Notes under the pieces: generated by a model
Databases searched by the model: none
What the model saw: only the letters and a program-made list of their open reading frames with translations
Told to the model about the DNA's origin: nothing
Made by a program: the position numbers and the translations under genes
Origin: Niallia circulans
Lineage (GTDB): Bacteria > Bacillota > Bacilli > Bacillales > Cytobacillaceae
DNA length: 64,000 nt
Assembly (NCBI RefSeq): GCF_003726095.1
Contig: NZ_CP026031.1
Span: forward strand, 3,410,001 to 3,474,000
Reading direction: 5' to 3'
In this document: positions 1 through 64,000 of the stretch, in pieces
Position numbering within the stretch: the stretch's first letter is position 1
Layout: each line of letters begins with the position of its first letter

Positions 1-1181
1 CGATTGAAGTTCTTATCATCAAATTTTTTAAAGTCTCTTTCTAGAGCCAAACCAATATGCATTGTCAAATAAGCTATGTCATCATCAGTTAACTGACACT
101 TAAAAATGGAATTCACCTTTTCCGCTAACAATACTGCTAGATTGAAAGCAAAGGCAAATTGTTTTTTTATATCATGAAGAATGGGATTCCTCAAATGAAT
201 GTCTTTCATAATCCTTCCTATCAAAGGACGCAAATGAATAAGAAGGCCAGACCGAAGCTTCTGATCCTTCCATAGAGAAATATCATACATCGATTCTATC
301 TTTTCTAAAAAACTATCAATAATCATATTTATTCTTGCATCCGATATATGCATTCCAGCCTGGCTATCATTTTGAAAAATTTGACCACTAATATGAGAAT
401 ATACATAGACTATTTCAGCATCAGACATTTTCATTGTAAATACATTCTCTACCTTTTCTATAATCGATTGAGAAACTTCATGCTCTAACGAACCTTCCGT
501 CATATTTTCTGTGGGAATATCAATAGGATGCCCTGCTAAAACACGTCTAATCATAATTTTTATATGATAAATAATATTCTGAAGCACTATATCTGAACAA
601 TTAATATCTCTAATTTTCCATTCCTTCACAATGAAATCTTCAATAAAAAATAACTTTGGCGTTCCATCTAAATATATTTTTGGTCTAAGCATGTTAGCAA
701 TAGCTAACCTTTTCCCTAACTCCGTGCCACTTATTTTAAATCCGTAATGTGGCTTACTCTTTAACACTAATCCATATGTTTGAATTTCCTTTTTCAACTT
801 AGAAATTATGCTGCTCATTTTGCTTCTGCTTACATAATATTCATCACATAATTCTTCTAGTTTTACATACTTAACCTCTTCAATCAGTCTTTTGAATACA
901 TTTTCTAATAGATCAGAAGAAGAAAAGAAGGGCGTATCACTAACCCTGGTGATACTTTTTAATATTTCTTCTCTATTGCTCGTACGAAGATAATATCCTT
1001 CTCCTCTTTTGGCCACTATCTTACTATTAAATTTCTCTAAAAAGACGTTTATGCTACCTATTGAATTTCTGATTGTTTTTTCGCTTACGCCAAATGCAAA
1101 CATTAAATTTTTAATAGGTATATATTGCTCTTCTCTAAGAAATTCTTCCAGTAATTTCATATCTTTCTCTATTAAATTCAT
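1..1181 (-). CDS. PRD-domain transcriptional regulator, BglG/LicR type (partial at left edge)
   Basis: The reading frame starts at ATG 1181, preceded by an AAAGGA ribosome site with about 9 bases of spacing, and stays open to the window edge, giving about 393 codons without a stop. Two helix-turn-helix regions are visible, at roughly residues 8-60 and 100-150. They are followed by two PTS-regulation domains, whose conserved histidines sit in the segments YVYSHISG (PRD1) and YLTMHIGLA (PRD2). Families of this type (LicR, MtlR, ManR) activate PTS operons and are tuned by phosphorylation from HPr and EIIB; any C-terminal EIIB-like or EIIA-like domains would lie outside the window. It lies just downstream of the sulfatase, in the same direction, so it probably controls that PTS-sulfatase operon. 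Whether it is an activator or an antiterminator cannot be settled, but two HTH domains favour a DNA-binding activator. Confidence 0.85.
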   Translation of the reverse strand, partial: MNLIEKDMKLLEEFLREEQYIPIKNLMFAFGVSEKTIRNSIGSINVFLEKFNSKIVAKRGEGYYLRTSNREEILKSITRVSDTPFFSSSDLLENVFKRLIEEVKYVKLEELCDEYYVSRSKMSSIISKLKKEIQTYGLVLKSKPHYGFKISGTELGKRLAIANMLRPKIYLDGTPKLFFIEDFIVKEWKIRDINCSDIVLQNIIYHIKIMIRRVLAGHPIDIPTENMTEGSLEHEVSQSIIEKVENVFTMKMSDAEIVYVYSHISGQIFQNDSQAGMHISDARINMIIDSFLEKIESMYDISLWKDQKLRSGLLIHLRPLIGRIMKDIHLRNPILHDIKKQFAFAFNLAVLLAEKVNSIFKCQLTDDDIAYLTMHIGLALERDFKKFDDKNFN

Positions 1182-1212
1182 GTTTATCATCCTTTTTTAA
1201 ATCCAATAAAAA

Positions 1213-2679
1213 TTACGTACGCTTATCATATCGCTGTGGCACGACATCTCCCGTTTCAAAGAAGTGTTTCAGCATTTTTTCTTTAAATCTTTGAATAACA
1301 GGGGCATATTTTTCATCATTAATCTTGTTGCATGTTTCATATGGATCTTCTGTTAATACATAAAACTCGTCTTGTTCATACAAACGGTAGATATATTTAT
1401 AAGATTGATCCCGAATCATCATAGCCTTCGTATGCTGCGGCATTTTTGTTTGTTCTATCGTTCTAGCCCAATATTCATTACTTGGATCATGACCTGCATC
1501 CATACAATGTGATTCCCCTTCTAATCTTCCACCTTCAGAAAAAACTACCTCTCTATGCTCCTCTTTTCCTTCTAATACAGGTTTAAGAGACTTTCCAAAA
1601 TGAGTATAATCAGGTGTAATACCAGCAATATCTAAGATAGTTGCCTGAATGTCGATTAACTCTGTCAAAGCTGCAGTTACCCTTTGCTTCACTTCCATAC
1701 CTTTAGCAGGCTTAATAACGAGGGGCACATTTGTTAACATATCTTCAAAGGTATTCTGGTTTTTCTCTGCTATTTCATAATCTCCCGTATAATCACCGTG
1801 ATCACTAAAGAAAATAAACAAAGTATCATCGTATAGTTTTTTATCCTTTAATGTCGCAATCAGCTCCCCAATATAGTGATCAAGTTCTGTTCCCATCGCA
1901 TAATAGACGTGTTTCATTTCTCTTAATTGTTCGTCTGACCAATTATATAGCTTCTGGTTTTCTCTTATCCCCCTTAAAATGCTAGGTTTTAGTTTCCACT
2001 CTTCTTCTGTAAGGCGAATTGGATTTGGTATATCTTCTTTCTTAATTTGCTCATACCATTTCTGATCTACTTGATAAGGTGGATGAGGAAGACTTAAGGC
2101 CAGATAAACACAGAAAGGATTTTCTTCATATCGTTCTTCCTGAAGAAATTCGATGGCATTATTAATTTGTTCCCAATCTAACTTAGCAGGGCTTTCTTTT
2201 ACTCCCTTAAAATGAGAATAATCGAAGTCTTTGGACTCCTTCTTTTTTGGTTGAGCTTCTCTCATTTTGCGGAAAAATTCTGCATACTGATTATCCCTTG
2301 TAGAACAATATTCTGCAACATCAACATCGGCACGTAAAAAATCATTACGTCCGCCCCAATATACGTGATATCCTTCTTTTTTTAATGTCTTTAATATATT
2401 CGGATCCTCTTCTCCCATTAAATGGTGCATCGTTCTAAAACCTTTTGTATGTGGATACCAACCTGAAAGAAAGGAACTTCGACTTGGGACACAAACAGGC
2501 AGTTGACAATATGCATTCGAAAAACCTACACCATCTTCTACTAAACTATCAATATTGGGCGTTACCGTTGTAGTATTACCTGTATAACTAATGGAATCTG
2601 CTCGCCATTGATCTGCTACTATCATTACAATATTTGGCCTTTTCATACCCGCAACAAGAAAGATTATCTTTCTTGTCAT
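1213..2679 (-). CDS. sulfatase (type I, cysteine-type), cytoplasmic
   Basis: This 488-residue protein has the sulfatase signature CVPSR, with Cys63 expected to be converted to formylglycine. Metal-ligand segments VADQ (residues 21-24) and FFSDHGD (mid-protein) are also present. There is no signal peptide, so it should act in the cytoplasm. It follows the PTS IIB gene by 70 bases, which suggests it desulfates a sugar imported, and phosphorylated, by that PTS. The first ATG (2679) lies only 3-4 bases from a strong AGGAGG, which is too close. The next in-frame ATG (2646, starting MKRPN) matches the usual family N-terminus but has no good ribosome site. The true start is therefore uncertain. A sulfatase-maturing enzyme must act on it, and none is in this window. 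Phosphonate or phosphate monoester hydrolysis is a less likely alternative. Confidence 0.87.
   Translation of the reverse strand: MTRKIIFLVAGMKRPNIVMIVADQWRADSISYTGNTTTVTPNIDSLVEDGVGFSNAYCQLPVCVPSRSSFLSGWYPHTKGFRTMHHLMGEEDPNILKTLKKEGYHVYWGGRNDFLRADVDVAEYCSTRDNQYAEFFRKMREAQPKKKESKDFDYSHFKGVKESPAKLDWEQINNAIEFLQEERYEENPFCVYLALSLPHPPYQVDQKWYEQIKKEDIPNPIRLTEEEWKLKPSILRGIRENQKLYNWSDEQLREMKHVYYAMGTELDHYIGELIATLKDKKLYDDTLFIFFSDHGDYTGDYEIAEKNQNTFEDMLTNVPLVIKPAKGMEVKQRVTAALTELIDIQATILDIAGITPDYTHFGKSLKPVLEGKEEHREVVFSEGGRLEGESHCMDAGHDPSNEYWARTIEQTKMPQHTKAMMIRDQSYKYIYRLYEQDEFYVLTEDPYETCNKINDEKYAPVIQRFKEKMLKHFFETGDVVPQRYDKRT
2654..2676. promoter_or_regulatory. perfect 11-bp inverted repeat with 1-nt centre at sulfatase start
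   Basis: The arms ACAAGAAAGAT and ATCTTTCTTGT flank a single T. The palindrome lies between the two candidate start codons of the sulfatase gene. It could be an operator, or a translation-modulating hairpin just after the ribosome site. Function is inferred only from symmetry and position. Confidence 0.4.
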
Positions 2680-2713
2680 CCACCTCCTATTTCAAACTTT
2701 TGTTTTTTATAAA

Positions 2714-2745
2714 AATAAGTGGGAACTAAATTATTCCCACCTATT
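2714..2745 (-). terminator. intercistronic hairpin between PTS IIB and sulfatase
   Basis: On the minus-strand RNA a 12-bp stem (one G-U pair) with an 8-nt loop forms just after the IIB stop. Only a short U-run follows, so it may be a partial terminator or a 3'-end stabiliser that lowers sulfatase expression relative to the PTS genes. Confidence 0.5.
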
Positions 2746-2749
2746 TACA

Positions 2750-3052
2750 TTACTGTATTAGTTCTTCTATTCTTTTAAGCACCTTGCTTCCTTTTGCCAT
2801 CGCATAATCTCGGCTGTCAATGACTTCGCATGGCTTCCCATTTGCATCTGCTACTTTCTTTACCGTTCTTAATTTATGACGAATTTGTGGTCCTAATAAA
2901 ACGACATCAAATCGGTCAATTAAGTTCTCTAGTTGATCAACTGGATGGGCTTCTACTGTCCAATCCGCTTTTTCCGGACCAAACGAATCTCTAATACTTT
3001 TTTCTAGGATACTTGTTGAAATTCCGCCTGCACATACTAATAAAATATTCAT
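2750..3052 (-). CDS. PTS sugar transporter subunit IIB, lactose/cellobiose family
   Basis: A 100-residue soluble protein of the ChbB/CelA type. The phosphorylated cysteine is Cys7 in the N-terminal segment LLVCAGGIST, the hallmark of Lac-family EIIB. EIIB takes phosphate from EIIA and passes it to the sugar as the sugar crosses EIIC. The length is normal for a free-standing EIIB. Its ATG overlaps the IIA stop, and the three PTS genes are co-directional and tightly packed, so they are one operon. Substrate specificity cannot be read from this subunit; the adjoining sulfatase hints at a sulfated oligosaccharide. Confidence 0.93.
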   Translation of the reverse strand: MNILLVCAGGISTSILEKSIRDSFGPEKADWTVEAHPVDQLENLIDRFDVVLLGPQIRHKLRTVKKVADANGKPCEVIDSRDYAMAKGSKVLKRIEELIQ

Positions 3053-3372
3053 TATAATACCTCCGTAAGTTTTTCTATTAAGTCTCGCATCGTAATGGTT
3101 GTCATTAAATGATCTTGAGCATGGATTAACAATACACTTATTTGAACTCCATCCCCCCCAGCTTCAGCTGCTAATAACGTAGTTTGTTTCTTGTGAGCTT
3201 GATTTAATTCTTCTTTCGCTAACAACATAAGTTCGTTTATTTTATCTTTCTTTTTAGGCTTTATATAATCCATTGATTCTAAAATGTATGCTCTTGCATT
3301 TCCACTATATAGGATAATTTCCATACACAGTTGTTCTAAATTCATTTTTGTCTCTTCCATCTTCGCTTTCAT
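3052..3372 (-). CDS. PTS sugar transporter subunit IIA, lactose/cellobiose family
   Basis: A 106-residue helical protein with the family motif HAQDHLM at residues 84-90; the first histidine is the expected phosphorylation site fed by HPr. The family forms trimers that phosphorylate EIIB. The start is ambiguous: ATG 3372 abuts AAGGAAGGA, while ATG 3360 lies at a more usual distance, so the protein may be four residues shorter. It lies 7 bases after the IIC stop and overlaps the IIB start by one base, which indicates translational coupling. Confidence 0.92.
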   Translation of the reverse strand: MKAKMEETKMNLEQLCMEIILYSGNARAYILESMDYIKPKKKDKINELMLLAKEELNQAHKKQTTLLAAEAGGDGVQISVLLIHAQDHLMTTITMRDLIEKLTEVL

Positions 3373-3379
3373 TCCTTCC

Positions 3380-4744
3380 TTATTGGACGCTTATGCCACT
3401 TTCTTGATCATTACTTCTTGCTGTCATTTGTTCTTCCTCTTGTTCTTCTTTCATCATGTCTTTCTCAAAACTCTTATGAAATGGATAATATATAGCAATG
3501 TCCACAAGAATGATTATCAAGGCAACCAATCCTGCTTTCACAGATGCAGAAGCTGCCATCGCAATTAAGATAACTGGTGTTTGGGCTGGTACATTTAAGA
3601 TAGGATAATTAATAAAATGGAACCAATCAAATGCTGCATAAGTAATTATTGTATTAATAACCGGCACAGTAACAAACGGTATGAACAATTTCGTATTAAA
3701 AGGTATTGGTGTTCCGAACATCGTTGGTTCACTAATATTAAACACAGAAGGAATAAAGCCAATTCTTCCTATTTGCTTCAACCCTTTAGATTTACTAAAA
3801 AAATTAAGGAAAGCTAGAGCAAAGATTCCTGCTCCTCCAATCAAAATAAATCCAAAGTGTACCGGTGTAGTAAATACCTTGTCATAAGGAAGCCCAGCTG
3901 AATAGTTATTAAGATTCTCAACGATATTTTGAAGTTCTATCGGTAATATAATGGGCATAATGATACTTCCGCCATGTATTCCCATAAACCAAAATAAGTT
4001 TATTATGAGCATGAACAAACCAACTAAAAATACATTATCAAAATTATTTACAAGCGGACTAAAGATAGTAGTAATTAATTCAGGAAGCTTCACTCCAAAT
4101 AAAGCAGTTAATATACCGTTAATAAGGATGAAAACCAATACCGTGACAATACCTGGTAAAATTGCATTAAATGAAGTTTTCACATAAATCGGTACAGAAT
4201 CAGGAAATTTAATGCCTATATCTTTCACATGAAATAACCGAATGATTTCTACAACAATTATCGAAATAATAATCCCTGAAAATATACCCGTAGCGCCAAA
4301 TGCACTCATATTAACTTGTAAGGTGGCAACATCATTAATCAGTATAGAAGTTGGCTCTCCTACAATGAAAAAATAAATCATCAGACTAGTAATTAGGGCA
4401 CCCAGCTCATTCAGCTTATAATGTTTGGCTAAATTATATGTCAACCCCATTGTGAAAGCGATGCCAATTATTCCAGTAGAAATATCATTTATTCCTCTTA
4501 TCCATAAATGATTGTCCCCCCAATTCGCCCAACCTACAAGCATCTTAGCAAATATACTCTCTGAATCAAAAACTACTTCAGGAATCGGCGGCTTCCCAAT
4601 AATAACTCCTAAGGCTCCAACAATAGTCAGTGTAAGCGTAGCCAAAATACCTGTCATAATAGCCTTTAAATAACGATTGCTCGATGCCCAATCTGCTACT
4701 GGCCCCATAACCTTCTCTATATTTCCCATCATTTTATCAAACAT
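3380..4744 (-). CDS. PTS sugar transporter subunit IIC, lactose/cellobiose family
   Basis: A 454-residue polytopic membrane protein of the CelB/LicC type, with about ten hydrophobic segments and the family-like stretch FWFMGIHGGS near residue 255. It forms the sugar translocation channel of the PTS. A good ribosome site (AAGGGGG) precedes ATG 4744. It is the first gene of the operon IIC-IIA-IIB-sulfatase-(regulator), so the operon promoter should be in 4745-4830, where a TATAAT lies on the minus strand near 4790 with no strong -35. That weak -35 fits dependence on an activator such as the PRD protein at 1-1181. The charged, Glu-rich C-terminal tail is cytoplasmic. No glycosidase accompanies the operon, which is unusual for a Cel-type PTS. 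Confidence 0.93.
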   Translation of the reverse strand: MFDKMMGNIEKVMGPVADWASSNRYLKAIMTGILATLTLTIVGALGVIIGKPPIPEVVFDSESIFAKMLVGWANWGDNHLWIRGINDISTGIIGIAFTMGLTYNLAKHYKLNELGALITSLMIYFFIVGEPTSILINDVATLQVNMSAFGATGIFSGIIISIIVVEIIRLFHVKDIGIKFPDSVPIYVKTSFNAILPGIVTVLVFILINGILTALFGVKLPELITTIFSPLVNNFDNVFLVGLFMLIINLFWFMGIHGGSIIMPIILPIELQNIVENLNNYSAGLPYDKVFTTPVHFGFILIGGAGIFALAFLNFFSKSKGLKQIGRIGFIPSVFNISEPTMFGTPIPFNTKLFIPFVTVPVINTIITYAAFDWFHFINYPILNVPAQTPVILIAMAASASVKAGLVALIIILVDIAIYYPFHKSFEKDMMKEEQEEEQMTARSNDQESGISVQ

Positions 4745-4840
4745 TTTTATTCCCCCTTTATCTTTTATTTTGTTTTAACTTCTATCTTCATTATAGATAA
4801 GCACCATATTAGTTCCATTTAGATATTTACCAGATAAACT

Positions 4841-4875
4841 GGAAAAAGAAAAAGACATGCTTTTTACATGCCTTT
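4841..4875 (-). terminator. Rho-independent terminator downstream of NERD gene and array
   Basis: On the minus strand a 9-bp stem with one G-U pair and a 7-nt loop is followed by a T-rich run. It would end transcripts that read through the NERD gene and the repeat array beyond it, and so insulate the PTS operon. Confidence 0.65.
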
Positions 4876-4925
4876 TTTACTTTATATATGAAAATATGAG
4901 TTAGCGAACTCCCATGCTGTGTCAA

Positions 4926-5180
4926 TGTTTGGCTGATATTTTCCCAGGTTGGCTGATTCCTCTCCCACTTTGGCTGATATTTTCCTAGGTTGGCTGATTT
5001 CTCCCTTACTTTGGCTGATATTTTCCCAGGTTGGCTGATTTCTCCCTTACTTTGGCTGATATTTTCCTAGTTTTGGCTGATTCCTCCTCCACTTTGGCTG
5101 ATATTTTCCCAGGTTGGCTGATTCCTCCTCCACTTTGCCTGATATTTTCTCAGTTTGGCTGATTCCTCCCTCACCTTGCC
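4926..5180 (-). repeat. phased repeat array 1, core ATCAGCCAA (minus orientation), about 12 units
   Basis: The plus strand reads TTGGCTGAT every 20-21 bases from 4929 to 5155, 12 sites including one variant (TTGCCTGAT), then decays. The mean spacing is 20.5 bp. Intervening sequence alternates between a type ending CCTGGGAAAAT and a purine-rich type (GTGGAGGAGG) when read on the minus strand. The array lies downstream of the NERD gene and in its sense orientation, just before the terminator at 4841-4875. Confidence 0.9.
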
Positions 5181-5251
5181 CAATAATTAATGGATAATGA
5201 GTACATTTTCATTCTCTACTCATCATCCATTCGAATATTTATCCTGATTGC

Positions 5252-6202
5252 TTATGGGTTTTGATACTTTCTTCCTCTATTTTCTCCTATACTTCGCAAA
5301 TTCATTCTTACTAGCATTTTAGCAGCTGTTTCACGTGAGGATATGTTGGCAAATTGCCGGAATTCTTTATTTGTAATAGTGGCTTTTATTAATAAAAAAT
5401 AATCGTTCACTGTTTGGTGATGGGCATTTTTGTCATATGTGTGGCAGTGAGGACAGAACCATTTGCGTTTTTGACGTATCATCGCAAATTTTTCGCATGC
5501 TGGGCATTGTACACCTGTGATGAGGTCACTTTGTGGGATTCCATATTTTCTTAGTAGATCGATACTTTCAGGAGTGTTATTTTTCAAGAGATTTTTGGAT
5601 ACTTTGCGGAGGAGCTTCCCTTCTACCACAGTCACTTTATATTTTTGAGAGAGATTGTCCCATTTTTCTAAAAAACTATGACTGTGAATGACTTTATCTC
5701 TGATAGCTGGACTTCCTTTTAATATAGTAGATGAACTGCTGAATATTATGATGAATTCGATGGGGATTGGCGGGAGATTATGCAGTTGAAAGTACTTTTG
5801 CAATTGACGTTGGTGCCTTTTTGCTTGGGAAATTGGATTCGAATAGCCTTCTACCTTTTCATCTACTTTGCGAATCATCTGATTAAAGTTGGAGTCAATC
5901 TCTACTTCTCCATAATAGTTTTTGCATTCGACAATAAGAGCAAATTTTTGCGTGAGGATGAGATAGTCCATCTGGAAATATGTTTTTCCATCGTAGAGGC
6001 GAAGATTATGAATGATGAGGCAATCTTTGTCTGGCAAAAATTGAAAGTAATACTTCATATCTTTCTCACCCCGATAGCCTGCTAACAATTTCCTTAAATC
6101 TTCCATTACATTCGGTCTAAGCTTATACGTTTCTTTTAATCTTTTGATTAGAATTTCCGTAGTTTTTAATCTATTGCTCTTACCAATTTCGTTTATAAAC
6201 AA
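5252..6202 (-). CDS. NERD-domain protein with C-terminal zinc ribbon
   Basis: I place the start at TTG 6202, seven bases after GGAAG, giving 316 residues. The resulting N-terminus (FINEIGKSNRL) matches the usual start of Bacillus NERD proteins, whereas the frame upstream is translated repeat array. The nuclease-related domain covers about residues 35-160, with the conserved segments MDYLIL and VECKNYYGEVE (an E-x-K pair). A zinc ribbon follows near the C-terminus, with CPAC and CPHC about 20 residues apart. NERD domains resemble endonuclease folds and are presumed to act on DNA, but the cellular role is unknown. The gene is flanked on both sides by same-orientation repeat arrays. Confidence 0.83.
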   Translation of the reverse strand: MFINEIGKSNRLKTTEILIKRLKETYKLRPNVMEDLRKLLAGYRGEKDMKYYFQFLPDKDCLIIHNLRLYDGKTYFQMDYLILTQKFALIVECKNYYGEVEIDSNFNQMIRKVDEKVEGYSNPISQAKRHQRQLQKYFQLHNLPPIPIEFIIIFSSSSTILKGSPAIRDKVIHSHSFLEKWDNLSQKYKVTVVEGKLLRKVSKNLLKNNTPESIDLLRKYGIPQSDLITGVQCPACEKFAMIRQKRKWFCPHCHTYDKNAHHQTVNDYFLLIKATITNKEFRQFANISSRETAAKMLVRMNLRSIGENRGRKYQNP

Positions 6203-6282
6203 TTTACCACTTCCTTTCTCTATTTCATTTATTCTATTTGTTTGCTTGAAAATCCTTTTTTTGGTGGGGAGAGGGATTGGGG

Positions 6283-6450
6283 TTGGCTGATATTTTCCTA
6301 GTTTGGCTGATTCCACCCTCACTTTGGCTGATATTTTCCCAGTTTGGCTGATTCCAACCTCACTTTGGCTGATTCCTACTCTACTTTGGCTGATATCCCC
6401 CGCACTTTGGCTGATTCCACCCCAACTTCGACTGATATCCGCTGATTTCC
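6283..6450 (-). repeat. phased repeat array 2, core ATCAGCCAA (minus orientation), 8-9 units
   Basis: TTGGCTGAT or a close variant occurs at 6283, 6303, 6324, 6344, 6365, 6386, 6407 and 6428 on the plus strand, at 20-21 bp intervals. A degenerate unit follows near 6437. The array lies directly upstream of the NERD gene in the same orientation. It keeps a frame open that would add a 92-residue artificial N-terminus to the NERD protein. Confidence 0.9.
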
Positions 6451-6555
6451 TCGCCTGCTTCAGCAAAACCCACCCCAATCAAGCCAATTCTCCCCATATT
6501 TCAATCCATTCACATCAAACTTCTCCAACCACCCCGCTCAATTAGTCAAACTATC

Positions 6556-7398
6556 TTAAAACTCTTCATAAACAGCTGGATCTTGATCGGCAATTCGCCC
6601 GTCAGCACGGGTTAGGATGGAAATTTTATCCATTTCGTCTTCGTTCAGTTTAAAATCGAATATCTCTAAGTTTTCTTGTTGGCGTTGAGGGGAGCTTGAT
6701 TTTGGGATTGGTAATGCTCCTAGTTGGGTGTGCCATCTAAGGATGACTTGGGATATTGTTTTTCCATGGGCTTCTGCTATTTGTTTAATTGTTTCGTTTT
6801 CTAACACGTTATTGGCGCGGCCGAGCGGGCTCCATGATTCGGTTACAATACCGTTTGCTTTATCGTAGGCCAGTTGTTCTTTTTGAGAGAAAAATGGGTG
6901 GAGCTCTACTTGATTAATGCTTGGCAGTACGCCGGTTTCTTTTTTCAAGCGGTCGAGATGCTCTGGCAGGAAGTTACATACGCCGATGGAGCGGATGAGT
7001 CCCCATTTTTGGGCATCAATTAAGGCTTGCCATGCCTCTACATATAAGTCTGTTTTTGGGTTTGGCCAGTGAATTAGGAATAAATCGTAATAATCTAATT
7101 TGGTGCGGTATAGTGATTCTTGGATGGTATAGATGGCTTTGTCGTATTGATGATGGCGTCCTGGAAGTTTGGAGGTAATAAATAACTGTTGTCTGCTTAC
7201 GGTGCTACGGCGAACTGCTTCTCCAACTGCGCCTTCATTTTCGTAATTGAATGCAGAATCTAGTAACCGATAGCCTATGTCAATTGCTGATGTCATGGCC
7301 TGAACCCCAGTTGCTCCTCGTAAATTATAAGTACCAAGACCAATTGCTGGAATAACAAGACCGTCATTAAGCGTGATTTGTGGAATAGTTGTATGCAT
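6556..7398 (-). CDS. aldo/keto reductase (2,5-diketo-gluconate reductase type)
   Basis: A 280-residue NADPH-dependent reductase of the AKR superfamily. It carries the family segments GLGTYNL, LDSAFNYENE (catalytic Asp and Tyr), LIHWPNP (catalytic His) and, near the C-terminus, IPKSSSPQR (cofactor binding). I use ATG 7398, which has an excellent AGGAGG eight bases upstream; the longer frame from 7443 has no comparable site. The members of this clade closest in sequence reduce small carbonyls such as methylglyoxal or diketogluconate. It stands alone, convergent with nothing, and divergent from the AbrB gene. The substrate cannot be told from sequence. Confidence 0.92.
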   Translation of the reverse strand: MHTTIPQITLNDGLVIPAIGLGTYNLRGATGVQAMTSAIDIGYRLLDSAFNYENEGAVGEAVRRSTVSRQQLFITSKLPGRHHQYDKAIYTIQESLYRTKLDYYDLFLIHWPNPKTDLYVEAWQALIDAQKWGLIRSIGVCNFLPEHLDRLKKETGVLPSINQVELHPFFSQKEQLAYDKANGIVTESWSPLGRANNVLENETIKQIAEAHGKTISQVILRWHTQLGALPIPKSSSPQRQQENLEIFDFKLNEDEMDKISILTRADGRIADQDPAVYEEF

Positions 7399-7586
7399 GA
7401 TTAATATCCTCCTTCTATGAATTAGAAAAGATTTCCTCTTCAAAAAAAGTATAGTGGAAACCTAGTAGCTAATTCTAGTGATATGCTTTCAGCAAGTTAT
7501 CTTTACTTCAAAATATTTCTTCATTTTCCGAGACTGTATGTTAAAATATAGGATATATATTAAAAATTGTATAGGGAGGGAAAAGT

Positions 7587-7877
7587 ATGAAAAGCACAGG
7601 AATTGTTCGTAAAGTGGATGAATTGGGTCGTATTGTTATTCCAAGAGAATTGCGAAGAACATTAGGAATTGAAATTAAAGATCCTTTAGAAATTTTTGTC
7701 GAAGGGGAAAAAATTGTCTTCCAAAAATATAAAGCTTTTGAAGAATGTGCCATTACAGGAGAAGTCTCCCCCGATAATATCACGGTTGGGAATGGAAAGC
7801 TTGTGTTAAGTAAAGAAGGCGCAGCATTATTAATGAAAGAGTTGGAAACTGTCTTTGCAAGTGAATCACAGAAGTAA
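7587..7877 (+). CDS. abrB: AbrB-family transition-state regulator
   Basis: A 96-residue protein. Its N-terminal 50 residues carry the swapped-hairpin AbrB DNA-binding fold, with the near-invariant segment GIVRKVDELGRIVIPRELRR. The C-terminal half resembles the AbrB/Abh oligomerisation domain (GNGKLVLSKEGA). AbrB represses post-exponential genes during growth and is itself repressed by Spo0A~P. Several paralogues (AbrB, Abh, SpoVT) exist in Bacillaceae; length and C-terminus fit AbrB or Abh rather than SpoVT, but I cannot separate these two. The ribosome site GGGAGG is well placed, and a strong terminator follows. Confidence 0.88.
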   Translation: MKSTGIVRKVDELGRIVIPRELRRTLGIEIKDPLEIFVEGEKIVFQKYKAFEECAITGEVSPDNITVGNGKLVLSKEGAALLMKELETVFASESQK

Positions 7878-7889
7878 ACTTTATAATAG

Positions 7890-7931
7890 GACAATTCCAC
7901 CTTTTTCAATCACAGCGGAATTGTCTTTTTC
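7890..7931 (+). terminator. Rho-independent terminator of abrB
   Basis: A 9-bp stem (arms ACAATTCC and GGAATTGT plus a closing G-C pair) with a long loop is followed by a T5 run, 12 bases after the stop. Confidence 0.8.
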
Positions 7932-7968
7932 TATGGAAATCGATTCATTAAGAAGGGCAGACTCTCGC

Positions 7969-9066
7969 CTAGGAGGAACTGCAGACTACTACATTTCTTC
8001 CTAATTTCTTCGCCTTATATAGCATTTGGTCACTCTCTTTTATTAATTCGTCTAGTGATTTCCCCGCAGAAAGACCACCTATTCCAACAGAAACGGTTAC
8101 TTTTCCATTAGGCTGTGTCTCTTCCCCAAAGAATCGATACTCTTCCACATTTTTCCGAAATCGCTCGGCAATAGTTGCAGCTGTTTGCATATTCGTTATT
8201 TTGGTAAAGCACATTATAAATTCTTCGCCGCCATATCGAGCAAACACGTCTTCTTGTCTCATCGTATCATTTAATAACTGTGCAATCGTACGTAGTACAG
8301 CATCACCAGCTGGATGCCCATGGGTATCGTTATATTTTTTAAAATAATCCACATCCATCATGGCAATGACAATGGGAACATTATGCTGCATTAATTTTTC
8401 AACATTGGTCCGAAAAAAACGAAGATTGTATAAATCGGTCATACTATCATGTCTTGAATAATATTCTAGTTCTTTTCGTAATAATTGTTTTCTACTTACC
8501 CCATTTTGCATAAAAAAAATGCTGAGAACGGCAATGAACTCGAATACTATCAGGACAATTACTGTCATAAACGAAACATGAGTTGTCTGCAGAATAAGGA
8601 ATAACCTTAAGATCTGGTAGCAGAAAAATGCGCTTAGCATATGCTTCATATTTACAATGGAATATGGTGGATTATGGGACTTCTTATTTTGAAAAAAAGC
8701 GCCTATTATAAAGGGCAGGATGATTGCCTGAAATATTCCTTCCATTACAACGGTTCCACCAAGCTGATAACGATATAAAGCCGGTAGGATGGTCGAGATT
8801 AATCCACATTTCCATCCCAATAAATAAGAAATATAAAAAATCGGAACACCTCGTAAATCCAATCGCACCTCCCCATAAATTAGTGGTTCCCACATGGCTG
8901 CAATACTTAATAGACTAACAACGATTGGAGTAACCCACATATACTTGAGAATATTTTTATATCGCAAGACAAGATATTCTTTTAACTGAAGTGCCAAAAA
9001 CATAAAAGCAATTATTAATGTCATATTATTTAAAAAGGCATGGAACGTTATTTTAATGTCAATCAC
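7969..9066 (-). CDS. membrane diguanylate cyclase (5TM-LYT type sensor + GGDEF)
   Basis: A 365-residue protein. About residues 10-190 form five to six hydrophobic helices resembling the 5TMR-LYT sensor region. A complete GGDEF domain covers about residues 200-365. The active-site motif is GGEEF at 279-283, and an inhibitory I-site RxxD (RQED, 270-273) lies exactly five residues before it. It should therefore make c-di-GMP from two GTP and be product-inhibited. The listed start is GTG and has a poorly spaced ribosome site, so the N-terminus could be slightly shorter. An HD-GYP-type protein, a possible c-di-GMP phosphodiesterase, lies about 1.8 kb away on the other strand. Confidence 0.93.
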   Translation of the reverse strand: MIDIKITFHAFLNNMTLIIAFMFLALQLKEYLVLRYKNILKYMWVTPIVVSLLSIAAMWEPLIYGEVRLDLRGVPIFYISYLLGWKCGLISTILPALYRYQLGGTVVMEGIFQAIILPFIIGAFFQNKKSHNPPYSIVNMKHMLSAFFCYQILRLFLILQTTHVSFMTVIVLIVFEFIAVLSIFFMQNGVSRKQLLRKELEYYSRHDSMTDLYNLRFFRTNVEKLMQHNVPIVIAMMDVDYFKKYNDTHGHPAGDAVLRTIAQLLNDTMRQEDVFARYGGEEFIMCFTKITNMQTAATIAERFRKNVEEYRFFGEETQPNGKVTVSVGIGGLSAGKSLDELIKESDQMLYKAKKLGRNVVVCSSS

Positions 9067-9241
9067 CCTATTTTCATGTTATCTCTTGTTGAATTGCGAA
9101 TGATTATCCACTCTAGTTACATGGAAACTATTCCTACTTTTGTCCCTGTAAAAGATGCTTATTCCTAGGGGATATTTATTCAAGAGGATTTATAGAGGAA
9201 TCACTTTACACATTTGAAAGGAAGTATCCCAAAACGAGCAA

Positions 9242-9562
9242 TTAATGACGCGGTGCAAAAACCATTATCATTACACCTATTAAACAAATTCCTGCCCCTA
9301 TCCAGTCATATATATCTGGTGTTTTTCTATCTATGCCCCACCCCCATAATACGGAGAGAATAATAAAAATTCCTCCATATGCAGCATATACTCTACCAAA
9401 GGACATAAAAGATTGGAAGGTTGCAATAACACCATATAAAACGAGCGATATCCCGCCAAAAATCCCCCAATAATAGGGTTTTCCTTCGCGAAGCCATTGC
9501 CAAATAAGATAGCCTCCACCAATTTCGGCTATACCGGCGATGATAAATAGAAGAATTGTCAT
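9242..9562 (-). CDS. YnfA/UPF0060 family small membrane protein
   Basis: A 106-residue protein with four predicted transmembrane helices. It has the family segments [12 protein letters not shown] near the N-terminus and AAYGGIFI in the third helix. UPF0060 resembles a small-multidrug-resistance fold; some members are reported as SMR-like exporters, but function is not firmly established. The ribosome site AGGTGG precedes the ATG. It is separated from its neighbours on both sides and probably transcribed alone. Confidence 0.9.
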
Positions 9563-9616
9563 GTCAAACCACCTAAGATTTTAGTATTTCCTTTATTATA
9601 CCAAATTGGAGGCAGT

Positions 9617-10087
9617 TTAATGGTCGCTTTCTCTCCTGCTTCTTTTCAATAATTTCACCGTAAATTGATGAAAGAGAAGGAGCGTGACATAAAGAACTGG
9701 ATAAGTAAATATAGAATATGATTGCTTCCAACCATTTAAATAGAAGGTACCGCTCCAAATAAATATCGTTTCAAAGATCATGGCAAGGACGACCAAGACA
9801 AAAACATAAACTATCTTATTCCTGAGCCTCTTTTTATACGGAAAGCAATTGAGAAAAATAATATTGACCGCAGGGTAAATTCCCAGAATATAGATAAAGC
9901 TTTCCCAATCCGGTCCTTTTTCGAAGTAACCATAAATATTATATTTCAAACTAAGATAGATATCTGTTAATAACTGAATTAACATTGCAAATAGTGTTGT
10001 TGTCAACATTTCAATAGGAGTTAAACGTTTTGGTATGCTATAGGCTAGCGTATTAAATAAAAGCACAATAAGGATAAGAACGAGCAT
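9617..10087 (-). CDS. CBO0543-family integral membrane protein
   Basis: A 156-residue, very hydrophobic protein with four to five membrane helices and a basic C-terminal tail. The pattern of segments (YNIYGYFEKGPDWESF, LGIYPAVNIIFLN) resembles the CBO0543 family of Bacillaceae and clostridia, which has no known function. It forms a same-strand pair with the next gene, which belongs to the same broad family. A TTGGAG ribosome site precedes the start. I assign no function. Confidence 0.72.
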   Translation of the reverse strand: MLVLILIVLLFNTLAYSIPKRLTPIEMLTTTLFAMLIQLLTDIYLSLKYNIYGYFEKGPDWESFIYILGIYPAVNIIFLNCFPYKKRLRNKIVYVFVLVVLAMIFETIFIWSGTFYLNGWKQSYSIFTYPVLYVTLLLFHQFTVKLLKRSRRESDH

Positions 10088-10146
10088 GGAATAGACTCCA
10101 ATCTATACTAAAATGTTCTTTCTTATCCTTGCCGAAATCAGATAAA

Positions 10147-10710
10147 TTACTCATCTTCTTGCCATTTCATAAATAGTTTTGTTACTAAATATCCACCAAT
10201 ATATAGGAGCAAATAAATCAAGAAGATATGAAAAAAGTTAACCCATTTATATGGTTCAAATAATCCAATGCTTGTTAACAATGGTTTAAAGCCAAAACCA
10301 AAAATGGCTGCTAAAATGACAGCATATAGATAGAAGTTCTTTCCGTGTTTTAATGTCCATTGAAATACTAGCATAACCGCGACTGGAATAATCGACCCAT
10401 CTAACGAAAAGCTTGGTAAGAAAGGCAGCATCTGGTATGGATAGGCCCATAACCCAAAGCGAATACCAATTGCATCTGCATAGAAAAATAACATATGCAC
10501 GGCGAATCCAAAGAAACCAATGATGAAAATCCGCTTGCGGTCAATGGTAAAATATAAGACGATCAGGGGAACAACTAACATAAGCAGCACCACCCAAAAT
10601 TGCCATGAATCTATGCTTGAATACAAACTCCAATACTCTTGCGCCTCTTTTGTATATTTTTCTTGAATGGAAACTAATCGATCAAAAAAGGAACGTTGTT
10701 GGTCATTCAT
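10147..10710 (-). CDS. CBO0543-family integral membrane protein
   Basis: A 187-residue protein with a charged N-terminal 35 residues and then five membrane helices. The central region with AIGIRFGLWAYPYQMLPF is the most conserved part of the CBO0543 family. A GAGGTGAT ribosome site gives a confident start. It is transcribed just ahead of the paralogue at 9617-10087, with 59 bases between them, so the two likely form an operon. Both lie between the c-di-GMP synthase and the HD-GYP gene, but nothing in the sequence links them to that pathway. Confidence 0.78.
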   Translation of the reverse strand: MNDQQRSFFDRLVSIQEKYTKEAQEYWSLYSSIDSWQFWVVLLMLVVPLIVLYFTIDRKRIFIIGFFGFAVHMLFFYADAIGIRFGLWAYPYQMLPFLPSFSLDGSIIPVAVMLVFQWTLKHGKNFYLYAVILAAIFGFGFKPLLTSIGLFEPYKWVNFFHIFLIYLLLYIGGYLVTKLFMKWQEDE

Positions 10711-10860
10711 CTGATCACCTCAGGAATTATTTTCATTTTTGTAGTATGAGCTTTTTTTTAGAAAATATTTCTCCCCTGCAAAGCTTATTAAATTAGAAGA
10801 ATAGGGAATGCTTCCATTAATAGAGGTTGGTTCGATTAAGATTAGCACTGGAGGTCCGAT

Positions 10861-11778
10861 ATGCATCATCGAATTTGGAATAATCCTGCTTATTTTCGTT
10901 ATTTATTCTTTATTCTCTTTATCATTAGTATCATTTTAAATCGCTATATTCTGCAAAACCATGATAATTACTTTATTTTATATATATTATGCTCTATTTT
11001 TCTGGGACTCGGCTTCTACAATAGCTCTCTTTGGAAAATTGTAATGTTGACGTTTCTAGTCGTTATTTGTAGATTTTTTTTCATTCCGGATCCACATACT
11101 TCGTCTATGCTTACTTTTATTACCTATTTATTAACCTACCTTCTTATCACATTCATATCCGTTGCCTTTATGTCCCGTGTGCAAAGAGTGATGGAAGATA
11201 ATTTAGCTTTAACAAAAGTACTTTCAAACGCACTAGACTCCCGAGATTCCTATACGATGCACCATTCGAAAAACGTCGCAAAATACGCCATGCAAATCGC
11301 CAAAAAAATGAAGCTCCCTCATCATTTATGTGAGGTTATTCATATCGGGGGATTACTCCATGATATTGGAAAAATTGGCATCCCAGAATCTTTATTAACA
11401 AAACCTGGAAAGTTAACAGAAGAAGAATACGAATTAATAAAAACACATACAACAAAAGGGTATGAAATCATTAAACATGTGAAGCAATATAAAAACAGCG
11501 GAATATTAGATATTGTCTTATATCACCACGAGCGTTTTGACGGAAAAGGATATCCACGACAATTAAAAGAAGAAGAAATCCCCTTGCTTGCTCGTATCGT
11601 CGCAGTAGCAGACACGTTCGACGCGATGTCTTCTGGACGTGTCTATCGAAAAGAACTTCCTTTAGCGGAAATTCTCCACGAAATTAGGCTGAATAAAGGA
11701 AAGCAGTTTGACCCAAACGTAGTCGATGCCTTTCTCGCTCTTTTTGAAGAAGAAAACAAACCATTTACAGCTGATTAA
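10861..11778 (+). CDS. HD-GYP-type phosphohydrolase with membrane anchor
   Basis: A 305-residue protein. The N-terminal 105 residues form four to five membrane helices. The HD domain follows, with HDIGK (metal ligands, residues 167-171) and HHERFDGKGYP (222-232). The latter is the extended motif that separates HD-GYP c-di-GMP phosphodiesterases from plain HD proteins. The expected activity is hydrolysis of c-di-GMP, facing the cytoplasm. The start has a good GGAGG. No separate sensor domain is visible, so the membrane region probably senses the signal. Confidence 0.9.
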   Translation: MHHRIWNNPAYFRYLFFILFIISIILNRYILQNHDNYFILYILCSIFLGLGFYNSSLWKIVMLTFLVVICRFFFIPDPHTSSMLTFITYLLTYLLITFISVAFMSRVQRVMEDNLALTKVLSNALDSRDSYTMHHSKNVAKYAMQIAKKMKLPHHLCEVIHIGGLLHDIGKIGIPESLLTKPGKLTEEEYELIKTHTTKGYEIIKHVKQYKNSGILDIVLYHHERFDGKGYPRQLKEEEIPLLARIVAVADTFDAMSSGRVYRKELPLAEILHEIRLNKGKQFDPNVVDAFLALFEEENKPFTAD

Positions 11779-11817
11779 TAAATTAGTGATTTCCTTAATA
11801 AGATCTCACCAAATCCG

Positions 11818-11866
11818 TTGACTTCTTTAAAAAAATATGCGAAAATCCAATAGTTCGCATACGAAC
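11818..11866 (+). promoter_or_regulatory. promoter and candidate MarR operator of the efflux operon
   Basis: A -35 TTGACT (11818-11823) and a -10 GAAAAT (11841-11846) are 17 bases apart. A perfect inverted repeat GTTCG-CATA-CGAAC (11853-11866) lies at the expected transcription start. A repressor bound there would block initiation, which fits autorepression by the MarR protein encoded first in the operon. Confidence 0.6.
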
Positions 11867-11906
11867 AGTTCTGATAAAAACTATTAGAAAGGGAGAAAAA
11901 TTTCAG

Positions 11907-12359
11907 ATGAACGGGTCGTTAAATAATGAATTAATCCGCTCCTATTCTCGCATTAATAAAGCCTATAACCACCTAGTGCACCTTGATGCGAAGAAACTGG
12001 ATTTAACAGCCGTGCAGCTAAAGACACTGTACAGAATTTATTTCTGCCCTAATATCGGCATTGGAGAACTTGCAACAAAACTATCTTTAACCAAAAGCAC
12101 CGTTAGTGGCGTTATCGATCGACTATCCCAACGACAATTAATTGAACGAACCATTCCTGAAAACAATCGTCGATCGGTCAACATCCAACTAACTGCAGAA
12201 GGTCAGCACGTCATGCAGCAATATTTCGCCGGAACTTCCATTCTAGCGGGCAAAGTGAGAGAAGTTATGCAGCTTCCAGAGGAAGACATAAACAAATTAC
12301 TTGAGCTAAATGAAAAAATACTGACCATTTTAAATGAAATTGAGGAGGAACAACCATGA
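11907..12359 (+). CDS. MarR-family transcriptional regulator
   Basis: A 150-residue winged-helix protein. The recognition region lies around residues 55-85 (ELATKLSLTKSTVSGVIDRL), with the wing at about 90-105 (containing RRSVNI). MarR proteins act as dimers, usually repressing adjacent efflux genes until a ligand binds. The gene overlaps the start of the adaptor gene by four bases (ATGA), so the three genes form a translationally coupled operon. A palindrome at the promoter is the probable operator. Confidence 0.92.
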   Translation: MNGSLNNELIRSYSRINKAYNHLVHLDAKKLDLTAVQLKTLYRIYFCPNIGIGELATKLSLTKSTVSGVIDRLSQRQLIERTIPENNRRSVNIQLTAEGQHVMQQYFAGTSILAGKVREVMQLPEEDINKLLELNEKILTILNEIEEEQP

Positions 12360-13006
12360 ATAGTAAACGCATGATTTTATTAAATATTATCCTATTGATT
12401 GTGTTAGTTGGCGGAGGGTTTGCCGGCTATTACTTCTACGATCAATCTGTTTCCTATATCAAAACAGATAATGCACAAATTGCTGGACAACAAATCAGCA
12501 TCGCATCACCAGCAACAGGGAAATTAACGGACTGGAAAGGCGAAGCAGGTACTTCTTTTAACAAAAACCAAAAAATTGGTACTGTAGAAGTTGTAACAGA
12601 ATCAGGTACAAATAAAATGGATATTACCGTTCCAGAAGATAGTACCCTTGTTCAATCTAGCGCTGTTCCAAATACATTTGTTGCTGCAGGAACTTCCCTT
12701 GCTAAAAGCTATGATTTAGAAAATCTATGGGTAACAGCAAATGTCGATGAAACAGATATTAACAAAGTAAAAGTTGGCCAAGAAGTTGATTTATATGTAG
12801 ATGCCTTCCCAGAGACTGTTTTAACAGGGAAAGTAGACAGCTTGGGACTTGCAACAGCAGGAACATTCTCCCTTCTGCCAAGCAACAACAGCTCAGGAAA
12901 CTATACAAAAGAAACACAAGTAGTTCCGGTAACAATCTCTATCGATAACTACGGCGGACTAAAACTAATTCCAGGTATGAACGTTTCCGTAAGAATTCAT
13001 AAGTAG
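12356..13006 (+). CDS. HlyD/EmrA-family efflux adaptor, short form
   Basis: A 216-residue protein with one N-terminal membrane helix (residues 5-27) and the start of the EmrA beta domain (YIKTDNAQIAGQQISIASPA). The barrel-sandwich region and a C-terminal IPGMNVSVRIHK strand follow. It is about half the length of Gram-negative EmrA because the long coiled-coil hairpin is missing, as expected where there is no outer membrane. It should pair with the DHA2 pump encoded next. It overlaps the MarR stop by four bases. Confidence 0.9.
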   Translation: MNSKRMILLNIILLIVLVGGGFAGYYFYDQSVSYIKTDNAQIAGQQISIASPATGKLTDWKGEAGTSFNKNQKIGTVEVVTESGTNKMDITVPEDSTLVQSSAVPNTFVAAGTSLAKSYDLENLWVTANVDETDINKVKVGQEVDLYVDAFPETVLTGKVDSLGLATAGTFSLLPSNNSSGNYTKETQVVPVTISIDNYGGLKLIPGMNVSVRIHK

Positions 13007-13015
13007 GTGATGGAT

Positions 13016-14890
13016 ATGACCACTTACATCACAAGCTATATTATAGGAAGCATCCTCCTCCTGCTGATCATCAATCTTCTTTTACGAAAAAAGAAGACAG
13101 TAGCAGAACCAAACCGCGTTATGGAAGATGCCAAGAAGGAAAATGACACTGCGTCATCCCTTACAAAATCAGAGATGGTGAAACAAGAAGAGCCATCGAA
13201 GAAAGAAGATGGCGTAGCAGAAGCAATGGAAACAAATGAAGGAATATCCGATGAAGAGGAACGCCTTGCTAATGCGGTCGAATCTAACGAAATAGCGGAT
13301 GAAGAGGAGCCAGCAGCTGTGGCCAAAGAATCAAAAACAGCAAAAGCGCCTTATAAACCACTTGAAATGGGCGAAGAAATCCACCGCGGCAAAGTGATTA
13401 TTGCCCTCATGCTAGGTGCATTTGTCGCTATTCTGAACCAAACTTTACTAAATGTGGCCATTCCACATATCATGAACGATTTAAATGTATCAACAAGTAC
13501 TGTCCAATGGCTGTCCACTGGATATATGCTGACAAATGGAGTGTTTATCCCAATCACCCCATTTTTAATCAATAAACTAGGAACACGGAAACTGCTGATT
13601 TCAGCAATCTCCGCGTTTACTATCGGATCCATTGTCTGTGCAACCTCTGTTGGATTTTCGATGCTCCTAATTGGGCGTATCATCCAAGCAGCAGGTGCCG
13701 GTTTACTAATGCCACTTTTAATGACCGTCTTTTTAATTATTTTTCCGCCCGAAAAACGCGGAACAGCAATGGGAATTATGGGCGTCGTTATGATTTTCGC
13801 CCCAGCCATTGGGCCAACTTTATCAGGCTGGTTAATCGGTCATTATTCTTGGAGAGTTTTATTCGAGCTTGTTATTCCAATTGGCATTCTCGATTTAATT
13901 ATCGCTATTCTGTGGATGAAGGATGTAACGAAAGTATCCAATCCAGTCTTTGATACAATTGGCTTTATCACTTGTACAGTCGGCCTAGGCTCCTTACTTT
14001 ATGGTTTCAGTGAAGCAGGAAATAACGGCTGGGATAGCAGAGTAGTTGTTCTTTCTCTTGTTATCGGAGTAATCTTCTTATGCCTCTTCGTCTGGAGAGA
14101 ACTGACAACAGAAGCGCCAATGGTGGACTTACGTGTATTCAAATATAGTATCTTTACTTTAACAACATTAGTAAGCATGATTGTCAATATGGCAATGTTT
14201 GCGGCAATGCTGCTTTTACCAATCTATTTGCAGAATATCCGTGGCTTCACTGCCCTCGATTCAGGATTATTAATGTTGCCAGGTGCGATTGTGATGGGAA
14301 TCATGTCACCAATTTCCGGTAAACTTTTTGACCGCTTCGGGGCAAGACCACTAGCGATCATCGGTTTAGTCATTACGGTTCTCACCACATGGGGCTTCAC
14401 TCAATTAACGATGCAGACATCTTATTCTCATCTCATGATGCTTTATATTTTCCGGATGTTCGGGATGTCGTTTATTATGATGACGGTAATGACAGAGGGA
14501 ATGAACCAGCTTCCATTAAGCTTAACAAGCCATGGGACTGCTGTCTCCAATACAGCAAGAACGGTTGCGGGAAGTATTGGTACTGCCTTCTTAATCACAG
14601 TTATGACTAATCGTACCGCTTTTCATTTAGATAACTATAACAACATTATCTCGTCTGCCAACCCATATATTGCAGAGAAATTAGCTCAGCTTGGTCAAGG
14701 CTTAGCTGGTCTCACAGGACTTCCGACTGGAGCAGGCCAAACCCTAGCGATTTCTACGATTTATGGAAAAGCAACTCAAGCATCTACAATCAGCGGAATT
14801 AATGACGCTTTTATTGTAGCTACAATTATTGCGAGTGTTGCATTAGTGCTATCGTTTTTTATCCGAAGAGCTACTGCAAGTTCGAAATAA
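13016..14890 (+). CDS. DHA2-family multidrug MFS transporter (EmrB-like) with acidic N-terminal extension
   Basis: About 624 residues. The transport part (from about residue 118) has 14 predicted helices and the DHA2 segments LNQTLLNVAIPHI, motif C-like GPTLSGWLIG, and QLPLSLTSHGTAVSNT. The first roughly 115 residues hold one membrane helix and then a long Lys/Glu-rich linker (KEE, DEE, EEE runs), which is unusual for EmrB and may contact the adaptor or membrane surface. GTG 13007 and ATG 13010 are alternative starts; ATG 13016 has the best spacing from AGGTGA. The pump is driven by proton motive force; its substrates are unknown. It follows the adaptor gene with no gap. Confidence 0.92.
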   Translation: MTTYITSYIIGSILLLLIINLLLRKKKTVAEPNRVMEDAKKENDTASSLTKSEMVKQEEPSKKEDGVAEAMETNEGISDEEERLANAVESNEIADEEEPAAVAKESKTAKAPYKPLEMGEEIHRGKVIIALMLGAFVAILNQTLLNVAIPHIMNDLNVSTSTVQWLSTGYMLTNGVFIPITPFLINKLGTRKLLISAISAFTIGSIVCATSVGFSMLLIGRIIQAAGAGLLMPLLMTVFLIIFPPEKRGTAMGIMGVVMIFAPAIGPTLSGWLIGHYSWRVLFELVIPIGILDLIIAILWMKDVTKVSNPVFDTIGFITCTVGLGSLLYGFSEAGNNGWDSRVVVLSLVIGVIFLCLFVWRELTTEAPMVDLRVFKYSIFTLTTLVSMIVNMAMFAAMLLLPIYLQNIRGFTALDSGLLMLPGAIVMGIMSPISGKLFDRFGARPLAIIGLVITVLTTWGFTQLTMQTSYSHLMMLYIFRMFGMSFIMMTVMTEGMNQLPLSLTSHGTAVSNTARTVAGSIGTAFLITVMTNRTAFHLDNYNNIISSANPYIAEKLAQLGQGLAGLTGLPTGAGQTLAISTIYGKATQASTISGINDAFIVATIIASVALVLSFFIRRATASSK

Positions 14891-14904
14891 AGTTAAAAAT
14901 AGGA

Positions 14905-14946
14905 AAAATCCCGAAGCAGAAGATGGTGCTTCGGGATTTTATTTTT
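14905..14946 (+). terminator. Rho-independent terminator of the emr operon
   Basis: A perfect 14-bp stem (14905-14918 with 14927-14940) and an 8-nt loop are followed by a T-rich run, 15 bases after the stop. Confidence 0.92.
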
Positions 14947-15059
14947 TGAAAAGAAAACTGGTTTATGAAAGAGTGTCGTAAGATAGAAAGTTAATTTTTT
15001 AGCAATATTGTCATTAATATGCTGAAATAGAGGAGATGATCAGCAAAAATAACCGGTTT

Positions 15060-15570
15060 TTTAGCCAAACTTTGACAGATATCAGCCAAAGTAAGGGGCG
15101 AATCAGCCAAAGTACAGAGGGTATCAGCCAAACTGGGGATTTATCAGCCAAAGTACAGAGGGTATCAGCCAAACTTGGAAAATATCAGCCAAAGTACAGA
15201 GAGAATCAGCCAAACTGAGAATTTATCAGCCAAAGTACAGAGAGAATCAGCCAAACTTGGAAAATATCAGCCAAAGTACAGAGAGAATCAGCCAAACTTG
15301 GAAAATATCAGCCAAAACACAGAGGCTATCAGCCAAACTTGGAAAATATCAGCCAAAGCTCAGAGGTAATCAGCCAAACTTGGAAAATATCAGCCAAAGC
15401 TCAGAGGTAATCAGCCAAACTTGGAAAATATCAGCCAAAGTACAGAGAGAATCAGCCAAACTTGGGATTTATCAGCCAAAGTACAGAGGGTATCAGCCAA
15501 ACTTGGAAAATATCAGCCAAAGTACAGAGAGAATCAGCCAAACTTGGAAAATATCAGCCAAAACAAAGTC
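15060..15570 (+). repeat. phased repeat array 3, core ATCAGCCAAA, 24 units (plus orientation)
   Basis: ATCAGCC occurs 24 times from 15081 to 15553 at 20-21 bp intervals (mean 20.5), with one decayed unit before. Two half-units alternate: one continues CTTGGAAAAT, the other GTACAGAGAGA, giving a 41-bp dimer repeat. The array fills the gap between two convergent genes (efflux pump and oxidoreductase). No unit contains a stop in the relevant frames, so spurious long frames cross it. Confidence 0.95.
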
Positions 15571-15583
15571 AGCGCTGCCACAC

Positions 15584-15611
15584 AAAAAGCACCTCTCAAC
15601 GAGATGCCTTT
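15584..15611 (-). terminator. Rho-independent terminator overlapping end of oxidoreductase gene
   Basis: On the minus strand an 11-bp stem with wobble pairs and a 5-nt loop straddles the stop codon and is followed by a T5 run. Confidence 0.65.
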
Positions 15612-16588
15612 TCCCCATAATACCCTTTAATCAGCTGATCCATTACCCAGTTGGTTCTTGCTCCACTTACGCCTGTGCTTGGACTAGTGCCTTTTCCAGT
15701 TAACTCATCCACCATCAATTGAATCATATGCTGCTGAATATGACGTGGATTTTCGATTACCCACTCTTCCATTCCTTCTGAGGTTGTTAACGTAATGGGA
15801 CCATTCCCAAAGGTTGCAAAAGTCAGTTTCCCTTTGCTTCCGACAATTTCGTTTTCGTCCATATGGTCATAGGCGCCAAAACACCATGTCCCTGTTCCAT
15901 GCACACCTGATTCAAATAGATAATTGCCGGTCACCATGTCTTCTGCTTCGTAGCTGCCATTTTGGTTGGTTGCGAATCCTTCTGCCTCCTTAATCGGTCC
16001 AAGCAGAAAATCCAGAATATCCAATGTATGGCTCGCTAAATCAAGGAATAGTCCACCGCCTGCAAGTTCTGGCTGCACTCTCCATGCTTGATCATCTTTT
16101 AAAGGTGGCTGGTATTGGATTGTTCGCACAAAGCGAATATCCCCAAGCACACCGCTGTCGACTATTTCTTTTATTTTTAGAAAACGAGGAAGTGCACGTC
16201 GATAATAGGCAACATATAAAGGCACATCTGCTTGTTTACATGCTTCAATCATCTCTAGGCACTCTTGATAATTTCTTGCCATTGGTTTTTCAACATACAC
16301 TGGTTTCCCTGCTTTTGCGGCAAGAAGTGCATATTCTTTATGAAAAGCTGGTGGAGTAGCGACATAAATAGCATCGACATCTGGATCATTTATTAGCGCT
16401 TCTCCATCGTCATACCATTTGGAAACATGATGACGCTCCGCATAATCCTTAGCCAATTCACCATTGCGGCGCATAACTGCCACTAGCTTTGAGTTTTCAG
16501 CTAGTTGAAAGCCTGGTCCACTTTTTACTTCTGTCACATCTCCACAGCCAATAATTCCCCATCGAACTTCTTTTTCTATCTTTTTCAT
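15596..16588 (-). CDS. Gfo/Idh/MocA-family oxidoreductase
   Basis: A 330-residue NAD(P)-dependent oxidoreductase. The Rossmann motif is GIIGCGDV (residues 12-19). The signature EKPMA (near residue 100) carries the catalytic Lys. The C-terminal substrate domain starts near residue 125. Family members oxidise or reduce sugars, inositols and related polyols; the substrate here is unknown. The ribosome site GAGGTGA is strong. It is a single gene convergent with array 3, with its terminator overlapping its 3' end. Confidence 0.93.
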   Translation of the reverse strand: MKKIEKEVRWGIIGCGDVTEVKSGPGFQLAENSKLVAVMRRNGELAKDYAERHHVSKWYDDGEALINDPDVDAIYVATPPAFHKEYALLAAKAGKPVYVEKPMARNYQECLEMIEACKQADVPLYVAYYRRALPRFLKIKEIVDSGVLGDIRFVRTIQYQPPLKDDQAWRVQPELAGGGLFLDLASHTLDILDFLLGPIKEAEGFATNQNGSYEAEDMVTGNYLFESGVHGTGTWCFGAYDHMDENEIVGSKGKLTFATFGNGPITLTTSEGMEEWVIENPRHIQQHMIQLMVDELTGKGTSPSTGVSGARTNWVMDQLIKGYYGEKASR

Positions 16589-16666
16589 CTATTTTTTCAC
16601 CTCACCTTTTTATTCGCTCTTCGCCTTTGAAAACCCTTCATTTTCCACAAAATATGTCTAGTCAAT

Positions 16667-17575
16667 TCAGATTTTTATCGCTTGCCCAGGGTAAATAAGG
16701 TCCACATTTTTAATCTGTGGATTTTTTGCTTGGATGGATGATAGGCTTGTTCCATAGATTTTGGCAATTTTCGTTAACGTTTCACCACTGGAGACGATGT
16801 GGACTGTTTCTTGCTGCGGGTTAATCCATGCCCCCGGTTTTCCTGCTATTTTCGTGACATTTATCATTCCTTGGGATGTGTTAAAAATCGAGTATGTTCC
16901 TGGCTTGACGATTCCCTTTTTATTTTGGCCAGCTTTAGCATCTGCTGCTGTTAGAAAGGCACCTGTTTCCTGCTGAACAGTGTACTTATTCGCCTGCATT
17001 TTGTCTGCTCCCCAGTGTCCAGGACTTTGCATAATCTGATTCCGGTCAATGTTGACGCCTTCTAGGATGATATTATTTTCATGTTGATACATATGAATAA
17101 AGGGAGCGACTTCTCCCCGTGACCATGCATAGGTCTGCCATAAGTAATCAACTTCCCCCTTCATGGCATGCATTACTCCATAGGAACCGTATACGCCTAT
17201 TTTGTAGGATTTTAGTTCCTTTTTCACAGCCGCAGTGTAAGCTTGGATTTGTGCCATTTGCTTTCCTGTAACCTCACAATCAACTGCAAAGTAAATAGCG
17301 GTTCCTGCCGGCTGTCCAACTGCCTTTGCCCACTTTTCTGCGTCCTTCCCATCTACTGTTCCTTGCTTTTCTGTAAAATAGGAAATCTTATTAGCGCTTT
17401 TTTGAAAAATACTAATTAGCTTTATTCCTGCCTTCTGAATCACTTCAGCCTCTTTCTTATTAAAGGACTTCCAGCTATCCCCTAAATAGCGTGCGGCATA
17501 ACGAAATCCTGCTCCATACAAGTCTTTTGCCATTTTCTCTGTTAATTTGGTAGCACAATCAAAGCCTATTGTCAT
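16667..17575 (-). CDS. DUF1906 glycoside-hydrolase-like protein with SH3-like and LysM domains
   Basis: A 302-residue protein. Residues 1-195 form a DUF1906 (Rv2525c-like) domain, a TIM barrel related to GH25 lysozymes, with GFDCAT at the start and YFAVDCEV inside. A short SH3-like region follows (about 205-250), then a C-terminal LysM (about 255-302, with SSGETLTKIAKIYGTS and a closing YPGQAIKI). These parts suggest peptidoglycan binding and perhaps cleavage. No signal peptide is present, so it may be released by mother-cell lysis, be a spore protein, or use another export route. Catalysis by DUF1906 is not established. Confidence 0.88.
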   Translation of the reverse strand: MTIGFDCATKLTEKMAKDLYGAGFRYAARYLGDSWKSFNKKEAEVIQKAGIKLISIFQKSANKISYFTEKQGTVDGKDAEKWAKAVGQPAGTAIYFAVDCEVTGKQMAQIQAYTAAVKKELKSYKIGVYGSYGVMHAMKGEVDYLWQTYAWSRGEVAPFIHMYQHENNIILEGVNIDRNQIMQSPGHWGADKMQANKYTVQQETGAFLTAADAKAGQNKKGIVKPGTYSIFNTSQGMINVTKIAGKPGAWINPQQETVHIVSSGETLTKIAKIYGTSLSSIQAKNPQIKNVDLIYPGQAIKI

Positions 17576-17865
17576 TCTGACCCACTCCTTTTTCTTTTTA
17601 TATAGAAAAAAAGCAAATAAATGGTCAGCACCTTTTCCATCTGTAAATGCATGTCGTCATGTAGTGAAACTATTATCTTGGAAAGAAAAACGGGAAAAAA
17701 TTCTGCAATGAGCTATCTCTTTCATCCTATCTATATTGGCGAGAAAAGAAAGTTATTCTTTGTTGCTATTTAAGAATCATTAAAGAGTATGAATAAACGG
17801 CAACTGGAAGTCGTATCCAGTCCTAATTTTGCTCATCAAATAGTGGTGCCGGATCAAAAAAGTTA

Positions 17866-17935
17866 TTGACATCTTTGTTATTCACTTTTATCATGATATT
17901 GTACTCGAGTTCAAAAAAATATACTTTAGTACAAT
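17866..17935 (+). promoter_or_regulatory. promoter and candidate operator of the MFS exporter gene
   Basis: TTGACA (17866-17871) and TATCAT (17889-17894) with 17-bp spacing form a near-consensus SigA promoter. An inverted repeat (ATTGTACT at 17898-17905, AGTACAAT at 17928-17935) follows at the start of the transcript. Within it, TGTACTCGAGT (17900-17910) recurs as TGTACTCAAGT upstream of the TetR gene (20620-20630), so it may be the TetR operator. Confidence 0.6.
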
Positions 17936-17961
17936 TTTATAAAAAAAGGTGGATAAGAAGA

Positions 17962-19392
17962 ATGACAAATATTAGAACACATCCAATTGACATTAATGGA
18001 AATCCATTTAGTAGAGCCGGATTTGTCATCGTTTTAATGATTGGTACTTTTTTAACTATCATAAACCAAACGTTATTGGTCACAGCTTTGCCAAAGATAA
18101 TGGTTGACTTAGACATTAGTGCTATTAACGCACAATGGCTCATTACTGCATTTATGTTGATCAGTGGCATCATGATTCCCACTTCAGCATTTTTGTTAAA
18201 TACAATAAATAATAGAACATTATATATGACAGCAATGGTAAGCTTTGTAATAGGCACAGTAATTTGTGCTCTCAGCCCTACATATAACATACTGTTATTA
18301 GGACGTATCATCCAGGCGGTTGGTTCAGGATTGATTATTCCTTTAATGCAGACATTAATGTTTTTAGTATATCCGGTTGAACGACGAGGAGAGGCTATGG
18401 GGTTAGTAGGAATTGTTATTGCATTTGCTCCCGCTATTGCTCCTACTTTATCTGGGTGGATTGTTGATTATTTTAATTGGCGATACTTATTTTATATTAT
18501 TCTCCCAATTGCTGTGATTAACATGTTGCTGGCATGCTTCTATTTGAAAAACGTCATTAATTTAAATAAACCGAAGATTGATATCCTTTCTATTATACTT
18601 AGTAGCTTAGGTTTAGGTTCCCTTCTATATGGGATTAGCGTTGCAGGTAATATAGGGTGGCAAAATAAAATTACAGGGTTCTCTTGCATAGCTGGTCTCC
18701 TAATCATAATCTTATTTTCCCATCGACAATTTAAACTCACCCAACCTTTTTTGGAGTTACAAGTTTTTAAAAGTAGAACATTTACATTGTCTACAATGAT
18801 CGTTTCTATTATTTTTATGACAATGATTGGATTTGAAATTCTTTTACCTATTTATACACAAACTATAAAGAGCTTCTCAGCACTTCAATCGGGGCTAATA
18901 TTGCTTCCTGGTGCGATTGTACTGGGTATTATTTCTCCAATATCAGGGAAATTATTTGATAAGTATGGCGTTAAAAAAATATCAATAATGGGCATGTTCA
19001 TTCTAGCGGCAGCAACTTTTCCATTCTTATACCTCTCTAACAATACAGCTACTTGGTGGATTGTTTGTCTTTATTCATTTAGAATGCTAGGTATGGGATT
19101 TGTCATGATGCCGTTAGCCACTGCGGGAATAAATGCGTTATCTAATGATTTGATAAGTCACGGTTCTGCAATAAATAATACTGTTCGACAAGTGTTTGCC
19201 TCACTAGGCTCCGCAGTCATGGTTGGAGTTATGTCGGCTACTGTGACCAAATATTCAAGCTATTACGAAGACTCTTCCTTTATTCCGTTGTTGAATGGTC
19301 TTAAGAATGCCTTTATATCCGGCTTAATTCTAATCGTCATCGCATTTATACTATGTTTTTTTATAAAGTCTCCATCGAATAAAGCTGAATAA
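17962..19392 (+). CDS. DHA2-family MFS drug exporter
   Basis: A 476-residue protein with 14 predicted helices, homologous in layout to the pump at 13016-14890. It has INQTLLVTALPKIM in helix 1, LGRIIQAVGSGLI in helix 4 and APTLSGWIVDYF (motif C). It lacks that protein's acidic extension and has no adaptor partner. I start at ATG 17962 behind AAAGGTGG. The longer frame from 17866 is ruled out because its first codon is the promoter -35 box. An alpha/beta hydrolase and a TetR regulator follow on the same strand. Confidence 0.92.
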   Translation: MTNIRTHPIDINGNPFSRAGFVIVLMIGTFLTIINQTLLVTALPKIMVDLDISAINAQWLITAFMLISGIMIPTSAFLLNTINNRTLYMTAMVSFVIGTVICALSPTYNILLLGRIIQAVGSGLIIPLMQTLMFLVYPVERRGEAMGLVGIVIAFAPAIAPTLSGWIVDYFNWRYLFYIILPIAVINMLLACFYLKNVINLNKPKIDILSIILSSLGLGSLLYGISVAGNIGWQNKITGFSCIAGLLIIILFSHRQFKLTQPFLELQVFKSRTFTLSTMIVSIIFMTMIGFEILLPIYTQTIKSFSALQSGLILLPGAIVLGIISPISGKLFDKYGVKKISIMGMFILAAATFPFLYLSNNTATWWIVCLYSFRMLGMGFVMMPLATAGINALSNDLISHGSAINNTVRQVFASLGSAVMVGVMSATVTKYSSYYEDSSFIPLLNGLKNAFISGLILIVIAFILCFFIKSPSNKAE

Positions 19393-19655
19393 ACAGTATC
19401 TCTTCTATTAAGTCATCTGCCTTATGGGTACTTTTTTAAAAGGAGAAAGGATATCTGGAAATTCGATATAGCTTTGAAATTTAGAGATATTGGGGAATTA
19501 TTTAAATCGACTTACAAAAGTTCCATCTATTAATCTATTTGTAACTTAAGAACTCTTAACAAACAGTGATCTAAAATCAGTCATAATTTATTTCTTAAAA
19601 CTTAACTAAAACGATTGGTGAGTTTTAGTAAAAACAACTATGTGGAGGAATTCAA

Positions 19656-20534
19656 ATGAATCATTTAAAGTCAGACGACCCAAAAAGTACATACATTCAA
19701 TCTTACGATAACGTATTAAAAGCATTATGGCCAACACAATTTTCCTCTTATTTTGTAGAAACGTCTTATGGAAAGACCTATATAATTGAGAGTGGAGATA
19801 AGTTGTCTCCCCCACTACTCCTTTTGCATGGTGCTAAAATGAGTTCGACCATGTGGTATCCAAATGTGGCAGAATGGAGTAAGCATTATAGAGTCATTTG
19901 TATTGATATTTTAGGTGATACAAATAAAAGCATTGCAGAGAAACCATTCTCTAATCGATTAAGCTATGCCTCTTGGTTAAATGAAGTACTAGACTCTTTG
20001 AAAATTGCTAAAACAAATATTGTAGGTTTATCCTATGGTGCTTTACATACGGTTAATTTCTTGACCTTTTTCCCTGATAAGGTGAATAAAGCTGTTATTA
20101 TGAGCCCAGCTGCTACTTATATTCCTTTTCAGCCTGAATTCTATTCTTACGCTATCGGATTGGTTAGTAATGAAGCAGGAGTTAACAACTTTTTAAACTG
20201 GATTTTTGGCAACCGTTATACAGTTGACCCTCTAATAAAACAACAATTAATAGCTGGAATGAAGGACACTGTGTCTTCTCCACCAAAAGCAACTCAGGTG
20301 AAACAAGCATTCCCCTATGTATTTGAGGATGAGGAATTAGCTCAAATTCAGACTCAACTTCTTCTGTTACTTGGAGAAGAAGAAGTAATGTATGATCCTG
20401 TGGAAGCTTTTAATCGTGCCAAGAACTCCTCTCCTCATATTATGACAGAGATTATAAAAGGAGTAGGTCATTTGATGTCGATGGAGAAGCCAGAACAAAT
20501 TAATAATCGCGTCTTAAATTTTTTTAATAAATAG
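19656..20534 (+). CDS. alpha/beta hydrolase
   Basis: A 292-residue hydrolase. The oxyanion-side motif LLLLHGAK is near residue 58, the nucleophile elbow is GLSYGA (Ser126), and a C-terminal GVGHLMSMEKP supplies the catalytic histidine. The fold is close to YdjP/non-haem haloperoxidase-like esterases. The substrate is unknown; its place between a drug exporter and a TetR regulator suggests detoxification or modification of a small ester. A GTGGAGG ribosome site precedes ATG 19656. A strong terminator follows, so it ends its transcript. Confidence 0.9.
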   Translation: MNHLKSDDPKSTYIQSYDNVLKALWPTQFSSYFVETSYGKTYIIESGDKLSPPLLLLHGAKMSSTMWYPNVAEWSKHYRVICIDILGDTNKSIAEKPFSNRLSYASWLNEVLDSLKIAKTNIVGLSYGALHTVNFLTFFPDKVNKAVIMSPAATYIPFQPEFYSYAIGLVSNEAGVNNFLNWIFGNRYTVDPLIKQQLIAGMKDTVSSPPKATQVKQAFPYVFEDEELAQIQTQLLLLLGEEEVMYDPVEAFNRAKNSSPHIMTEIIKGVGHLMSMEKPEQINNRVLNFFNK

Positions 20535-20538
20535 AAAA

Positions 20539-20585
20539 AGATAAAAGCCCTTATTGATATTACATGAGGGGCTTTTATCTTTTCA
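20539..20585 (+). terminator. Rho-independent terminator after alpha/beta hydrolase
   Basis: A 12-bp perfect stem (AGATAAAAGCCC with GGGCTTTTATCT) is followed by a short T run directly after the stop. Confidence 0.85.
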
Positions 20586-20692
20586 TCCTCTCTTAAAAAT
20601 AAACCGAAGTTTATTTTTCTGTACTCAAGTCTGTTTTTATGGTAGATTGGTATTATAATGATAACCATCATATTTTAAGGAGTTAAAATTGT

Positions 20693-21559
20693 ATGAGTAA
20701 AAAAGAAAAAATCATTGAAGCAGCTAAACAATTATTTCGAACAAAAGGCTATCATGATACTGCAATCCAAGATATCTTGGAACAAGCAAAAGTTTCCAAA
20801 AGTACATTTTATAATTACTTCTCTACAAAATCACAATTGATTCTTTCTATTATTCAAAAAGTTGACGAAAAAGTTGACGAACAACAAGATACGTTATTGC
20901 TGGAAGGAAGTCCATATGATAAACAGCTATTTCATTCCCAGCTTCGAGTAAAGCACTCCATTTATGGGACGGAGAAAATCTCGGAATTGTATAATATCTC
21001 TTTGGGCGAAAATGATGAAGAATTACAAAGTTACATGCAAGAAAGACATTATAAAGAACTAAATTGGCTGTCAAAACGCTTAATAGACGTTTATGGAAAA
21101 GAGATCGAAAAAAGTGCAATGGATTTATCCACACATTTTATTGGAAGTTTAGGTTATCAGTTTAGATATTCCGATCAAATAAAGCTGAATATAAGTAGTT
21201 CTGATATTCTAGATTATAATATTTTACGTTTAGAAAATAACATTGAGATTACAAAACAAACGAATCAAGTTTTATTTCCGTATAAATCAGCTAATTCAGC
21301 CGACGATCAAGAATCAGCTATTAGGGAAATAAGAAAATTACTTGACAAGTGTATAAGTTGGGATGAATTATCACAAGAGCAAAAAGAATTAATAAGTTTT
21401 ATTTTAGAAGAAACTCAAAGTTCTTATACAAGATGGGGTGTTTGTGAAGGTGCTATTCGTCAATTACAGACACTATCTTCCTCCACAGATTTATCTTATC
21501 AAAATATATTGAAAGAATTATTTGACATTATCCATACGCAAAAAGATATTTATCAATAA
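20693..21559 (+). CDS. TetR-family transcriptional regulator, long form
   Basis: A 288-residue protein, longer than the usual 190-220. The N-terminal HTH occupies residues 5-50, with the typical segments AAKQLFRTKGYHDTAIQDIL and KVSKSTFYNYFSTKSQL. The ligand domain is extended at the C-terminus by about 70 residues that match nothing I recognise. It has its own promoter region with TATAAT at 20654-20659. A TGTACTCAAGT element just upstream of that resembles one in the exporter promoter. It probably represses the exporter and itself. Confidence 0.9.
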   Translation: MSKKEKIIEAAKQLFRTKGYHDTAIQDILEQAKVSKSTFYNYFSTKSQLILSIIQKVDEKVDEQQDTLLLEGSPYDKQLFHSQLRVKHSIYGTEKISELYNISLGENDEELQSYMQERHYKELNWLSKRLIDVYGKEIEKSAMDLSTHFIGSLGYQFRYSDQIKLNISSSDILDYNILRLENNIEITKQTNQVLFPYKSANSADDQESAIREIRKLLDKCISWDELSQEQKELISFILEETQSSYTRWGVCEGAIRQLQTLSSSTDLSYQNILKELFDIIHTQKDIYQ

Positions 21560-21698
21560 TGTTAAATGTTATGTAACACACTTTTTTATATAAATCAGCA
21601 GTGTAGCTAATTGAAAAGCGCTATCCTACCTTAATAAATTGAAGGCTATCAATGGATTTAACTAACCTATATTTAAATAAGTGTAAGGAGAGAATACC

Positions 21699-21992
21699 AT
21701 GAACAACTACTTAGAGAGAGTAAGGAAGCTGAGTAACTTGGAGCCAAAGACACTGGAGCAAATGGCATTAAAGTTATCAGAAGAAGCTGGGGAAGTGTCG
21801 CAGGCTGTGCTTTCTTATTCAAATGCAAGTGGAAGCGACTATAAACAGCTCAATAAAGAAGACATTAAGGAAGAATGTGTTGATACTCTCCTTGTTGCTT
21901 TATCATTATTTTATAAGCTTTCTAATCAAGAAGAAGAGCTGTATGACTTACTAGATAAAAAAATGAATAAATGGGAAAACAAAATAAGTTAA
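21699..21992 (+). CDS. MazG-like nucleotide pyrophosphohydrolase
   Basis: A 97-residue all-alpha protein of the MazG-like type. The metal-binding pattern is visible as KLSEEAGEVSQAV (E-E-x-x-E) and, later, EECVDTLLVALS (E-x-x-D). Such enzymes hydrolyse NTPs or dNTPs to monophosphates and may clear damaged nucleotides. The short single-domain length matches phage- and Bacillus-type MazG proteins. AAGGAGAG precedes the ATG. It stands alone after the TetR gene. Confidence 0.85.
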   Translation: MNNYLERVRKLSNLEPKTLEQMALKLSEEAGEVSQAVLSYSNASGSDYKQLNKEDIKEECVDTLLVALSLFYKLSNQEEELYDLLDKKMNKWENKIS

Positions 21993-22396
21993 ACAAAAAG
22001 CCTGTGCTATAGCGAGTCTGTTGAAATGAACAGATAATACCAGCTCGGAATAAAGGTTGGAGTGGTAATTACTTCTTTTGTCAAAATGCCTTTACAACGC
22101 AGCAAATAAATTTTTCAAAGAGCTTTGATTCTTAATACTGGACTAGTGAGTCTTTGATTAGAATAAGAAAATTCCTAACTATAGGATTTAAACGATAAAA
22201 ATATAATAATAAAGGCCGTTTTCTTGTCATGTTATTCCAAATATATATTTTTTTCCTCTAATATTCAACGAAGTCTTATTTATGAGATAGAATGAATGCT
22301 ATACAATCCAATACATATGGGAAAAAGCTAGATATGCCTGTGTTCCCAACATGTCGGTCTGCACTTTAAGCTATCGCAGCTGCTGACTCCTGAATA
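21993..22396. other. gene-free stretch, probably decayed sequence
   Basis: No frame with a start and ribosome site of useful length is visible on either strand, and no clear repeat. It precedes a hairpin and an epimerase remnant, so it is probably degenerating accessory DNA. Confidence 0.4.
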
Positions 22397-22445
22397 AAAA
22401 TCACTCTTTCTTATCACACTAAGAGAAAAAAGGGTGATTTTTTTA
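22397..22445. terminator. hairpin with T-run
   Basis: A 13-bp stem with one wobble pair (AAAATCACTCTTT with AAAGGGTGATTTT) and a run of T after it resembles a Rho-independent terminator. No intact gene precedes it on the plus strand, so it may be left over from a lost gene. Confidence 0.55.
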
Positions 22446-22612
22446 TGACTAATTTTCTGCTGACTAACTTGTTTTCGGCATTTCTCCTTCATCGCAACTT
22501 ACAATGGCACCGTAAACTCGTCTTTCTTGCCATCCCATTGTTTTTTCTATTTATGCTTCTGCAAGGAGAGTATATTATTGCTCGTTTGAAAAAAAATACC
22601 TTTCATTTATAA
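22445..22612 (+). CDS. possible small membrane protein, 55 residues
   Basis: ATG 22445 opens a 55-codon frame rich in Leu and Phe, with a central hydrophobic stretch (LVFLAIPLFFLFMLLQ) and a basic end. The only ribosome-site candidate (GGGTGA) is buried in the terminator-like hairpin just upstream. I do not recognise it, and it may be chance or a fragment. Confidence 0.2.
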   Translation: MTNFLLTNLFSAFLLHRNLQWHRKLVFLAIPLFFLFMLLQGEYIIARLKKNTFHL

Positions 22613-22744
22613 ATTAACGGGGAACATGGATAGCATCCTCTTCCCCCATTTTTATTTAGGTTTTCAGCAATGAAATAGGAAATATAGACAAACATAATGC
22701 CATAAACAAGTTGTTCTAATTGGTGTAAGTCGATAAAAAACGGT

Positions 22745-22998
22745 AATCGGCTTCCGCAACGTCTAATATCCCAAACTATTTAATGTATAGTGAGGATGTA
22801 TGGAAATACATTCAAGCAACTATCCAGGATAAGCGCGAGGGCGGTGAATGGTACTCCCGCATTGACGCAGACGGCGAAGTTATTTCTTCCCTCCGCGATG
22901 AAAAGTATCAAACACAAGAAAATATCGTCGATTCCTGGAAATGTCCCTATCATAATGCAAGAATGTGTTTAGAAATGATCAAACGCTTAGCTAATTAA
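22745..22998 (+). pseudogene. C-terminal remnant of an AGE-family sugar 2-epimerase
   Basis: Only about 70-80 codons remain. They end in WKCPYHNARMCLEMIKRL, the C-terminal signature of N-acylglucosamine/cellobiose 2-epimerases, which are normally about 390-410 residues long. The preceding GEWYSRIDADGEVIS also matches the family. The upstream sequence does not continue the domain, so about 330 residues are gone. An ATG at 22783 allows a 71-residue frame but it has no convincing ribosome site. It borders the sugar gene region and may mark its former extent. Confidence 0.8.
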
Positions 22999-23034
22999 AG
23001 AGAAAACCACTGCTCCAGCAGTGGTTTTCTCTTT
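22997..23034. terminator. bidirectional Rho-independent terminator
   Basis: Perfect 18-bp arms (22997-23014 and 23017-23034) flank a 2-base centre, with A-rich and T-rich ends. It serves the remnant on the plus strand and the reductase ending at 23033 on the minus strand. Confidence 0.9.
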
Positions 23035-24022
23035 ATCCTTTTAGCACCTTATCAATAGCAGCAAGCTCTTCCGCACTAAAACGAATATTATCCAGTGCCT
23101 TCACATTGTCTTCAATTTGGCTTACCTTGCTTGCGCCAATCAGTACACTTGTGACAATGCCATCACGCAAAATCCAGGCCACGGCCATTTCGGCAAGGGT
23201 TTGCCCTCGTTCTTTCGCAATATTGTTTAAAGCTCTGACTTTATCGATCGTCTGATCCACATTTTCTTTATGCAGCCATAGTCCCGTTTCCCGATTGGCA
23301 CGAGAATCCTCAGGAATGCCATTTAAATAGCGGTCTGTCAATAATCCTTGAGCAAGTGGACTGAAGGCAATCGCTCCAAGCTGTTTTTCCACTAAAACAT
23401 CCTTCAATCCATCCTCGATCCAGCGATTAAACATGCTGTAAGAAGGCTGATGAATAATGAATGGCGTTTTTTTCTCTTCAAAAATCCGCGCGATTTCTCT
23501 TGTTTGCTCCGATGAATAGTTGGAAACACCAACATATAACGCTTTACCTTGACGGACCAATAAGTCCAAAGCCTCGGCCGTCTCCTCTAATGGCGTTTCC
23601 TCATCTGGACGATGGTGATAATAAATATCCACATAATCAAGCCCCATCCGCTTTAAGCTTTGATCAAGACTAGCCACTAAATATTTCTTCGAGCCACCAT
23701 CACCATAAGGACCAGCCCACATCCCATATCCTGCTTTTGTGGAGATAATCAGCTCATCCCGATACGGCTGTAAATCCTTTTCTAAGATTCTTGCAAAATT
23801 CTCCTCCGCACTACCAGCAGGCGGCCCATAGTTATTCGCCAAGTCAAAATGCGTAATCCCCAAATCAAACGCTCTTCTTACAAGAGCACGACTATTTTCA
23901 AATAAATCGACACCCCCAAAATTATGCCACAGCCCCAGTGATAGCGCCGATAATTTCAATCCACTCTTCCCCACACGATTGTAGATCATCTTTTCATACC
24001 TATTTTCATTTGCCATATACAT
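23033..24022 (-). CDS. aldo/keto reductase, YghZ/Kv-beta type
   Basis: A 329-residue NADPH-dependent reductase. Catalytic segments are FDLANNYGP (Asp, Tyr), ISTKAGYGMW (Lys) and IYYHHRPD (His). The cofactor segment near the C-terminus is LIGASKVSQIEDN. This clade (L-glyceraldehyde-3-phosphate reductase, YghZ) handles small aldehydes such as methylglyoxal. I use ATG 24022 behind AGAGGGA; the frame is open to 24043 without a better site. The gene is last in a minus-strand row of sugar genes and shares its terminator with the opposite strand. Confidence 0.92.
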   Translation of the reverse strand: MYMANENRYEKMIYNRVGKSGLKLSALSLGLWHNFGGVDLFENSRALVRRAFDLGITHFDLANNYGPPAGSAEENFARILEKDLQPYRDELIISTKAGYGMWAGPYGDGGSKKYLVASLDQSLKRMGLDYVDIYYHHRPDEETPLEETAEALDLLVRQGKALYVGVSNYSSEQTREIARIFEEKKTPFIIHQPSYSMFNRWIEDGLKDVLVEKQLGAIAFSPLAQGLLTDRYLNGIPEDSRANRETGLWLHKENVDQTIDKVRALNNIAKERGQTLAEMAVAWILRDGIVTSVLIGASKVSQIEDNVKALDNIRFSAEELAAIDKVLKG

Positions 24023-24154
24023 AATTCGTCCCTCTTCTCCCATTATTTTAACTACTATTTTTTGAAAAAAATAATATTGTGGACTAGCAATATATTGAAT
24101 CTTAATCGTTGTTTAATGGTCAGCGGCTACTTCGGCGATACTATGCCAGTTAGT

Positions 24155-24300
24155 TTGAGAGCTACGAAAGTTTGTTTGCGCGATTCACTAGATTACTTGT
24201 GGGTTTTGTCCGTTTATTTGCAGTTCTTGCGAGTTTCCTTGCGGCTCTCCACACTTTGCTTGCGCCTTCCTCACACTTACTTGCGACTCCGCACTTTCCA
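24155..24300 (-). repeat. 21-bp phased array, CTTGCGACT family, copy 1
   Basis: TTGC or TTGT occurs at 24176, 24197, 24218, 24239, 24260 and 24281 on the plus strand, an exact 21-bp step, with a decayed unit at 24155. The best units read CTTTGCTTGCG followed by a C/T-rich half; the purine-rich strand is the minus strand. It begins four bases after the ROK kinase stop codon. Confidence 0.85.
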
Positions 24301-24304
24301 TTTC

Positions 24305-25180
24305 CTACTTTCCAAAAACAAGCTCATAATTATAAACAGCACCAATTAAATTGGCATCATTTTGAAAATCGCATATAGCTACGTCGGGAATGAATGGAGC
24401 GATTTTTGTGCTTTCTACTACTCTGGCAAGATGAACGTTCAACTCGTCTAGTAAGCCTTCCTTAGCAGAGACACCGCCGCCAATTATGATTTTTTCCGGA
24501 TCGAAGCTATACTGCAGATTGTAGATGCCTGTTGCCAAATAGTGATAGAACGTTTCTACTTCTTCTTTTGCTGCCTTATCTCCTTGTTCGGCGAGTTCGA
24601 ATACTTCTTTGCCGCTTAACGGAGTTTCTAATCCCATTCTCTTGGAATAGCGTTTCGCCATATTGACAGCCGTCCCTAGGTCACTAAAGGTTTTATCCTC
24701 TTTTAGCAGCATGTATCCAAACTCGCCTCCAAATAGATGCTTCCCATGACGAATTTTTCCATCCACAATAACTGCACCGCCAATTCCCGAACCAATAACT
24801 ACGAACAGAACATTCTGCATTCCACGAGCGGCACCTTTCCATACTTCCGCCAGACCTGCACAGTTTGCATCATTTTCCATGGAAACAGGACAGCCAAATA
24901 GTTCCTCTAACTCGAATATAACCGGAAAGTGGTGAATATAAGGAACAGCACTTGCCCCTTCAATCACTCCTTTTCTTTGATTCACCGCACCTGGAGCACT
25001 AATTGCAATGCCCTCAATAGTGTATTTTGCGTCCATTTTTTCTTTTAACTGCATCATTTCTTGTTTCATCACATCCCACATTTTTGGTGTGATGAAAGAG
25101 CCTTTGTCCACTAGCTGTTCTTTTTCCCAGACAGCAAACTTGACGGAAGACCCGCCTATATCCATTACTAATAAGGACAT
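24305..25180 (-). CDS. ROK-family sugar kinase
   Basis: A 291-residue kinase. The phosphate loop is MDIGGSSVKFAVW at the N-terminus. The sugar-binding/catalytic segment is ENDANCAGLAE, and the second ATP segment is VIGSGIGGAVIVDG. The ROK zinc site (CxCGxxGCxE after the GGEFG motif) is absent, as in the beta-glucoside-kinase-like branch. The likely role is phosphorylation of glucose or a glucoside released by the adjacent GH1 enzyme. ATG 25180 is chosen because GGAGGG lies seven bases before it. A CcpA site overlaps the promoter. Confidence 0.9.
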   Translation of the reverse strand: MSLLVMDIGGSSVKFAVWEKEQLVDKGSFITPKMWDVMKQEMMQLKEKMDAKYTIEGIAISAPGAVNQRKGVIEGASAVPYIHHFPVIFELEELFGCPVSMENDANCAGLAEVWKGAARGMQNVLFVVIGSGIGGAVIVDGKIRHGKHLFGGEFGYMLLKEDKTFSDLGTAVNMAKRYSKRMGLETPLSGKEVFELAEQGDKAAKEEVETFYHYLATGIYNLQYSFDPEKIIIGGGVSAKEGLLDELNVHLARVVESTKIAPFIPDVAICDFQNDANLIGAVYNYELVFGK

Positions 25181-25196
25181 TTGAACACCCTCCATT

Positions 25197-25221
25197 TGTG
25201 TACGCTTTCACTTTTATTATA
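25197..25221 (-). promoter_or_regulatory. cre site and -10 box of the ROK kinase gene
   Basis: The minus strand reads TATAAT (25221-25216) and then TGAAAGCGTACACA (25210-25197), which fits every position of the CcpA consensus TGNAANCGNWNNCW. Binding there would block transcription when glucose is present. Confidence 0.8.
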
Positions 25222-25228
25222 TGCTTTA

Positions 25229-25261
25229 AGAAAAGATCACCGCAAAAATTAAGCGATGATC
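25229..25261 (-). terminator. Rho-independent terminator of the GH1 gene
   Basis: A 9-bp stem with one wobble pair and a 9-nt loop is followed by TTTTCTT on the minus strand, just after the GH1 stop. Confidence 0.7.
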
Positions 25262-25271
25262 TTCTTCCTAA

Positions 25272-26663
25272 TTATTCAATCCCATTCTTGGCACTTACTT
25301 CTTTAATCCAATAACCCGATTTCTTAATAGTTTTCACTTGGGTATGAATATTGTTTGAAATAAATCCATAGCGGTTGCGATAGGCATTCATCCAGCTCCA
25401 ACAATCGATTGGAGTCCATAAATGATAGCCATAACAATTAGAGCCCTCCTCGATTCCCTTATGAACCCATTCCAAATGTTCTTGAATAAATCCAATGCGG
25501 TAATCATCCTCGATTACGCCTTCTTCATTTAAGAAACGTTCCTCACGGGAAACGCCCATGCCATTCTCTGATACAAACCATTCGATATTTTTATAGTTAT
25601 CACGAATATTGATGGCAATATCGTATAGCGCCTTTGGGAATATTTCCCATCCTTTATCCAAGTTCATACGACGCCCAGGCATGGCGTAATGATCGTAATA
25701 GCGATCTGGCATCCAGTCCCCGACACTGTTTGGTGCTACATCTGGTGCTTTTACGCGCGAAGGATGATAGAAGTTTACCCCAAGTGTATCAATGGTATTT
25801 TCTTTTAAAATCGCTAGCTCTTCTTCTGTTGCTTCCCAAATTACTTTATCCTTTGTTAAAAGTTCCACTAATGCAGGCGGGAATTCTCCGTAAACGGCTG
25901 TATGCAAGAACATTTCATTGCGCCAGAGGTCCGCAATTCTTCCTGCTTCCACATCTTCTGGCTTATCGCTAGCTGGATAGGACGGAGTTAGGTTTAAGAT
26001 TGTGCCTATTTTCGCGCCTTTTTCGTTCATTTTTAAGTCGCGGAATTCTTTAATGGCTTTTGCAGATGCTAGGTTCAAGTTATATGCCACCTGTACTGCC
26101 TTTTTTCCATCTACTACTTTTGGATAATGGAATTGGTATAAATATTGCCCATCGACAATGACCATTGGCTCATTAAACGTGAACCAATGCTTCACGCGAT
26201 TGCCGAATAATTCAAAGCAGCGGCGAGCAAACTTGGCAAAAAGATCAACGACATGCTTAGATTCCCAGCCGCCATACTGATGATACAGCTCGACAGGCAA
26301 ATCGAAATGATGCAGGTTCATTACAGGTGTAATCCCTTGCTTGATAAATTCATCAATTACATTGTTATAAAACCGTACGCCATCTTCGTTTAAGCTTGCT
26401 GTTTCGAAATCATCAATTAAACGTGTCCACTGAATCGATGTACGAACAGAGTTTAAGTTGATCTCTTTCATTAATGCAATATCTTCTACATAACTATTGT
26501 AAAAATTAGATGCTGTATCTGGTCCTACATGATTATGGAATACTTCCGGCTCTGTTTCATACCAGTAGTCAAAAACGTTCGCATGCTGTTTATTAAAACG
26601 GCCTTCACTCTGCGGCCCAGATGTTGCTGCACCCCACCAAAAATTTTCCGGAAATTTTTTCAT
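25272..26663 (-). CDS. glycoside hydrolase family 1 (beta-glucosidase or 6-phospho-beta-glucosidase)
   Basis: A 463-residue retaining glycosidase with the normal GH1 length. The acid/base Glu lies in TFNEPM, near residue 165, and the nucleophile Glu in SENGMG, near residue 366. The N-terminal FPENFWWGAATSGPQSEG is typical. The motif after WTPIDCWSW differs from classic phospho-glucosidases, and no PTS gene is next to it, so a non-phosphorylated beta-glucoside substrate is plausible, with the ROK kinase acting afterwards. AAGGGAG precedes the ATG. It ends in its own terminator, so the kinase downstream uses a separate promoter. Confidence 0.92.
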   Translation of the reverse strand: MKKFPENFWWGAATSGPQSEGRFNKQHANVFDYWYETEPEVFHNHVGPDTASNFYNSYVEDIALMKEINLNSVRTSIQWTRLIDDFETASLNEDGVRFYNNVIDEFIKQGITPVMNLHHFDLPVELYHQYGGWESKHVVDLFAKFARRCFELFGNRVKHWFTFNEPMVIVDGQYLYQFHYPKVVDGKKAVQVAYNLNLASAKAIKEFRDLKMNEKGAKIGTILNLTPSYPASDKPEDVEAGRIADLWRNEMFLHTAVYGEFPPALVELLTKDKVIWEATEEELAILKENTIDTLGVNFYHPSRVKAPDVAPNSVGDWMPDRYYDHYAMPGRRMNLDKGWEIFPKALYDIAINIRDNYKNIEWFVSENGMGVSREERFLNEEGVIEDDYRIGFIQEHLEWVHKGIEEGSNCYGYHLWTPIDCWSWMNAYRNRYGFISNNIHTQVKTIKKSGYWIKEVSAKNGIE

Positions 26664-26792
26664 GATACTAATCTCCCTTATTGTTTTCTTATATGCTCTA
26701 AAGTAAAAGGATGATTCCCCTCTATTTGATTAATAGAAGGACGAATCTCTCTTTCTAGTATGTATTGAGAATTATCAAGTGTCGGTTTGCTT

Positions 26793-26906
26793 TTACCAAA
26801 AATAAAGATGCTCTAGCCAGGATGTTTTTTCAATGACATGAAATAAATAACCTATTAATCCATTTGATAAATAAAATTCTAGTGTTTCTTCTTTGAGTAT
26901 AATCAT
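26793..26906 (-). pseudogene. probable N-terminal remnant of a GH36 alpha-galactosidase
   Basis: Directly after the esterase stop on the minus strand, ATG 26906 opens 37 codons reading MIILKEETLEFYLSNG, then GYLFHVIE, then LEHLYFW and a stop. This resembles the first residues of GH36 alpha-galactosidases, where a segment like GHLYFGK follows. The frame then breaks and the remaining roughly 690 residues are missing. A short unrelated peptide is the alternative; I rate the family match as moderate. Confidence 0.45.
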
Positions 26907-26907
26907 T

Positions 26908-27867
26908 CTACTCATGATTTAACAAAAATCCCCTGACTCTATCTCCGAGCTTCGGCAAATATTCATGCCCATACTCTGGGAAGAAGATCATCTCTTTTGG
27001 TGAAGAAATCTGATTATACACAGCAAATTGCGTTGCTGGCGGACAAACTCCATCTTCTAACGCAATTGCCCACTTTACTTCTGCTTTAATTCTCGGTGCC
27101 AAATGCTGTAAATCAATGTATTCTAATGTATCGAAAAACTCCTCTTCTCTGTCATGCATTGGGTCGCGGAATCGAAACCAATATGCCAATTCCTCATATG
27201 CAGATGAATTAATGTCTAACTCAAATACTTTGCGATAATCACTAAGGAAGGGATATTGCACTACTACTTTTTTCACTCTCGGTTCCAGTGCTGCACAGAC
27301 TAATGATAAAGCTCCCCCTTGTGAGGCACCTTGAACAGAAATAGCCTCTTCATCAACTTCCTCCATGCTCATTAAAATTCTAGCTGCATGAGCAGTATCT
27401 AAAAATACGCTTCGATAATAAAGGCTCTCTGGTCCTTCTTCGACCCCGCGGATAATTAATCCTTTTAATGTCGTTCCTTTCGCCGTTGTCTTATCTTCTG
27501 ACTCTCCGCCTTGCCCGCGACAATCCATCGCAAGAACAGCGAACCCCTCTGTTACCCAGGAAAGCTTATCACCAAAGTCCCCACTATCGCCATGGTAACC
27601 ATGAAACATCAGCATCCCAGGCACTTTTCCTTCTATTTTTTTCGGGCGGATATATTGGCATCTTATCCTTGCACCTTTTACACCTGTAAAATATAAGTTG
27701 AAAAACTCTGCCGTTTTGGAAGGAATCTCTACTCTTTCTAACTCGTAATCTAAGCTTTGTTCTGCTAGCTCTTGTATCGCTTTATCCCAATACGCATCAT
27801 AATCCGCGGGCTTTCGACCAGATCCTTTATATTCTCGATATTCATTGATTACCTGCTCTTTTTTCAT
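26908..27867 (-). CDS. carbohydrate esterase family 7 (acetylxylan esterase / cephalosporin-C deacetylase)
   Basis: A 319-residue cytoplasmic alpha/beta hydrolase. The CE7 marks are DCRGQGGES near residue 117 and the nucleophile segment GASQGGAL near 186. Asp in ALEDGVCPP and His in EYGHEYLP complete the triad. CE7 enzymes remove acetyl groups from short xylo-oligosaccharides and other acetylated sugars after uptake. I use ATG 27867, nine bases after GGAGGTG. The GTG at 27876 lies inside that ribosome site. The promoter overlaps a CcpA site. Confidence 0.92.
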   Translation of the reverse strand: MKKEQVINEYREYKGSGRKPADYDAYWDKAIQELAEQSLDYELERVEIPSKTAEFFNLYFTGVKGARIRCQYIRPKKIEGKVPGMLMFHGYHGDSGDFGDKLSWVTEGFAVLAMDCRGQGGESEDKTTAKGTTLKGLIIRGVEEGPESLYYRSVFLDTAHAARILMSMEEVDEEAISVQGASQGGALSLVCAALEPRVKKVVVQYPFLSDYRKVFELDINSSAYEELAYWFRFRDPMHDREEEFFDTLEYIDLQHLAPRIKAEVKWAIALEDGVCPPATQFAVYNQISSPKEMIFFPEYGHEYLPKLGDRVRGFLLNHE

Positions 27868-27884
27868 GAAGGACACCTCCGAAC

Positions 27885-27930
27885 TGTTATCGTTTTCATT
27901 ATAATGTTTATACTTGTAATTGTAAATGTC
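27885..27930 (-). promoter_or_regulatory. promoter with cre site of the CE7 esterase gene
   Basis: On the minus strand, TTTACA and TATAAT are 17 bases apart. TGAAAACGATAACA (27898-27885) follows immediately and matches the full CcpA consensus. Its position over the transcription start predicts glucose repression. Confidence 0.82.
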
Positions 27931-28063
27931 TATGTTTATTTCTTTTAATGTAAAACCAAAACTTTTATTGAAGTATTTTTTCGATTATAAGTGCGGTTAT
28001 TGGCTATTTTATTGAGTAACTTTCTTTGTATACTTGCTGATTATGTGTTTTGTTGGAGCTGAT

Positions 28064-28195
28064 GGAGGATGAGGTTGCAGCATTTATGGTATTGTTGCGG
28101 TTTATTCAACTTTGTTTGCAGTTTTGCTACTTTTGCTTGCGACTCTCTCCATTTTACTTGCGACTCTGTCAACTTTGCTTGTGGGCTCCCCCTCA
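28064..28195 (-). repeat. 21-bp phased array, CTTGCGACT family, copy 2
   Basis: TTGC (or TTGT in the last unit) occurs at about 28075, 28095, 28116, 28137, 28158 and 28179 on the plus strand, stepping by 20-21 bases. The clearest units read ACTTGCGACTCT. It lies in the divergent gap between the esterase gene and the GntR/LacI-type regulator. Confidence 0.85.
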
Positions 28196-28303
28196 TCCTC
28201 TCCAATCCAATAAACTTTTCACAAAAACAATAAAAAATGTATATCTGCGGAATTGGCTGCATTTGTTAGAAGTAACAGATTTGCATTTAAAGGGGGACTT
28301 ACA

Positions 28304-29431
28304 ATGGGGCGACATTCAAAAAAGGTAATGGTGATGGAATCGGTAAAGGATTGGGTAATCAATGGACGGGTGAAACCGGGGGATCGGATTTATTCGGAGT
28401 ATGAGCTTTCGAAGCTGTTTGATGTAAGCAGGCACACGGTTCGATTAGCGATTGGAGAGCTTGTCGATGAGGGATGGCTCTATCGGGAGCAGGGTGTTGG
28501 CACCTTTTGCGGGGAACCTTTTGCTAGTAGAAAAGGTAAGAAAATAGCGAATGGGAAAAACATTGGGGTGATGACCACTTATCTTTCTGATTATATTTTT
28601 CCATCGATTATCCGTGGAATGGAAACTTATTTAACAGAAAAAGGCTATACTTTAACATTAGTTTGTACGGAAAATGATCATGCAAAGGAGCGATTATGTA
28701 TCCGCAAGCTCCTTGATTTGAATATGGATGGGCTTATTTTAGAACCTACGAAAAGTAGTCATTTCAATCCTAATCTAGATTATTACCTGGAGCTGGAGGA
28801 ACGCCATATTCCCTATGTAATGATCAATCAATATTATTCGCAGCTTTCTCCCTTCTATTTAATCATGGATGATGTAAAAGGCGGATATATGGCAACAAAT
28901 CATTTAATCCAGCTTGGGCATGAACAACTTCTTGGTCTCTTTCAATCAGATGATTTACAAGGCGTTCATCGCATGCAAGGCTTTTTGCAGGCGCTGCGAA
29001 ATGAAAAGCTTCCGATTGCACCAGAGCTTGTCGTTACTTTTACAACAGAAGAATTACATGCTGGTTTGGAGGAGAAAATTTTGAATACGCTTACAAATCG
29101 AAAGAATATACCTACTGCTATCGTCTGCTACAATGATAATATTGCCGTTATTGTTCAAAAAGTTTTACAAAAATTGCATTTATCTGTACCAGAGGATATC
29201 TCCCTTGTTGGCTTCGATGATACTGCATTAGCTGACTCACCAAATCTTCCCTTAACTACTATCGCCCATCCGAAAAGTCATATGGGAAGAGATGCAGCTA
29301 GAAGAATAATTGCAGCCATTGAAGGAAAAGAATACACGCTTTTCTTGAAAGACCCGATTATTTATGAACCAGAACTAGTCATCCGTTCCTCCACTAACAT
29401 TGTAAAAAAGAACAGATCCGCCGTGTATTGA
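28304..29431 (+). CDS. GntR/LacI chimeric regulator (AraR-like)
   Basis: A 375-residue regulator. A GntR-type winged helix covers residues 1-70 (SEYELSKLFDVSRHTVRLAI). A LacI-type periplasmic-binding ligand domain follows from about residue 85 to the end (with LVGFDDTALADSP). This layout is that of AraR, the arabinose repressor, but the same layout serves other sugars. It is divergent from the esterase, kinase and GH1 genes and is probably their specific regulator. ATG 28304 follows AAAGGGGG; the open frame upstream (28253) lacks a site. Confidence 0.9.
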   Translation: MGRHSKKVMVMESVKDWVINGRVKPGDRIYSEYELSKLFDVSRHTVRLAIGELVDEGWLYREQGVGTFCGEPFASRKGKKIANGKNIGVMTTYLSDYIFPSIIRGMETYLTEKGYTLTLVCTENDHAKERLCIRKLLDLNMDGLILEPTKSSHFNPNLDYYLELEERHIPYVMINQYYSQLSPFYLIMDDVKGGYMATNHLIQLGHEQLLGLFQSDDLQGVHRMQGFLQALRNEKLPIAPELVVTFTTEELHAGLEEKILNTLTNRKNIPTAIVCYNDNIAVIVQKVLQKLHLSVPEDISLVGFDDTALADSPNLPLTTIAHPKSHMGRDAARRIIAAIEGKEYTLFLKDPIIYEPELVIRSSTNIVKKNRSAVY

Positions 29432-29444
29432 CACACGCGGATCT
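29414..29444. terminator. hairpin at end of regulator gene
   Basis: An 8-bp GC-rich stem (AGATCCGC with GCGGATCT) overlaps the stop codon. The T-run is poor, so termination strength is uncertain. It lies between two convergent genes. Confidence 0.55.
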
Positions 29445-29451
29445 TAACATA

Positions 29452-30504
29452 CTAGAATATTAATTTTCCTATTAATCCACTGATAATTCCTAAAACGACT
29501 ACCGATATGGATACAAATACGAGCACTTTTCTTGGAAAGGATTTTGCTACCATCAATAAAGATGGCAAGCTTATACTTGGCAGTGTAATAAGCAGGGCTG
29601 CAGCTGGTCCTGCTCCAAGACCCATCGCCATTAACGTTTGAATAATTGGAATTTCTGCGGCTGTTGGAATAACAAAAAGCATCCCAGCAACTGCAAAAAG
29701 CAGAATAGCAAGCAAACTATTAGACATGCTGTCACTTAGCTGCGGGAAGAGCCAAAAACGCGCTGCCCCTAGAATTAATACGGACAGAACATAGGCCGGT
29801 ACCACATAAAGAACCATGCTTCCAAGAGAAGTAAGCCATCTATTTAAAAATGGACGCTTATCTACTTCCGCATCTTCTATTAATTTATCCACAGAGACAG
29901 GAGTTGGATTTTTAACAAAGCGGTTGGCAAAATAGCTAATGCCAAATGTTAAAACTAGTCCAACGATAAGACGTAATAATGTAAACTTCCAAGAAAGGAC
30001 AAAGGTCATAAAAATTAAGGTTGCTGGGTTGATGGTTGGATTCCCAATCCAAAAAGCCAAGCTTGCGCCGACGGAAGCATTTTTTTTACGAAGCCCCACA
30101 GCGACTGGCGCGGCACAGCAAGTACACATCATTCCTGGTATGGATGCTAGTCCTGCTGCTGCAGTACTGCCAAAGCTCGTTTTTCCTAGCACCTTTAATA
30201 GCCAGCCAGTCGGCAGAAGCACTTGCACAAGGGAACCAAGTAGAATACCTAAAATTGCTGCCTTCCAAACAGATTGGAAGTAAGTGACCGTATAATCTAC
30301 TGCGGCACTCCATGTGAATGTTCCGGAAATTTGATCCTGTAAAATCGAATCTCCGATAGAATTTGTTTGAAAAGAAAGGATGGCTTTATGATAATATGGC
30401 CACCATTTCACATATGTGAGACCGATTACTGCGACTAAAACAAATAGAAAAGCGAACCAAAACGTTCTTTTTTTGCTTGATTGCTCCTCTGCTAACGTAC
30501 TCAT
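29452..30504 (-). CDS. permease of the ArsP/YraQ (DUF318) family
   Basis: A 350-residue membrane protein with about eight helices. The conserved segment MMCTCCAAPVAVGLRKK is near residue 125 and GNPTINPATL follows 25 residues later; both are hallmarks of the ArsP/YcgR family. Some relatives export organoarsenicals; many are unassigned. The double cysteine in the first motif could bind a soft metal or metalloid. I start at ATG 30504 behind GAAGGTG. It is divergent from selD with 198 bases between, which makes a link to selenium conceivable but unproven. Confidence 0.88.
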   Translation of the reverse strand: MSTLAEEQSSKKRTFWFAFLFVLVAVIGLTYVKWWPYYHKAILSFQTNSIGDSILQDQISGTFTWSAAVDYTVTYFQSVWKAAILGILLGSLVQVLLPTGWLLKVLGKTSFGSTAAAGLASIPGMMCTCCAAPVAVGLRKKNASVGASLAFWIGNPTINPATLIFMTFVLSWKFTLLRLIVGLVLTFGISYFANRFVKNPTPVSVDKLIEDAEVDKRPFLNRWLTSLGSMVLYVVPAYVLSVLILGAARFWLFPQLSDSMSNSLLAILLFAVAGMLFVIPTAAEIPIIQTLMAMGLGAGPAAALLITLPSISLPSLLMVAKSFPRKVLVFVSISVVVLGIISGLIGKLIF

Positions 30505-30702
30505 CACTTTCACCTTCGATATATTAGATTAATTGCGTATAAATTATATCATATTTTAAATTTTAGGTACCCGAAAAATGATTCAACCTCCTTTTTTTCC
30601 CATCCAATCTACTAGGCATGCAATGAACCGCCCATTGCTTTATAATAGAGAAGGATACTTAATAAAAAATATTTAATTTACTAGAAAGAAGGTTGGTGTC
30701 AT

Positions 30703-31752
30703 ATGACACAGTCTTATTCCGTTAAACTTACATCTTTATCCTCCAAAGGGGGCTGCGGCTGCAAAATTGGTCCTGCTGACTTATCTGAAGTTATTCGTAC
30801 ATTACCACCAGCAGAGAAAAATCCAAATCTTCTTGTTGGCTTAGATACAAGCGATGATGCTGGCGTTTACAAGCTGACAGATGAATTAGCAATCGTGCAA
30901 ACAGTCGACTTCTTTACGCCAATTGTGGATGATCCTTACTCGTTTGGACAAATTGCTGCAGCAAATGCCTTAAGTGATATTTATGCAATGGGTGGAAAAC
31001 CGTTAACTGCCCTAAACATTGTGGCTTTCCCTATTTCTGTTTTGGAAAAAGAAATTTTGGCTGATATTATGCGAGGTGCTGGCGATAAAGTGAAAGAGGC
31101 TGGAGCTACCCTTGTTGGCGGACATTCCATTGATGATAAAGAACCCAAATTTGGTCTTGCTGTCACTGGAACCATTCATCCAGATAAAGTACGTACAAAT
31201 GCCGGTGCTAAGCCTACTGACAAACTAATTTTAACAAAACCAATCGGTGTCGGTATTCTAACCACTTCTATTAAAAGAGGTCTTTTATCAGCAGAAGAAA
31301 TTGATCGTGTGACAAAAGTTATGGCTACACTGAATAAGAAGGCGGCTGAAGTGATGGAGGCTTATAATGTGCATGCTTGTACAGATGTAACTGGATTTGG
31401 ATTACTTGGACATGCTTCAGAGATGGCGAAAGGAAGCAATACAACCATCCATATTAAGCGCGATCAAGTTCCTGTTCTTCCACGCGTAAAAGAATTAGCG
31501 GAACAAGGAGTAATTCCTGGCGGTACGAAAAATAACTTTGCCCACCTAGAAGGCGATGTTACTTTTGCTTCTGACTTAGATGAGCTTGATCAGTTGATTT
31601 TATGTGATGCTGTAACGTCTGGCGGATTGCTTATTTCGGTGGAAGGTGAACAAGCAGATGCATTGCTGCAAGAATTAGTTGATGCCGGTGTAGAAGCGGC
31701 GATCATTGGAGAAGTCACAGAAGAGAGCCCTGGCCATATTTTTGTTGGGTAA
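30703..31752 (+). CDS. selD: selenide, water dikinase
   Basis: A 349-residue enzyme that makes selenophosphate from selenide and ATP. The flexible N-terminal loop reads SSKGGCGCKIGPADL, with Cys18 and Cys20 and the catalytic Lys21; here the active residue is cysteine, not selenocysteine. PurM-like segments DDAGVY, QTVDFFTP and GGHSIDDKEP follow. It lies 18 bases before selU, so selenophosphate feeds tRNA 2-selenouridine formation. No selA, selB or tRNA-Sec lies in the window. A TATAAT at 30641-30646 is the probable -10 box. Confidence 0.97.
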   Translation: MTQSYSVKLTSLSSKGGCGCKIGPADLSEVIRTLPPAEKNPNLLVGLDTSDDAGVYKLTDELAIVQTVDFFTPIVDDPYSFGQIAAANALSDIYAMGGKPLTALNIVAFPISVLEKEILADIMRGAGDKVKEAGATLVGGHSIDDKEPKFGLAVTGTIHPDKVRTNAGAKPTDKLILTKPIGVGILTTSIKRGLLSAEEIDRVTKVMATLNKKAAEVMEAYNVHACTDVTGFGLLGHASEMAKGSNTTIHIKRDQVPVLPRVKELAEQGVIPGGTKNNFAHLEGDVTFASDLDELDQLILCDAVTSGGLLISVEGEQADALLQELVDAGVEAAIIGEVTEESPGHIFVG

Positions 31753-31770
31753 GAGAAAGGCGGAGCTACC

Positions 31771-32831
31771 TTGTTTCAAGATATAACAATCGAACGATTA
31801 TTTGAATTACGGGAGAAAAAGGAATTTTCTTTAGTAGATGTTCGCTCTCCTTCTGAATTTAACGAGCATACAATTCCTGGCAGTATCAATATCCCTCTTT
31901 TTACAGATGAGGAAAGAGCAGAAGTTGGGACTCTTTATAAGCAGGTAAGTGTGGAAGCGGCAAAAGCTCGCGGCTTGGAAATCGTGTCTGCTAAACTGCC
32001 TGCTTTCATCCAGTCCTTCCAAGAATTATCAAGGGATGTAGTGGTCTTTTGCTGGCGGGGCGGCATGCGCAGTAAAACAGCGGCAACCGTTATTGATTTA
32101 ATGGGCGTGCATAGCTACCGCTTGCAAGGCGGTTTCCGAACGTACCGTCAATGGGTTATCCACCAATTAGATACAATGGAAATGGCTCAGGAAGCAATTG
32201 TCTTAAACGGCTACACCGGTTCCAATAAAACTGTTATTTTACAGCATTTAAAACAAGAAGGACTTCCTGTATTGGACTTGGAAGGAATGGCCAATCATCG
32301 TGGCTCCATCTTCGGACAAATTGGACTCAAGCCCCATAATCAGAAGACTTTCGACTCCTTGCTTGTCGGTGAAATCGAAAAGCTGCCTGCTTCTCCCTAT
32401 TTTTTAATGGAAGGTGAAAGCAAGCGGATTGGCAAAGTACTGATGCCTAACTTTCTTCTGAAAAAAAGGAGGCTGGCCTTCAGCTATTTATTCATATGCC
32501 CATCGAGGAGCGAGTTCAGCATATATTGGCTGACTATTCTCCAGCCGATCATCATGATGAATGTGTAGAAGCATTCCAATTAATCAAACGGCGCATCCAC
32601 ACACCCGCGGCTGCTAAAATTGAAGAAGCTCTGCAGACTAGAAATTATGCTGAAGCTGTTGAATTGCTGTTAACCTACTATTATGATCCACTCTATGAAA
32701 GAACGGCTTTACAATATAAAGATGAGCAAACTATCGATTTATATGTGCAAAACACAGAGGATGCGATCATCAAAGTGAAGGAGTTTTGGCAAAAGAAGAG
32801 TCGGACTTCAGCGAAGAGTGAAGTGAACTAA
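31771..32831 (+). pseudogene. selU: tRNA 2-selenouridine synthase, reading frame broken at an A7 run
   Basis: The N-terminal part (31771 to about 32470) has the rhodanese domain with VVFCWRGGMRSKT (catalytic Cys in FCWRGG) and the P-loop-like NGYTGSNKT. After LLKK the frame shifts: the C-terminal part continues in another frame as EAGLQLFIHMPIEER and runs to 32831. One extra A in the A7 tract at about 32460-32466 would restore a 353-residue protein close to the normal 360. The start is TTG 31771 behind AAGGCGGAG. The break may be a real mutation, a homopolymer sequencing error, or slippage; it cannot be decided here. Confidence 0.9.
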
Positions 32832-32855
32832 TTTAGAAACTTTGCTTTTGGAAAT

Positions 32856-32900
32856 AGCTTTATTACTTGTTATTGAGGACAAGTGATAAAGCTTTTTTTA
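32856..32900 (+). terminator. Rho-independent terminator after selU
   Basis: A 14-bp stem with one wobble pair (AGCTTTATTACTTG with CAAGTGATAAAGCT) and a 10-nt loop is followed by seven T. Confidence 0.9.
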
Positions 32901-33080
32901 GTTTGGAAGGCGTGGTGCGAGTAGAATGTTAAATGAAGGAAGGGAATTTGCAGTGGTGATTGAATGTGGAGTCGATTTGAGTGCCGTTTTGTGGTAATCC
33001 TTCTAATTTTGGCGGAGATTTGGAATTATTGGCTAGAAACACTGAGACAAGAGCAAAATTAAACGAAGAGATTTTAGGAT

Positions 33081-33685
33081 ATCAGCCATTCTTCAGCACT
33101 TATCAGCCAAACCTCAGTACTTATCAGCCATTCTTCAGATTTATCAGCCAAACTTCAGATTTATCAGCCAAACCTCAGATTTATCAGCCAAACCTCAGAT
33201 TTATCAGCCAAACCTCAGATTTATCAGCCAAACCTCAGATTTATCAGCCAAACCTCAGATTTATCAGCCAAACCTCAGATTTATCAGCCATTCTTCAGAT
33301 TTATCAGCCATTCTTCAGTACTTATCAGCCAAACCTCATAACTTATCAGCCAAACCTCAGATTTATCAGCCAAACTTCATAACTTATCAGCCATTCTTCA
33401 GATTTATCAGCCAAACTTCAGTACTTATCAGCCAAACCTCAGATTTATCAGCCAAACTTCATAACTTATCAGCCATTCTTCAGATTTATCAGCCAAACTT
33501 CAGTACTTATCAGCCAAACTTCAGATTTATCAGCCAAACCTCAGTACTTATCAGCCAAACTTCAGATTTATCAGCCATTCTTCAGCACTTATCAGCCAAA
33601 CCTCATAACTTATCAGCCAAACTTCAGATTTATCAGCCAAACCTCATAACTTATCAGCCAAACCTCAGTACTTATCAGCCAAACC
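33081..33685 (+). repeat. phased repeat array 4, core ATCAGCC, 30 units (plus orientation)
   Basis: ATCAGCC occurs 30 times from 33081 to 33674, mean spacing 20.45 bp. After the core, units continue AAACCTCAG, AAACTTCAG or ATTCTTCAG, and the linker is ATTT (20-bp unit) or TACTT, CACTT or TAACTT (21-bp unit). Several units in the first third are identical (20-bp period), pointing to recent expansion. It fills the gap between convergent selU and galU. Confidence 0.96.
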
Positions 33686-33730
33686 ACCAGCAACTACCAA
33701 CCCCCTCTCACTCACACCACAAATTCCAAA

Positions 33731-33775
33731 TAAAAACGCCTCTCACATGCAGATTATCTACATCCAAAAGGCGTT
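33731..33775 (-). terminator. Rho-independent terminator of galU
   Basis: On the minus strand a 7-bp stem (AACGCCT with AGGCGTT) with a long inner loop is followed by T5. Confidence 0.65.
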
Positions 33776-33781
33776 CTCTTA

Positions 33782-34678
33782 TTACAATACTTTGATTTTA
33801 TCTAGATCAGCTTTATCCAGTACCGTTTTCATATATTCAATAATTTCTTCTCGCATTTCATCGCGTTGTAAAGCAAATTCTAATGTTGTTTTTACGAATC
33901 CTAATGTTTCACCAACATCATAACGATCTCCTTCGAAATCATAAGCAAAAACACGTTGAATTTGGTTTAATTGTTGGATGGCATCTGTTAATTGGATTTC
34001 TCCGCCTGCACCTGTTTTTTGATTTTCCAAGTACATGAAGATTTCTGGCGTTAGCACATAGCGACCCATGATTGCTAGGTTAGAAGGTGCTGTTCCAGGA
34101 GCTGGTTTTTCAATGAAATTATTCACCTGGTATCTTCTTCCTTCGCTCTCGCCTGGATCGACAATTCCGTAACGGTGTGTTTCATTATCTGGCACTGTTT
34201 GAACGCCGATAACAGAAGCATGTGTTTCTTCGTATTGGTCAATTAATTGTTTTAAGCATGGTGTATCGCTCTGAACGATGTCGTCACCAAGTAAAACAGC
34301 AAATGGCTCATCGCCAATAAAGCTTTTTGCACACCATACAGCATGTCCTAAGCCTTTTGGCTCTTTTTGTCTAATATAATGAATATCTGCAAGATTTGAA
34401 GAATATTGAACTTTCTCAAGCAATTCAAATTTCTCTTTATCACGAAGATTCTGTTCTAATTCATGTGCGTAATCGAAGTGATCTTCAATCGCTCTTTTTC
34501 CTTTACCTGTAACGATAATAATATCTTCAATACCAGAAGCAATTGCTTCTTCTACGATATATTGAATAGTAGGTTTATCGACAATTGGTAACATTTCTTT
34601 CGGCATCGCTTTCGTTGCTGGCAAAAATCTAGTACCTAGACCAGCGGCTGGAATGATCGCTTTTCTTACTTTTTTCAA
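33782..34678 (-). CDS. galU: UTP-glucose-1-phosphate uridylyltransferase
   Basis: A 298-residue nucleotidyltransferase very like Bacillus GtaB. The N-terminal [18 protein letters not shown] binds the nucleotide, and [28 protein letters not shown] and FVEKP-like [13 protein letters not shown] follow. It makes UDP-glucose for cell-wall teichoic acids, lipid anchors and exopolysaccharide. The start is TTG 34678, six to seven bases after GGAGGAAA. The frame is open upstream but the family begins exactly here. An extended -10 (TGGTATAAT) lies just upstream, near 34710-34718. Confidence 0.97.
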
Positions 34679-34984
34679 CTTATTTCCTCCTTTAGGCAAT
34701 TCACTTTTGATTATACCATTTTTTTGCTAAAAAGGAATTCAAATACGAATTTCTTCTTTGTAAATTATTAGTAAAAAACACAAAGATGTTCTGTATAAAA
34801 TCCTATCATCCTACCACTTCGTTCTTTATAACGTACAACTATTATATCACTTTGGCTTTTCTTTGAGAATAGTTGTATATGTATTTTTTAATAACTTATC
34901 ACTTTTTACAATATTTTGTCAAATTATCCCTAATAAGCATTAATTACATCTATAATTTTCAGAAAACTTATTATTTCAGCATAC
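34679..34984 (-). promoter_or_regulatory. galU upstream region
   Basis: Two extended -10 elements on the minus strand are visible, TGGTATAAT ending near 34710 and TGATATAAT near 34842. No clear -35 accompanies either. The rest holds no gene that I can support. Confidence 0.45.
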
Positions 34985-35012
34985 AAAAAAAGAGTTGTGA
35001 TGACAACCCTTT
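34985..35012 (-). terminator. Rho-independent terminator of ydhK-like gene
   Basis: A 9-10-bp stem with a wobble pair, a 4-nt loop and a T7 run on the minus strand, 11 bases after the stop. Confidence 0.85.
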
Positions 35013-35022
35013 TCTTCTAATA

Positions 35023-35577
35023 TTATTCTGGATATACTTCTTCTTCGGTGACCCACTTGTGGTTTGTTACCCTTTCGCCACCTGTTGTCGGTTGATAATC
35101 TACCATATATACGGTTGTGTTCTCAGCGGATTCAATCGTTGCTTTTGCACCTTTCATCCCTTCCATATGATCTGCTTCTAAGGTAACCTCTGTCCCTTTT
35201 TCAAGCATTTCATTTCCAGCATCCTTTATTTCCTCTTGGATAACCCATTTATGATGCTTGACTGGTTTTCCACCTGTTGTCGGAGTGTAAGTCACTTCAT
35301 ACGCAATCGTGTTAAATGCATTTAATACCGTCGCTTCTGCTCCGTCCATTCCTTCCATATGATCTGCCTTTAAGATGACTTGACTACCTTCTTTATAAGT
35401 TGGATCTGATGCTGGCTCTAGGTCATCGGGAATATCTGAAGATCCTGTTTCTTTGTGTTCATGCTGAGTTTGCGTAGATTGATTTTCACCATCGCTATTT
35501 TTTTCACCAGATGAACAACCGTAAAATAGTAACAGTACGGCAAAAATCGCCGCCATGTAAAAATGCCTTCTTTTCAT
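35023..35577 (-). CDS. YdhK/DUF1541 lipoprotein
   Basis: A 184-residue exported lipoprotein. Residues 1-20 form a signal peptide with a lipobox ending in FYGC, so Cys21 should carry the lipid. A Ser/Glu-rich linker follows. Then come two tandem DUF1541 repeats of about 60 residues, each with ADHMEGM and, near its end, PTTGG followed by HKWV. The role of YdhK is unknown; the His and Met residues suggest metal contact, which is my inference. It is a single gene with its own terminator. Confidence 0.92.
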   Translation of the reverse strand: MKRRHFYMAAIFAVLLLFYGCSSGEKNSDGENQSTQTQHEHKETGSSDIPDDLEPASDPTYKEGSQVILKADHMEGMDGAEATVLNAFNTIAYEVTYTPTTGGKPVKHHKWVIQEEIKDAGNEMLEKGTEVTLEADHMEGMKGAKATIESAENTTVYMVDYQPTTGGERVTNHKWVTEEEVYPE

Positions 35578-35637
35578 TTCATTACCTCCTCTATTATTAT
35601 GAATTCTTTCACTTTAGAGGTTATTTTAAACATACGT

Positions 35638-37329
35638 CTATTTATTAGCGAGAGGTAATTGGATTGTGAATGTGGTACCCATTCCATCTTCTGAGACAAA
35701 ATCTATTTTGCCCTTATGTTCTGCGATAATGTTATAGCAGATTACTAGCCCTAGCCCGGTTCCTTTTTCTTTTGTTGTATAAAAGGGTTCCCCCAGCTTA
35801 TTCTTTACTTCATCTGGTATTCCTTTCCCATTATCATTAATAGTAACAACTACCCATTTTCCATCAAGCTTTGCTTCCATATTTATGGTGCCGCCATTAT
35901 CCATTGCTTCAATCGCATTTTTGACCAAATTGATAAAAACTTGTTTAATCTGATCCACATTGCATAATGTAATTAAATGATCTCCATATGTATCTAAATT
36001 AATGACAACATTATCTAAATTGGCTTGTGATTGCATCAATGTATAGACATCGAGAAGAATTTTTCCAATATTTGTTTCTTTAATCTCTGATCTGGCTGGC
36101 TTTCCTAAGAACATTAGCTCGCTTGCGATTGTTTCGATTCGATTGATTTCAAGATCAAGGATTGGATAAATATCATCTAATTTCATCGCACCTTGGTATG
36201 CCAGCTTTAAAAAACCTTTAATAGCCGTGAGAGGATTTCTAATTTCATGGGCAATACTTGCTGCTAGTTGTCCTGCTATTCCAAGTTTTTCATTTTTTAT
36301 CTGAAGCTGCTGATTCTCTTTTCTGACACTTATATCTCGAGCAATGATAATAATGGTGGAACTTAAATCTTCAAAAAGAAACGGATAAGCTAAAACTTCT
36401 ACCTCTACCTTTTTTCCTTTTGAGGTAATCAGCTGCATTTCATACGGAGTCGAAATTTCTTCTCTCCATATATTTCTATTTTTATCTAAATAGTTTTCTA
36501 GAAAATCTGGCTCCATAATCTCATAAGCTGACTTTCCGACAAGATCTTCTGCATCTAGTAACTTTGCAGCTGCTTTATTTACATACATAATAATATTGTT
36601 GGAAGTAATAAATACCGCGTCTAGCATGTCCTCTACTAGCCGGGAATAGTAGGTTTGTGCTAATTGTAAATTGGCAATTGTCTCTTCATATTTACCATTT
36701 CGCACGGGGGATGGAGGTAAGATTTCTTTTTCATAAACACTGGATAATGTAAATTCCGTATCTGTCATCACATATGGATGGTATTTTTTTAAGCGTATAT
36801 AATTGCTTGCTGATAACTCCATCCCGTCATAAACACATACCGTATAATTATGATAATTCCTTATGTACTCATCCACTTCATCCTCATATTGAAGTAATTT
36901 GTCTATGTTACTTTTTTCACTTAAGACTCTTGGTATTATTTTCCCCCAATAACGGATGGTAATTTCTTTATTGAAAAAAAGGGTAGGATCCACCAAGTCT
37001 TTGCTTGCCTCCAACATATTCTCCAAACATAGCTCTCCGTTTTTAAAATAAACATCTTCACTATTAATAAAGTTTATTTTATCAATTAGCTTAGTATGTA
37101 ATCCGTTCGCTTCCAACTTTTTTATTATTAGTGGCCATATTTTCTTCTGATCGACAAAAATTACTATTTGCTCCAAAAGCAGACCGGTTTTTAAGAAGGA
37201 CGCCGCATTAGTTATGTATTTATCTTCATCGTTCATTAAGTACAAGATATGGGCGCCACTTGTCATATCAGAGAGATTTGTAAGAGCAACCTCTGGATGA
37301 AACCTTGTCTGAGGAGTATATACAGCCAT
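35638..37329 (-). CDS. sensor histidine kinase with MEDS and PAS domains
   Basis: A 563-residue soluble kinase. Residues 15-180 form a MEDS (DcmR-type sensory) domain, about 225-340 a PAS domain, then HisKA with SIAHEIRNPLTAIKG (phospho-His near 360) and a HATPase_c domain with NLVKNAIEAM, DNGKGIP and GTGLGL. No response regulator lies nearby, so it is an orphan kinase. In Bacillaceae such kinases often feed the Spo0 phosphorelay; that is inference. It has no membrane segment. A GGGGG ribosome site precedes ATG 37329. Confidence 0.93.
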   Translation of the reverse strand: MAVYTPQTRFHPEVALTNLSDMTSGAHILYLMNDEDKYITNAASFLKTGLLLEQIVIFVDQKKIWPLIIKKLEANGLHTKLIDKINFINSEDVYFKNGELCLENMLEASKDLVDPTLFFNKEITIRYWGKIIPRVLSEKSNIDKLLQYEDEVDEYIRNYHNYTVCVYDGMELSASNYIRLKKYHPYVMTDTEFTLSSVYEKEILPPSPVRNGKYEETIANLQLAQTYYSRLVEDMLDAVFITSNNIIMYVNKAAAKLLDAEDLVGKSAYEIMEPDFLENYLDKNRNIWREEISTPYEMQLITSKGKKVEVEVLAYPFLFEDLSSTIIIIARDISVRKENQQLQIKNEKLGIAGQLAASIAHEIRNPLTAIKGFLKLAYQGAMKLDDIYPILDLEINRIETIASELMFLGKPARSEIKETNIGKILLDVYTLMQSQANLDNVVINLDTYGDHLITLCNVDQIKQVFINLVKNAIEAMDNGGTINMEAKLDGKWVVVTINDNGKGIPDEVKNKLGEPFYTTKEKGTGLGLVICYNIIAEHKGKIDFVSEDGMGTTFTIQLPLANK

Positions 37330-37423
37330 TAAAAACCCCCAACTTTCTTTATAAAGTTTAATATCCTTTTATTATAGCATGTAAATTTCCGACTATTTGG
37401 ATGATTTTATTATTTTTTCAAAA

Positions 37424-37462
37424 AGAGTTCCTTCCTTACTATGCAGGAAGGAACTCTCTCTC
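37424..37462 (-). terminator. Rho-independent terminator of antiporter gene
   Basis: A 12-bp perfect stem (AGAGTTCCTTCC with GGAAGGAACTCT), a 10-nt loop and a T4 run on the minus strand. Confidence 0.9.
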
Positions 37463-37465
37463 CAT

Positions 37466-39493
37466 CTATTCTTCATATTCATACAATGTTACACTCTCAA
37501 TATAATGAACAAATCTACGAAGTTCTTTCGCCTGTTCTCGATTCACTTCTCCTTTTTCATACATCTTCTGTATGGCTGCACGTTGCTGATCCACGATACC
37601 TAGACGCAATTCTTCTATTTGTTCCTGCAGCCTTTCATTAAATGATGCAGTTGGTTTTTCCCAGCGATCGACCATCCGTCGGTATTCTAAAATAACGGAT
37701 TCCACCTGCTGTTTATGTTCCGCTGTCTCTTTCCATTGTTCTAAATAGAAAAGAGCAGATTTCATCGAATTTAATAGAACTTCTTTGCTAATACGAATTT
37801 GTTCTCTTCGATCGGATTTATTGCCGCGGTGCTTCCGAACAAAACGTTTCCAGCCTCTCATGGCCTTTCCAAACAGAAATCTCGTCCCAGTCTGCACATT
37901 GGTACATAGAATTTCTTCGCGATAATCCAATGATTTTTCAAAAATCGCAAACACTTCTTCTGAAATTTTTTCCTTTTTTACTAACTGGTGTACATAGTTA
38001 CGTTCTTCTTTTAAGGCGCGCAATCTAATTTCAACCAAGGCTGAATAATTATTCTCTTCCTCTTCTGTTCTTGCCACTTGATAATTTAATTGCTTAATGC
38101 GTCGTTTATACTCATCAATTAGTTCATAAGCAGCCGCTGTATTTTCTTCATTCATTTCTAAATAGAGCTTATCAATAGTAGAAAGCATAATTTTTTTCTT
38201 TGCCCTAATTACTAGATCTTCATCATTTATTTCTGTCTCTCCACTACTTTTACTAAGAAATGGCAAAAATATCGTAGCTGCAAGTAAAGTGAACATGATA
38301 ACACCTGCAGCTAGAAAAAGAATTAAGGAACGCTCAGGAAATCCTTGACCAGTATGGATGACAAAGGGGATAGACAGCACCCCTGCCATTGTTACCGCCC
38401 CGCGGACTCCTGTTAGACTGACAAGTAAAGTATGTTTAATACTCGGCTTTTCAATTTCTCTCTTCTTGTTCATTTTATATTCATAAATGGAAAATAAATA
38501 GGACCAGAAAAAGCGAATACCAAGAATAACCATTCCAATTAACATAACATATCCGATAATTAACCAGTTACTTAAAGAAGGATCTTCCACTGTATCCACA
38601 ATAGAAGATGGGATATTCAATCCGAGTAATAAGAAGACTATTCCGTTAAGAATAAAGATAACGATAGACCAAATATTTTCCGTTAATACCTGTTCCTCCG
38701 CAAGCATCGTTTCTGTTCGTTCACTGACTAAGGAGTGAATAATTCCACCTACTACAACAGCAATCACCCCAGAAGCATGGAGCATTTCCTCCGCTATAAT
38801 AAAAATTAGAAACGGTGTCAGCACCTGTAACAAGGAGTGAAATGTAACATCCTGAATTCCCTGTTTTCGTAAAATAAAGCGGATGATGATGATAAGGAGA
38901 CTTAAAACAAGTCCTGCTACAGCTCCTATAAAAAAGGTATACGTGAAATCAGTCAATGCCTCTGTAATCGAGAAATATCCTGTGACAACAGCAGCAACTG
39001 CGTAATTAAATGCCACTAGTCCTGAAGCATCATTAATCAGCGATTCTCCTCTTACAAGGTTGAGCACACTTGCCGGAATATGAATACGTTTCGCAATCCC
39101 ATTGACAGCTACTGGATCTGTCGGGGATAAAATTGCCGCTAAAGCAAAAGCTGCTGCGAGCGGGATACTGGGAATAAGCCAATGAACAAAATAGCCGCCA
39201 ACGATAGTTGTAAGCAATACTAAAATGATGGCATTGCCTAAAATAGAAGTGCGCATCTTCCATAGCTCTTCTCTTGGAAAATGCCTACCATCGTTATAGA
39301 GCAAGGGGGCAACGAACAAAAGCAAAAACCACTCTGCCTCTAGTTCAAGCTCAAAGTCGGAGAAGAGAAGTGCCATCACTACTCCAAAGGCAATTTGCGT
39401 TAAGGCAGTTGGGATAGAGGGAAGATAATGACTGACAATATTTGAAATCAGTAAACAAAATAATAATAAAATAATTGTTATTAATAACTCCAT
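37466..39493 (-). CDS. nhaK: Na+/H+ antiporter, CPA1 family (NhaK/YvgP-like)
   Basis: A 675-residue protein with about 12 membrane helices in the first 415 residues and a 260-residue cytoplasmic, charged tail. The ion-binding segments SPTDPVAVNGI and GESLINDASGLVAF match the NhaP/NHE family. The long C-terminal tail is as in B. subtilis NhaK, which exchanges sodium, potassium, lithium and rubidium for protons. It has its own promoter region and terminator and is followed on the same strand by the MEDS kinase. Confidence 0.92.
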   Translation of the reverse strand: MELLITIILLLFCLLISNIVSHYLPSIPTALTQIAFGVVMALLFSDFELELEAEWFLLLFVAPLLYNDGRHFPREELWKMRTSILGNAIILVLLTTIVGGYFVHWLIPSIPLAAAFALAAILSPTDPVAVNGIAKRIHIPASVLNLVRGESLINDASGLVAFNYAVAAVVTGYFSITEALTDFTYTFFIGAVAGLVLSLLIIIIRFILRKQGIQDVTFHSLLQVLTPFLIFIIAEEMLHASGVIAVVVGGIIHSLVSERTETMLAEEQVLTENIWSIVIFILNGIVFLLLGLNIPSSIVDTVEDPSLSNWLIIGYVMLIGMVILGIRFFWSYLFSIYEYKMNKKREIEKPSIKHTLLVSLTGVRGAVTMAGVLSIPFVIHTGQGFPERSLILFLAAGVIMFTLLAATIFLPFLSKSSGETEINDEDLVIRAKKKIMLSTIDKLYLEMNEENTAAAYELIDEYKRRIKQLNYQVARTEEEENNYSALVEIRLRALKEERNYVHQLVKKEKISEEVFAIFEKSLDYREEILCTNVQTGTRFLFGKAMRGWKRFVRKHRGNKSDRREQIRISKEVLLNSMKSALFYLEQWKETAEHKQQVESVILEYRRMVDRWEKPTASFNERLQEQIEELRLGIVDQQRAAIQKMYEKGEVNREQAKELRRFVHYIESVTLYEYEE

Positions 39494-39598
39494 CTTGTTG
39501 GCTCCTTGCAGATTCTTATGCTAGTTTTTCTCCTTTTTATGTAGATTATGTTGGAATGAGATTAAAAAGAGATTCCCAACAGGAACCTCAATCCATAA

Positions 39599-40108
39599 TT
39601 AAACCATATATCTTTCCTTTATCAGTTTCAAATGATGAAGCTCATGACCGGCGATAATATAAGCAAGAGCCAGGACAGTAAATTCTCCATTATTAGCAAA
39701 ACCCCTGTTTTCCCAAGTATCTTCTGAAAGACCTCTCAACAAGCTTACCGTAGATTTGCGGACTGCCACCAATTCTTCTAATAGGTCCTCTATTGTTCTT
39801 GTCGAAAAGCGGGCATTCTCCACATAGCCTTCATCATCATAGCCGGCTAATGGTGTTTTATCTCCTCGAGCAATCCGCATTAAGCGATATGCCTGAATTC
39901 TCTCCGTATCGATCATATGACCAATTACTTCGATGAGCGACCACTTTCCTTCTGCATAGCGAAAATCTCTTCGGTCTTCGTTTTTCTTTATATAAGCAAC
40001 TGTTTCTTCTATTTGAGCATTAATTATTGCAATAATATCTCCCTCTGGAACTAAGCCTACATACCCCCGATAATGTTCTGGATAATCGCAAATTGCTGGT
40101 CTTATCAT
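39599..40108 (-). CDS. DinB-family metal-dependent protein
   Basis: A 169-residue four-helix protein of the DinB/YfiT superfamily. Metal-binding histidines are visible in VIGHMIDTER (about residue 63) and in AGHELHHLKLI near the C-terminus (His-x-x-x-His). Related enzymes in Bacillaceae are bacillithiol S-transferases; others are DNA-damage induced with no known activity. AGGAGGAG precedes the start. It lies 12 bases after the GNAT gene and is probably in an operon with it. Confidence 0.9.
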   Translation of the reverse strand: MIRPAICDYPEHYRGYVGLVPEGDIIAIINAQIEETVAYIKKNEDRRDFRYAEGKWSLIEVIGHMIDTERIQAYRLMRIARGDKTPLAGYDDEGYVENARFSTRTIEDLLEELVAVRKSTVSLLRGLSEDTWENRGFANNGEFTVLALAYIIAGHELHHLKLIKERYMV

Positions 40109-40120
40109 GCTGACTCCTCC

Positions 40121-40639
40121 TTATTCTTCTACTGGAGATTTAGGTCCTATTAATTCTAGCTGATAAAAAGCTAAATCTAACCATTTCTCAAATTTATAGC
40201 CGGCTTTTTTGATCGTGCCTGAATACGTAAATCCTAATTTTTCATGAATAAAAATACTTCCTTTATTCGTACTGTCAATTCCTGCAATAAGGGTTGCATA
40301 TCCCTCTTCTTCCGCCCGCTCGATCAGCGCTTTTAATAAGTGTGTGCCAATTCCTTTCTTTCTTGCTTCTTTATGAACATACACCGAATGCTCAATCGAA
40401 TATTTATAAGCAGGCCATGCGCGAAATGGTCCATATGTTGCAAAACCAAGCACCCTCCCAGCCTCCTCGAAAACAAAAAGAGGATATCCGCCCTCCAGTT
40501 TCTGGTTATACCATGCTTTTCTGTCTTCTAAGGAATGTGCACGATAATCATATACAGCCGTTGTATGTAAAATAGCATCATTATATATTTCCAAAACCTC
40601 TTCTAAATCTGTTTCCTTCATCTCACGGATCATCGCCAT
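40121..40639 (-). CDS. GNAT N-acetyltransferase, phosphinothricin-acetyltransferase type
   Basis: A 172-residue acetyl-CoA-dependent transferase. The acetyl-CoA segment is VHKEARKKGIGTHLL (about residue 90), and the C-terminal HEKLGFTYSGTIKKAGYKFEKW is typical of PAT/YwnH proteins. These acetylate methionine sulfoximine, phosphinothricin or related amino acids. ATG 40633 may be the true start because GGGGAT lies too close to ATG 40639. It is followed closely by the DinB gene. Confidence 0.92.
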   Translation of the reverse strand: MAMIREMKETDLEEVLEIYNDAILHTTAVYDYRAHSLEDRKAWYNQKLEGGYPLFVFEEAGRVLGFATYGPFRAWPAYKYSIEHSVYVHKEARKKGIGTHLLKALIERAEEEGYATLIAGIDSTNKGSIFIHEKLGFTYSGTIKKAGYKFEKWLDLAFYQLELIGPKSPVEE

Positions 40640-40751
40640 ATCCCCTTTTTTCTATAATTTGAAAAATTCCATCTAATTTTATAATCTTATTAAGTAAGAT
40701 ACCAATTTGGGGCGAAAAATGAAAGTATTATCTACCTTATCTAATGAAAAA

Positions 40752-40944
40752 AGATGTCCTATTAAAGACATCCCAGACTGTAGACAAACTCCTGTATTTT
40801 GGAAATAGAAGTTTAACTAAAAAAATATTTATTAACCTCTTTGAATCAAGGGGTTACTTTCCGCTCCAAGCAACGATAAAAATGCAATTCTACTTCACCA
40901 ATACCTTTTTATCGACAAACTGAGATGTCTATTAAAGACATCCC
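40752..40944. mobile_element. small inverted-repeat element (MITE-like) inside a terminator, copy B, with duplicated hairpin
   Basis: The inner 148 bp (40775-40922) begin AGACTGTAGACAAACTCCTG and, on the other strand, end AGTTTGTCGATAAAAAGG. These ends form imperfect terminal inverted repeats (pattern AG..TGT.GA.AAA). Direct copies of a hairpin flank it: 40752-40774 and 40923-40944, differing by one base. The interior matches, in reverse orientation, the outer parts of the element at 55742-55994. It has no coding capacity. It sits just after the GIY-YIG gene. Confidence 0.82.
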
Positions 40945-41301
40945 TTACTCTTTCCTGCTATTATAGCCACTATCTCCAAACGGCTGTAATTTCTCCAGCC
41001 ACTTTTCTTCCAACTTAGTCAGCTCTTCCTTTTCATTGTAATAAGGATCATCTTTCCTTGGCTTTAATACTTCTACTATCTCAAAGGAAAATGCCTCTTT
41101 TCCATATTGCTTCCATTCGTCCACCAGTTTTTTATTTGCATATCCGCCATTTTCCAAGGAAAATTTCACGCCATTAATGGTTTTGAAATTTCTTGTACTA
41201 ACGACACAGACTTTCCCATTCTTCTTATTAGTGATTGTATAAATACCGGCTTCAACTGGAATTTCTTTATATTGCATTTTCAACTCTTTTTTTCGATCCA
41301 T
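40945..41301 (-). CDS. GIY-YIG domain protein with altered YIG motif
   Basis: A 118-residue protein. The first motif AGIYTITNKKNGKV is normal, but the expected YIG is replaced by VCVVS. The C-terminal Glu is present in LEEKWLEKLQP. The altered motif makes nuclease activity doubtful. It lies 17 bases after a DUF2087 gene and should be co-transcribed with it, a pairing seen in other Bacillaceae by my recollection. The function is unknown; nucleic-acid binding is the safest guess. AAAGGTGA precedes the ATG. Confidence 0.82.
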   Translation of the reverse strand: MDRKKELKMQYKEIPVEAGIYTITNKKNGKVCVVSTRNFKTINGVKFSLENGGYANKKLVDEWKQYGKEAFSFEIVEVLKPRKDDPYYNEKEELTKLEEKWLEKLQPFGDSGYNSRKE

Positions 41302-41318
41302 TGTGATTCACCTTTCTC

Positions 41319-42065
41319 TTATTTTTTTAACCAGTAAAGACTTCCATCTGCTTTACGGTCAAGAAATCCGTATTCGATTAAATATCTTCTAATAAGAACA
41401 TAGTCATCGTAAATTGTTTTTAAATGTTGATTCAATTGCTTCTCCGTGTAGCTTTCTTGCGCATCTAAATACTTCGCTATTTCCCGAAGCACCCCTAATT
41501 TCTGCTTTTGTTTGATTGGAAATTTACTTAATATACCATTATTGAAATATTTGGCTACTATCTTTTCCTGCTCTTCTTCCGTGATATTATATCTGTCGTC
41601 AACCATTACAGCAGTAGGATGAACAGGGACAAAGCTTGGCGCATGATGGTCCTTTTCCTTCAGCAGCTCCATTATTGCCAGAAAATTTTTCGCCTGCCTT
41701 TCTTTTTCCTTAAGAGCAAAACGATGATGCCGAATGGTTGAAGCACTGCCGATTTTCAACTCCTCTTTCACTTCTTCATCCCTTTTTCCCTGATAAAACA
41801 GCTCCAGCAATTTTGTCTGATGCTCCGTTAACCCTGTCAGCTTTTTATCTAAGCTTAGTAAATAATGAAAAACTGATTGATGGACATCCTCGATATGACG
41901 CTTCATGTACTTTTCCGCTTCATATAATCTGCCGCCTTCCGGGTAGATAACCCCTTTCTCGATCTCCTCCCCACATAAAAGACAAAGATACGAATCTGAA
42001 TTCTCTATATAACCTTTTTTTAATTCATCAATCGTTGCATTTTGAAAATAAGATGAAACATTCAT
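41319..42065 (-). CDS. DUF2087 protein with zinc-finger-like N-terminus and HTH
   Basis: A 248-residue protein. Residues 26-65 hold CLLC and, later, KRHIEDVH, which resembles a C2H2 zinc site. Residues 75-125 look like a LuxR-type helix-turn-helix (TEHQTKLLELFYQGKRDEEV, then ASTIRHHRF). The C-terminal 75 residues are DUF2087 (FPIKQKQKLGVLREIAKYL). A DNA-binding regulator is likely, with unknown targets. The 52-bp minisatellite lies directly upstream of its start. Confidence 0.85.
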   Translation of the reverse strand: MNVSSYFQNATIDELKKGYIENSDSYLCLLCGEEIEKGVIYPEGGRLYEAEKYMKRHIEDVHQSVFHYLLSLDKKLTGLTEHQTKLLELFYQGKRDEEVKEELKIGSASTIRHHRFALKEKERQAKNFLAIMELLKEKDHHAPSFVPVHPTAVMVDDRYNITEEEQEKIVAKYFNNGILSKFPIKQKQKLGVLREIAKYLDAQESYTEKQLNQHLKTIYDDYVLIRRYLIEYGFLDRKADGSLYWLKK

Positions 42066-42239
42066 TTATAAACACTCCATTAATTCGTTTGTTATTTTAC
42101 AAACAATTATTATTTACGTTAGTTAAATATTAAACTTTCTTTGGATAATCGTCAATAGTCTTAGGAGTTTTTTGTTGATGGATCTTTGGCGTGCTTTGAG
42201 GCTTTTGGGGTTTCTTTCTTTTTCAGCTTCTATTGGAGT

Positions 42240-43320
42240 TAGGTTATGCAAGCTATTTTTCTTCTCTATTCTCCTTTTTGGCTTTCATCTGCGCTATGAA
42301 CGCCATCTTTCTCTTCCCTGCTCTCCTTTTTGGTTTTCATCTGCGCTATGAACACCATCTTTCTCTTCCCTGCTCTCCTTTTTGGCTTTCATCTGCGCTA
42401 TGAACGCCTTTTTTCTCTTCCCTGCTCTCCTTTTTGGCTTTCATCTGCGCTATGAACGCCATCTTTCTCTTCCCTGCTCTCCTTTTTGGTTTTCATCTGC
42501 GCTATGAACACCATCTTTCTCTTCCCTGCTCTCCTTTTTGGCTTTCATCAACGTTATGAACGCCTTTTTTCTCTTCCCTGCTCTCCTTTTTGGCTTTCAT
42601 CTGCGCTATGAACACCATCTTTCTCTTCCCTGCTCTCCTTTTTGGTTTTCATCTGCGCTATGAACACCTTTTTTCTCTTCAATGCTCTCCTTTTTGGTTT
42701 TCATCAACGTTATGAACACCATCTTTCTCTTCCCTGCTCTCCTTTTTGGCTTTCATCTGCGCTATGAACGCCATCTTTCTCTTCCCTGCTCTCCTTTTTG
42801 GTTTTCATCTGCGCTATGAACACCATCTTTCTCTTCCCTGCTCTCCTTTTTGGTTTTCATCTGCGCTATGAACGCCTTTTTTCTCTTCCCTGCTCTCCTT
42901 TTTGGTTTTCATCAACGTTATGAACACCATCTTTCTCTTCCCTGCTCTCCTTTTTGGTTTTCATCTGCGCTATGAACGCCTTTTTTCTCTTCCCTGCTCT
43001 CCTTTTTGGTTTTCATCTGCGCTATGAACACCATCTTTCTCTTCCCTGCTCTCCTTTTTGGCTTTCATCTGCGCTATGAACACCATCTTTCTCTTCCCTG
43101 CTCTCCTTTTTGGTTTTCATCTGCGCTATGAACACCTTTTTTCTCTTCCCTGCTCTCCTTTTTGGCTTTCATCTGCGCTATGAACGCCATCTTTCTCTTC
43201 CCTACTCTCCTTTTTGGTTTTCATCTGCGCTATGAACACCATCTTTCTCTTCCCTGCTCTCCTTTTTGGTTTTCATCTGCGCTATGAACGCCTTTTTTCT
43301 CTTCCCTGCTCTCTTTCATC
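42240..43320 (-). repeat. 52-bp tandem repeat, about 20 units (minisatellite)
   Basis: The unit CTCCTTTTTGG is found at 42271 and then every 52 bases to 43259, with partial units at both ends. Units differ at few sites: GGC or GGT, CTGCGC or CAACGT, ACG or ACA, and CAT or CTT before CTTTCTC. Each contains inverted arms TTCAT and ATGAA around a 7-nt centre. No unique spacers separate units, so it is not CRISPR. No long frame crosses it. It fills the divergent gap between the DUF2087 and HAD genes. Confidence 0.97.
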
Positions 43321-43408
43321 TTAACTCTCCATCTATCAATCTCTGAATGGACATTCCCAAACAAGTGTACTACCATGAAAGAAACAGCTTTTATTGGAGG
43401 ATATATGG

Positions 43409-43978
43409 ATGAATATTCTTTGGGATTTTGATGGTACGTTATTTGATACGTATCCTGCTTATACAAATATTATTTATAAGGTATTAGGTGAAAAGGTGGA
43501 CAAAGCCCTTATCTATAAAGAGCTAAAAGTATCTTTTTCTCATGCGATGGAATATTTCAACATATCAGACCAGCAGCGAAGTGAGATTAAGCTTATGAAT
43601 AAAGGAATTGCTGCGGATGAGGTAAAACCTTTTACAGGGGTAGAAGAGATTTTGAAAGCTGCGAAAACAAATGTAATTATGACGCATAAAAGCTATAATG
43701 GTGTTGTCCATTTTCTTCGGCACTATGGGTGGGAGCTTTATTTTGCTGAAATAGTAACATTGGAGAATGGTTTTCCGCGGAAGCCTGCGGTTGATGCCTA
43801 TCACTATTTGCACACGAAGTATTCTATTGACTTAGCTATTGGTGATAGAGAACTAGATTTGATTCCGGCTAGGGAATTAGGCATACAAACTTGTATATTT
43901 CAAAATCAATGTGAATTTGCTGACTTTCAACTTTCAAACTTTGCTGATTTTTTCAAAGTATACCCAATGAAGGCGTAA
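43409..43978 (+). CDS. HAD-family phosphatase (phosphoglycolate-phosphatase-like)
   Basis: A 189-residue HAD hydrolase. Motif I is LWDFDGTLFDT at the N-terminus, motif II TNVIMTHKS, motif III a Lys in FPRKPAVDAY, and motif IV IGDRELDLIPA. The cap is small and helical. It resembles Gph and PgmB but the substrate is unknown. ATG 43409 follows GGAGG by eight bases; the frame continues to a TTG 43394 that lies in the ribosome site. The gene is directly beside the minisatellite. Confidence 0.92.
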   Translation: MNILWDFDGTLFDTYPAYTNIIYKVLGEKVDKALIYKELKVSFSHAMEYFNISDQQRSEIKLMNKGIAADEVKPFTGVEEILKAAKTNVIMTHKSYNGVVHFLRHYGWELYFAEIVTLENGFPRKPAVDAYHYLHTKYSIDLAIGDRELDLIPARELGIQTCIFQNQCEFADFQLSNFADFFKVYPMKA

Positions 43979-43991
43979 TGATAAAGATAAC

Positions 43992-44024
43992 AAAGAGCAT
44001 TCCTTCCATCACGGAATGCTCTTT
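43992..44024. terminator. bidirectional Rho-independent terminator
   Basis: A 12-bp perfect stem (AAAGAGCATTCC with GGAATGCTCTTT) with a 9-nt loop lies between two convergent genes and overlaps the stop of the phosphoesterase. Confidence 0.88.
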
Positions 44025-44835
44025 ACTCTTTTTCCAACACTACTTCGATGATTTCAGGGCGATTAAAAATCCGCTGGGGAATGATGCTATTTCCTAAGCC
44101 CCTATTCACAATCATTGCTGTGTCTGTTTTTTTATACATACCAGCTGTGTATTCTGGCATGAATCCTTGATCTGGTGCGACGACTCCACCGATAAAGGGC
44201 AATCTTACTTGACCACCATGGGCATGACCTGTTAAAACTAAATCTATTTTTTCATAGAGAGAAAAAAGCTCTGGCCGATGGGAAAGCAATAAATTGAAAT
44301 GTTCTTCATCCTTCAATCCACCTATTATTTCAACTAGCTCATCCTCTCTAGATAAAAAGGTTGGATCATCTACACCCATAATATTAATCGTTTCTCCTCC
44401 AACCTCTACAAGAGTCTGTTCATTTCTTAACACAAATACACCTGCATGCTTTAAATTCGCTTCTAGCGACGGAAATTCCCCTGACCAGTATTCATGATTA
44501 CCTGTTACATAATACGTTGGCGCTAGCTTAACAAGCCTTTCCATTAAAGTCATACTTTTTTGCTTATCGTATTTTTTTGAATCCACAAGGTCTCCCGTAA
44601 AAACAATCAGGTCTGGTTTTAGCTTTTTTACTTGCTGTATTAAACGCTGTTGCTCTTTTCCAAATTGCTTGCTATGTAGGTCCGATAACTGCACTATTTT
44701 TATCGGCTTTGTTATTTTGGGAGACGAGAGAGTAAAGTTCAAGGTCGATAAATGATTATTCTGGTAGTATGAAAAAAATATACATATGCCTATTAAAATA
44801 GCAAGAAGCAACACTCTTTTTTTCACTATATTCAC
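44023..44835 (-). CDS. membrane-anchored metallophosphoesterase (YkuE/YpbG-like)
   Basis: A 270-residue protein. One N-terminal membrane helix (about residues 5-24) is followed by the calcineurin-like phosphoesterase fold: QLSDLHSK, VFTGDLVD, VTGNHEYW, LLSHRPE and GHAHGGQVRLP, which carry the metal-binding Asp, Asn and His residues. Such proteins act outside or at the membrane; YkuE-type members are exported. The GTG start overlaps the stop of the upstream gene, so the two are co-translated. Confidence 0.93.
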   Translation of the reverse strand: MNIVKKRVLLLAILIGICIFFSYYQNNHLSTLNFTLSSPKITKPIKIVQLSDLHSKQFGKEQQRLIQQVKKLKPDLIVFTGDLVDSKKYDKQKSMTLMERLVKLAPTYYVTGNHEYWSGEFPSLEANLKHAGVFVLRNEQTLVEVGGETINIMGVDDPTFLSREDELVEIIGGLKDEEHFNLLLSHRPELFSLYEKIDLVLTGHAHGGQVRLPFIGGVVAPDQGFMPEYTAGMYKKTDTAMIVNRGLGNSIIPQRIFNRPEIIEVVLEKE

Positions 44836-45575
44836 TCTTTCTCCCAGTTCACCTCAAATCCACCTTGTAATCCATCTCCGGTCACAATAAGCTTATAGGT
44901 TTCTGTTTTTTTTGCATCAAAGGTTAAAACTTTTTTCTCTTCATTACTTATGCCAATTCTTCGATTTTTTTCATCTATCAAATAATACCCGAAGCCACCG
45001 CCATTGCGATTGGTAAAATCAATGTGAACGGTAACCCTTTCCCCTTTTTTCGCTTTAATCGGAACCTCATCCTCCCCGTTAAAATAAGCAAAATAGGCTT
45101 CGTAGGACTGTTCGCCTCTTACTGTATTCCATTCTTTTTTCACCGTGAAGTCTGGGATTGTTAACAAAAGAAAGAGAATAGGTGTACAAGCAAATATCCA
45201 CTTAAACCAACTTACTTTTGCGGCTATTTTAATCCCTATATAGAATAAAATCGCGCTAAAACCAGAAACGATAGCAAGGATAGGTAGAACATTCCACATA
45301 ATCGGCAAAAAAAGACAGACTCCAACCACAATATATAATAATAATTCTAGCTTTGGAAAATAGTTAGATACCCAATCTATTACGATCGAAATAAGAATTC
45401 CAAAGCCAAAAAAGCCTATCCAAAAGTATGGATTTTCAATTTCATGTGAAAATAAATATAAATCGAAACTCGATAGAAAAATATAAGAAAAAAAGAGTGT
45501 TGCCGCAAAACCAGCTCCTGCTAGTTTTATGAAGGCATATCCCATTCCCCTTCTAAAATTCTGACTATCTACCAT
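44832..45575 (-). CDS. membrane protein of unknown function
   Basis: A 247-residue protein with five or six membrane helices in the first 155 residues. The final 90-residue, beta-rich domain is probably extracytoplasmic and contains RVTVHIDFTNRNGGGFGYYL. ATG 45575 is chosen because AGGAGGAAC lies just before it; the frame extends to 45605 without a site. It overlaps the metallophosphoesterase gene by four bases and so likely works with it at the membrane. I do not recognise the family. Confidence 0.75.
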   Translation of the reverse strand: MVDSQNFRRGMGYAFIKLAGAGFAATLFFSYIFLSSFDLYLFSHEIENPYFWIGFFGFGILISIVIDWVSNYFPKLELLLYIVVGVCLFLPIMWNVLPILAIVSGFSAILFYIGIKIAAKVSWFKWIFACTPILFLLLTIPDFTVKKEWNTVRGEQSYEAYFAYFNGEDEVPIKAKKGERVTVHIDFTNRNGGGFGYYLIDEKNRRIGISNEEKKVLTFDAKKTETYKLIVTGDGLQGGFEVNWEKE

Positions 45576-45956
45576 ATTTGTTCCTCCTAAAGGATAGTTA
45601 CTCATATTCTATCAAAATAAGAAAATAAATTGTTAAAATTTTGGAAAATAAGCATAAGTTAAGGAAAACTTCCATCAGTCGGTTTTGCTGAGATGGTTAT
45701 CCTAGCCTTTAGGCATGCGATAAAATCAATTATTGATTTTATATGCTTTTATCATCTTATTCTTTTCCGTCTCAAATAATCACGAGTAGATATCCTTATC
45801 TATATATTTTTCAGGAAGTAACATGAAGATTGCTATCTCCTTATTTTCTATTTTGACGGTCAAGCAGCTCTCTTTAAGTTATCCTATTGGGATTCGAAAA
45901 TTTATTATGCTGTGGGGGATTTAGCTTTTATAAGCTGTGAGGAGGAGGAGGGCATA
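45576..45956. other. intergenic stretch with AT-rich palindrome
   Basis: No gene is supported. A perfect inverted repeat (10-base arms ATAAAATCAA and TTGATTTTAT around TTA) lies at 45720-45742. It could be an operator or a weak hairpin. Confidence 0.45.
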
Positions 45957-46559
45957 TTATAACCAACCATTCCGCTTCGCCTCGGCAATGGCCTCCATTC
46001 GGTTTTTTGCCCCTAATTTGCTGATTGCTTCTGAGATATAATTGCGAATCGTTCCAGAAGATAAATAAAGCATTGCCGCAAGCTCCTTTACCGATTTCCC
46101 TTCTTCAATCAGTACTAATATTTCTCTTTCGCGCTTTGACAATGGGTTTTCCTTTCCTATACTGCCAAAAATCAGTTCAGAGGCGAACTCTCTTTTGCCG
46201 TTCATGATTTTGCGAATAGCTTCTGCTAATTCCTCGCTAGGACCATCCTTTAATAAATAGCCATGAACATTGGCATTTAGCGCTCTTTCAAAATATCCTG
46301 GTCGCGCAAATGTCGTTAAAATAATCACTTTACAGGGGGATTTCTGCCGCTGTAATTCCTCTGCGACATCCAGGCCGCTTTTAATAGGCATTTCAATATC
46401 TAATAGGCAGACATCTGGATTATATTTTTTTATAAGCTCTAATGCCTGTTCGCCATTTTCTGCTTGTCCCACGACCTCCATATCCTCTTCAAAATTAAGC
46501 AAGGTTCCTAATGCTCCTCTTAGCATGCGCTGATCTTCAGAGATGATAATTCGTATCAC
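45957..46559 (-). CDS. NarL/LuxR-family response regulator (YvfU-like)
   Basis: A 200-residue regulator. The receiver domain (1-120) has SEDQ near the N-terminus, phospho-Asp54 in CLLDIEMP and the switch Thr in IILTTFARP. The LuxR-type HTH (about 135-195) contains SKREREILVLIEEGKSVKEL. The GTG start overlaps the kinase stop. With the adjacent DesK-type kinase and ABC genes it matches the YvfRSTU arrangement of B. subtilis. It probably activates its own operon through the palindrome near 49425. Confidence 0.93.
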   Translation of the reverse strand: MIRIIISEDQRMLRGALGTLLNFEEDMEVVGQAENGEQALELIKKYNPDVCLLDIEMPIKSGLDVAEELQRQKSPCKVIILTTFARPGYFERALNANVHGYLLKDGPSEELAEAIRKIMNGKREFASELIFGSIGKENPLSKREREILVLIEEGKSVKELAAMLYLSSGTIRNYISEAISKLGAKNRMEAIAEAKRNGWL

Positions 46560-47689
46560 AATATCTCCTCCTCTCTTCCTTCCTTTTGAATAATGGGGAC
46601 AATGATGTGAATAGTGGTTCCCGAATCAGATGTCATACTCCATTTTCCGTCAACCAATTCCAGTCTTTCACGCATTCCCTTTAATCCATTCCCTTGCGTT
46701 TCCTCCGCCTTCACCCCTTTCCCGTTATCCTGCACGATAAGCTCTATCTCGCCTAAACGTTGTTGAATCAATACTTTACTGATGGTCGCCGCACTGTGCC
46801 TGATTATATTTGTTACTGCTTCTTTTAAGCAGAGACTAATAATATTCTGGGTTAAAAGCGGGACCTTTTCATCTTCTAGTTCGATTGTTAGTTCGCTTTC
46901 TATCTCTGCTGCCTGTAAAGCTGTCTGTATCTCTACTATTGCTTCACGAATGGTTATGGCGCGCATATCAGACACAAGCTCGCGAACTTGCTTTAATGCC
47001 GAGCGTGATATGCTTTCCATTTCCTTTGCTTCCTGTATAGCACTATCTGGTTGAGCCGGTACCATTTTTGCGACAAGCTGGCTTTTTAATGTCAGCAGGG
47101 ATAAGGTATGGCCGAGCGTATCATGCAAATCTCGAGCAATTCTCATTCGTTCTTCTCTTTTGACAAGATGGCTAATTTGCTCATTCGCTATATCTAATTG
47201 TCTTTCTAAATCCATCCGTCGGTTCATCGAGCGGATTCCAAAAGGAGAAATCAGCATAATGATAAAGAACGGCACTAAGAAAAAGAGAGACTGAGGATTG
47301 ACACCCTTCCAACTAAAAATAATTGGAATAACCAAAGAAATGGCGAAAAGGCTGTAAAAGTAATAGAAGTACTTTTTGCCTGAGTAATATCCGATAAAGT
47401 TAGCAGGAAAATACCCCATAAATAATAGATTAGGATCATAGAAGATACTAAAAAACATGACTATCAAGATTTGCACAACCAGCCAATAATTAAATATACT
47501 CTCTTCCATATGACAGTATAATTGTCGATACGCCAGGAGGAAAACAAGTACAAGCAGGATACCAATCAATTGCTTTATCCCCTTCTCCTGCATTACCTGA
47601 ATAATCGGAAGTAATACGTATACTAAAAAGATATAAGGAAAAAAACCATATCTTTTCGGAAAAAGCTCGAATCTCTTTTTGGTATCCAT
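46556..47689 (-). CDS. DesK-type sensor histidine kinase (YvfT-like)
   Basis: A 377-residue kinase. Five to six membrane helices fill residues 15-155. A HisKA_3 domain follows with ARDLHDTLGHTLSLL (phospho-His near 188), then an HATPase domain with IIRHSAATI and a compact DNGKGV and GNGLKGMRER. It phosphorylates the regulator encoded next, with which it overlaps by four bases. The short loops between helices suggest that it senses the membrane or an intramembrane ligand, possibly the state of the adjacent transporter. Confidence 0.93.
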   Translation of the reverse strand: MDTKKRFELFPKRYGFFPYIFLVYVLLPIIQVMQEKGIKQLIGILLVLVFLLAYRQLYCHMEESIFNYWLVVQILIVMFFSIFYDPNLLFMGYFPANFIGYYSGKKYFYYFYSLFAISLVIPIIFSWKGVNPQSLFFLVPFFIIMLISPFGIRSMNRRMDLERQLDIANEQISHLVKREERMRIARDLHDTLGHTLSLLTLKSQLVAKMVPAQPDSAIQEAKEMESISRSALKQVRELVSDMRAITIREAIVEIQTALQAAEIESELTIELEDEKVPLLTQNIISLCLKEAVTNIIRHSAATISKVLIQQRLGEIELIVQDNGKGVKAEETQGNGLKGMRERLELVDGKWSMTSDSGTTIHIIVPIIQKEGREEEIL

Positions 47690-47697
47690 TTTGCGCC

Positions 47698-48441
47698 TTA
47701 CACCGCCTCTTGTTTTTTTCCAATATAAATTGATAATACCATAAATAGGAGAAGATACCCGATAATCATCAGATAATTTAGAAAGGATGGATATTGATCT
47801 CTAATAATCTCCCACGCTCCATTAGCGAAATGATAGGAAGGAACCCATTTCGCCACTTGCTGCATAAAGGTTGGAAACACATCAATCGGCATCCACATTC
47901 CTCCTGTTATTGCCATAGACATATATAATAGATTACTAATTCCTGAAGCCGTTTCTACTTTTTTGATATTACCGATAATCGTTCCAAGCGCTAGAAACGG
48001 GAGGGACCCGAAGAGAATCCAGATTCCGCAAAACATCCACTGGGAAAAAGAAAGATGTACCCCATTAATAAGGACTCCAGCTGTAAATATTACCAAGATA
48101 GAAAATAAATGAATAACTGTTTGTGCCACCATCTTAGCCCCAAAGTAAGCAAATTGGGAAAGAGGCGTAATATGCAGGAAAATGGTCCACCCTTCTGCTT
48201 TTTCCTGCACAATTTTGATTCCTAATGTCATAATACTAGACCCCATAATACTAAATGTTGTCATCGACATTAAATAATGTACATTCCATAACGCCTCATC
48301 ATCTCGTGGTGCCGTGAAAATATTGGTAAATAAAAAATAAAAAAGGACGGGAATAAGTAAGGACCAAAAGATATAATATTTATTCCGCAGTGTTCGGACG
48401 ATTTCCGCTTTACTTTGCATCCAAAAAGATTTCATTCTCAT
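47698..48441 (-). CDS. ABC-2 type transporter permease (YvfS-like)
   Basis: A 247-residue permease with six membrane helices and the ABC-2 layout, including the SNLLYMSMAITGGMWMP segment. It overlaps the ATPase gene by 32 bases. ATG 48441 is closely behind GGGGG and ATG 48435 at better spacing, so the start may be two codons later. It pairs with the ATPase to form an exporter of unknown substrate; in B. subtilis YvfRS is likewise unassigned. Confidence 0.92.
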   Translation of the reverse strand: MRMKSFWMQSKAEIVRTLRNKYYIFWSLLIPVLFYFLFTNIFTAPRDDEALWNVHYLMSMTTFSIMGSSIMTLGIKIVQEKAEGWTIFLHITPLSQFAYFGAKMVAQTVIHLFSILVIFTAGVLINGVHLSFSQWMFCGIWILFGSLPFLALGTIIGNIKKVETASGISNLLYMSMAITGGMWMPIDVFPTFMQQVAKWVPSYHFANGAWEIIRDQYPSFLNYLMIIGYLLLFMVLSIYIGKKQEAV

Positions 48442-49339
48442 TAACCCCCTTCGTATCTTCCATTAACTGCGAGAAAACTTCTTCTAACTGACCAAGCTTT
48501 ACTTCAATATGCTGAATATCCAACTGTCTTTCGAAAAGTTCTTGTAAAAGCTGATCCGAATTTGTAGCAATCAGCGTTACTTTCTCCTTCTCTTTCTGTA
48601 CATCCACAACATATGGCAATTCTCGGTAGAAATTTAGACTATAAAGAGTTTTCTCCTGAAACATTACCCTTGGTTTTGTAAGTTTTTCCTTCAATTGCTC
48701 TGGCGTACCGTCGCCTACTACCTCCCCCTTATTAATCATAATAATTCTTTCCGCTACTTCGTCTGCCTCTTGTAAGTAATGGGTTGTAAAAAGGATTGTC
48801 TTTCCTTGCCTATTCAATTCTTTGATTTTTTGCCAAAACTGTTCTCTTGACGTTACGTCCATGCCCACGGTTGGTTCATCTAAAAACAACAAATCAGGAT
48901 TTCCTGCCAGTGCCAACGCAAAATTCAAGCGTCGTTTCTGCCCGCCAGAAAGCTTTTCCGTCCGTTGATTCCACACTTCTTCTTGAAGCCCCGTTAGTTC
49001 CAACAGAGTTGATAACGCTAGCGGACTTTGATAATAGCTTTGAACTAATTGGATTAGCTCCTTTACCTTCAAGCTGTCCATCACACTAACTTCCTGCAGC
49101 ATCCCACCTACCTTTTCTAATACTTCCTTTTGTCTAGGATTCTTGTGAAAAAGAGAGATAGTTCCTCGGGTAGGCTTAATTAAGCCAAGCATCATCCGCA
49201 TCGCTGTCGTTTTCCCTGCGCCATTCGCTCCTAAGATTGCCACCATTTCTCCCCGTTTTATTGAAAAGGATATATCTTGAACTGCTTTCTTCCCCTGAAA
49301 CTCTTTCGTTACATGCCTTAACTCTACAATTGTTTCCAA
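48410..49339 (-). CDS. ABC transporter ATP-binding protein (YvfR-like)
   Basis: A 309-residue ATPase. The Walker A is GANGAGKTT (about residue 35), the signature LSGGQKRRL, the Walker B LLFLDEPTVGMD and the switch His in FTTHYLQEADE. A C-terminal extension of about 80 residues is typical of drug and antibiotic exporters of the ABC-2 type. The start is TTG 49339 behind GGAGGTGG. It is the first gene of the four-gene operon. Confidence 0.94.
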   Translation of the reverse strand: METIVELRHVTKEFQGKKAVQDISFSIKRGEMVAILGANGAGKTTAMRMMLGLIKPTRGTISLFHKNPRQKEVLEKVGGMLQEVSVMDSLKVKELIQLVQSYYQSPLALSTLLELTGLQEEVWNQRTEKLSGGQKRRLNFALALAGNPDLLFLDEPTVGMDVTSREQFWQKIKELNRQGKTILFTTHYLQEADEVAERIIMINKGEVVGDGTPEQLKEKLTKPRVMFQEKTLYSLNFYRELPYVVDVQKEKEKVTLIATNSDQLLQELFERQLDIQHIEVKLGQLEEVFSQLMEDTKGVNENEIFLDAK

Positions 49340-49403
49340 CTACTCCACCTCCAAGCTATTATCCTTAGTATAGCGAGCAAATAAGGGGCGGTTTAGTCGC
49401 AGA

Positions 49404-49432
49404 TGTCAGGAATTTAAGATGACAAATGTCAT
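49404..49432 (-). promoter_or_regulatory. candidate response-regulator binding site upstream of ABC/two-component operon
   Basis: A perfect inverted repeat ATGAC-AAAT-GTCAT (49419-49432) and a further TGTCA (49404-49408) form spaced half-sites about 80-100 bases before the operon start. NarL-type regulators bind such dyads; assignment to the YvfU-like protein is inference. Confidence 0.5.
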
Positions 49433-49440
49433 TTTTTTAT

Positions 49441-49470
49441 AAAAAAATGCTCTGGTTACTAACCAGAACA
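49441..49470 (-). terminator. Rho-independent terminator of GNAT gene
   Basis: A hairpin with TCTGGTTA and TAACCAGA arms and outer TG-CA pairs is followed by T7 on the minus strand; it overlaps the end of the gene. Confidence 0.85.
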
Positions 49471-49944
49471 CGGTTTGTTTCCTTCTTCTCTTGTCATTAC
49501 GAAAAACTCTACATCATTTGCATTCATAAAAGCAGAAACTTTACGAAAGCCAAATTTTTCATATAAGGCATTGGCTCGTTTATTAAAGGCTGCAACTGTT
49601 AAGCGCAACGGCTGCTTCGTTTCTATGGAATCGATAATAAATTGCATAAAGCCCATGCCCCGTCCCTGTCCTGTTAAGTCAGGACGCATACCGAGGCCGA
49701 TATCGAGGTATCCTTCTGGATATGCTTGAAACAGATATCCAATTGGAACCTGAGCAACAAAGCCTGTGCAATAGAATCCGACTAGATTCCCTTCCTGTTC
49801 AATCGCATAATAAGGGTTTTCTGCAAATTCTTGTAACGATTCCTCTGTTACCTCCCCATTATATAAATCATAGGGGGCAGGATAGGTCCAGCTAAGGATT
49901 TCCCTGGCCACCTCTTCTGTCATCTTTTGGATAGTGTAATTCAT
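49459..49944 (-). CDS. GNAT-family N-acetyltransferase
   Basis: A 161-residue acetyltransferase. The acetyl-CoA loop is GMRPDLTGQGRGMGFMQF (about residues 86-103), and the C-terminal ALYEKFGFRKV helix-strand is typical of RimI-like enzymes. The substrate is unknown. The ATG overlaps the stop of the DUF2500 gene by four bases (ATGA), so both are translated together. Confidence 0.93.
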   Translation of the reverse strand: MNYTIQKMTEEVAREILSWTYPAPYDLYNGEVTEESLQEFAENPYYAIEQEGNLVGFYCTGFVAQVPIGYLFQAYPEGYLDIGLGMRPDLTGQGRGMGFMQFIIDSIETKQPLRLTVAAFNKRANALYEKFGFRKVSAFMNANDVEFFVMTREEGNKPCSG

Positions 49945-50315
49945 CCGCTATTTTCTCCTGTCCTTTTATTTCGCGTAAATCCTAAATATCTTGTTCCTTG
50001 AAATTGCAGTTCCCCGCTGTCCCCTTCAGCCAGCATGCCGTATTCTTCGTCTTTCAGTTGAAATTCGGTGCGATCTCCATTCGGAAATTCAAATGTGGCA
50101 AAGTAATGATTATATGCATGAGTATTTCCTCCGCCGTGAATACTTGTTCGCTTGCCTATTACCTTCGCAGCAGAAGTAAGACGTGGCTGCTGATTGTTCT
50201 TGCCCCACTGAAAGATTCCCTTTAAAACATTAAATAAAATAATAGCAAATACAAGAAAAATAAAGAGGCGTACAACTGTAAACATAATATCCCCACCAAG
50301 CAGGAATTCTTCCAT
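49941..50315 (-). CDS. DUF2500 membrane-associated protein
   Basis: A 124-residue protein with one membrane helix (about residues 11-33). A DUF2500 domain follows with the conserved GGGNTHAYNHYFATFEFPNG and, near the end, FQGTRYLGF. The domain is predicted to be a small beta-barrel; its role is unknown. AAAGGAGA precedes ATG 50315. It is coupled to the GNAT gene. Confidence 0.9.
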   Translation of the reverse strand: MEEFLLGGDIMFTVVRLFIFLVFAIILFNVLKGIFQWGKNNQQPRLTSAAKVIGKRTSIHGGGNTHAYNHYFATFEFPNGDRTEFQLKDEEYGMLAEGDSGELQFQGTRYLGFTRNKRTGENSG

Positions 50316-50494
50316 AGGCCTATCTCCTTTTATGATAAGATTATTTTCTTTTCTCTCAATATAGTACTTATTACGCCGCTATATGGGAAAAGGTTTCAAA
50401 AGGTAGTCATCGTTTTCCTAAAAGGTTATGTTTTTTCACAAAAAAATCTAGTGCTCTCCGCACTAGATTCTGTTAATATACTCGTATTTGTGAA

Positions 50495-51043
50495 TTACTG
50501 ATGTGGTGCACCTGGAGGATAGAAGCTCGGCGGCATCTTAATCCATCCATGCTCCCTCATTCTTGTTTTCAGCTCCATCCCAAAAATGCTTTTCTCCGTA
50601 TGGAAACGAATCCACATTAACCCCACATCACTGCGCACACTTTGCGTGATATTAGTGGAACACATAACAATATTGCTTGTCACTTTTGCCGCCAGCAAAT
50701 TGGCTATCTCCATATCAGTAGATTTCGCTCCTAATGGAACGGCATTCGGATCAGACTTAGGCTTTGACTCAGCAGAATTCGAGAGAGGAACACCTTCCTT
50801 AATCATAAACTCCTCTAAAGTTCTGCGCTGCTCTGTTGCTAATTCCTTTGCTTCATGAACCAATTTAATTAAAACATTATCTGTCGTTGTATTAAGTGCC
50901 ATCTCAAGGACCGGAATTTCATCCGCAATTGCAGCATGATATGTCCAGCAGCCCATCGCCTCTCCAATATGAAGCAAAGGTTTTGGTTCTGAATCAAATC
51001 TTGTCCTAATATAGTCAAGAAGCGCTTCCATCTTATGTGCCAT
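50495..51043 (-). CDS. DUF3231 protein, half-length (one repeat)
   Basis: A 182-residue protein. It has the DUF3231 marks HIGEAMGCWTY (residue about 25), a central KSDPNAVPLGAK and DVGLMWIRFHTEK. The family is made of ferritin-like four-helix bundles, mostly two-repeat proteins of about 330 residues; this one is a single repeat. DUF3231 proteins are common in spore formers and are thought of as coat-like or stress proteins, without proof. AGAGGTG precedes the start. Confidence 0.88.
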   Translation of the reverse strand: MAHKMEALLDYIRTRFDSEPKPLLHIGEAMGCWTYHAAIADEIPVLEMALNTTTDNVLIKLVHEAKELATEQRRTLEEFMIKEGVPLSNSAESKPKSDPNAVPLGAKSTDMEIANLLAAKVTSNIVMCSTNITQSVRSDVGLMWIRFHTEKSIFGMELKTRMREHGWIKMPPSFYPPGAPHQ

Positions 51044-51194
51044 TACTACACCTCTTAGTGTTTTTTACCTATAATGTTTACAACTAGATGGCAGTTTATT
51101 CAAAATAAATGGAAAGGCAAGCAAAAAGTGAAAAGAATCTCCTTTTTTGACAAATGAGCGAGCAGTTAAGTTCACACTAAAACTTATTGATGCT

Positions 51195-51285
51195 TTTGTT
51201 TGCGGGTCTATCTAGTTTTCTTGCGACTTTCTCCACTTTGCTTGCGACTTCCGCTCTTTTACTTGCGACTCTCCACTCAACGCAG
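51195..51285 (-). repeat. 21-bp phased array, CTTGCGACT family, copy 3
   Basis: TTGC occurs at 51200, 51221, 51242 and 51263 on the plus strand, exactly 21 bases apart. The best units read CTTTGCTTGCGACTT. The last unit abuts the trpS stop at 51277, and the purine-rich strand is again the sense strand of the neighbour gene. Confidence 0.85.
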
Positions 51286-52275
51286 CACGCCGATCCGCTT
51301 TCTTACTTCTTCTAAAAATGGCAATGTTCGCGCTCTAGCTTTTTCTGCTCCTTTTTGGAGAATAAGATCTATTTTTTCCGGATTTGCCATTAACTCCTGA
51401 TATTTCTTTCTTGGTTCTTCTAAGAATCGATTCATCACAGCAAATAATTCTTTTTTCACTTCGCCCCATCCGATTCCGCTTTCGTACTTTTTACGCATCT
51501 GCGCTATTTCTTCGACACTGGCAAATTCCTTATATAGTGTAAATAGAATAGACGATTCTGTATCCTTTGGAGCTTCTGGCGGAAGCGAGTCAGTTTTGAT
51601 TTTATTAATGAGCTTTTGTAGCTTTGCCGGTTCTTCAAAAAGCGGAATTGTGTTATGGTAGCTTTTGCTCATTTTTCGACCGTCTAAACCAGGCAAAATG
51701 CTTGTTTCTTCATCTACAATATATTCTGGAAGTACAAATGTCTCTCCATATTGGTGATTAAAGCTATCCGCAATATCGCGAGCAATTTCCACATGCTGAA
51801 TTTGATCTTTTCCGACTGGTACCATATTTGCTTGAAAAGCAAGAATATCAGCTGCCATCAAGATTGGGTACGTAAATAATCCCATATTTACCCCGTCATC
51901 TACCTCTTTCCCTGCTTGTTTATTGCTATCAACTATCCCTTTATAGGCGTGAGCTCGGTTTAGCAATCCCTTTGGGGAAAAGCAAGATAATATCCAACTC
52001 AATTCAAAAATTTCCGGCACATTCGATTGACGATAGAAGATTGTTTTTTCAGGATCCAATCCAAGCGCTAACCATGTCGCTGCTACTCCATATGTTAATG
52101 TTCGAAATTCTTCCTGATCGTGAATTTTTGTTAAACCATGGTAATCCGCAATAAAATAAGCTGCTTGATAATCGTTATTTTCTGCTAGCTTCAAAGCGGG
52201 TTTAATCGCTCCTATATAGTTTCCTAAATGAATCTGCCCTGTTGGCTTAATACCTGTTAAGACAATTTGCTCCAT
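51277..52275 (-). CDS. trpS: tryptophanyl-tRNA synthetase
   Basis: A 332-residue class I synthetase. HIGH is represented by IHLGNYIGA near residue 15. KMSKS is in DGRKMSKSYHN, near residue 194. The tRNA-binding C-terminal helices complete the usual length. ATG 52275 is used because GGGAGGATTA lies before it; the open frame to 52341 runs into the leader terminator. Expression is governed by the T-box leader upstream with a UGG specifier. Confidence 0.97.
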   Translation of the reverse strand: MEQIVLTGIKPTGQIHLGNYIGAIKPALKLAENNDYQAAYFIADYHGLTKIHDQEEFRTLTYGVAATWLALGLDPEKTIFYRQSNVPEIFELSWILSCFSPKGLLNRAHAYKGIVDSNKQAGKEVDDGVNMGLFTYPILMAADILAFQANMVPVGKDQIQHVEIARDIADSFNHQYGETFVLPEYIVDEETSILPGLDGRKMSKSYHNTIPLFEEPAKLQKLINKIKTDSLPPEAPKDTESSILFTLYKEFASVEEIAQMRKKYESGIGWGEVKKELFAVMNRFLEEPRKKYQELMANPEKIDLILQKGAEKARARTLPFLEEVRKRIGVLR

Positions 52276-52340
52276 TTGATAATCCTCCCTTTTCTTAAGC
52301 GAAACCTCCGTCAGCGGGACGATAAGCATCGGATAAAACA

Positions 52341-52612
52341 CAAAAAGGGCTACTCATCCTAAAAAAGGACGAGTAACCCGTGGTGCCACCTTCATTCGTT
52401 TATATCCGATAAACGCACTTATCCGTACAGAAACATAGCCGTTTCTTATACTTTGTCTTTTTTAACGGTAAGACGTTCCGCGCAGCCTACTATTGGTTCA
52501 GCCTTGAAGCTCCGAAGCCCATTCAGCAATCAATCCGTACTGATTCGCACCAACCATCAGCTCTCTTAAACCTTTCAACTGCCTACTCTTCTTCCTCATC
52601 GCTCAATAATAT
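52341..52612 (-). ncRNA. T-box riboswitch of trpS (tryptophan)
   Basis: On the minus strand the leader has a stem I region with AGTAGGC-like and GGTTGGTGCGAATCAG segments, a UGG specifier near 52519-52521, and the T-box core AGGTGGCACCACGG (around 52379-52392). A terminator hairpin (13-14-bp stem with T5, about 52344-52378) overlaps the antiterminator. Uncharged tRNA-Trp should switch transcription on. A promoter TTGACC (52648-52643) and TACTAT (52625-52620) with 17-bp spacing precedes it. Confidence 0.95.
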
Positions 52613-52695
52613 TACATATATAGTAAAATATACATTTCAAAAGGTCAAGAGATCCAAAACGAAAAAATTTTTAAACATAAAATCAACATAACCTC

Positions 52696-52747
52696 TTGTA
52701 TTTGCAAATTTTATCTGTTAGTATCTTTATCAAGTTAGCGCTAACTT
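52696..52747 (+). promoter_or_regulatory. tyrZ promoter with 16-bp palindrome at start site
   Basis: TTGTAT (52696-52701) and TAGTAT (52719-52724) are 17 bases apart. The perfect 16-bp palindrome AAGTTAGCGCTAACTT (52732-52747) sits at the expected start of transcription. This looks like an operator; no candidate repressor is adjacent. Confidence 0.5.
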
Positions 52748-52789
52748 TAAATTTTACTAATTATATCTTTTAATATATATGCTTTGATT

Positions 52790-53033
52790 GGAATCAGTAG
52801 TGCCTATTTCCCTGTTCTTAGAGAGTCAATGGCCGGTGCAAATTGACACAAAAATAGACGCGAATTACCTCCAAGAGCATTCTTTGTGAAAGAATTTTAT
52901 TCGATTAGCAAAGAACGGATGAGCCGTTACCCATAATGAGTGGAAGAATAGGAATAATTATATTCTTCAATTAGGGTGGTACCACGTGCTTACAAGCAAC
53001 CACGTCCCTTTTTTTAGGGGCGTGTTTTTTTGT
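52790..53033 (+). ncRNA. T-box riboswitch of tyrZ (tyrosine)
   Basis: The leader has AGAGAGTCAATGGCCGGTG and GTGAAAGAA-like stem I parts, a UAC (Tyr) specifier in GAATTACC near 52873, the T-box core AGGGTGGTACCACG (52973-52986) and a terminator (CACGTCCC with GGGGCGTG, then T7, about 53001-53033). It predicts induction by uncharged tRNA-Tyr. Confidence 0.95.
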
Positions 53034-53069
53034 TTATTAATCATTTAATTTAACGAAAGGAGAAAAAAG

Positions 53070-54317
53070 ATGAGTCCATTTATTGAACAGTTAACGAGCG
53101 ACCAAGAAAAAGAAATGAAGAGGCAGCTAGATGTCTATCGCCAAGGCGTGCAAGACATCATTCCAACAGAAGAACTCGCAGAAAAAATTGCAAAATCCCT
53201 TGTGACCAATACGCCATTAAAAGTAAAGCTTGGTCTTGACCCATCTGCGCCAGATGTTCACCTTGGCCATACTGTTGTACTGAATAAATTACGCCAATTC
53301 CAGGAAAATGGGCATACTATTCAATTGATTATCGGCGATTTCACTGGGAAAATCGGTGATCCAACTGGAAAATCTTCTGCTAGAAAACAACTGACAGATG
53401 AAGAAGTAAAGGAGAATGCGAAAACTTATTTTGAGCAATTCGGAAAAGTCTTAGACATGGAGAAGGTTGAGCTTCATTACAACTCTAAATGGCTCTCTTC
53501 CCTTTCTTTCGAAGATGTTATAGGACTTGCTGGAAAAATAACCGTTGCCCGCTTACTAGAACGAGATGATTTTGAAGAGCGATTAGCATATGGAAAATCG
53601 ATTTCCTTGCATGAATTTTTTTACCCATTAATGCAAGGGTATGATTCTGTTATGTTAGAGGCAGATATTGAGCTTGGTGGGACAGATCAGCATTTTAACA
53701 TTCTCATGGGCCGCCACTACCAAGAGAAGTTTGGAAAAGAAAAGCAGATTGCTATATTAATGCCGCTATTAGAAGGATTAGACGGGGTAGAAAAAATGTC
53801 TAAGTCAAAGCATAACTACATTGGCATTGATGAGAATCCCAATGAAATGTACGGCAAAGCAATGTCCATCCCTGATCCATTAATGAGCAAATACTATGAG
53901 CTTATTACAGATCTGGAGCCTGCTGAAATCACGCAAATAAAAAAAGAATTGCATACAGGAACTCTTCACCCTCGGGATGCTAAAATGCTGCTAGCCAAAA
54001 CAATCGTCCGTATGTACCATGGCAAAGAAGCATCCGAAAAAGCAGAACAGCAATTTATTGCAGTTTTTCAAAAAGGCTCCTTACCAGAGGATATTCCAAC
54101 CGCTAAGTGGACTGGAAAAAATCCTGAATCGCTTGTTCGGCTATTAGTAGACTTACATCTATTAACCTCGAAAAGTGAAGCAAGACGGATGATACAAAAC
54201 GGTGGTGTACGCATCAATGGAGAGAAAGTCGAAGAAATGGACCTTGAAGTTTCAATCAATAAGGACTTGATTATTCAAGTAGGAAAAAGAAAGTTTGTAA
54301 AACTGCTTAGCGAATAA
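53070..54317 (+). CDS. tyrZ: tyrosyl-tRNA synthetase, type 2 (TyrZ)
   Basis: A 415-residue class I synthetase. The HIGH motif is [15 protein letters not shown] (about residue 69), KMSKS is [12 protein letters not shown], and an S4-like tRNA-binding domain closes the protein ([17 protein letters not shown]). The type-2 features and length match B. subtilis TyrZ rather than TyrS. It is controlled by its own T-box. AAAGGAG precedes the start. A bidirectional terminator follows. Confidence 0.96.
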
Positions 54318-54318
54318 G

Positions 54319-54350
54319 AAAAAATGGGCTAGCTGCTAGCCCATTTTTCT
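54319..54350. terminator. bidirectional Rho-independent terminator
   Basis: Arms of 14 bp (AAAAATGGGCTAGC with GCTAGCCCATTTTT) around a one-base centre lie between convergent tyrZ and the SDR gene. Confidence 0.92.
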
Positions 54351-54359
54351 ATTCTCTCT

Positions 54360-55409
54360 TTAGGAGCTTACTGCTTCGCCTCCATTTACGTGCAGAACTT
54401 GCCCTGTTACAAATCGGGAATCATCGGAAGCTAAGTATACAAAGGTTGGTGCTAGTTCAAATGGTTGGGCCGCTCTTTGCATTGGATTCTCTGAACCAAA
54501 GATAGCCACTTGATCAGAGGAGAAGCTCGCCGGAATTAATGGTGTCCAAATTCGTCCTGGCGCTACTGCATTTACTCGAATGCCATCTTTGATAACACTT
54601 CTGGCAAGAGCGCGAGTGAAGCCGACATTTGCTGCTTTTGTGGCAACATAGTCAATTAACAGAGGTTCCCCAGCATATGCAACAACAGAAGCAGTGTTAA
54701 TAATGCTGCTGCCCGGCTTTAAATGTGGAAGCGCTGCTCTTGTCGTATAAAAATGAGAATAAATATTAACCTTAAATGTATTATCAAATTGTTCATCCGT
54801 AATATCTGTTAATCTCGCCTGTTGAAATTGAATGCCGACATGGTTACAAAGAATATCCAATTTTCCAAATGCCTTAACTGTTTTCTCTACAATATCTATA
54901 CACTGTTTTTTCTTGCGCAAGTCTCCTGGTAATAACAGACATTGCTGCCCTAACTCCTCAATTCTTTTTTTCGTACGATTCGCATCCTCATGCTCATCTA
55001 AATAGGCAATCGCTACATCTGCCCCTTCCTTTGCAAAGGCAATGGCAACGGCTGCACCAATTCCACTATCTCCTCCTGTTATTAAAGCCACTTTCCCTTT
55101 CAGCTTTCCACTTCCTATGTAGTGGTCATTTTCAATAATTGGCCTTGGAACCATATAACTTTCAAGTCCCGGCTGACGAAGCTGTCTATTTTCAGGAAAA
55201 TTAATCGGTATTTCCTCATACTTTGTGATTCTTCCGTAGTTCGGATAAAGCGGATATGGGTCTGTCTGTTTATTGTCAGCAAAAAGTTCTTGAACTTCCT
55301 TTAATCCCAAAAGCTTCTCTGATTGATGATTTCTTGTTTCTACTAATTCATAATATGCTTTTGGCACTTGGTACATCGGATCTCTCGGATCATTTACATA
55401 AATAGACAT
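54360..55409 (-). CDS. SDR-family oxidoreductase (YhdF/YhxC type)
   Basis: A 349-residue short-chain dehydrogenase with a 105-residue N-terminal extension ahead of the Rossmann fold. The cofactor motif is TGGDSGIG, the usual NNAG is changed to CNHVG, and the catalytic pair is in YVATKAA. Ser lies in INTASVVAY. The extended N-terminus is typical of the general-stress SDRs YhdF and YhxC of Bacillus, whose substrates are unknown. GAGGAGGG precedes ATG 55409. It shares a terminator with tyrZ. Confidence 0.92.
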
Positions 55410-55540
55410 ACTGATCCCTCCTCATAGTCGTAACATATCGTATGTGGCATTTATTATTTGGTGCCTAATTATCTTTTTGGGACTAACTCTCTTTTGTCGG
55501 AAATGAATACATTAAAAGAAGAAATGAAGGAGGGGTATAG

Positions 55541-55705
55541 ATGAGATATGAATTTAACCCAAAGGTAAAACTATTACTACAAAAGCATTCTAATGAAACT
55601 GTGTATATGACCTATATCAACCATAAATGGACAATGCCCAAAATAACGTTAAGACCGCCATATTTTAAAAGGCCAGTTTATGAATTACATTTTCCAAAAA
55701 TATGA
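55541..55705 (+). CDS. small hypothetical protein, 54 residues
   Basis: A short frame starting ATG 55541 behind AAGGAGGGG, the optimal ribosome site, five to six bases upstream. The protein starts MRYEFNPKVKLLLQ and ends YELHFPKI; it is basic and rich in Tyr and Pro, with no membrane segment. A hairpin terminator follows eight bases after the stop. The strong translation signals and terminator make it likely to be real. I do not recognise it. Confidence 0.65.
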   Translation: MRYEFNPKVKLLLQKHSNETVYMTYINHKWTMPKITLRPPYFKRPVYELHFPKI

Positions 55706-55712
55706 GAAAATT

Positions 55713-56023
55713 AGAGGAATGGAATCTTTTCCATTCCTCTTAGCTTGTCGACAAAAAGATATTGGAGAAGTAAAAATGCATTTTCATGCGTTGCTTGGAG
55801 TGGAGGGGGTGAGACTCCTGTGGGATTAGCGAGACAGTCTGAGACCCTGCAGGCTGTAAGCCGAAGCGGCTCAGCGCGAGCCCCACGGAAAGCGAACCCC
55901 CGGAGCGGAAAGTAACGTCTAAATTCAAAGAGATTAATAAATATACTTTACTCAAACTTCTATTTCCAAAATACAGGAGTTTGTCTACAGTCTGAGAGGA
56001 ATGGAATCTTTTCCATTCCTCTT
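55713..56023. mobile_element. small inverted-repeat element inside a terminator, copy A, with GC-rich core and duplicated hairpin
   Basis: Exact 29-base direct repeats, each a complete hairpin starting AGAGGAATGG, flank the element (55713-55741 and 55995-56023). The inner 253 bp have imperfect terminal inverted repeats (AGCTTGTCGACAAA against AGACTGTAGACAAA). The outer parts match copy B (40775-40922). A 105-bp GC-rich block (55801-55905) is present here and absent in B, where GGAG is joined directly to CGGAAAG. It has no coding capacity and lies between convergent genes. Confidence 0.85.
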
Positions 56024-56030
56024 TTATAGG

Positions 56031-56897
56031 CTAATTCCCTGATTCACTCACCTTCCGCTTCAAAGCAGCATGAGCTTGTCCCCAAAAGATAAGTAAGATA
56101 CCAATAATCTGCAGAAAATCAGGACGATATGCTGTTAAAACTATATCCATAAAGATTGCAACTGCTGGATCGATAAATACCAGGATTGCAATTGTCCCTG
56201 AAGACAGCTTTGGCAAACTGCTAAAAAACAAATAATACACATACCCCGTATGGACGATCCCTGTTAATAAAATATAAAACCAATTCTCTCCCGTTAACTG
56301 GCTAAAATAATCCCATTGGACAAATGGCAATAGCATGAGAACCCCTACACCTGTTTGGATAATGGTTGTTAAAATAGGATTTAATTTTGAAATTTTCTTG
56401 CCCATCAAAGTGGTTAATGCATAAAACAAGGCTGCTCCAAATGCCCACGGCAATCCAGCTGACATAAGACTTTCTAAAGACAGATAATCTTGCATTCCCC
56501 CAACTAATAATGTTCCAATAAAGCATGTAATAACCGTCAACATTACTTTTAAAGTGATCTTTTCCCGATAAAGAAAACTTCCCAGTAACACAACTAGAAC
56601 CGGTGCCAAATGATAGATCGAAACGGCAACCGTTACGGACATATGCTCAAAGGAACGAAAGAAAAAGACCCAATTGACAACGAGAAACACACCACACAGG
56701 ACACTAAAGCCAATCTCCTTTTTCTCCACCGTTTCTTTTTTCTTATTTGAAAATAAATACACCAAACTTAATACGACACATGCACAAATGCACCGAATAA
56801 ATACAAGTTCGATTGATGGCAAATTTGTTTTGGCAGAGAAATAGCCAACCGAACCAAATATAGCCATCGATAATGCAAATTTCATTGCTGCACTCAT
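56031..56897 (-). CDS. EamA/DMT-family transporter
   Basis: A 288-residue protein with ten predicted membrane helices in two EamA repeats. It has a typical first-repeat end (YHLAPVLVVLLGSFLYREKI) and a second-repeat end with FIDPAVAIFMDIVL. Members export amino acids or metabolites; the substrate is unknown. GGGGGAG precedes the start. Its 3' end abuts the right copy of the duplicated terminator. Confidence 0.9.
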   Translation of the reverse strand: MSAAMKFALSMAIFGSVGYFSAKTNLPSIELVFIRCICACVVLSLVYLFSNKKKETVEKKEIGFSVLCGVFLVVNWVFFFRSFEHMSVTVAVSIYHLAPVLVVLLGSFLYREKITLKVMLTVITCFIGTLLVGGMQDYLSLESLMSAGLPWAFGAALFYALTTLMGKKISKLNPILTTIIQTGVGVLMLLPFVQWDYFSQLTGENWFYILLTGIVHTGYVYYLFFSSLPKLSSGTIAILVFIDPAVAIFMDIVLTAYRPDFLQIIGILLIFWGQAHAALKRKVSESGN

Positions 56898-57059
56898 AAT
56901 ACTCCCCCAAATTCTTCCCAGTTGCTCATTTTACTCTTAATGATATAGAAAAATTGGTCTTTTTGGAATATGTTGGGATGATTTTTTCAGTTTATTTCGT
57001 AAATTCTTGAAAAAAATCCTTATTCATTAGAAAAAGAAGGGGTGTGGTCATCATCCGCA

Positions 57060-57173
57060 GACTGAATACACTTCACTTTCCATAGGGCGAGCGCCGAGCC
57101 GCTTCGGCGTATACGCTCCTGCAGGGTCTCGGACTTTCTCGCAGCTCCCATAGGAGTCTCCGTGTATTCAGTC
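57060..57173. repeat. REP-like element with 12-bp perfect terminal inverted repeats
   Basis: GACTGAATACAC (57060-57071) and GTGTATTCAGTC (57162-57173) bound a 114-bp GC-rich element. Its interior shares GAGACCCTGCAG and GCCGAAGCGGCTC (minus strand) with the GC-rich core of the element at 55801-55905. Long imperfect repeats of this style are common between genes in Bacillaceae. Confidence 0.8.
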
Positions 57174-57256
57174 AACTCCATTTTCCCTAGTAATTTTAGT
57201 TTACTAAAAAAAATAGAACTAAATAAACACTAAAAACGGAGTGTAATGGAGCGGAG

Positions 57257-57336
57257 GACACTCAAATCCTATGGGAAGCAAAGCAATCTTTAGACCCTAC
57301 AGGAGGCTTAGGTTGTTCCCCGGCGCATAGAGTGTC
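57257..57336. repeat. degenerate REP-like element
   Basis: Ends GACACTC (57257-57263) and GAGTGTC (57330-57336) enclose CCTATGGGAAGC and GACCCTACAGGAGG, a looser relative of the neighbour at 57060-57173. It lies 83 bases away, in the same gene-free gap. Confidence 0.6.
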
Positions 57337-57428
57337 AGTAGCGTAATAGAACGAGTTGATTTTACTTCTTAATTAGAGATTGTTTGTCTTTATCTATTAT
57401 ATATTTTATCCTAGCCTCCATTCAGAAA

Positions 57429-57455
57429 ACAAAAAACCCTTTCTGAGAAAGGGTT
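57429..57455 (-). terminator. Rho-independent terminator of NlpC/P60 gene
   Basis: AACCCTTTC and GAAAGGGTT with a 2-4-base loop are followed by T6 on the minus strand; the hairpin overlaps the stop codon. Confidence 0.85.
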
Positions 57456-57897
57456 AAATTCTTTTTGCACCATAGTATTTTGTTTTCCAATAAGAGTTAG
57501 ATAGCTTGTCCACTTTTACTCCTTTGGAGGAGGAACTATGGATAAACTGATTACTTCCTATGTATATGCCAACATGGGAGGCACCTTTTTTATATGTTTT
57601 AAAGAAGATTAAATCTCCTTTTTTCAAGTTTGATTTCTTTACTTTTTTTCCTTTTTTATACATGCTCGCGGTTGTTCGCGGCAGTGATTTGCCGACCTTT
57701 TTGTAGCTATAACCGACAAAGCCGGAGCAGTCAAATCCTTTTGGAGATGTTCCTCCATATTTATATGGTGTTCCAATGTATTTTTTTGCAACAGTAACAA
57801 CTGATTTCTTTGAAGCAGCGCTTGCTTCATGGGCATTAAATATGCCGGAAAATAACAAACCAAATGACAGGAGTGACATAACAAGAACTTTTTTCAT
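57454..57897 (-). CDS. secreted NlpC/P60 endopeptidase
   Basis: A 147-residue protein. Residues 1-28 are a signal peptide with a cut after ASA. The C40 peptidase domain fills the rest, with Cys57 in FDCSGFVGYSY, His108 in GASHVGIYIG and a third polar residue, His120, in QFIHSSS. Such enzymes cut gamma-D-Glu-diaminopimelate bonds in peptidoglycan. It has no binding modules such as LysM or SH3, so it is a minimal catalytic unit. GAGGTCAC precedes the ATG. Confidence 0.94.
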   Translation of the reverse strand: MKKVLVMSLLSFGLLFSGIFNAHEASAASKKSVVTVAKKYIGTPYKYGGTSPKGFDCSGFVGYSYKKVGKSLPRTTASMYKKGKKVKKSNLKKGDLIFFKTYKKGASHVGIYIGSNQFIHSSSSKGVKVDKLSNSYWKTKYYGAKRI

Positions 57898-58132
57898 GTA
57901 GTGACCTCATTTTAAAATATTGTTCCCAAGGCTTCCTTCTATCAACAAAATCTATCTTCTCATATTATTCAGATAATTAGGTTACAGCTAGATAGAAATT
58001 CGATTACAAATCTATTACACTATTATTCAAGAATAACTTTCCTACGGTTCCAATATCTTCTTATTAGCTAATTTCTCTAAAGAAAGGAACGAACATGATA
58101 TACTAATAGAAAAAAGAAGGAGCGTATAAACA

Positions 58133-59104
58133 GTGGATTTTATTGCTATCGATTTTGAAATTGCGAATGCTGATATGGCAAGTGCCTGTTCCATCGGATT
58201 AGCTTATGTAGAAAATAACGCGATAATAAAAGAACAATATTTTTTAATAAAGCCGCCAAGTCTATCATTTGATCCAAAGTTTATAGCGGTTCATGGAATA
58301 ACAGAAAAGGATGTTGAGAATGCGAAGAGTTTTCCAGAAGTGTGGGAACTAATAAAAGAAGATATTTCTTCCCATACTATTATCGCTCATAATGCCCAGT
58401 TTGATATGAGTGTTCTGTATTCCTGTCTAGAAAAATATCAATTGGCTAAACCTGATTTTTCCTATATTTGCAGTATTCCTATTAGCAATCGGGCAACAAG
58501 AGGAGCAAAAATTGGGCAATCATTGAAGGACCGGACCTCTTATTTTGGCATTTCTATGCAAGAACATCACCATGCAGGTTCCGATGCGCGAGCATGTGCA
58601 GAGCTAGTAATCGCTTGTATCCAATCGAGAAAGAAGAATTCGTTAAGCCATTACTGTGCGTCCTATCCAACTCTTCCTATAAAACAATTTTCAGAATTAA
58701 AACCACAAAGAACTTTTGGAAGAGCAACTAATTTTTCCAACAAAAAACCATTCAAGAAGTTTTCTTCCGTTTCCATATCAGACATAACACCAACAACGGA
58801 TTCCTTTGATGTGGATCACCCGCTATATGAAAAAAATCTTGTATTTACTGGTGATCTGCGTACACTAGAACGGAAAGATGCGATGCAGCAAGTAGTTAAT
58901 GTTGGAGGTATTATTAAAAGTGGTGTCAGCAGTAAAACAGATTATTTGGTGGTCGGTGACCAAGACCAAAAGCTTGTTGGATCTGAAGGCATTAGTTCTA
59001 AAGAGAAAAAAGCGTATGATTTACAGGCAAAAGGAAAGCCCATAGAAATTATTAACGAACAGGAATTTTTAGCACTATTAAAAAGAGAACGAGTCAATCA
59101 TTAA
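58133..59104 (+). CDS. DnaQ-like 3'-5' exonuclease with C-terminal BRCT domain
   Basis: A 323-residue protein. The exonuclease domain (1-165) has the acidic motifs IDFEIAN (Asp7, Glu9), HNAQFDMSVL and the HxxxxD end HHAGSDARA. A linker of about 60 residues follows, and then a BRCT domain (about 235-320, LVFTGDLRTLERKDAMQQ and VSSKTDYLVVGDQ). It may proofread or trim DNA ends during repair. The GTG start has an AGAAGGAG site. Confidence 0.94.
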   Translation: MDFIAIDFEIANADMASACSIGLAYVENNAIIKEQYFLIKPPSLSFDPKFIAVHGITEKDVENAKSFPEVWELIKEDISSHTIIAHNAQFDMSVLYSCLEKYQLAKPDFSYICSIPISNRATRGAKIGQSLKDRTSYFGISMQEHHHAGSDARACAELVIACIQSRKKNSLSHYCASYPTLPIKQFSELKPQRTFGRATNFSNKKPFKKFSSVSISDITPTTDSFDVDHPLYEKNLVFTGDLRTLERKDAMQQVVNVGGIIKSGVSSKTDYLVVGDQDQKLVGSEGISSKEKKAYDLQAKGKPIEIINEQEFLALLKRERVNH

Positions 59105-59112
59105 TTGAATAG

Positions 59113-59152
59113 AAAAGACTGTTTCTTCCCCACTAAGAAGCAGTCTTTTTAT
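59113..59152. terminator. bidirectional Rho-independent terminator
   Basis: A 15-bp stem with one mismatch on the plus strand and a wobble on the minus strand (AAAAGACTGTTTCTT with AAGAAGCAGTCTTTT) lies between convergent genes. Confidence 0.85.
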
Positions 59153-59865
59153 TATCCTTTTTTCCCTTTCTTCCATCGGAAAGGCATAAGCAAAACAAAA
59201 AATAAAAAAAAGGCGACTGCCTCAAGAACCAGTATGTAATATGGATATGGACCTAAATAATCGAGTAAAGAACCATTTTCCGGTTTATATGCTAAAAACA
59301 TATAATTACCGCCTGTATAAACATTAACAATCCATGCAAGCACTGCGCTGCTATTGAGAAAAACAAAGGACAAAACCATCCCTTTTTTAGTCGGTTTATA
59401 TTGGTGGACAAGCACAAAATAAAGACAAGTCCATATAATAAGAATATGCGTAACAAAAAAGTGAAAATAGCGGAAATGGGGATAACCTATAAATAACTCA
59501 GGTGTGACAATAGCCATTAAGGCGCCAATCATGCCGAAAAAATAGACAACTTGAAAAACAAACTCCCATTTTGTAATCAGAAGCAGCAAACAAAGCACTA
59601 AGCTAATGGAACACAGATGGAACGGCAGCATAAAAGAAGCATCCCATAAACCATCCTTATACATCCAATAATGATACATCACCTCAAAACCAAGTAATAA
59701 TACAAAGAAAACAGACTGAAAAATACCCCTGATCATTTGGATGCAATTCCGAAAAATAACAAGGAAAATTCCCCCTATTATAAGAATACCTATCATGATT
59801 AGATGGGAAACAGAAAATAATTCAAAGGGAAAATCATCATAAAGATGCCCGTACCATCCCTTCAT
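59152..59865 (-). CDS. YwaF/TIGR02206-family membrane protein
   Basis: A 237-residue protein with seven predicted helices. Family marks are FMLPFHLCSISL, FRYFHFFVTHIL and TGGNYMFLAYKP. Function is unknown. ATG 59865 has AAAGGAGA at good spacing; ATG 59874 lies on top of that site. In B. subtilis ywaF lies close to tyrZ, and here it is about 4.8 kb away from tyrZ, which may reflect partial synteny. Confidence 0.88.
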   Translation of the reverse strand: MKGWYGHLYDDFPFELFSVSHLIMIGILIIGGIFLVIFRNCIQMIRGIFQSVFFVLLLGFEVMYHYWMYKDGLWDASFMLPFHLCSISLVLCLLLLITKWEFVFQVVYFFGMIGALMAIVTPELFIGYPHFRYFHFFVTHILIIWTCLYFVLVHQYKPTKKGMVLSFVFLNSSAVLAWIVNVYTGGNYMFLAYKPENGSLLDYLGPYPYYILVLEAVAFFLFFVLLMPFRWKKGKKG

Positions 59866-60008
59866 TACCACCATTCTCCTTTCTGATATTTTCCGAAAAA
59901 AACTTTTTCCAAATTATTTTTAAAAACTATGTATAAAAGTTTAATAGTTTGGGAATATTATAGACAAATACTACTGAAAAGAAAAAATCATTTTTAAAGG
60001 AGAGGATT

Positions 60009-60116
60009 ATGATGAAACTACAAACAAATACTGCAATGACTGATTTTATTGACAAAGATAAATTCGAATTAGAATCCTACCTTGAATATTTATTTAACCT
60101 TGCTTCGGAAAAATAA
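60009..60116 (+). CDS. very small ORF, 34-35 residues, strong ribosome site
   Basis: AAAGGAGAGG is followed by ATG 60009 and, at ideal spacing, ATG 60012. The frame encodes an acidic peptide, MKLQTNTAMTD at the start and YLEYLFNLASEK at the end, with no signal peptide. A 16-bp stem hairpin follows seven bases after the stop. The signals look like those of a real gene but I recognise nothing, and it is too short for a family call. Confidence 0.5.
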   Translation: MMKLQTNTAMTDFIDKDKFELESYLEYLFNLASEK

Positions 60117-60122
60117 TCTGAA

Positions 60123-60162
60123 GGATACGATGATTTTTCTTTATTAAAAAATCATCGTATCC
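60123..60162 (+). terminator. strong hairpin after small ORF
   Basis: Arms of 16 bp (GGATACGATGATTTTT with its complement) and a short loop. The T-run lies inside the stem, so it may act as a 3' stabiliser more than as a classic terminator. Confidence 0.6.
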
Positions 60163-60336
60163 TCCAGACTCCTTTTAGGTGACATGGTTGGATATCACTA
60201 TCCTTCTAGCAAAAAAGGAAAATTATCCAACAAGTCATTCTCCTACATTTTTGTAAATTTAATAGAAAAAGTACTTATTTTTTCCAATTTAATTTGGTAA
60301 AATAATAAAGCAATCTATAAAATATAGGAGTTTTAA

Positions 60337-60525
60337 ATGTTAATGGTACTTTCTCGAATGAATATAGAAAATGTTTGTGAACTTATGGACACAATCGATT
60401 CTTTAAAAATACAATTACTTAAATATGGGATTGAAAAAGGATTAAATGATCCCAATACCATTCAAATAAGTGAACTGCTGGATACATATATTGTCATGTA
60501 TCAGAAAAAAATGGCTCAAAAATAG
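60337..60525 (+). CDS. Spo0E-family aspartyl-phosphate phosphatase
   Basis: A 62-residue protein with the family core, two helices and the signature SELLD (residues 45-49), where the catalytic Ser and Asp sit. Spo0E proteins remove phosphate from Spo0A~P and so delay sporulation. The short length is typical of the YnzD/YisI branch. AGGAG precedes ATG 60337 by six to seven bases. It stands alone. Confidence 0.9.
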   Translation: MLMVLSRMNIENVCELMDTIDSLKIQLLKYGIEKGLNDPNTIQISELLDTYIVMYQKKMAQK

Positions 60526-60562
60526 ACAAGTATACAAAATTCTCCTGAATCCTCTTCTACAA

Positions 60563-61585
60563 TTATTCCTGCCGAATAAGATTAATCATATCTTTCATCG
60601 CCGCTGCCGCTGCGCCCCTTGGATGTGACGCACCGCCAACACAGCAAATTGCTCCCATTTCTTCCGTTTCAAACAAGATTCCTTTATTTGTTCCCTTTAC
60701 ATGGATTAGCGGATTTTCAGGAGGAATCATTTCGGGTTTTACTTGTAAGATAAACTTATCTCGTTGCTTTTTCGCTGTTGCAATTAACTTCCACTCACAG
60801 CTATTTATTTTGGCACGCTGTATATCTGCTTTCGTAATCTTGTCGATGCCATCGATATCCACATCTTCTAAAGTTAGATTCGTATGAAGTAATCCATTTG
60901 CTAATAGCAATATTTTGCATGCACTATCCAACCCCTTAATATCTAAATCAGGATTTTTTTCCGCAATTCCATTTTCCTGTGCTAACTGTAATGCTTTTTC
61001 AAAAGTCAGGTTTCCCTCTGACATACTTGTCAGGATGAAATTGGATGTCCCGTTCAAAATCCCTTTTATCGATTGAATGGTACTGCCTGCCAAACTAAAT
61101 TCACCGATATCTAATGTAGGCAACGCTGCTGCCGTAGCACCACTATACTTAATATGACACCCTTTTCCTTTGGCAATTGCCAGTAATTCTGGCAAGGAAT
61201 GAACAAGTGCCCCTTTACTGATAGATACGATATCCATTTTTGCCTCGAGCGCTTTTTTTATGTAAGAAAGTGCTGGTTCGCCTGTTTCTAAATTCGTAGG
61301 GGTACACTCTACGAGAATATCTCCTTGGATTACTGGAGATTCAAGCACTAAATCTTTCATACTAGCATATTGCGAAATTCCGATCGATCCTGTGGGGAGC
61401 TGATTTAAAATAGTTAGATCCAGGCCTTGTGGTTCATAGATCATCCCTACAGATCCAACCACGCCAGTTACTATCAATTCTGTCTGATACTGTTTTATAT
61501 ACACTTCTTTTTTCCGATATAATAATTCGATAAATTCCTTCCCGACTGTGCCATATCCCGTAATGATTATTTTTTTTTGTTTCAT
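60563..61585 (-). CDS. homoserine dehydrogenase, short form without ACT domain
   Basis: A 340-residue oxidoreductase. The NAD(P) motif is ITGYGTVGKEF, the substrate part contains SISKGALVH, GILNGTSNFILT and NPDLDIKGLD. It converts aspartate semialdehyde to homoserine. The usual bacterial enzyme has an extra C-terminal ACT domain for threonine feedback; this protein lacks it, so it is either feedback-insensitive or has a specialised role. No other amino-acid genes are beside it. AAGGAA precedes the start. Confidence 0.88.
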   Translation of the reverse strand: MKQKKIIITGYGTVGKEFIELLYRKKEVYIKQYQTELIVTGVVGSVGMIYEPQGLDLTILNQLPTGSIGISQYASMKDLVLESPVIQGDILVECTPTNLETGEPALSYIKKALEAKMDIVSISKGALVHSLPELLAIAKGKGCHIKYSGATAAALPTLDIGEFSLAGSTIQSIKGILNGTSNFILTSMSEGNLTFEKALQLAQENGIAEKNPDLDIKGLDSACKILLLANGLLHTNLTLEDVDIDGIDKITKADIQRAKINSCEWKLIATAKKQRDKFILQVKPEMIPPENPLIHVKGTNKGILFETEEMGAICCVGGASHPRGAAAAAMKDMINLIRQE

Positions 61586-61724
61586 TGTTTCAGATATTCC
61601 TTTCTTTGCTATTCTTGCTATAGACTTCTTTTTTTTCGTTTGTATTTCCTTTATTTTGGAATAAAAAATTTTTCACTGTAACTTTTCTTCTCATTAAACG
61701 TGTTATAAGCAATAGGGGGCGAAG

Positions 61725-62222
61725 ATGAAGGATTCAATTGATACTATTTATCAAACTTATTTTAATGATATTTATTATTTTCTCCTTTCACTCTGCCATA
61801 ATCATCATTCTGCAGAAGACTTAGTTCAAGAGACATTTTTCAGAGCACATCTCTATCTGGAAACTTTCCAAGGAAAAAATGTGAAGGCCTGGCTTTTCAC
61901 GGTGGCGTATCACGTTTTTATCGATCAGTTTCGAAAAAATAAGCGACTAGTAGTCAAAGAGAATGATTTCTTTCAAGAAAAGATGGAGAACGCGCAAAGA
62001 ATAGAGGAGACAGTCTTATTAAAAGAAGAGATTCAAAGAGTGAAAACCATTCTAAAAGTATTACCAGAAAAACAAAGGATGGCCGTATTACTAGCAGACT
62101 TCCAAGAGCTTACAACAGAGGAAGGTGCCATGGTAATGAACATTAGTCCAACCTACTTTAAAGTTTTACTCTTCCGAGGGAGACAAACAATAAGACAGAG
62201 GGGGAAACAAATTCGTGAGTGA
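61725..62222 (+). CDS. RNA polymerase sigma factor, ECF subfamily
   Basis: A 165-residue sigma factor with the two ECF domains: region 2 (about residues 10-75, with HSAEDLVQETFFRAH) and region 4 (about 105-160, with LPEKQRMAVLLADFQELTTE). It overlaps the next gene, its probable anti-sigma factor, by eight bases. ECF factors in Bacillaceae mostly answer envelope stress and usually activate their own operon. ATAGGGGGC precedes ATG 61725. Confidence 0.94.
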   Translation: MKDSIDTIYQTYFNDIYYFLLSLCHNHHSAEDLVQETFFRAHLYLETFQGKNVKAWLFTVAYHVFIDQFRKNKRLVVKENDFFQEKMENAQRIEETVLLKEEIQRVKTILKVLPEKQRMAVLLADFQELTTEEGAMVMNISPTYFKVLLFRGRQTIRQRGKQIRE

Positions 62223-63357
62223 AGAGTACAAAAAAAGGTTAGAAGCATATAAAAATGGAGAACTTTCTAAAGAGGAAGCAGAAGAAATAGAGAGAGATTT
62301 AGAAAAAATGGAGCAATATTTTCAAGTTTTTGAGGAAGCAGAAATAGGCAATCCTCATCAAGCCGCACCACTGCTGATTGATTCAAAAAAACAAAGGAGA
62401 ATTGTAAGAAGAGGAAAGTGGATAGCCCGATTACAAACAGCGCTCACTGCATTAGGACTAATCATTCTTTTCACCATTCTTTCTTCCATTTTCACTGCCG
62501 TTTATTACGCTTGGGGCACTCCCGATAGAACAGATGTATACCGAAACATTATTGATTTAACCCTTACTGTAACAGATCCCTATGGGCAGTACAGTGGAAC
62601 AAGTACAGCTACAAAGCCATACTTTGGACTGGAAACAACAACAGATATTGAAAAAAGAGTCGGGGATGAAATCTATAAAACGGGGGAATATAAAACAAAT
62701 TTCTTCTTTTCTCTCATGGGAGTGCCTGAAAAGAAAACACAGGGAGTCATCTCCCAACAACAAGCCTCCTTTTCCTTTTTACCAAAAGAATCATCACCAT
62801 CGGAATGGAAGCGACTAGAAAAAGTAAAGAATGGCACTGTTGCGTCTGTTTATCTGTCCTTCTCTGAATTATTATCAACAAATAAAGTGTTTGATTATTT
62901 AAAAGATAGAAATGTAGAAATTATCTGGTTTGCTGTTGATACAGGGGTAGAGAATAGAGACGAATTTGGTATAGACCCAATCGGGTTTCCTAATACCCCC
63001 ATTTGGCATGATGATGATATGATTACAGATTCAACCGAAAAGGAAGGAAACTTTTGGTTTTCCATTGAATCGAGCTCTTCTTCTTCGCCAGAGTATACAG
63101 AAGGAGATGCGGAGATTCTCCATAAACAATTTCTAAAAACACTTGCATTTTTGGAACCCTATGAAAAAAAGGCGGAAAATTTTTATTTTGGTCATTTAGA
63201 ATTAAATAAACGAATTGCTTATATGAAAAAACATGGTATTAATCATTATGGGGTTGTTATTACTGGTCCTACAGAGGAAATTCTCAAATTAAAAAAAGAA
63301 AACTGGATAAGGGCAATTCATATTGATGAAATAGGGTTTTGGAATTGGGATGAATAA
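62215..63357 (+). CDS. transmembrane anti-sigma factor (sigma-factor-regulator family)
   Basis: A 380-residue protein. The N-terminal 50 residues are charged and face the cytoplasm, where they should hold the sigma factor. One membrane helix follows (about residues 80-103, TALGLIILFTIL). The large outside part resembles the sigma-factor-regulator N- and C-terminal domains (VYLSFSELLSTNKVFDYL, WFAVDTGVE). The GTG start lies inside the sigma gene. Signal-triggered release of the sigma factor is presumed. Confidence 0.88.
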   Translation: MSEEYKKRLEAYKNGELSKEEAEEIERDLEKMEQYFQVFEEAEIGNPHQAAPLLIDSKKQRRIVRRGKWIARLQTALTALGLIILFTILSSIFTAVYYAWGTPDRTDVYRNIIDLTLTVTDPYGQYSGTSTATKPYFGLETTTDIEKRVGDEIYKTGEYKTNFFFSLMGVPEKKTQGVISQQQASFSFLPKESSPSEWKRLEKVKNGTVASVYLSFSELLSTNKVFDYLKDRNVEIIWFAVDTGVENRDEFGIDPIGFPNTPIWHDDDMITDSTEKEGNFWFSIESSSSSSPEYTEGDAEILHKQFLKTLAFLEPYEKKAENFYFGHLELNKRIAYMKKHGINHYGVVITGPTEEILKLKKENWIRAIHIDEIGFWNWDE

Positions 63358-63370
63358 AAGAAACATAAGT

Positions 63371-63406
63371 ACCCACAGTGCGCTATAAAGCACTGTGGGT
63401 CTATTT
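63371..63406. terminator. bidirectional Rho-independent terminator
   Basis: An 11-bp GC-rich stem (ACCCACAGTGC with GCACTGTGGGT), an 8-nt loop and T-rich ends lie between convergent genes. Confidence 0.93.
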
Positions 63407-63409
63407 TTT

Positions 63410-64000
63410 CTATAAATACTTCCGATGCAGCGCTTTTCCATCATAGCTATAAAGAAGCGGTTTATCTTCTACTACCGTCTCCATATGCACGCCTCTTCCC
63501 CATAATTGATGAATATACGGAAGAACCTTTTCTAAATATTTCAAGTCTAATTCAATTCCCTCGAAGCCATGCTTTAAGTACAACTCGCCATTTTTATTAT
63601 AATCACCATCATTGACTGTAATATATGGAAAGCCCCCATTAACGCGCATGCTGACTAATTGATCTCGGACTTGTTCCCATGCCTTATCGACAATTTTATA
63701 ATCTCTTCCTTGCTTTTGGAACAAATACATATCTTCTCTCATGACAAGATCTTTGGTTAAATAGTTTCTCAGAAACGAAATATCTGATTCTATTTCCCGA
63801 ACTTCAAACATTTTTTCCCGTCCTGATCCCGGTTTGACACCTCTTTGCTTCATTTCTTCTGTTGGATTATTATAGCGTTCCTCGATATCTTCAAATATCT
63901 TTAATCCTAGATAATAGGGATTAATACCCGTTTTAGATGGCTGTACTACACCAGCATTCAGCTTCGCAAATTCAATGGCTTCCGCACTTGTTAAATCTAA
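63410..64000 (-). CDS. spoVR: SpoVR family protein (partial, N-terminus beyond right edge)
   Basis: The frame is open to the window edge (197 codons) and ends at 63410, so this is the C-terminal part of a protein of about 470 residues. It has [18 protein letters not shown], then [17 protein letters not shown], and the closing [20 protein letters not shown], all typical of SpoVR/YcgB. In Bacillus it is needed for normal spore cortex formation. An internal ATG at 63853 is not the start because the family sequence continues upstream. Confidence 0.95.

Follow-up and report, generated by a model that had tools for sequence, protein, structure and literature searches.

Phased ATCAGCC arrays in Niallia circulans as probable recognition arrays for a NERD-domain protein encoded between two of them

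Four loci on the chromosome of Niallia circulans carry the heptamer ATCAGCC as direct repeats about two helical turns apart, raising the question of what holds so short a core at so regular a spacing. The stretch analyzed here, called the window, comprises 64,000 nucleotides (contig NZ_CP026031.1, positions 3,410,001 to 3,474,000) of the 5.18 Mb chromosome of genome G000. It contains 74 copies of ATCAGCC, whereas 100 shuffles gave 7.3 on average and never more than 14, and 72 of the 74 fall inside the four arrays. Array 1 (4928-5178, minus strand) and array 2 (6283-6447, minus strand) lie on the 3′ and 5′ sides, respectively, of a single gene encoding a NERD-domain protein, while array 3 (15060-15562, plus strand) and array 4 (33080-33685, plus strand) are each located between convergent genes, with array 4 adjoining the 3′ end of a nucleotidyl transferase (galU-like) gene at 33782-34699. 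Exact cores number 11, 7, 24, and 30 in arrays 1 to 4, and mean core-to-core steps are 20.55, 20.67, 20.52, and 20.45 bp, with steps of 20 and 21 bp mostly alternating in array 3. The original prediction of 12, 8-9, 24, and 30 units at a mean step of about 20.5 bases agrees with these values once one or two mutated units are added in each of arrays 1 and 2 (array 1 then has 12 units), and its account of two arrays in convergent gaps and two flanking one gene is borne out. Linkers differ from array to array, as had been claimed, and they recur within an array instead of being unique, consistent with the stated lack of CRISPR-like spacers.

Three further arrays in the window were missed in the original prediction, one of 52 bp and a pair of small CTTGCGAC arrays, all of them parts of systems that are sisters to the ATCAGCC arrays (class A). 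The 52-bp array (class C, GGCTTTCAT..ATGAACGCC, 42256-43313, plus strand) has 20.3 copies and a core identical to that of an array beside a second NERD gene, NERD-C, at 648464-649330 of the genome, and the two small arrays (class B, CTTGCGACT at 21 bp) lie at 28131-28181 and 51216-51278, both on the plus strand. Open reading frames traverse arrays 2 and 4 (5252-6478 and 32981-33382), and two divergent T-box leaders are found at 52362-52608 (minus strand) and 52775-53012 (plus strand).

A whole-genome comparison with array 3 gave 94 matches, which were grouped by eye into about 30 ATCAGCC arrays on both strands of the G000 chromosome; the region from 1.19 to 2.27 Mb gave no convincing match. 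Across 1.664 Mb, about a third of the chromosome, 18 arrays have at least three cores, and 326 of their 336 core-to-core steps are exactly 20 or 21 bp (222 of 21, 104 of 20, six of 41, and one each of 22, 30, 40, and 42). Roughly half of these 18 arrays alternate 20- and 21-bp steps with two linker types, and others step by 21 bp almost throughout. The unit consensus from 32 arrays in four genomes of the genus (G000, G001, G008, and G012) is WATCAGCCAAA, in which the three A residues after the core, unused in picking units, are conserved at 0.99, 0.99, and 0.91. Where orthologous gaps hold class A arrays in two species, the arrays were on the same strand in all 18 pairwise comparisons (six loci), and the mean difference was 0.54 in linkers and 0.03 in cores, the latter value being biased low because units were picked by seven core bases. 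Class A arrays sit mostly at gene 3′ ends. Among 31 arrays with two called neighbors, 12 were in convergent gaps, compared with 4.3 expected from gap length (p = 0.0005), and one was in a divergent gap, compared with 7.8 expected (p = 0.001); this test used a simple gene-calling model and counted orthologous loci of four species separately. A role in replication-strand polarity similar to KOPS or Chi was considered and rejected, because class A arrays occur on both strands along the chromosome.

The core and its step are also found outside Niallia. A scan of 397 genomes of the order returned three cores in a row at 20-21 bp in six genomes of five genera, G000 included, and the reversed pattern gave zero triples at this spacing in the same genomes. 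When steps from 9 to 39 bp were allowed in the five non-Niallia genomes, 59 of 82 pairs fell at 20 or 21 bp with 58 different linkers, and the reversed pattern gave none. These five genomes had been chosen for their triples at 20-21 bp, and 23 of the 82 pairs lie at other steps; outside the triples, 13 of 36 pairs were at 20 or 21 bp, compared with 2.3 expected from 31 equally likely steps (p = 2e-7). Since the arrays there are short and their linkers change from one unit to the next, the regularity is not explained by recent slippage. Short arrays were also seen, among the matches listed, in Paucisalibacillus globulus, Lentibacillus jeotgali, Peribacillus huizhouensis, Bacillus sp. FJAT-29790, and Sporolactobacillus vineae; most of the loci listed look like chance or coding repeats, and ten were inspected for array form. 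The checks proposed with the original prediction, a search of the genome and its relatives and an inventory of flanking gene orientations, returned about 30 chromosomal arrays, a core and step kept in four other genera with differing linkers, and an excess of convergent over divergent gaps. Strain-specific tandem duplications with freely drifting steps and a core absent from relatives, the outcome named as adverse, were not what was found.

The gene between arrays 1 and 2 (NERD-A; 5252-6202, minus strand) probably starts at a TTG codon at 6202 behind AAAGGAAGTGG, as judged from sequence, and its product is a clear member of PF08378 (74.3 bits against a curated cut-off of 22.1, E = 1.4e-20). 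NERD domains occur in many bacteria and in some archaea and plants and are reported to be of unknown biochemical function (PMC9040797). An AlphaFold model (pLDDT 94.8) and comparison with the PDB suggest a PD-(D/E)xK-like nuclease domain, a CxxC..CxxC zinc ribbon, and a C-terminal winged helix; among known systems, Can2, McrC, BstEII, and a Holliday junction resolvase, all PD-(D/E)xK nucleases, are counted with the closest. Residues Q78, D80, and K95 are invariant in an alignment of 39 sequences (38 of 78 homologs plus the window protein) and also in 13 proteins representing both NERD subfamilies described below, and position 93 is E or D across those 13, so that the D and (D/E)xK residues of such nucleases are conserved. 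All four zinc-ribbon cysteines are invariant in the 13 proteins; in the 39 sequences three are invariant and C237 is conserved at 90% or more. One public NERD-A protein (P0001, 404 aa) has an N-terminus seemingly extended by array-encoded residues, probably an annotation artefact, and a homolog of 78% identity (P0003) is filed under Yersinia enterocolitica, possibly from a mislabelled or contaminated assembly.

The NERD gene beside arrays 1 and 2, together with a NERD gene beside an ATCAGCC array in G382, a genome of another family, led to a search for NERD genes in 18 genomes, of which 17 had them. Flanks were read for 17 of 90 NERD entries, comprising 14 genes of zinc-ribbon architecture and three of other architecture. 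All 14 zinc-ribbon genes, from six genomes (G000 and G001, four each; G382, three; G008, G010, and G004, one each), adjoin a phased array within about 150 bp of the open frame, one of these arrays being eroded. Five of the 14 had been chosen for an array already known nearby; the other nine (seven with orthologs merged) had not, and all nine have one. By comparison, the genes within 500 bp of an array in the stretches read were 54 of 1483 (3.6%) in G000, 32 of 339 in G001, 36 of 355 in G008, and 10 of 231 in G010, a share of 9-10% in the G001 and G008 stretches. None of the three NERD genes without the zinc ribbon has an array beside it, so the pairing rule covers one architecture only. The eroded array adjoins NERD-E of G001, although the NERD-E gene is open, and in G113, G235, G366, and G424 no NERD match was found beside the ATCAGCC pairs present there. 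The pairing was not found described in the literature searched on NERD and repeat topics, a search at abstract level with incomplete coverage. Both NERD-B (G001:C1:4191800-4194100) and its relative NERD-B′ (G010:C26) lie directly upstream of a ComFA-like gene, as judged by eye.

Each zinc-ribbon NERD gene has its own kind of neighbor. NERD-A adjoins ATCAGCC in G000, G001, and G008, as read from flanks, and in G012, as read from coordinates; NERD-B adjoins CTTGCGACT, NERD-E adjoins ATTCGCG, and NERD-C and NERD-D adjoin two different 52-bp units. The classes with a step of 20-21 bp in these genomes include, besides class A, class B (CTTGCGACT), class E (TTCGCGAA), and class F (TCCAAA), while classes C and D form 52-bp arrays, the class C unit containing an inverted GGCGTTCAT/ATGAACGCC pair. 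In G382, arrays of ATCAGCC, of TTTTGGCAYGAA, and of a third 52-bp unit accompany the three NERD genes. Arrays were expected from the model at NERD-B′ of G010 and at a NERD relative in G004, and both were found: GTTGCG at 20-21 bp, which is also the core of the dispersed arrays of G010, and TTATTCGCC at 21 bp in 21.7 copies, respectively. A split with support 1.00 in the 13-protein tree separates nine proteins that have 20-21 bp arrays from four that have 52 bp arrays, and the two subfamilies are about 20% identical; with the two sets on opposite sides of one branch, array period goes with protein subfamily. Cores are also related where the proteins are: NERD-B and NERD-B′ (55% identical) have TTGCGAC and GTTGCG, and NERD-A, I (of G004), and E (51-55% identical) have TATCAGCC, TATTCGCC, and TATTCGCG. 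Identity between NERD-A and the protein encoded next to ATCAGCC in G382 is only 32%, however, and the two do not cluster in the tree.

Arrays and genes also tend to occur, and to be lost, together. Of 13 genomes of the genus, five (G000, G001, G008, G009, and G012) have NERD-A at 75% identity or more and eight do not, and these five are exactly the genomes with ATCAGCC pairs. The five look like one clade by galU identity, so this co-occurrence may reflect one event and is weak alone. Stronger evidence comes from class B inside the clade, where genomes with an open NERD-B have 42 (G001), 24 (G009), and 14 (G008) exact class B pairs and those with a broken NERD-B have six (G000) and one (G012). 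G000 has only a relic of NERD-B, and its repeats at orthologous class B gaps are eroded yet still alignable. In G009 the NERD-B match contains one stop, although a frame of 341 aa is open. Exact class C pairs number 47 in G001, 31 in G000, and four in G012, the three genomes in which NERD-C-type genes were found, and zero in the other ten genomes of the genus. G009 has a NERD gene of the 52-bp type by length and of uncertain orthology and, in a fragmented assembly, no exact class C pair, and G008 has no recognisable full-length NERD-C-type gene. Contrary to the rule, class D arrays stand in G001 and G008, where two NERD fragments (197 and 226 aa) may, as judged from position only, be truncated copies of NERD-D.

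Together, these patterns make it probable that NERD-A (5252-6202) recognizes the ATCAGCC arrays and that each NERD protein with a zinc ribbon reads its own array; direct binding, nuclease activity, and purpose are inferred. With units recurring every two turns, the C-terminal part of NERD-A would read the WATCAGCC core from a single face of the helix, and sister proteins would read other cores, one subfamily on two-turn arrays (20-21 bp) and the second on five-turn arrays (52 bp). Of the two roles proposed originally, that of protein-binding sites aligned on a single DNA face gains from a core and two-turn step kept with unrelated linkers, from a putative winged-helix protein encoded between two arrays, and from relatives of that protein encoded beside arrays of their own, all at the level of sequence; that of a structured transcript fares poorly, as discussed below.

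Given recognition, the arrays may also be made by the protein that reads them. The NERD nuclease would nick or cut at a distance that its own geometry fixes, and the stretch would then be duplicated during repair; arrays would grow, become homogenised, and keep their core only while the NERD protein is present, settling where they are tolerated, mostly at gene 3′ ends. Conservation of the catalytic residues, homogenisation of the linkers, class B erosion where the gene is broken, and a fixed period in each subfamily favor a nuclease that both builds and maintains arrays. Cutting at a fixed reach followed by repair duplication is the leading candidate mechanism, with a probability somewhat below an even chance. 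The fullest version, a self-propagating bacterial satellite in which NERD nucleases cut two or five turns from the core, repair yields tandem units, and each protein writes its own array beside its gene and across the chromosome, with a period equal to the ruler length of its subfamily, is a more speculative possibility and somewhat less probable again. If the period is indeed a ruler set by the protein, these arrays would be a bacterial counterpart of enzyme-driven satellite DNA and would supply new sequence-specific DNA-binding proteins whose targets are readable. In any case, NERD function becomes directly approachable through a specific DNA core, a rule for its spacing, and an array that occurs naturally next to the gene.

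Other readings of the arrays are also conceivable. NERD proteins may coat the arrays and insulate convergent transcription or organise the nucleoid without cutting, which is unlikely overall and survives best among the alternatives. It would account for the preference of class A for convergent gaps and its avoidance of divergent ones, for the constant strand in orthologous gaps, and for the finding that a gap occupied by class A in one species may have a 52-bp or class F array in a second species. It fits poorly, however, with nuclease residues that are invariant in both subfamilies, with class B arrays being in convergent gaps in none of 14 cases, with the many orthologous gaps that have no detected array in another species (49 listed cases, some with remnants), and with the eight of 13 genus genomes that do without NERD-A and its arrays. 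A second, rather less likely reading is defence, in which the arrays act as self marks or harmless depots for a nuclease that is set free on, or turned against, invading DNA. The uneven distribution and broken copies of NERD genes would suit this role, as would weak profile matches to PglW, MADS6, and MkoA, which are defence proteins with a NERD domain; those to MkoA and PglW with PADLOC models were partial, the best reaching E = 5.9e-6 over part of a 1607-position model. Against it, the best NCBIfam score for the window protein and six relatives was 23.2 bits with a cut-off of 460, the scanned genes beside arrays are mostly metabolic, and a plasmid collection had no homolog at E 1e-8. Neutral minisatellites produced by slippage, lying near NERD genes by chance because both occupy permissive places, are very improbable: homogenisation within loci and the placement of class A at gene 3′ ends are as expected of them, but the core and step kept with 58 different linkers in other genera and the matches of class, period, and gene loss with NERD genes are not. 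An RNA-level element, such as a structured or sponge transcript, is hardly credible, as three of four folds are worse than those of shuffles (z = +1.8, +1.3, and +2.5; 300 bases, two arrays) and one, that of the array 4 minus strand, is somewhat better (z = -2.2), arrays occur in both orientations, and no Rfam family is found at the window arrays.

Several well-known repeat systems resemble the proposed recognition arrays in part. Plasmid iterons with their Rep initiators are likewise direct, non-palindromic repeats about two turns apart beside the gene of a binding protein, but the arrays here number in the tens on a chromosome, come in several classes per genome and in a 52-bp version, and have a different protein, the gene between arrays 1 and 2 being NERD and not Rep. 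REP/BIME elements are similarly dispersed, have alternating units, and often lie between convergent genes, yet the class A core is asymmetric and not palindromic, and the partner here is a NERD protein. CRISPR arrays share regular repeats with intervening sequence; here, in contrast, cores are 7-10 bp, Niallia arrays reuse their linkers of about 10-14 bp, no cas gene but a NERD gene lies between arrays 1 and 2, and a Pfam scan of ten window proteins, mostly array neighbors, gave no cas match. LytTR-type direct repeats are 9 bp with a 12-bp spacer and share the 21-bp step, but the partner here is a NERD/zinc-ribbon/winged-helix protein, and class A avoids divergent promoter gaps. A likeness to LytTR sites and to DnaA boxes, no more than a resemblance, was dropped once the link to NERD appeared. 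With NERD-domain proteins generally, NERD-A shares PF08378 membership, but neither an array partner nor a DNA target was found for them in the abstract-level literature search; one NERD-domain protein, SmdA, is a membrane protein reported to be without several of the most conserved NERD residues.

Some arrays stand apart from this scheme. Class F arrays of G008 (TTTATTGTCCAAA / TTTATGATCCAAA; G008:C1:4248280-4248385 and 4270776-4270897) are without an assigned NERD gene, and one class F array of this genome occupies the place of the G000 ATCAGCC array beside galU. Arrays with a period of about 153-154 bp, outside the phased classes, are also present in gaps at G000:C1:152585-152940 and G008:C1:4383146-4384256.
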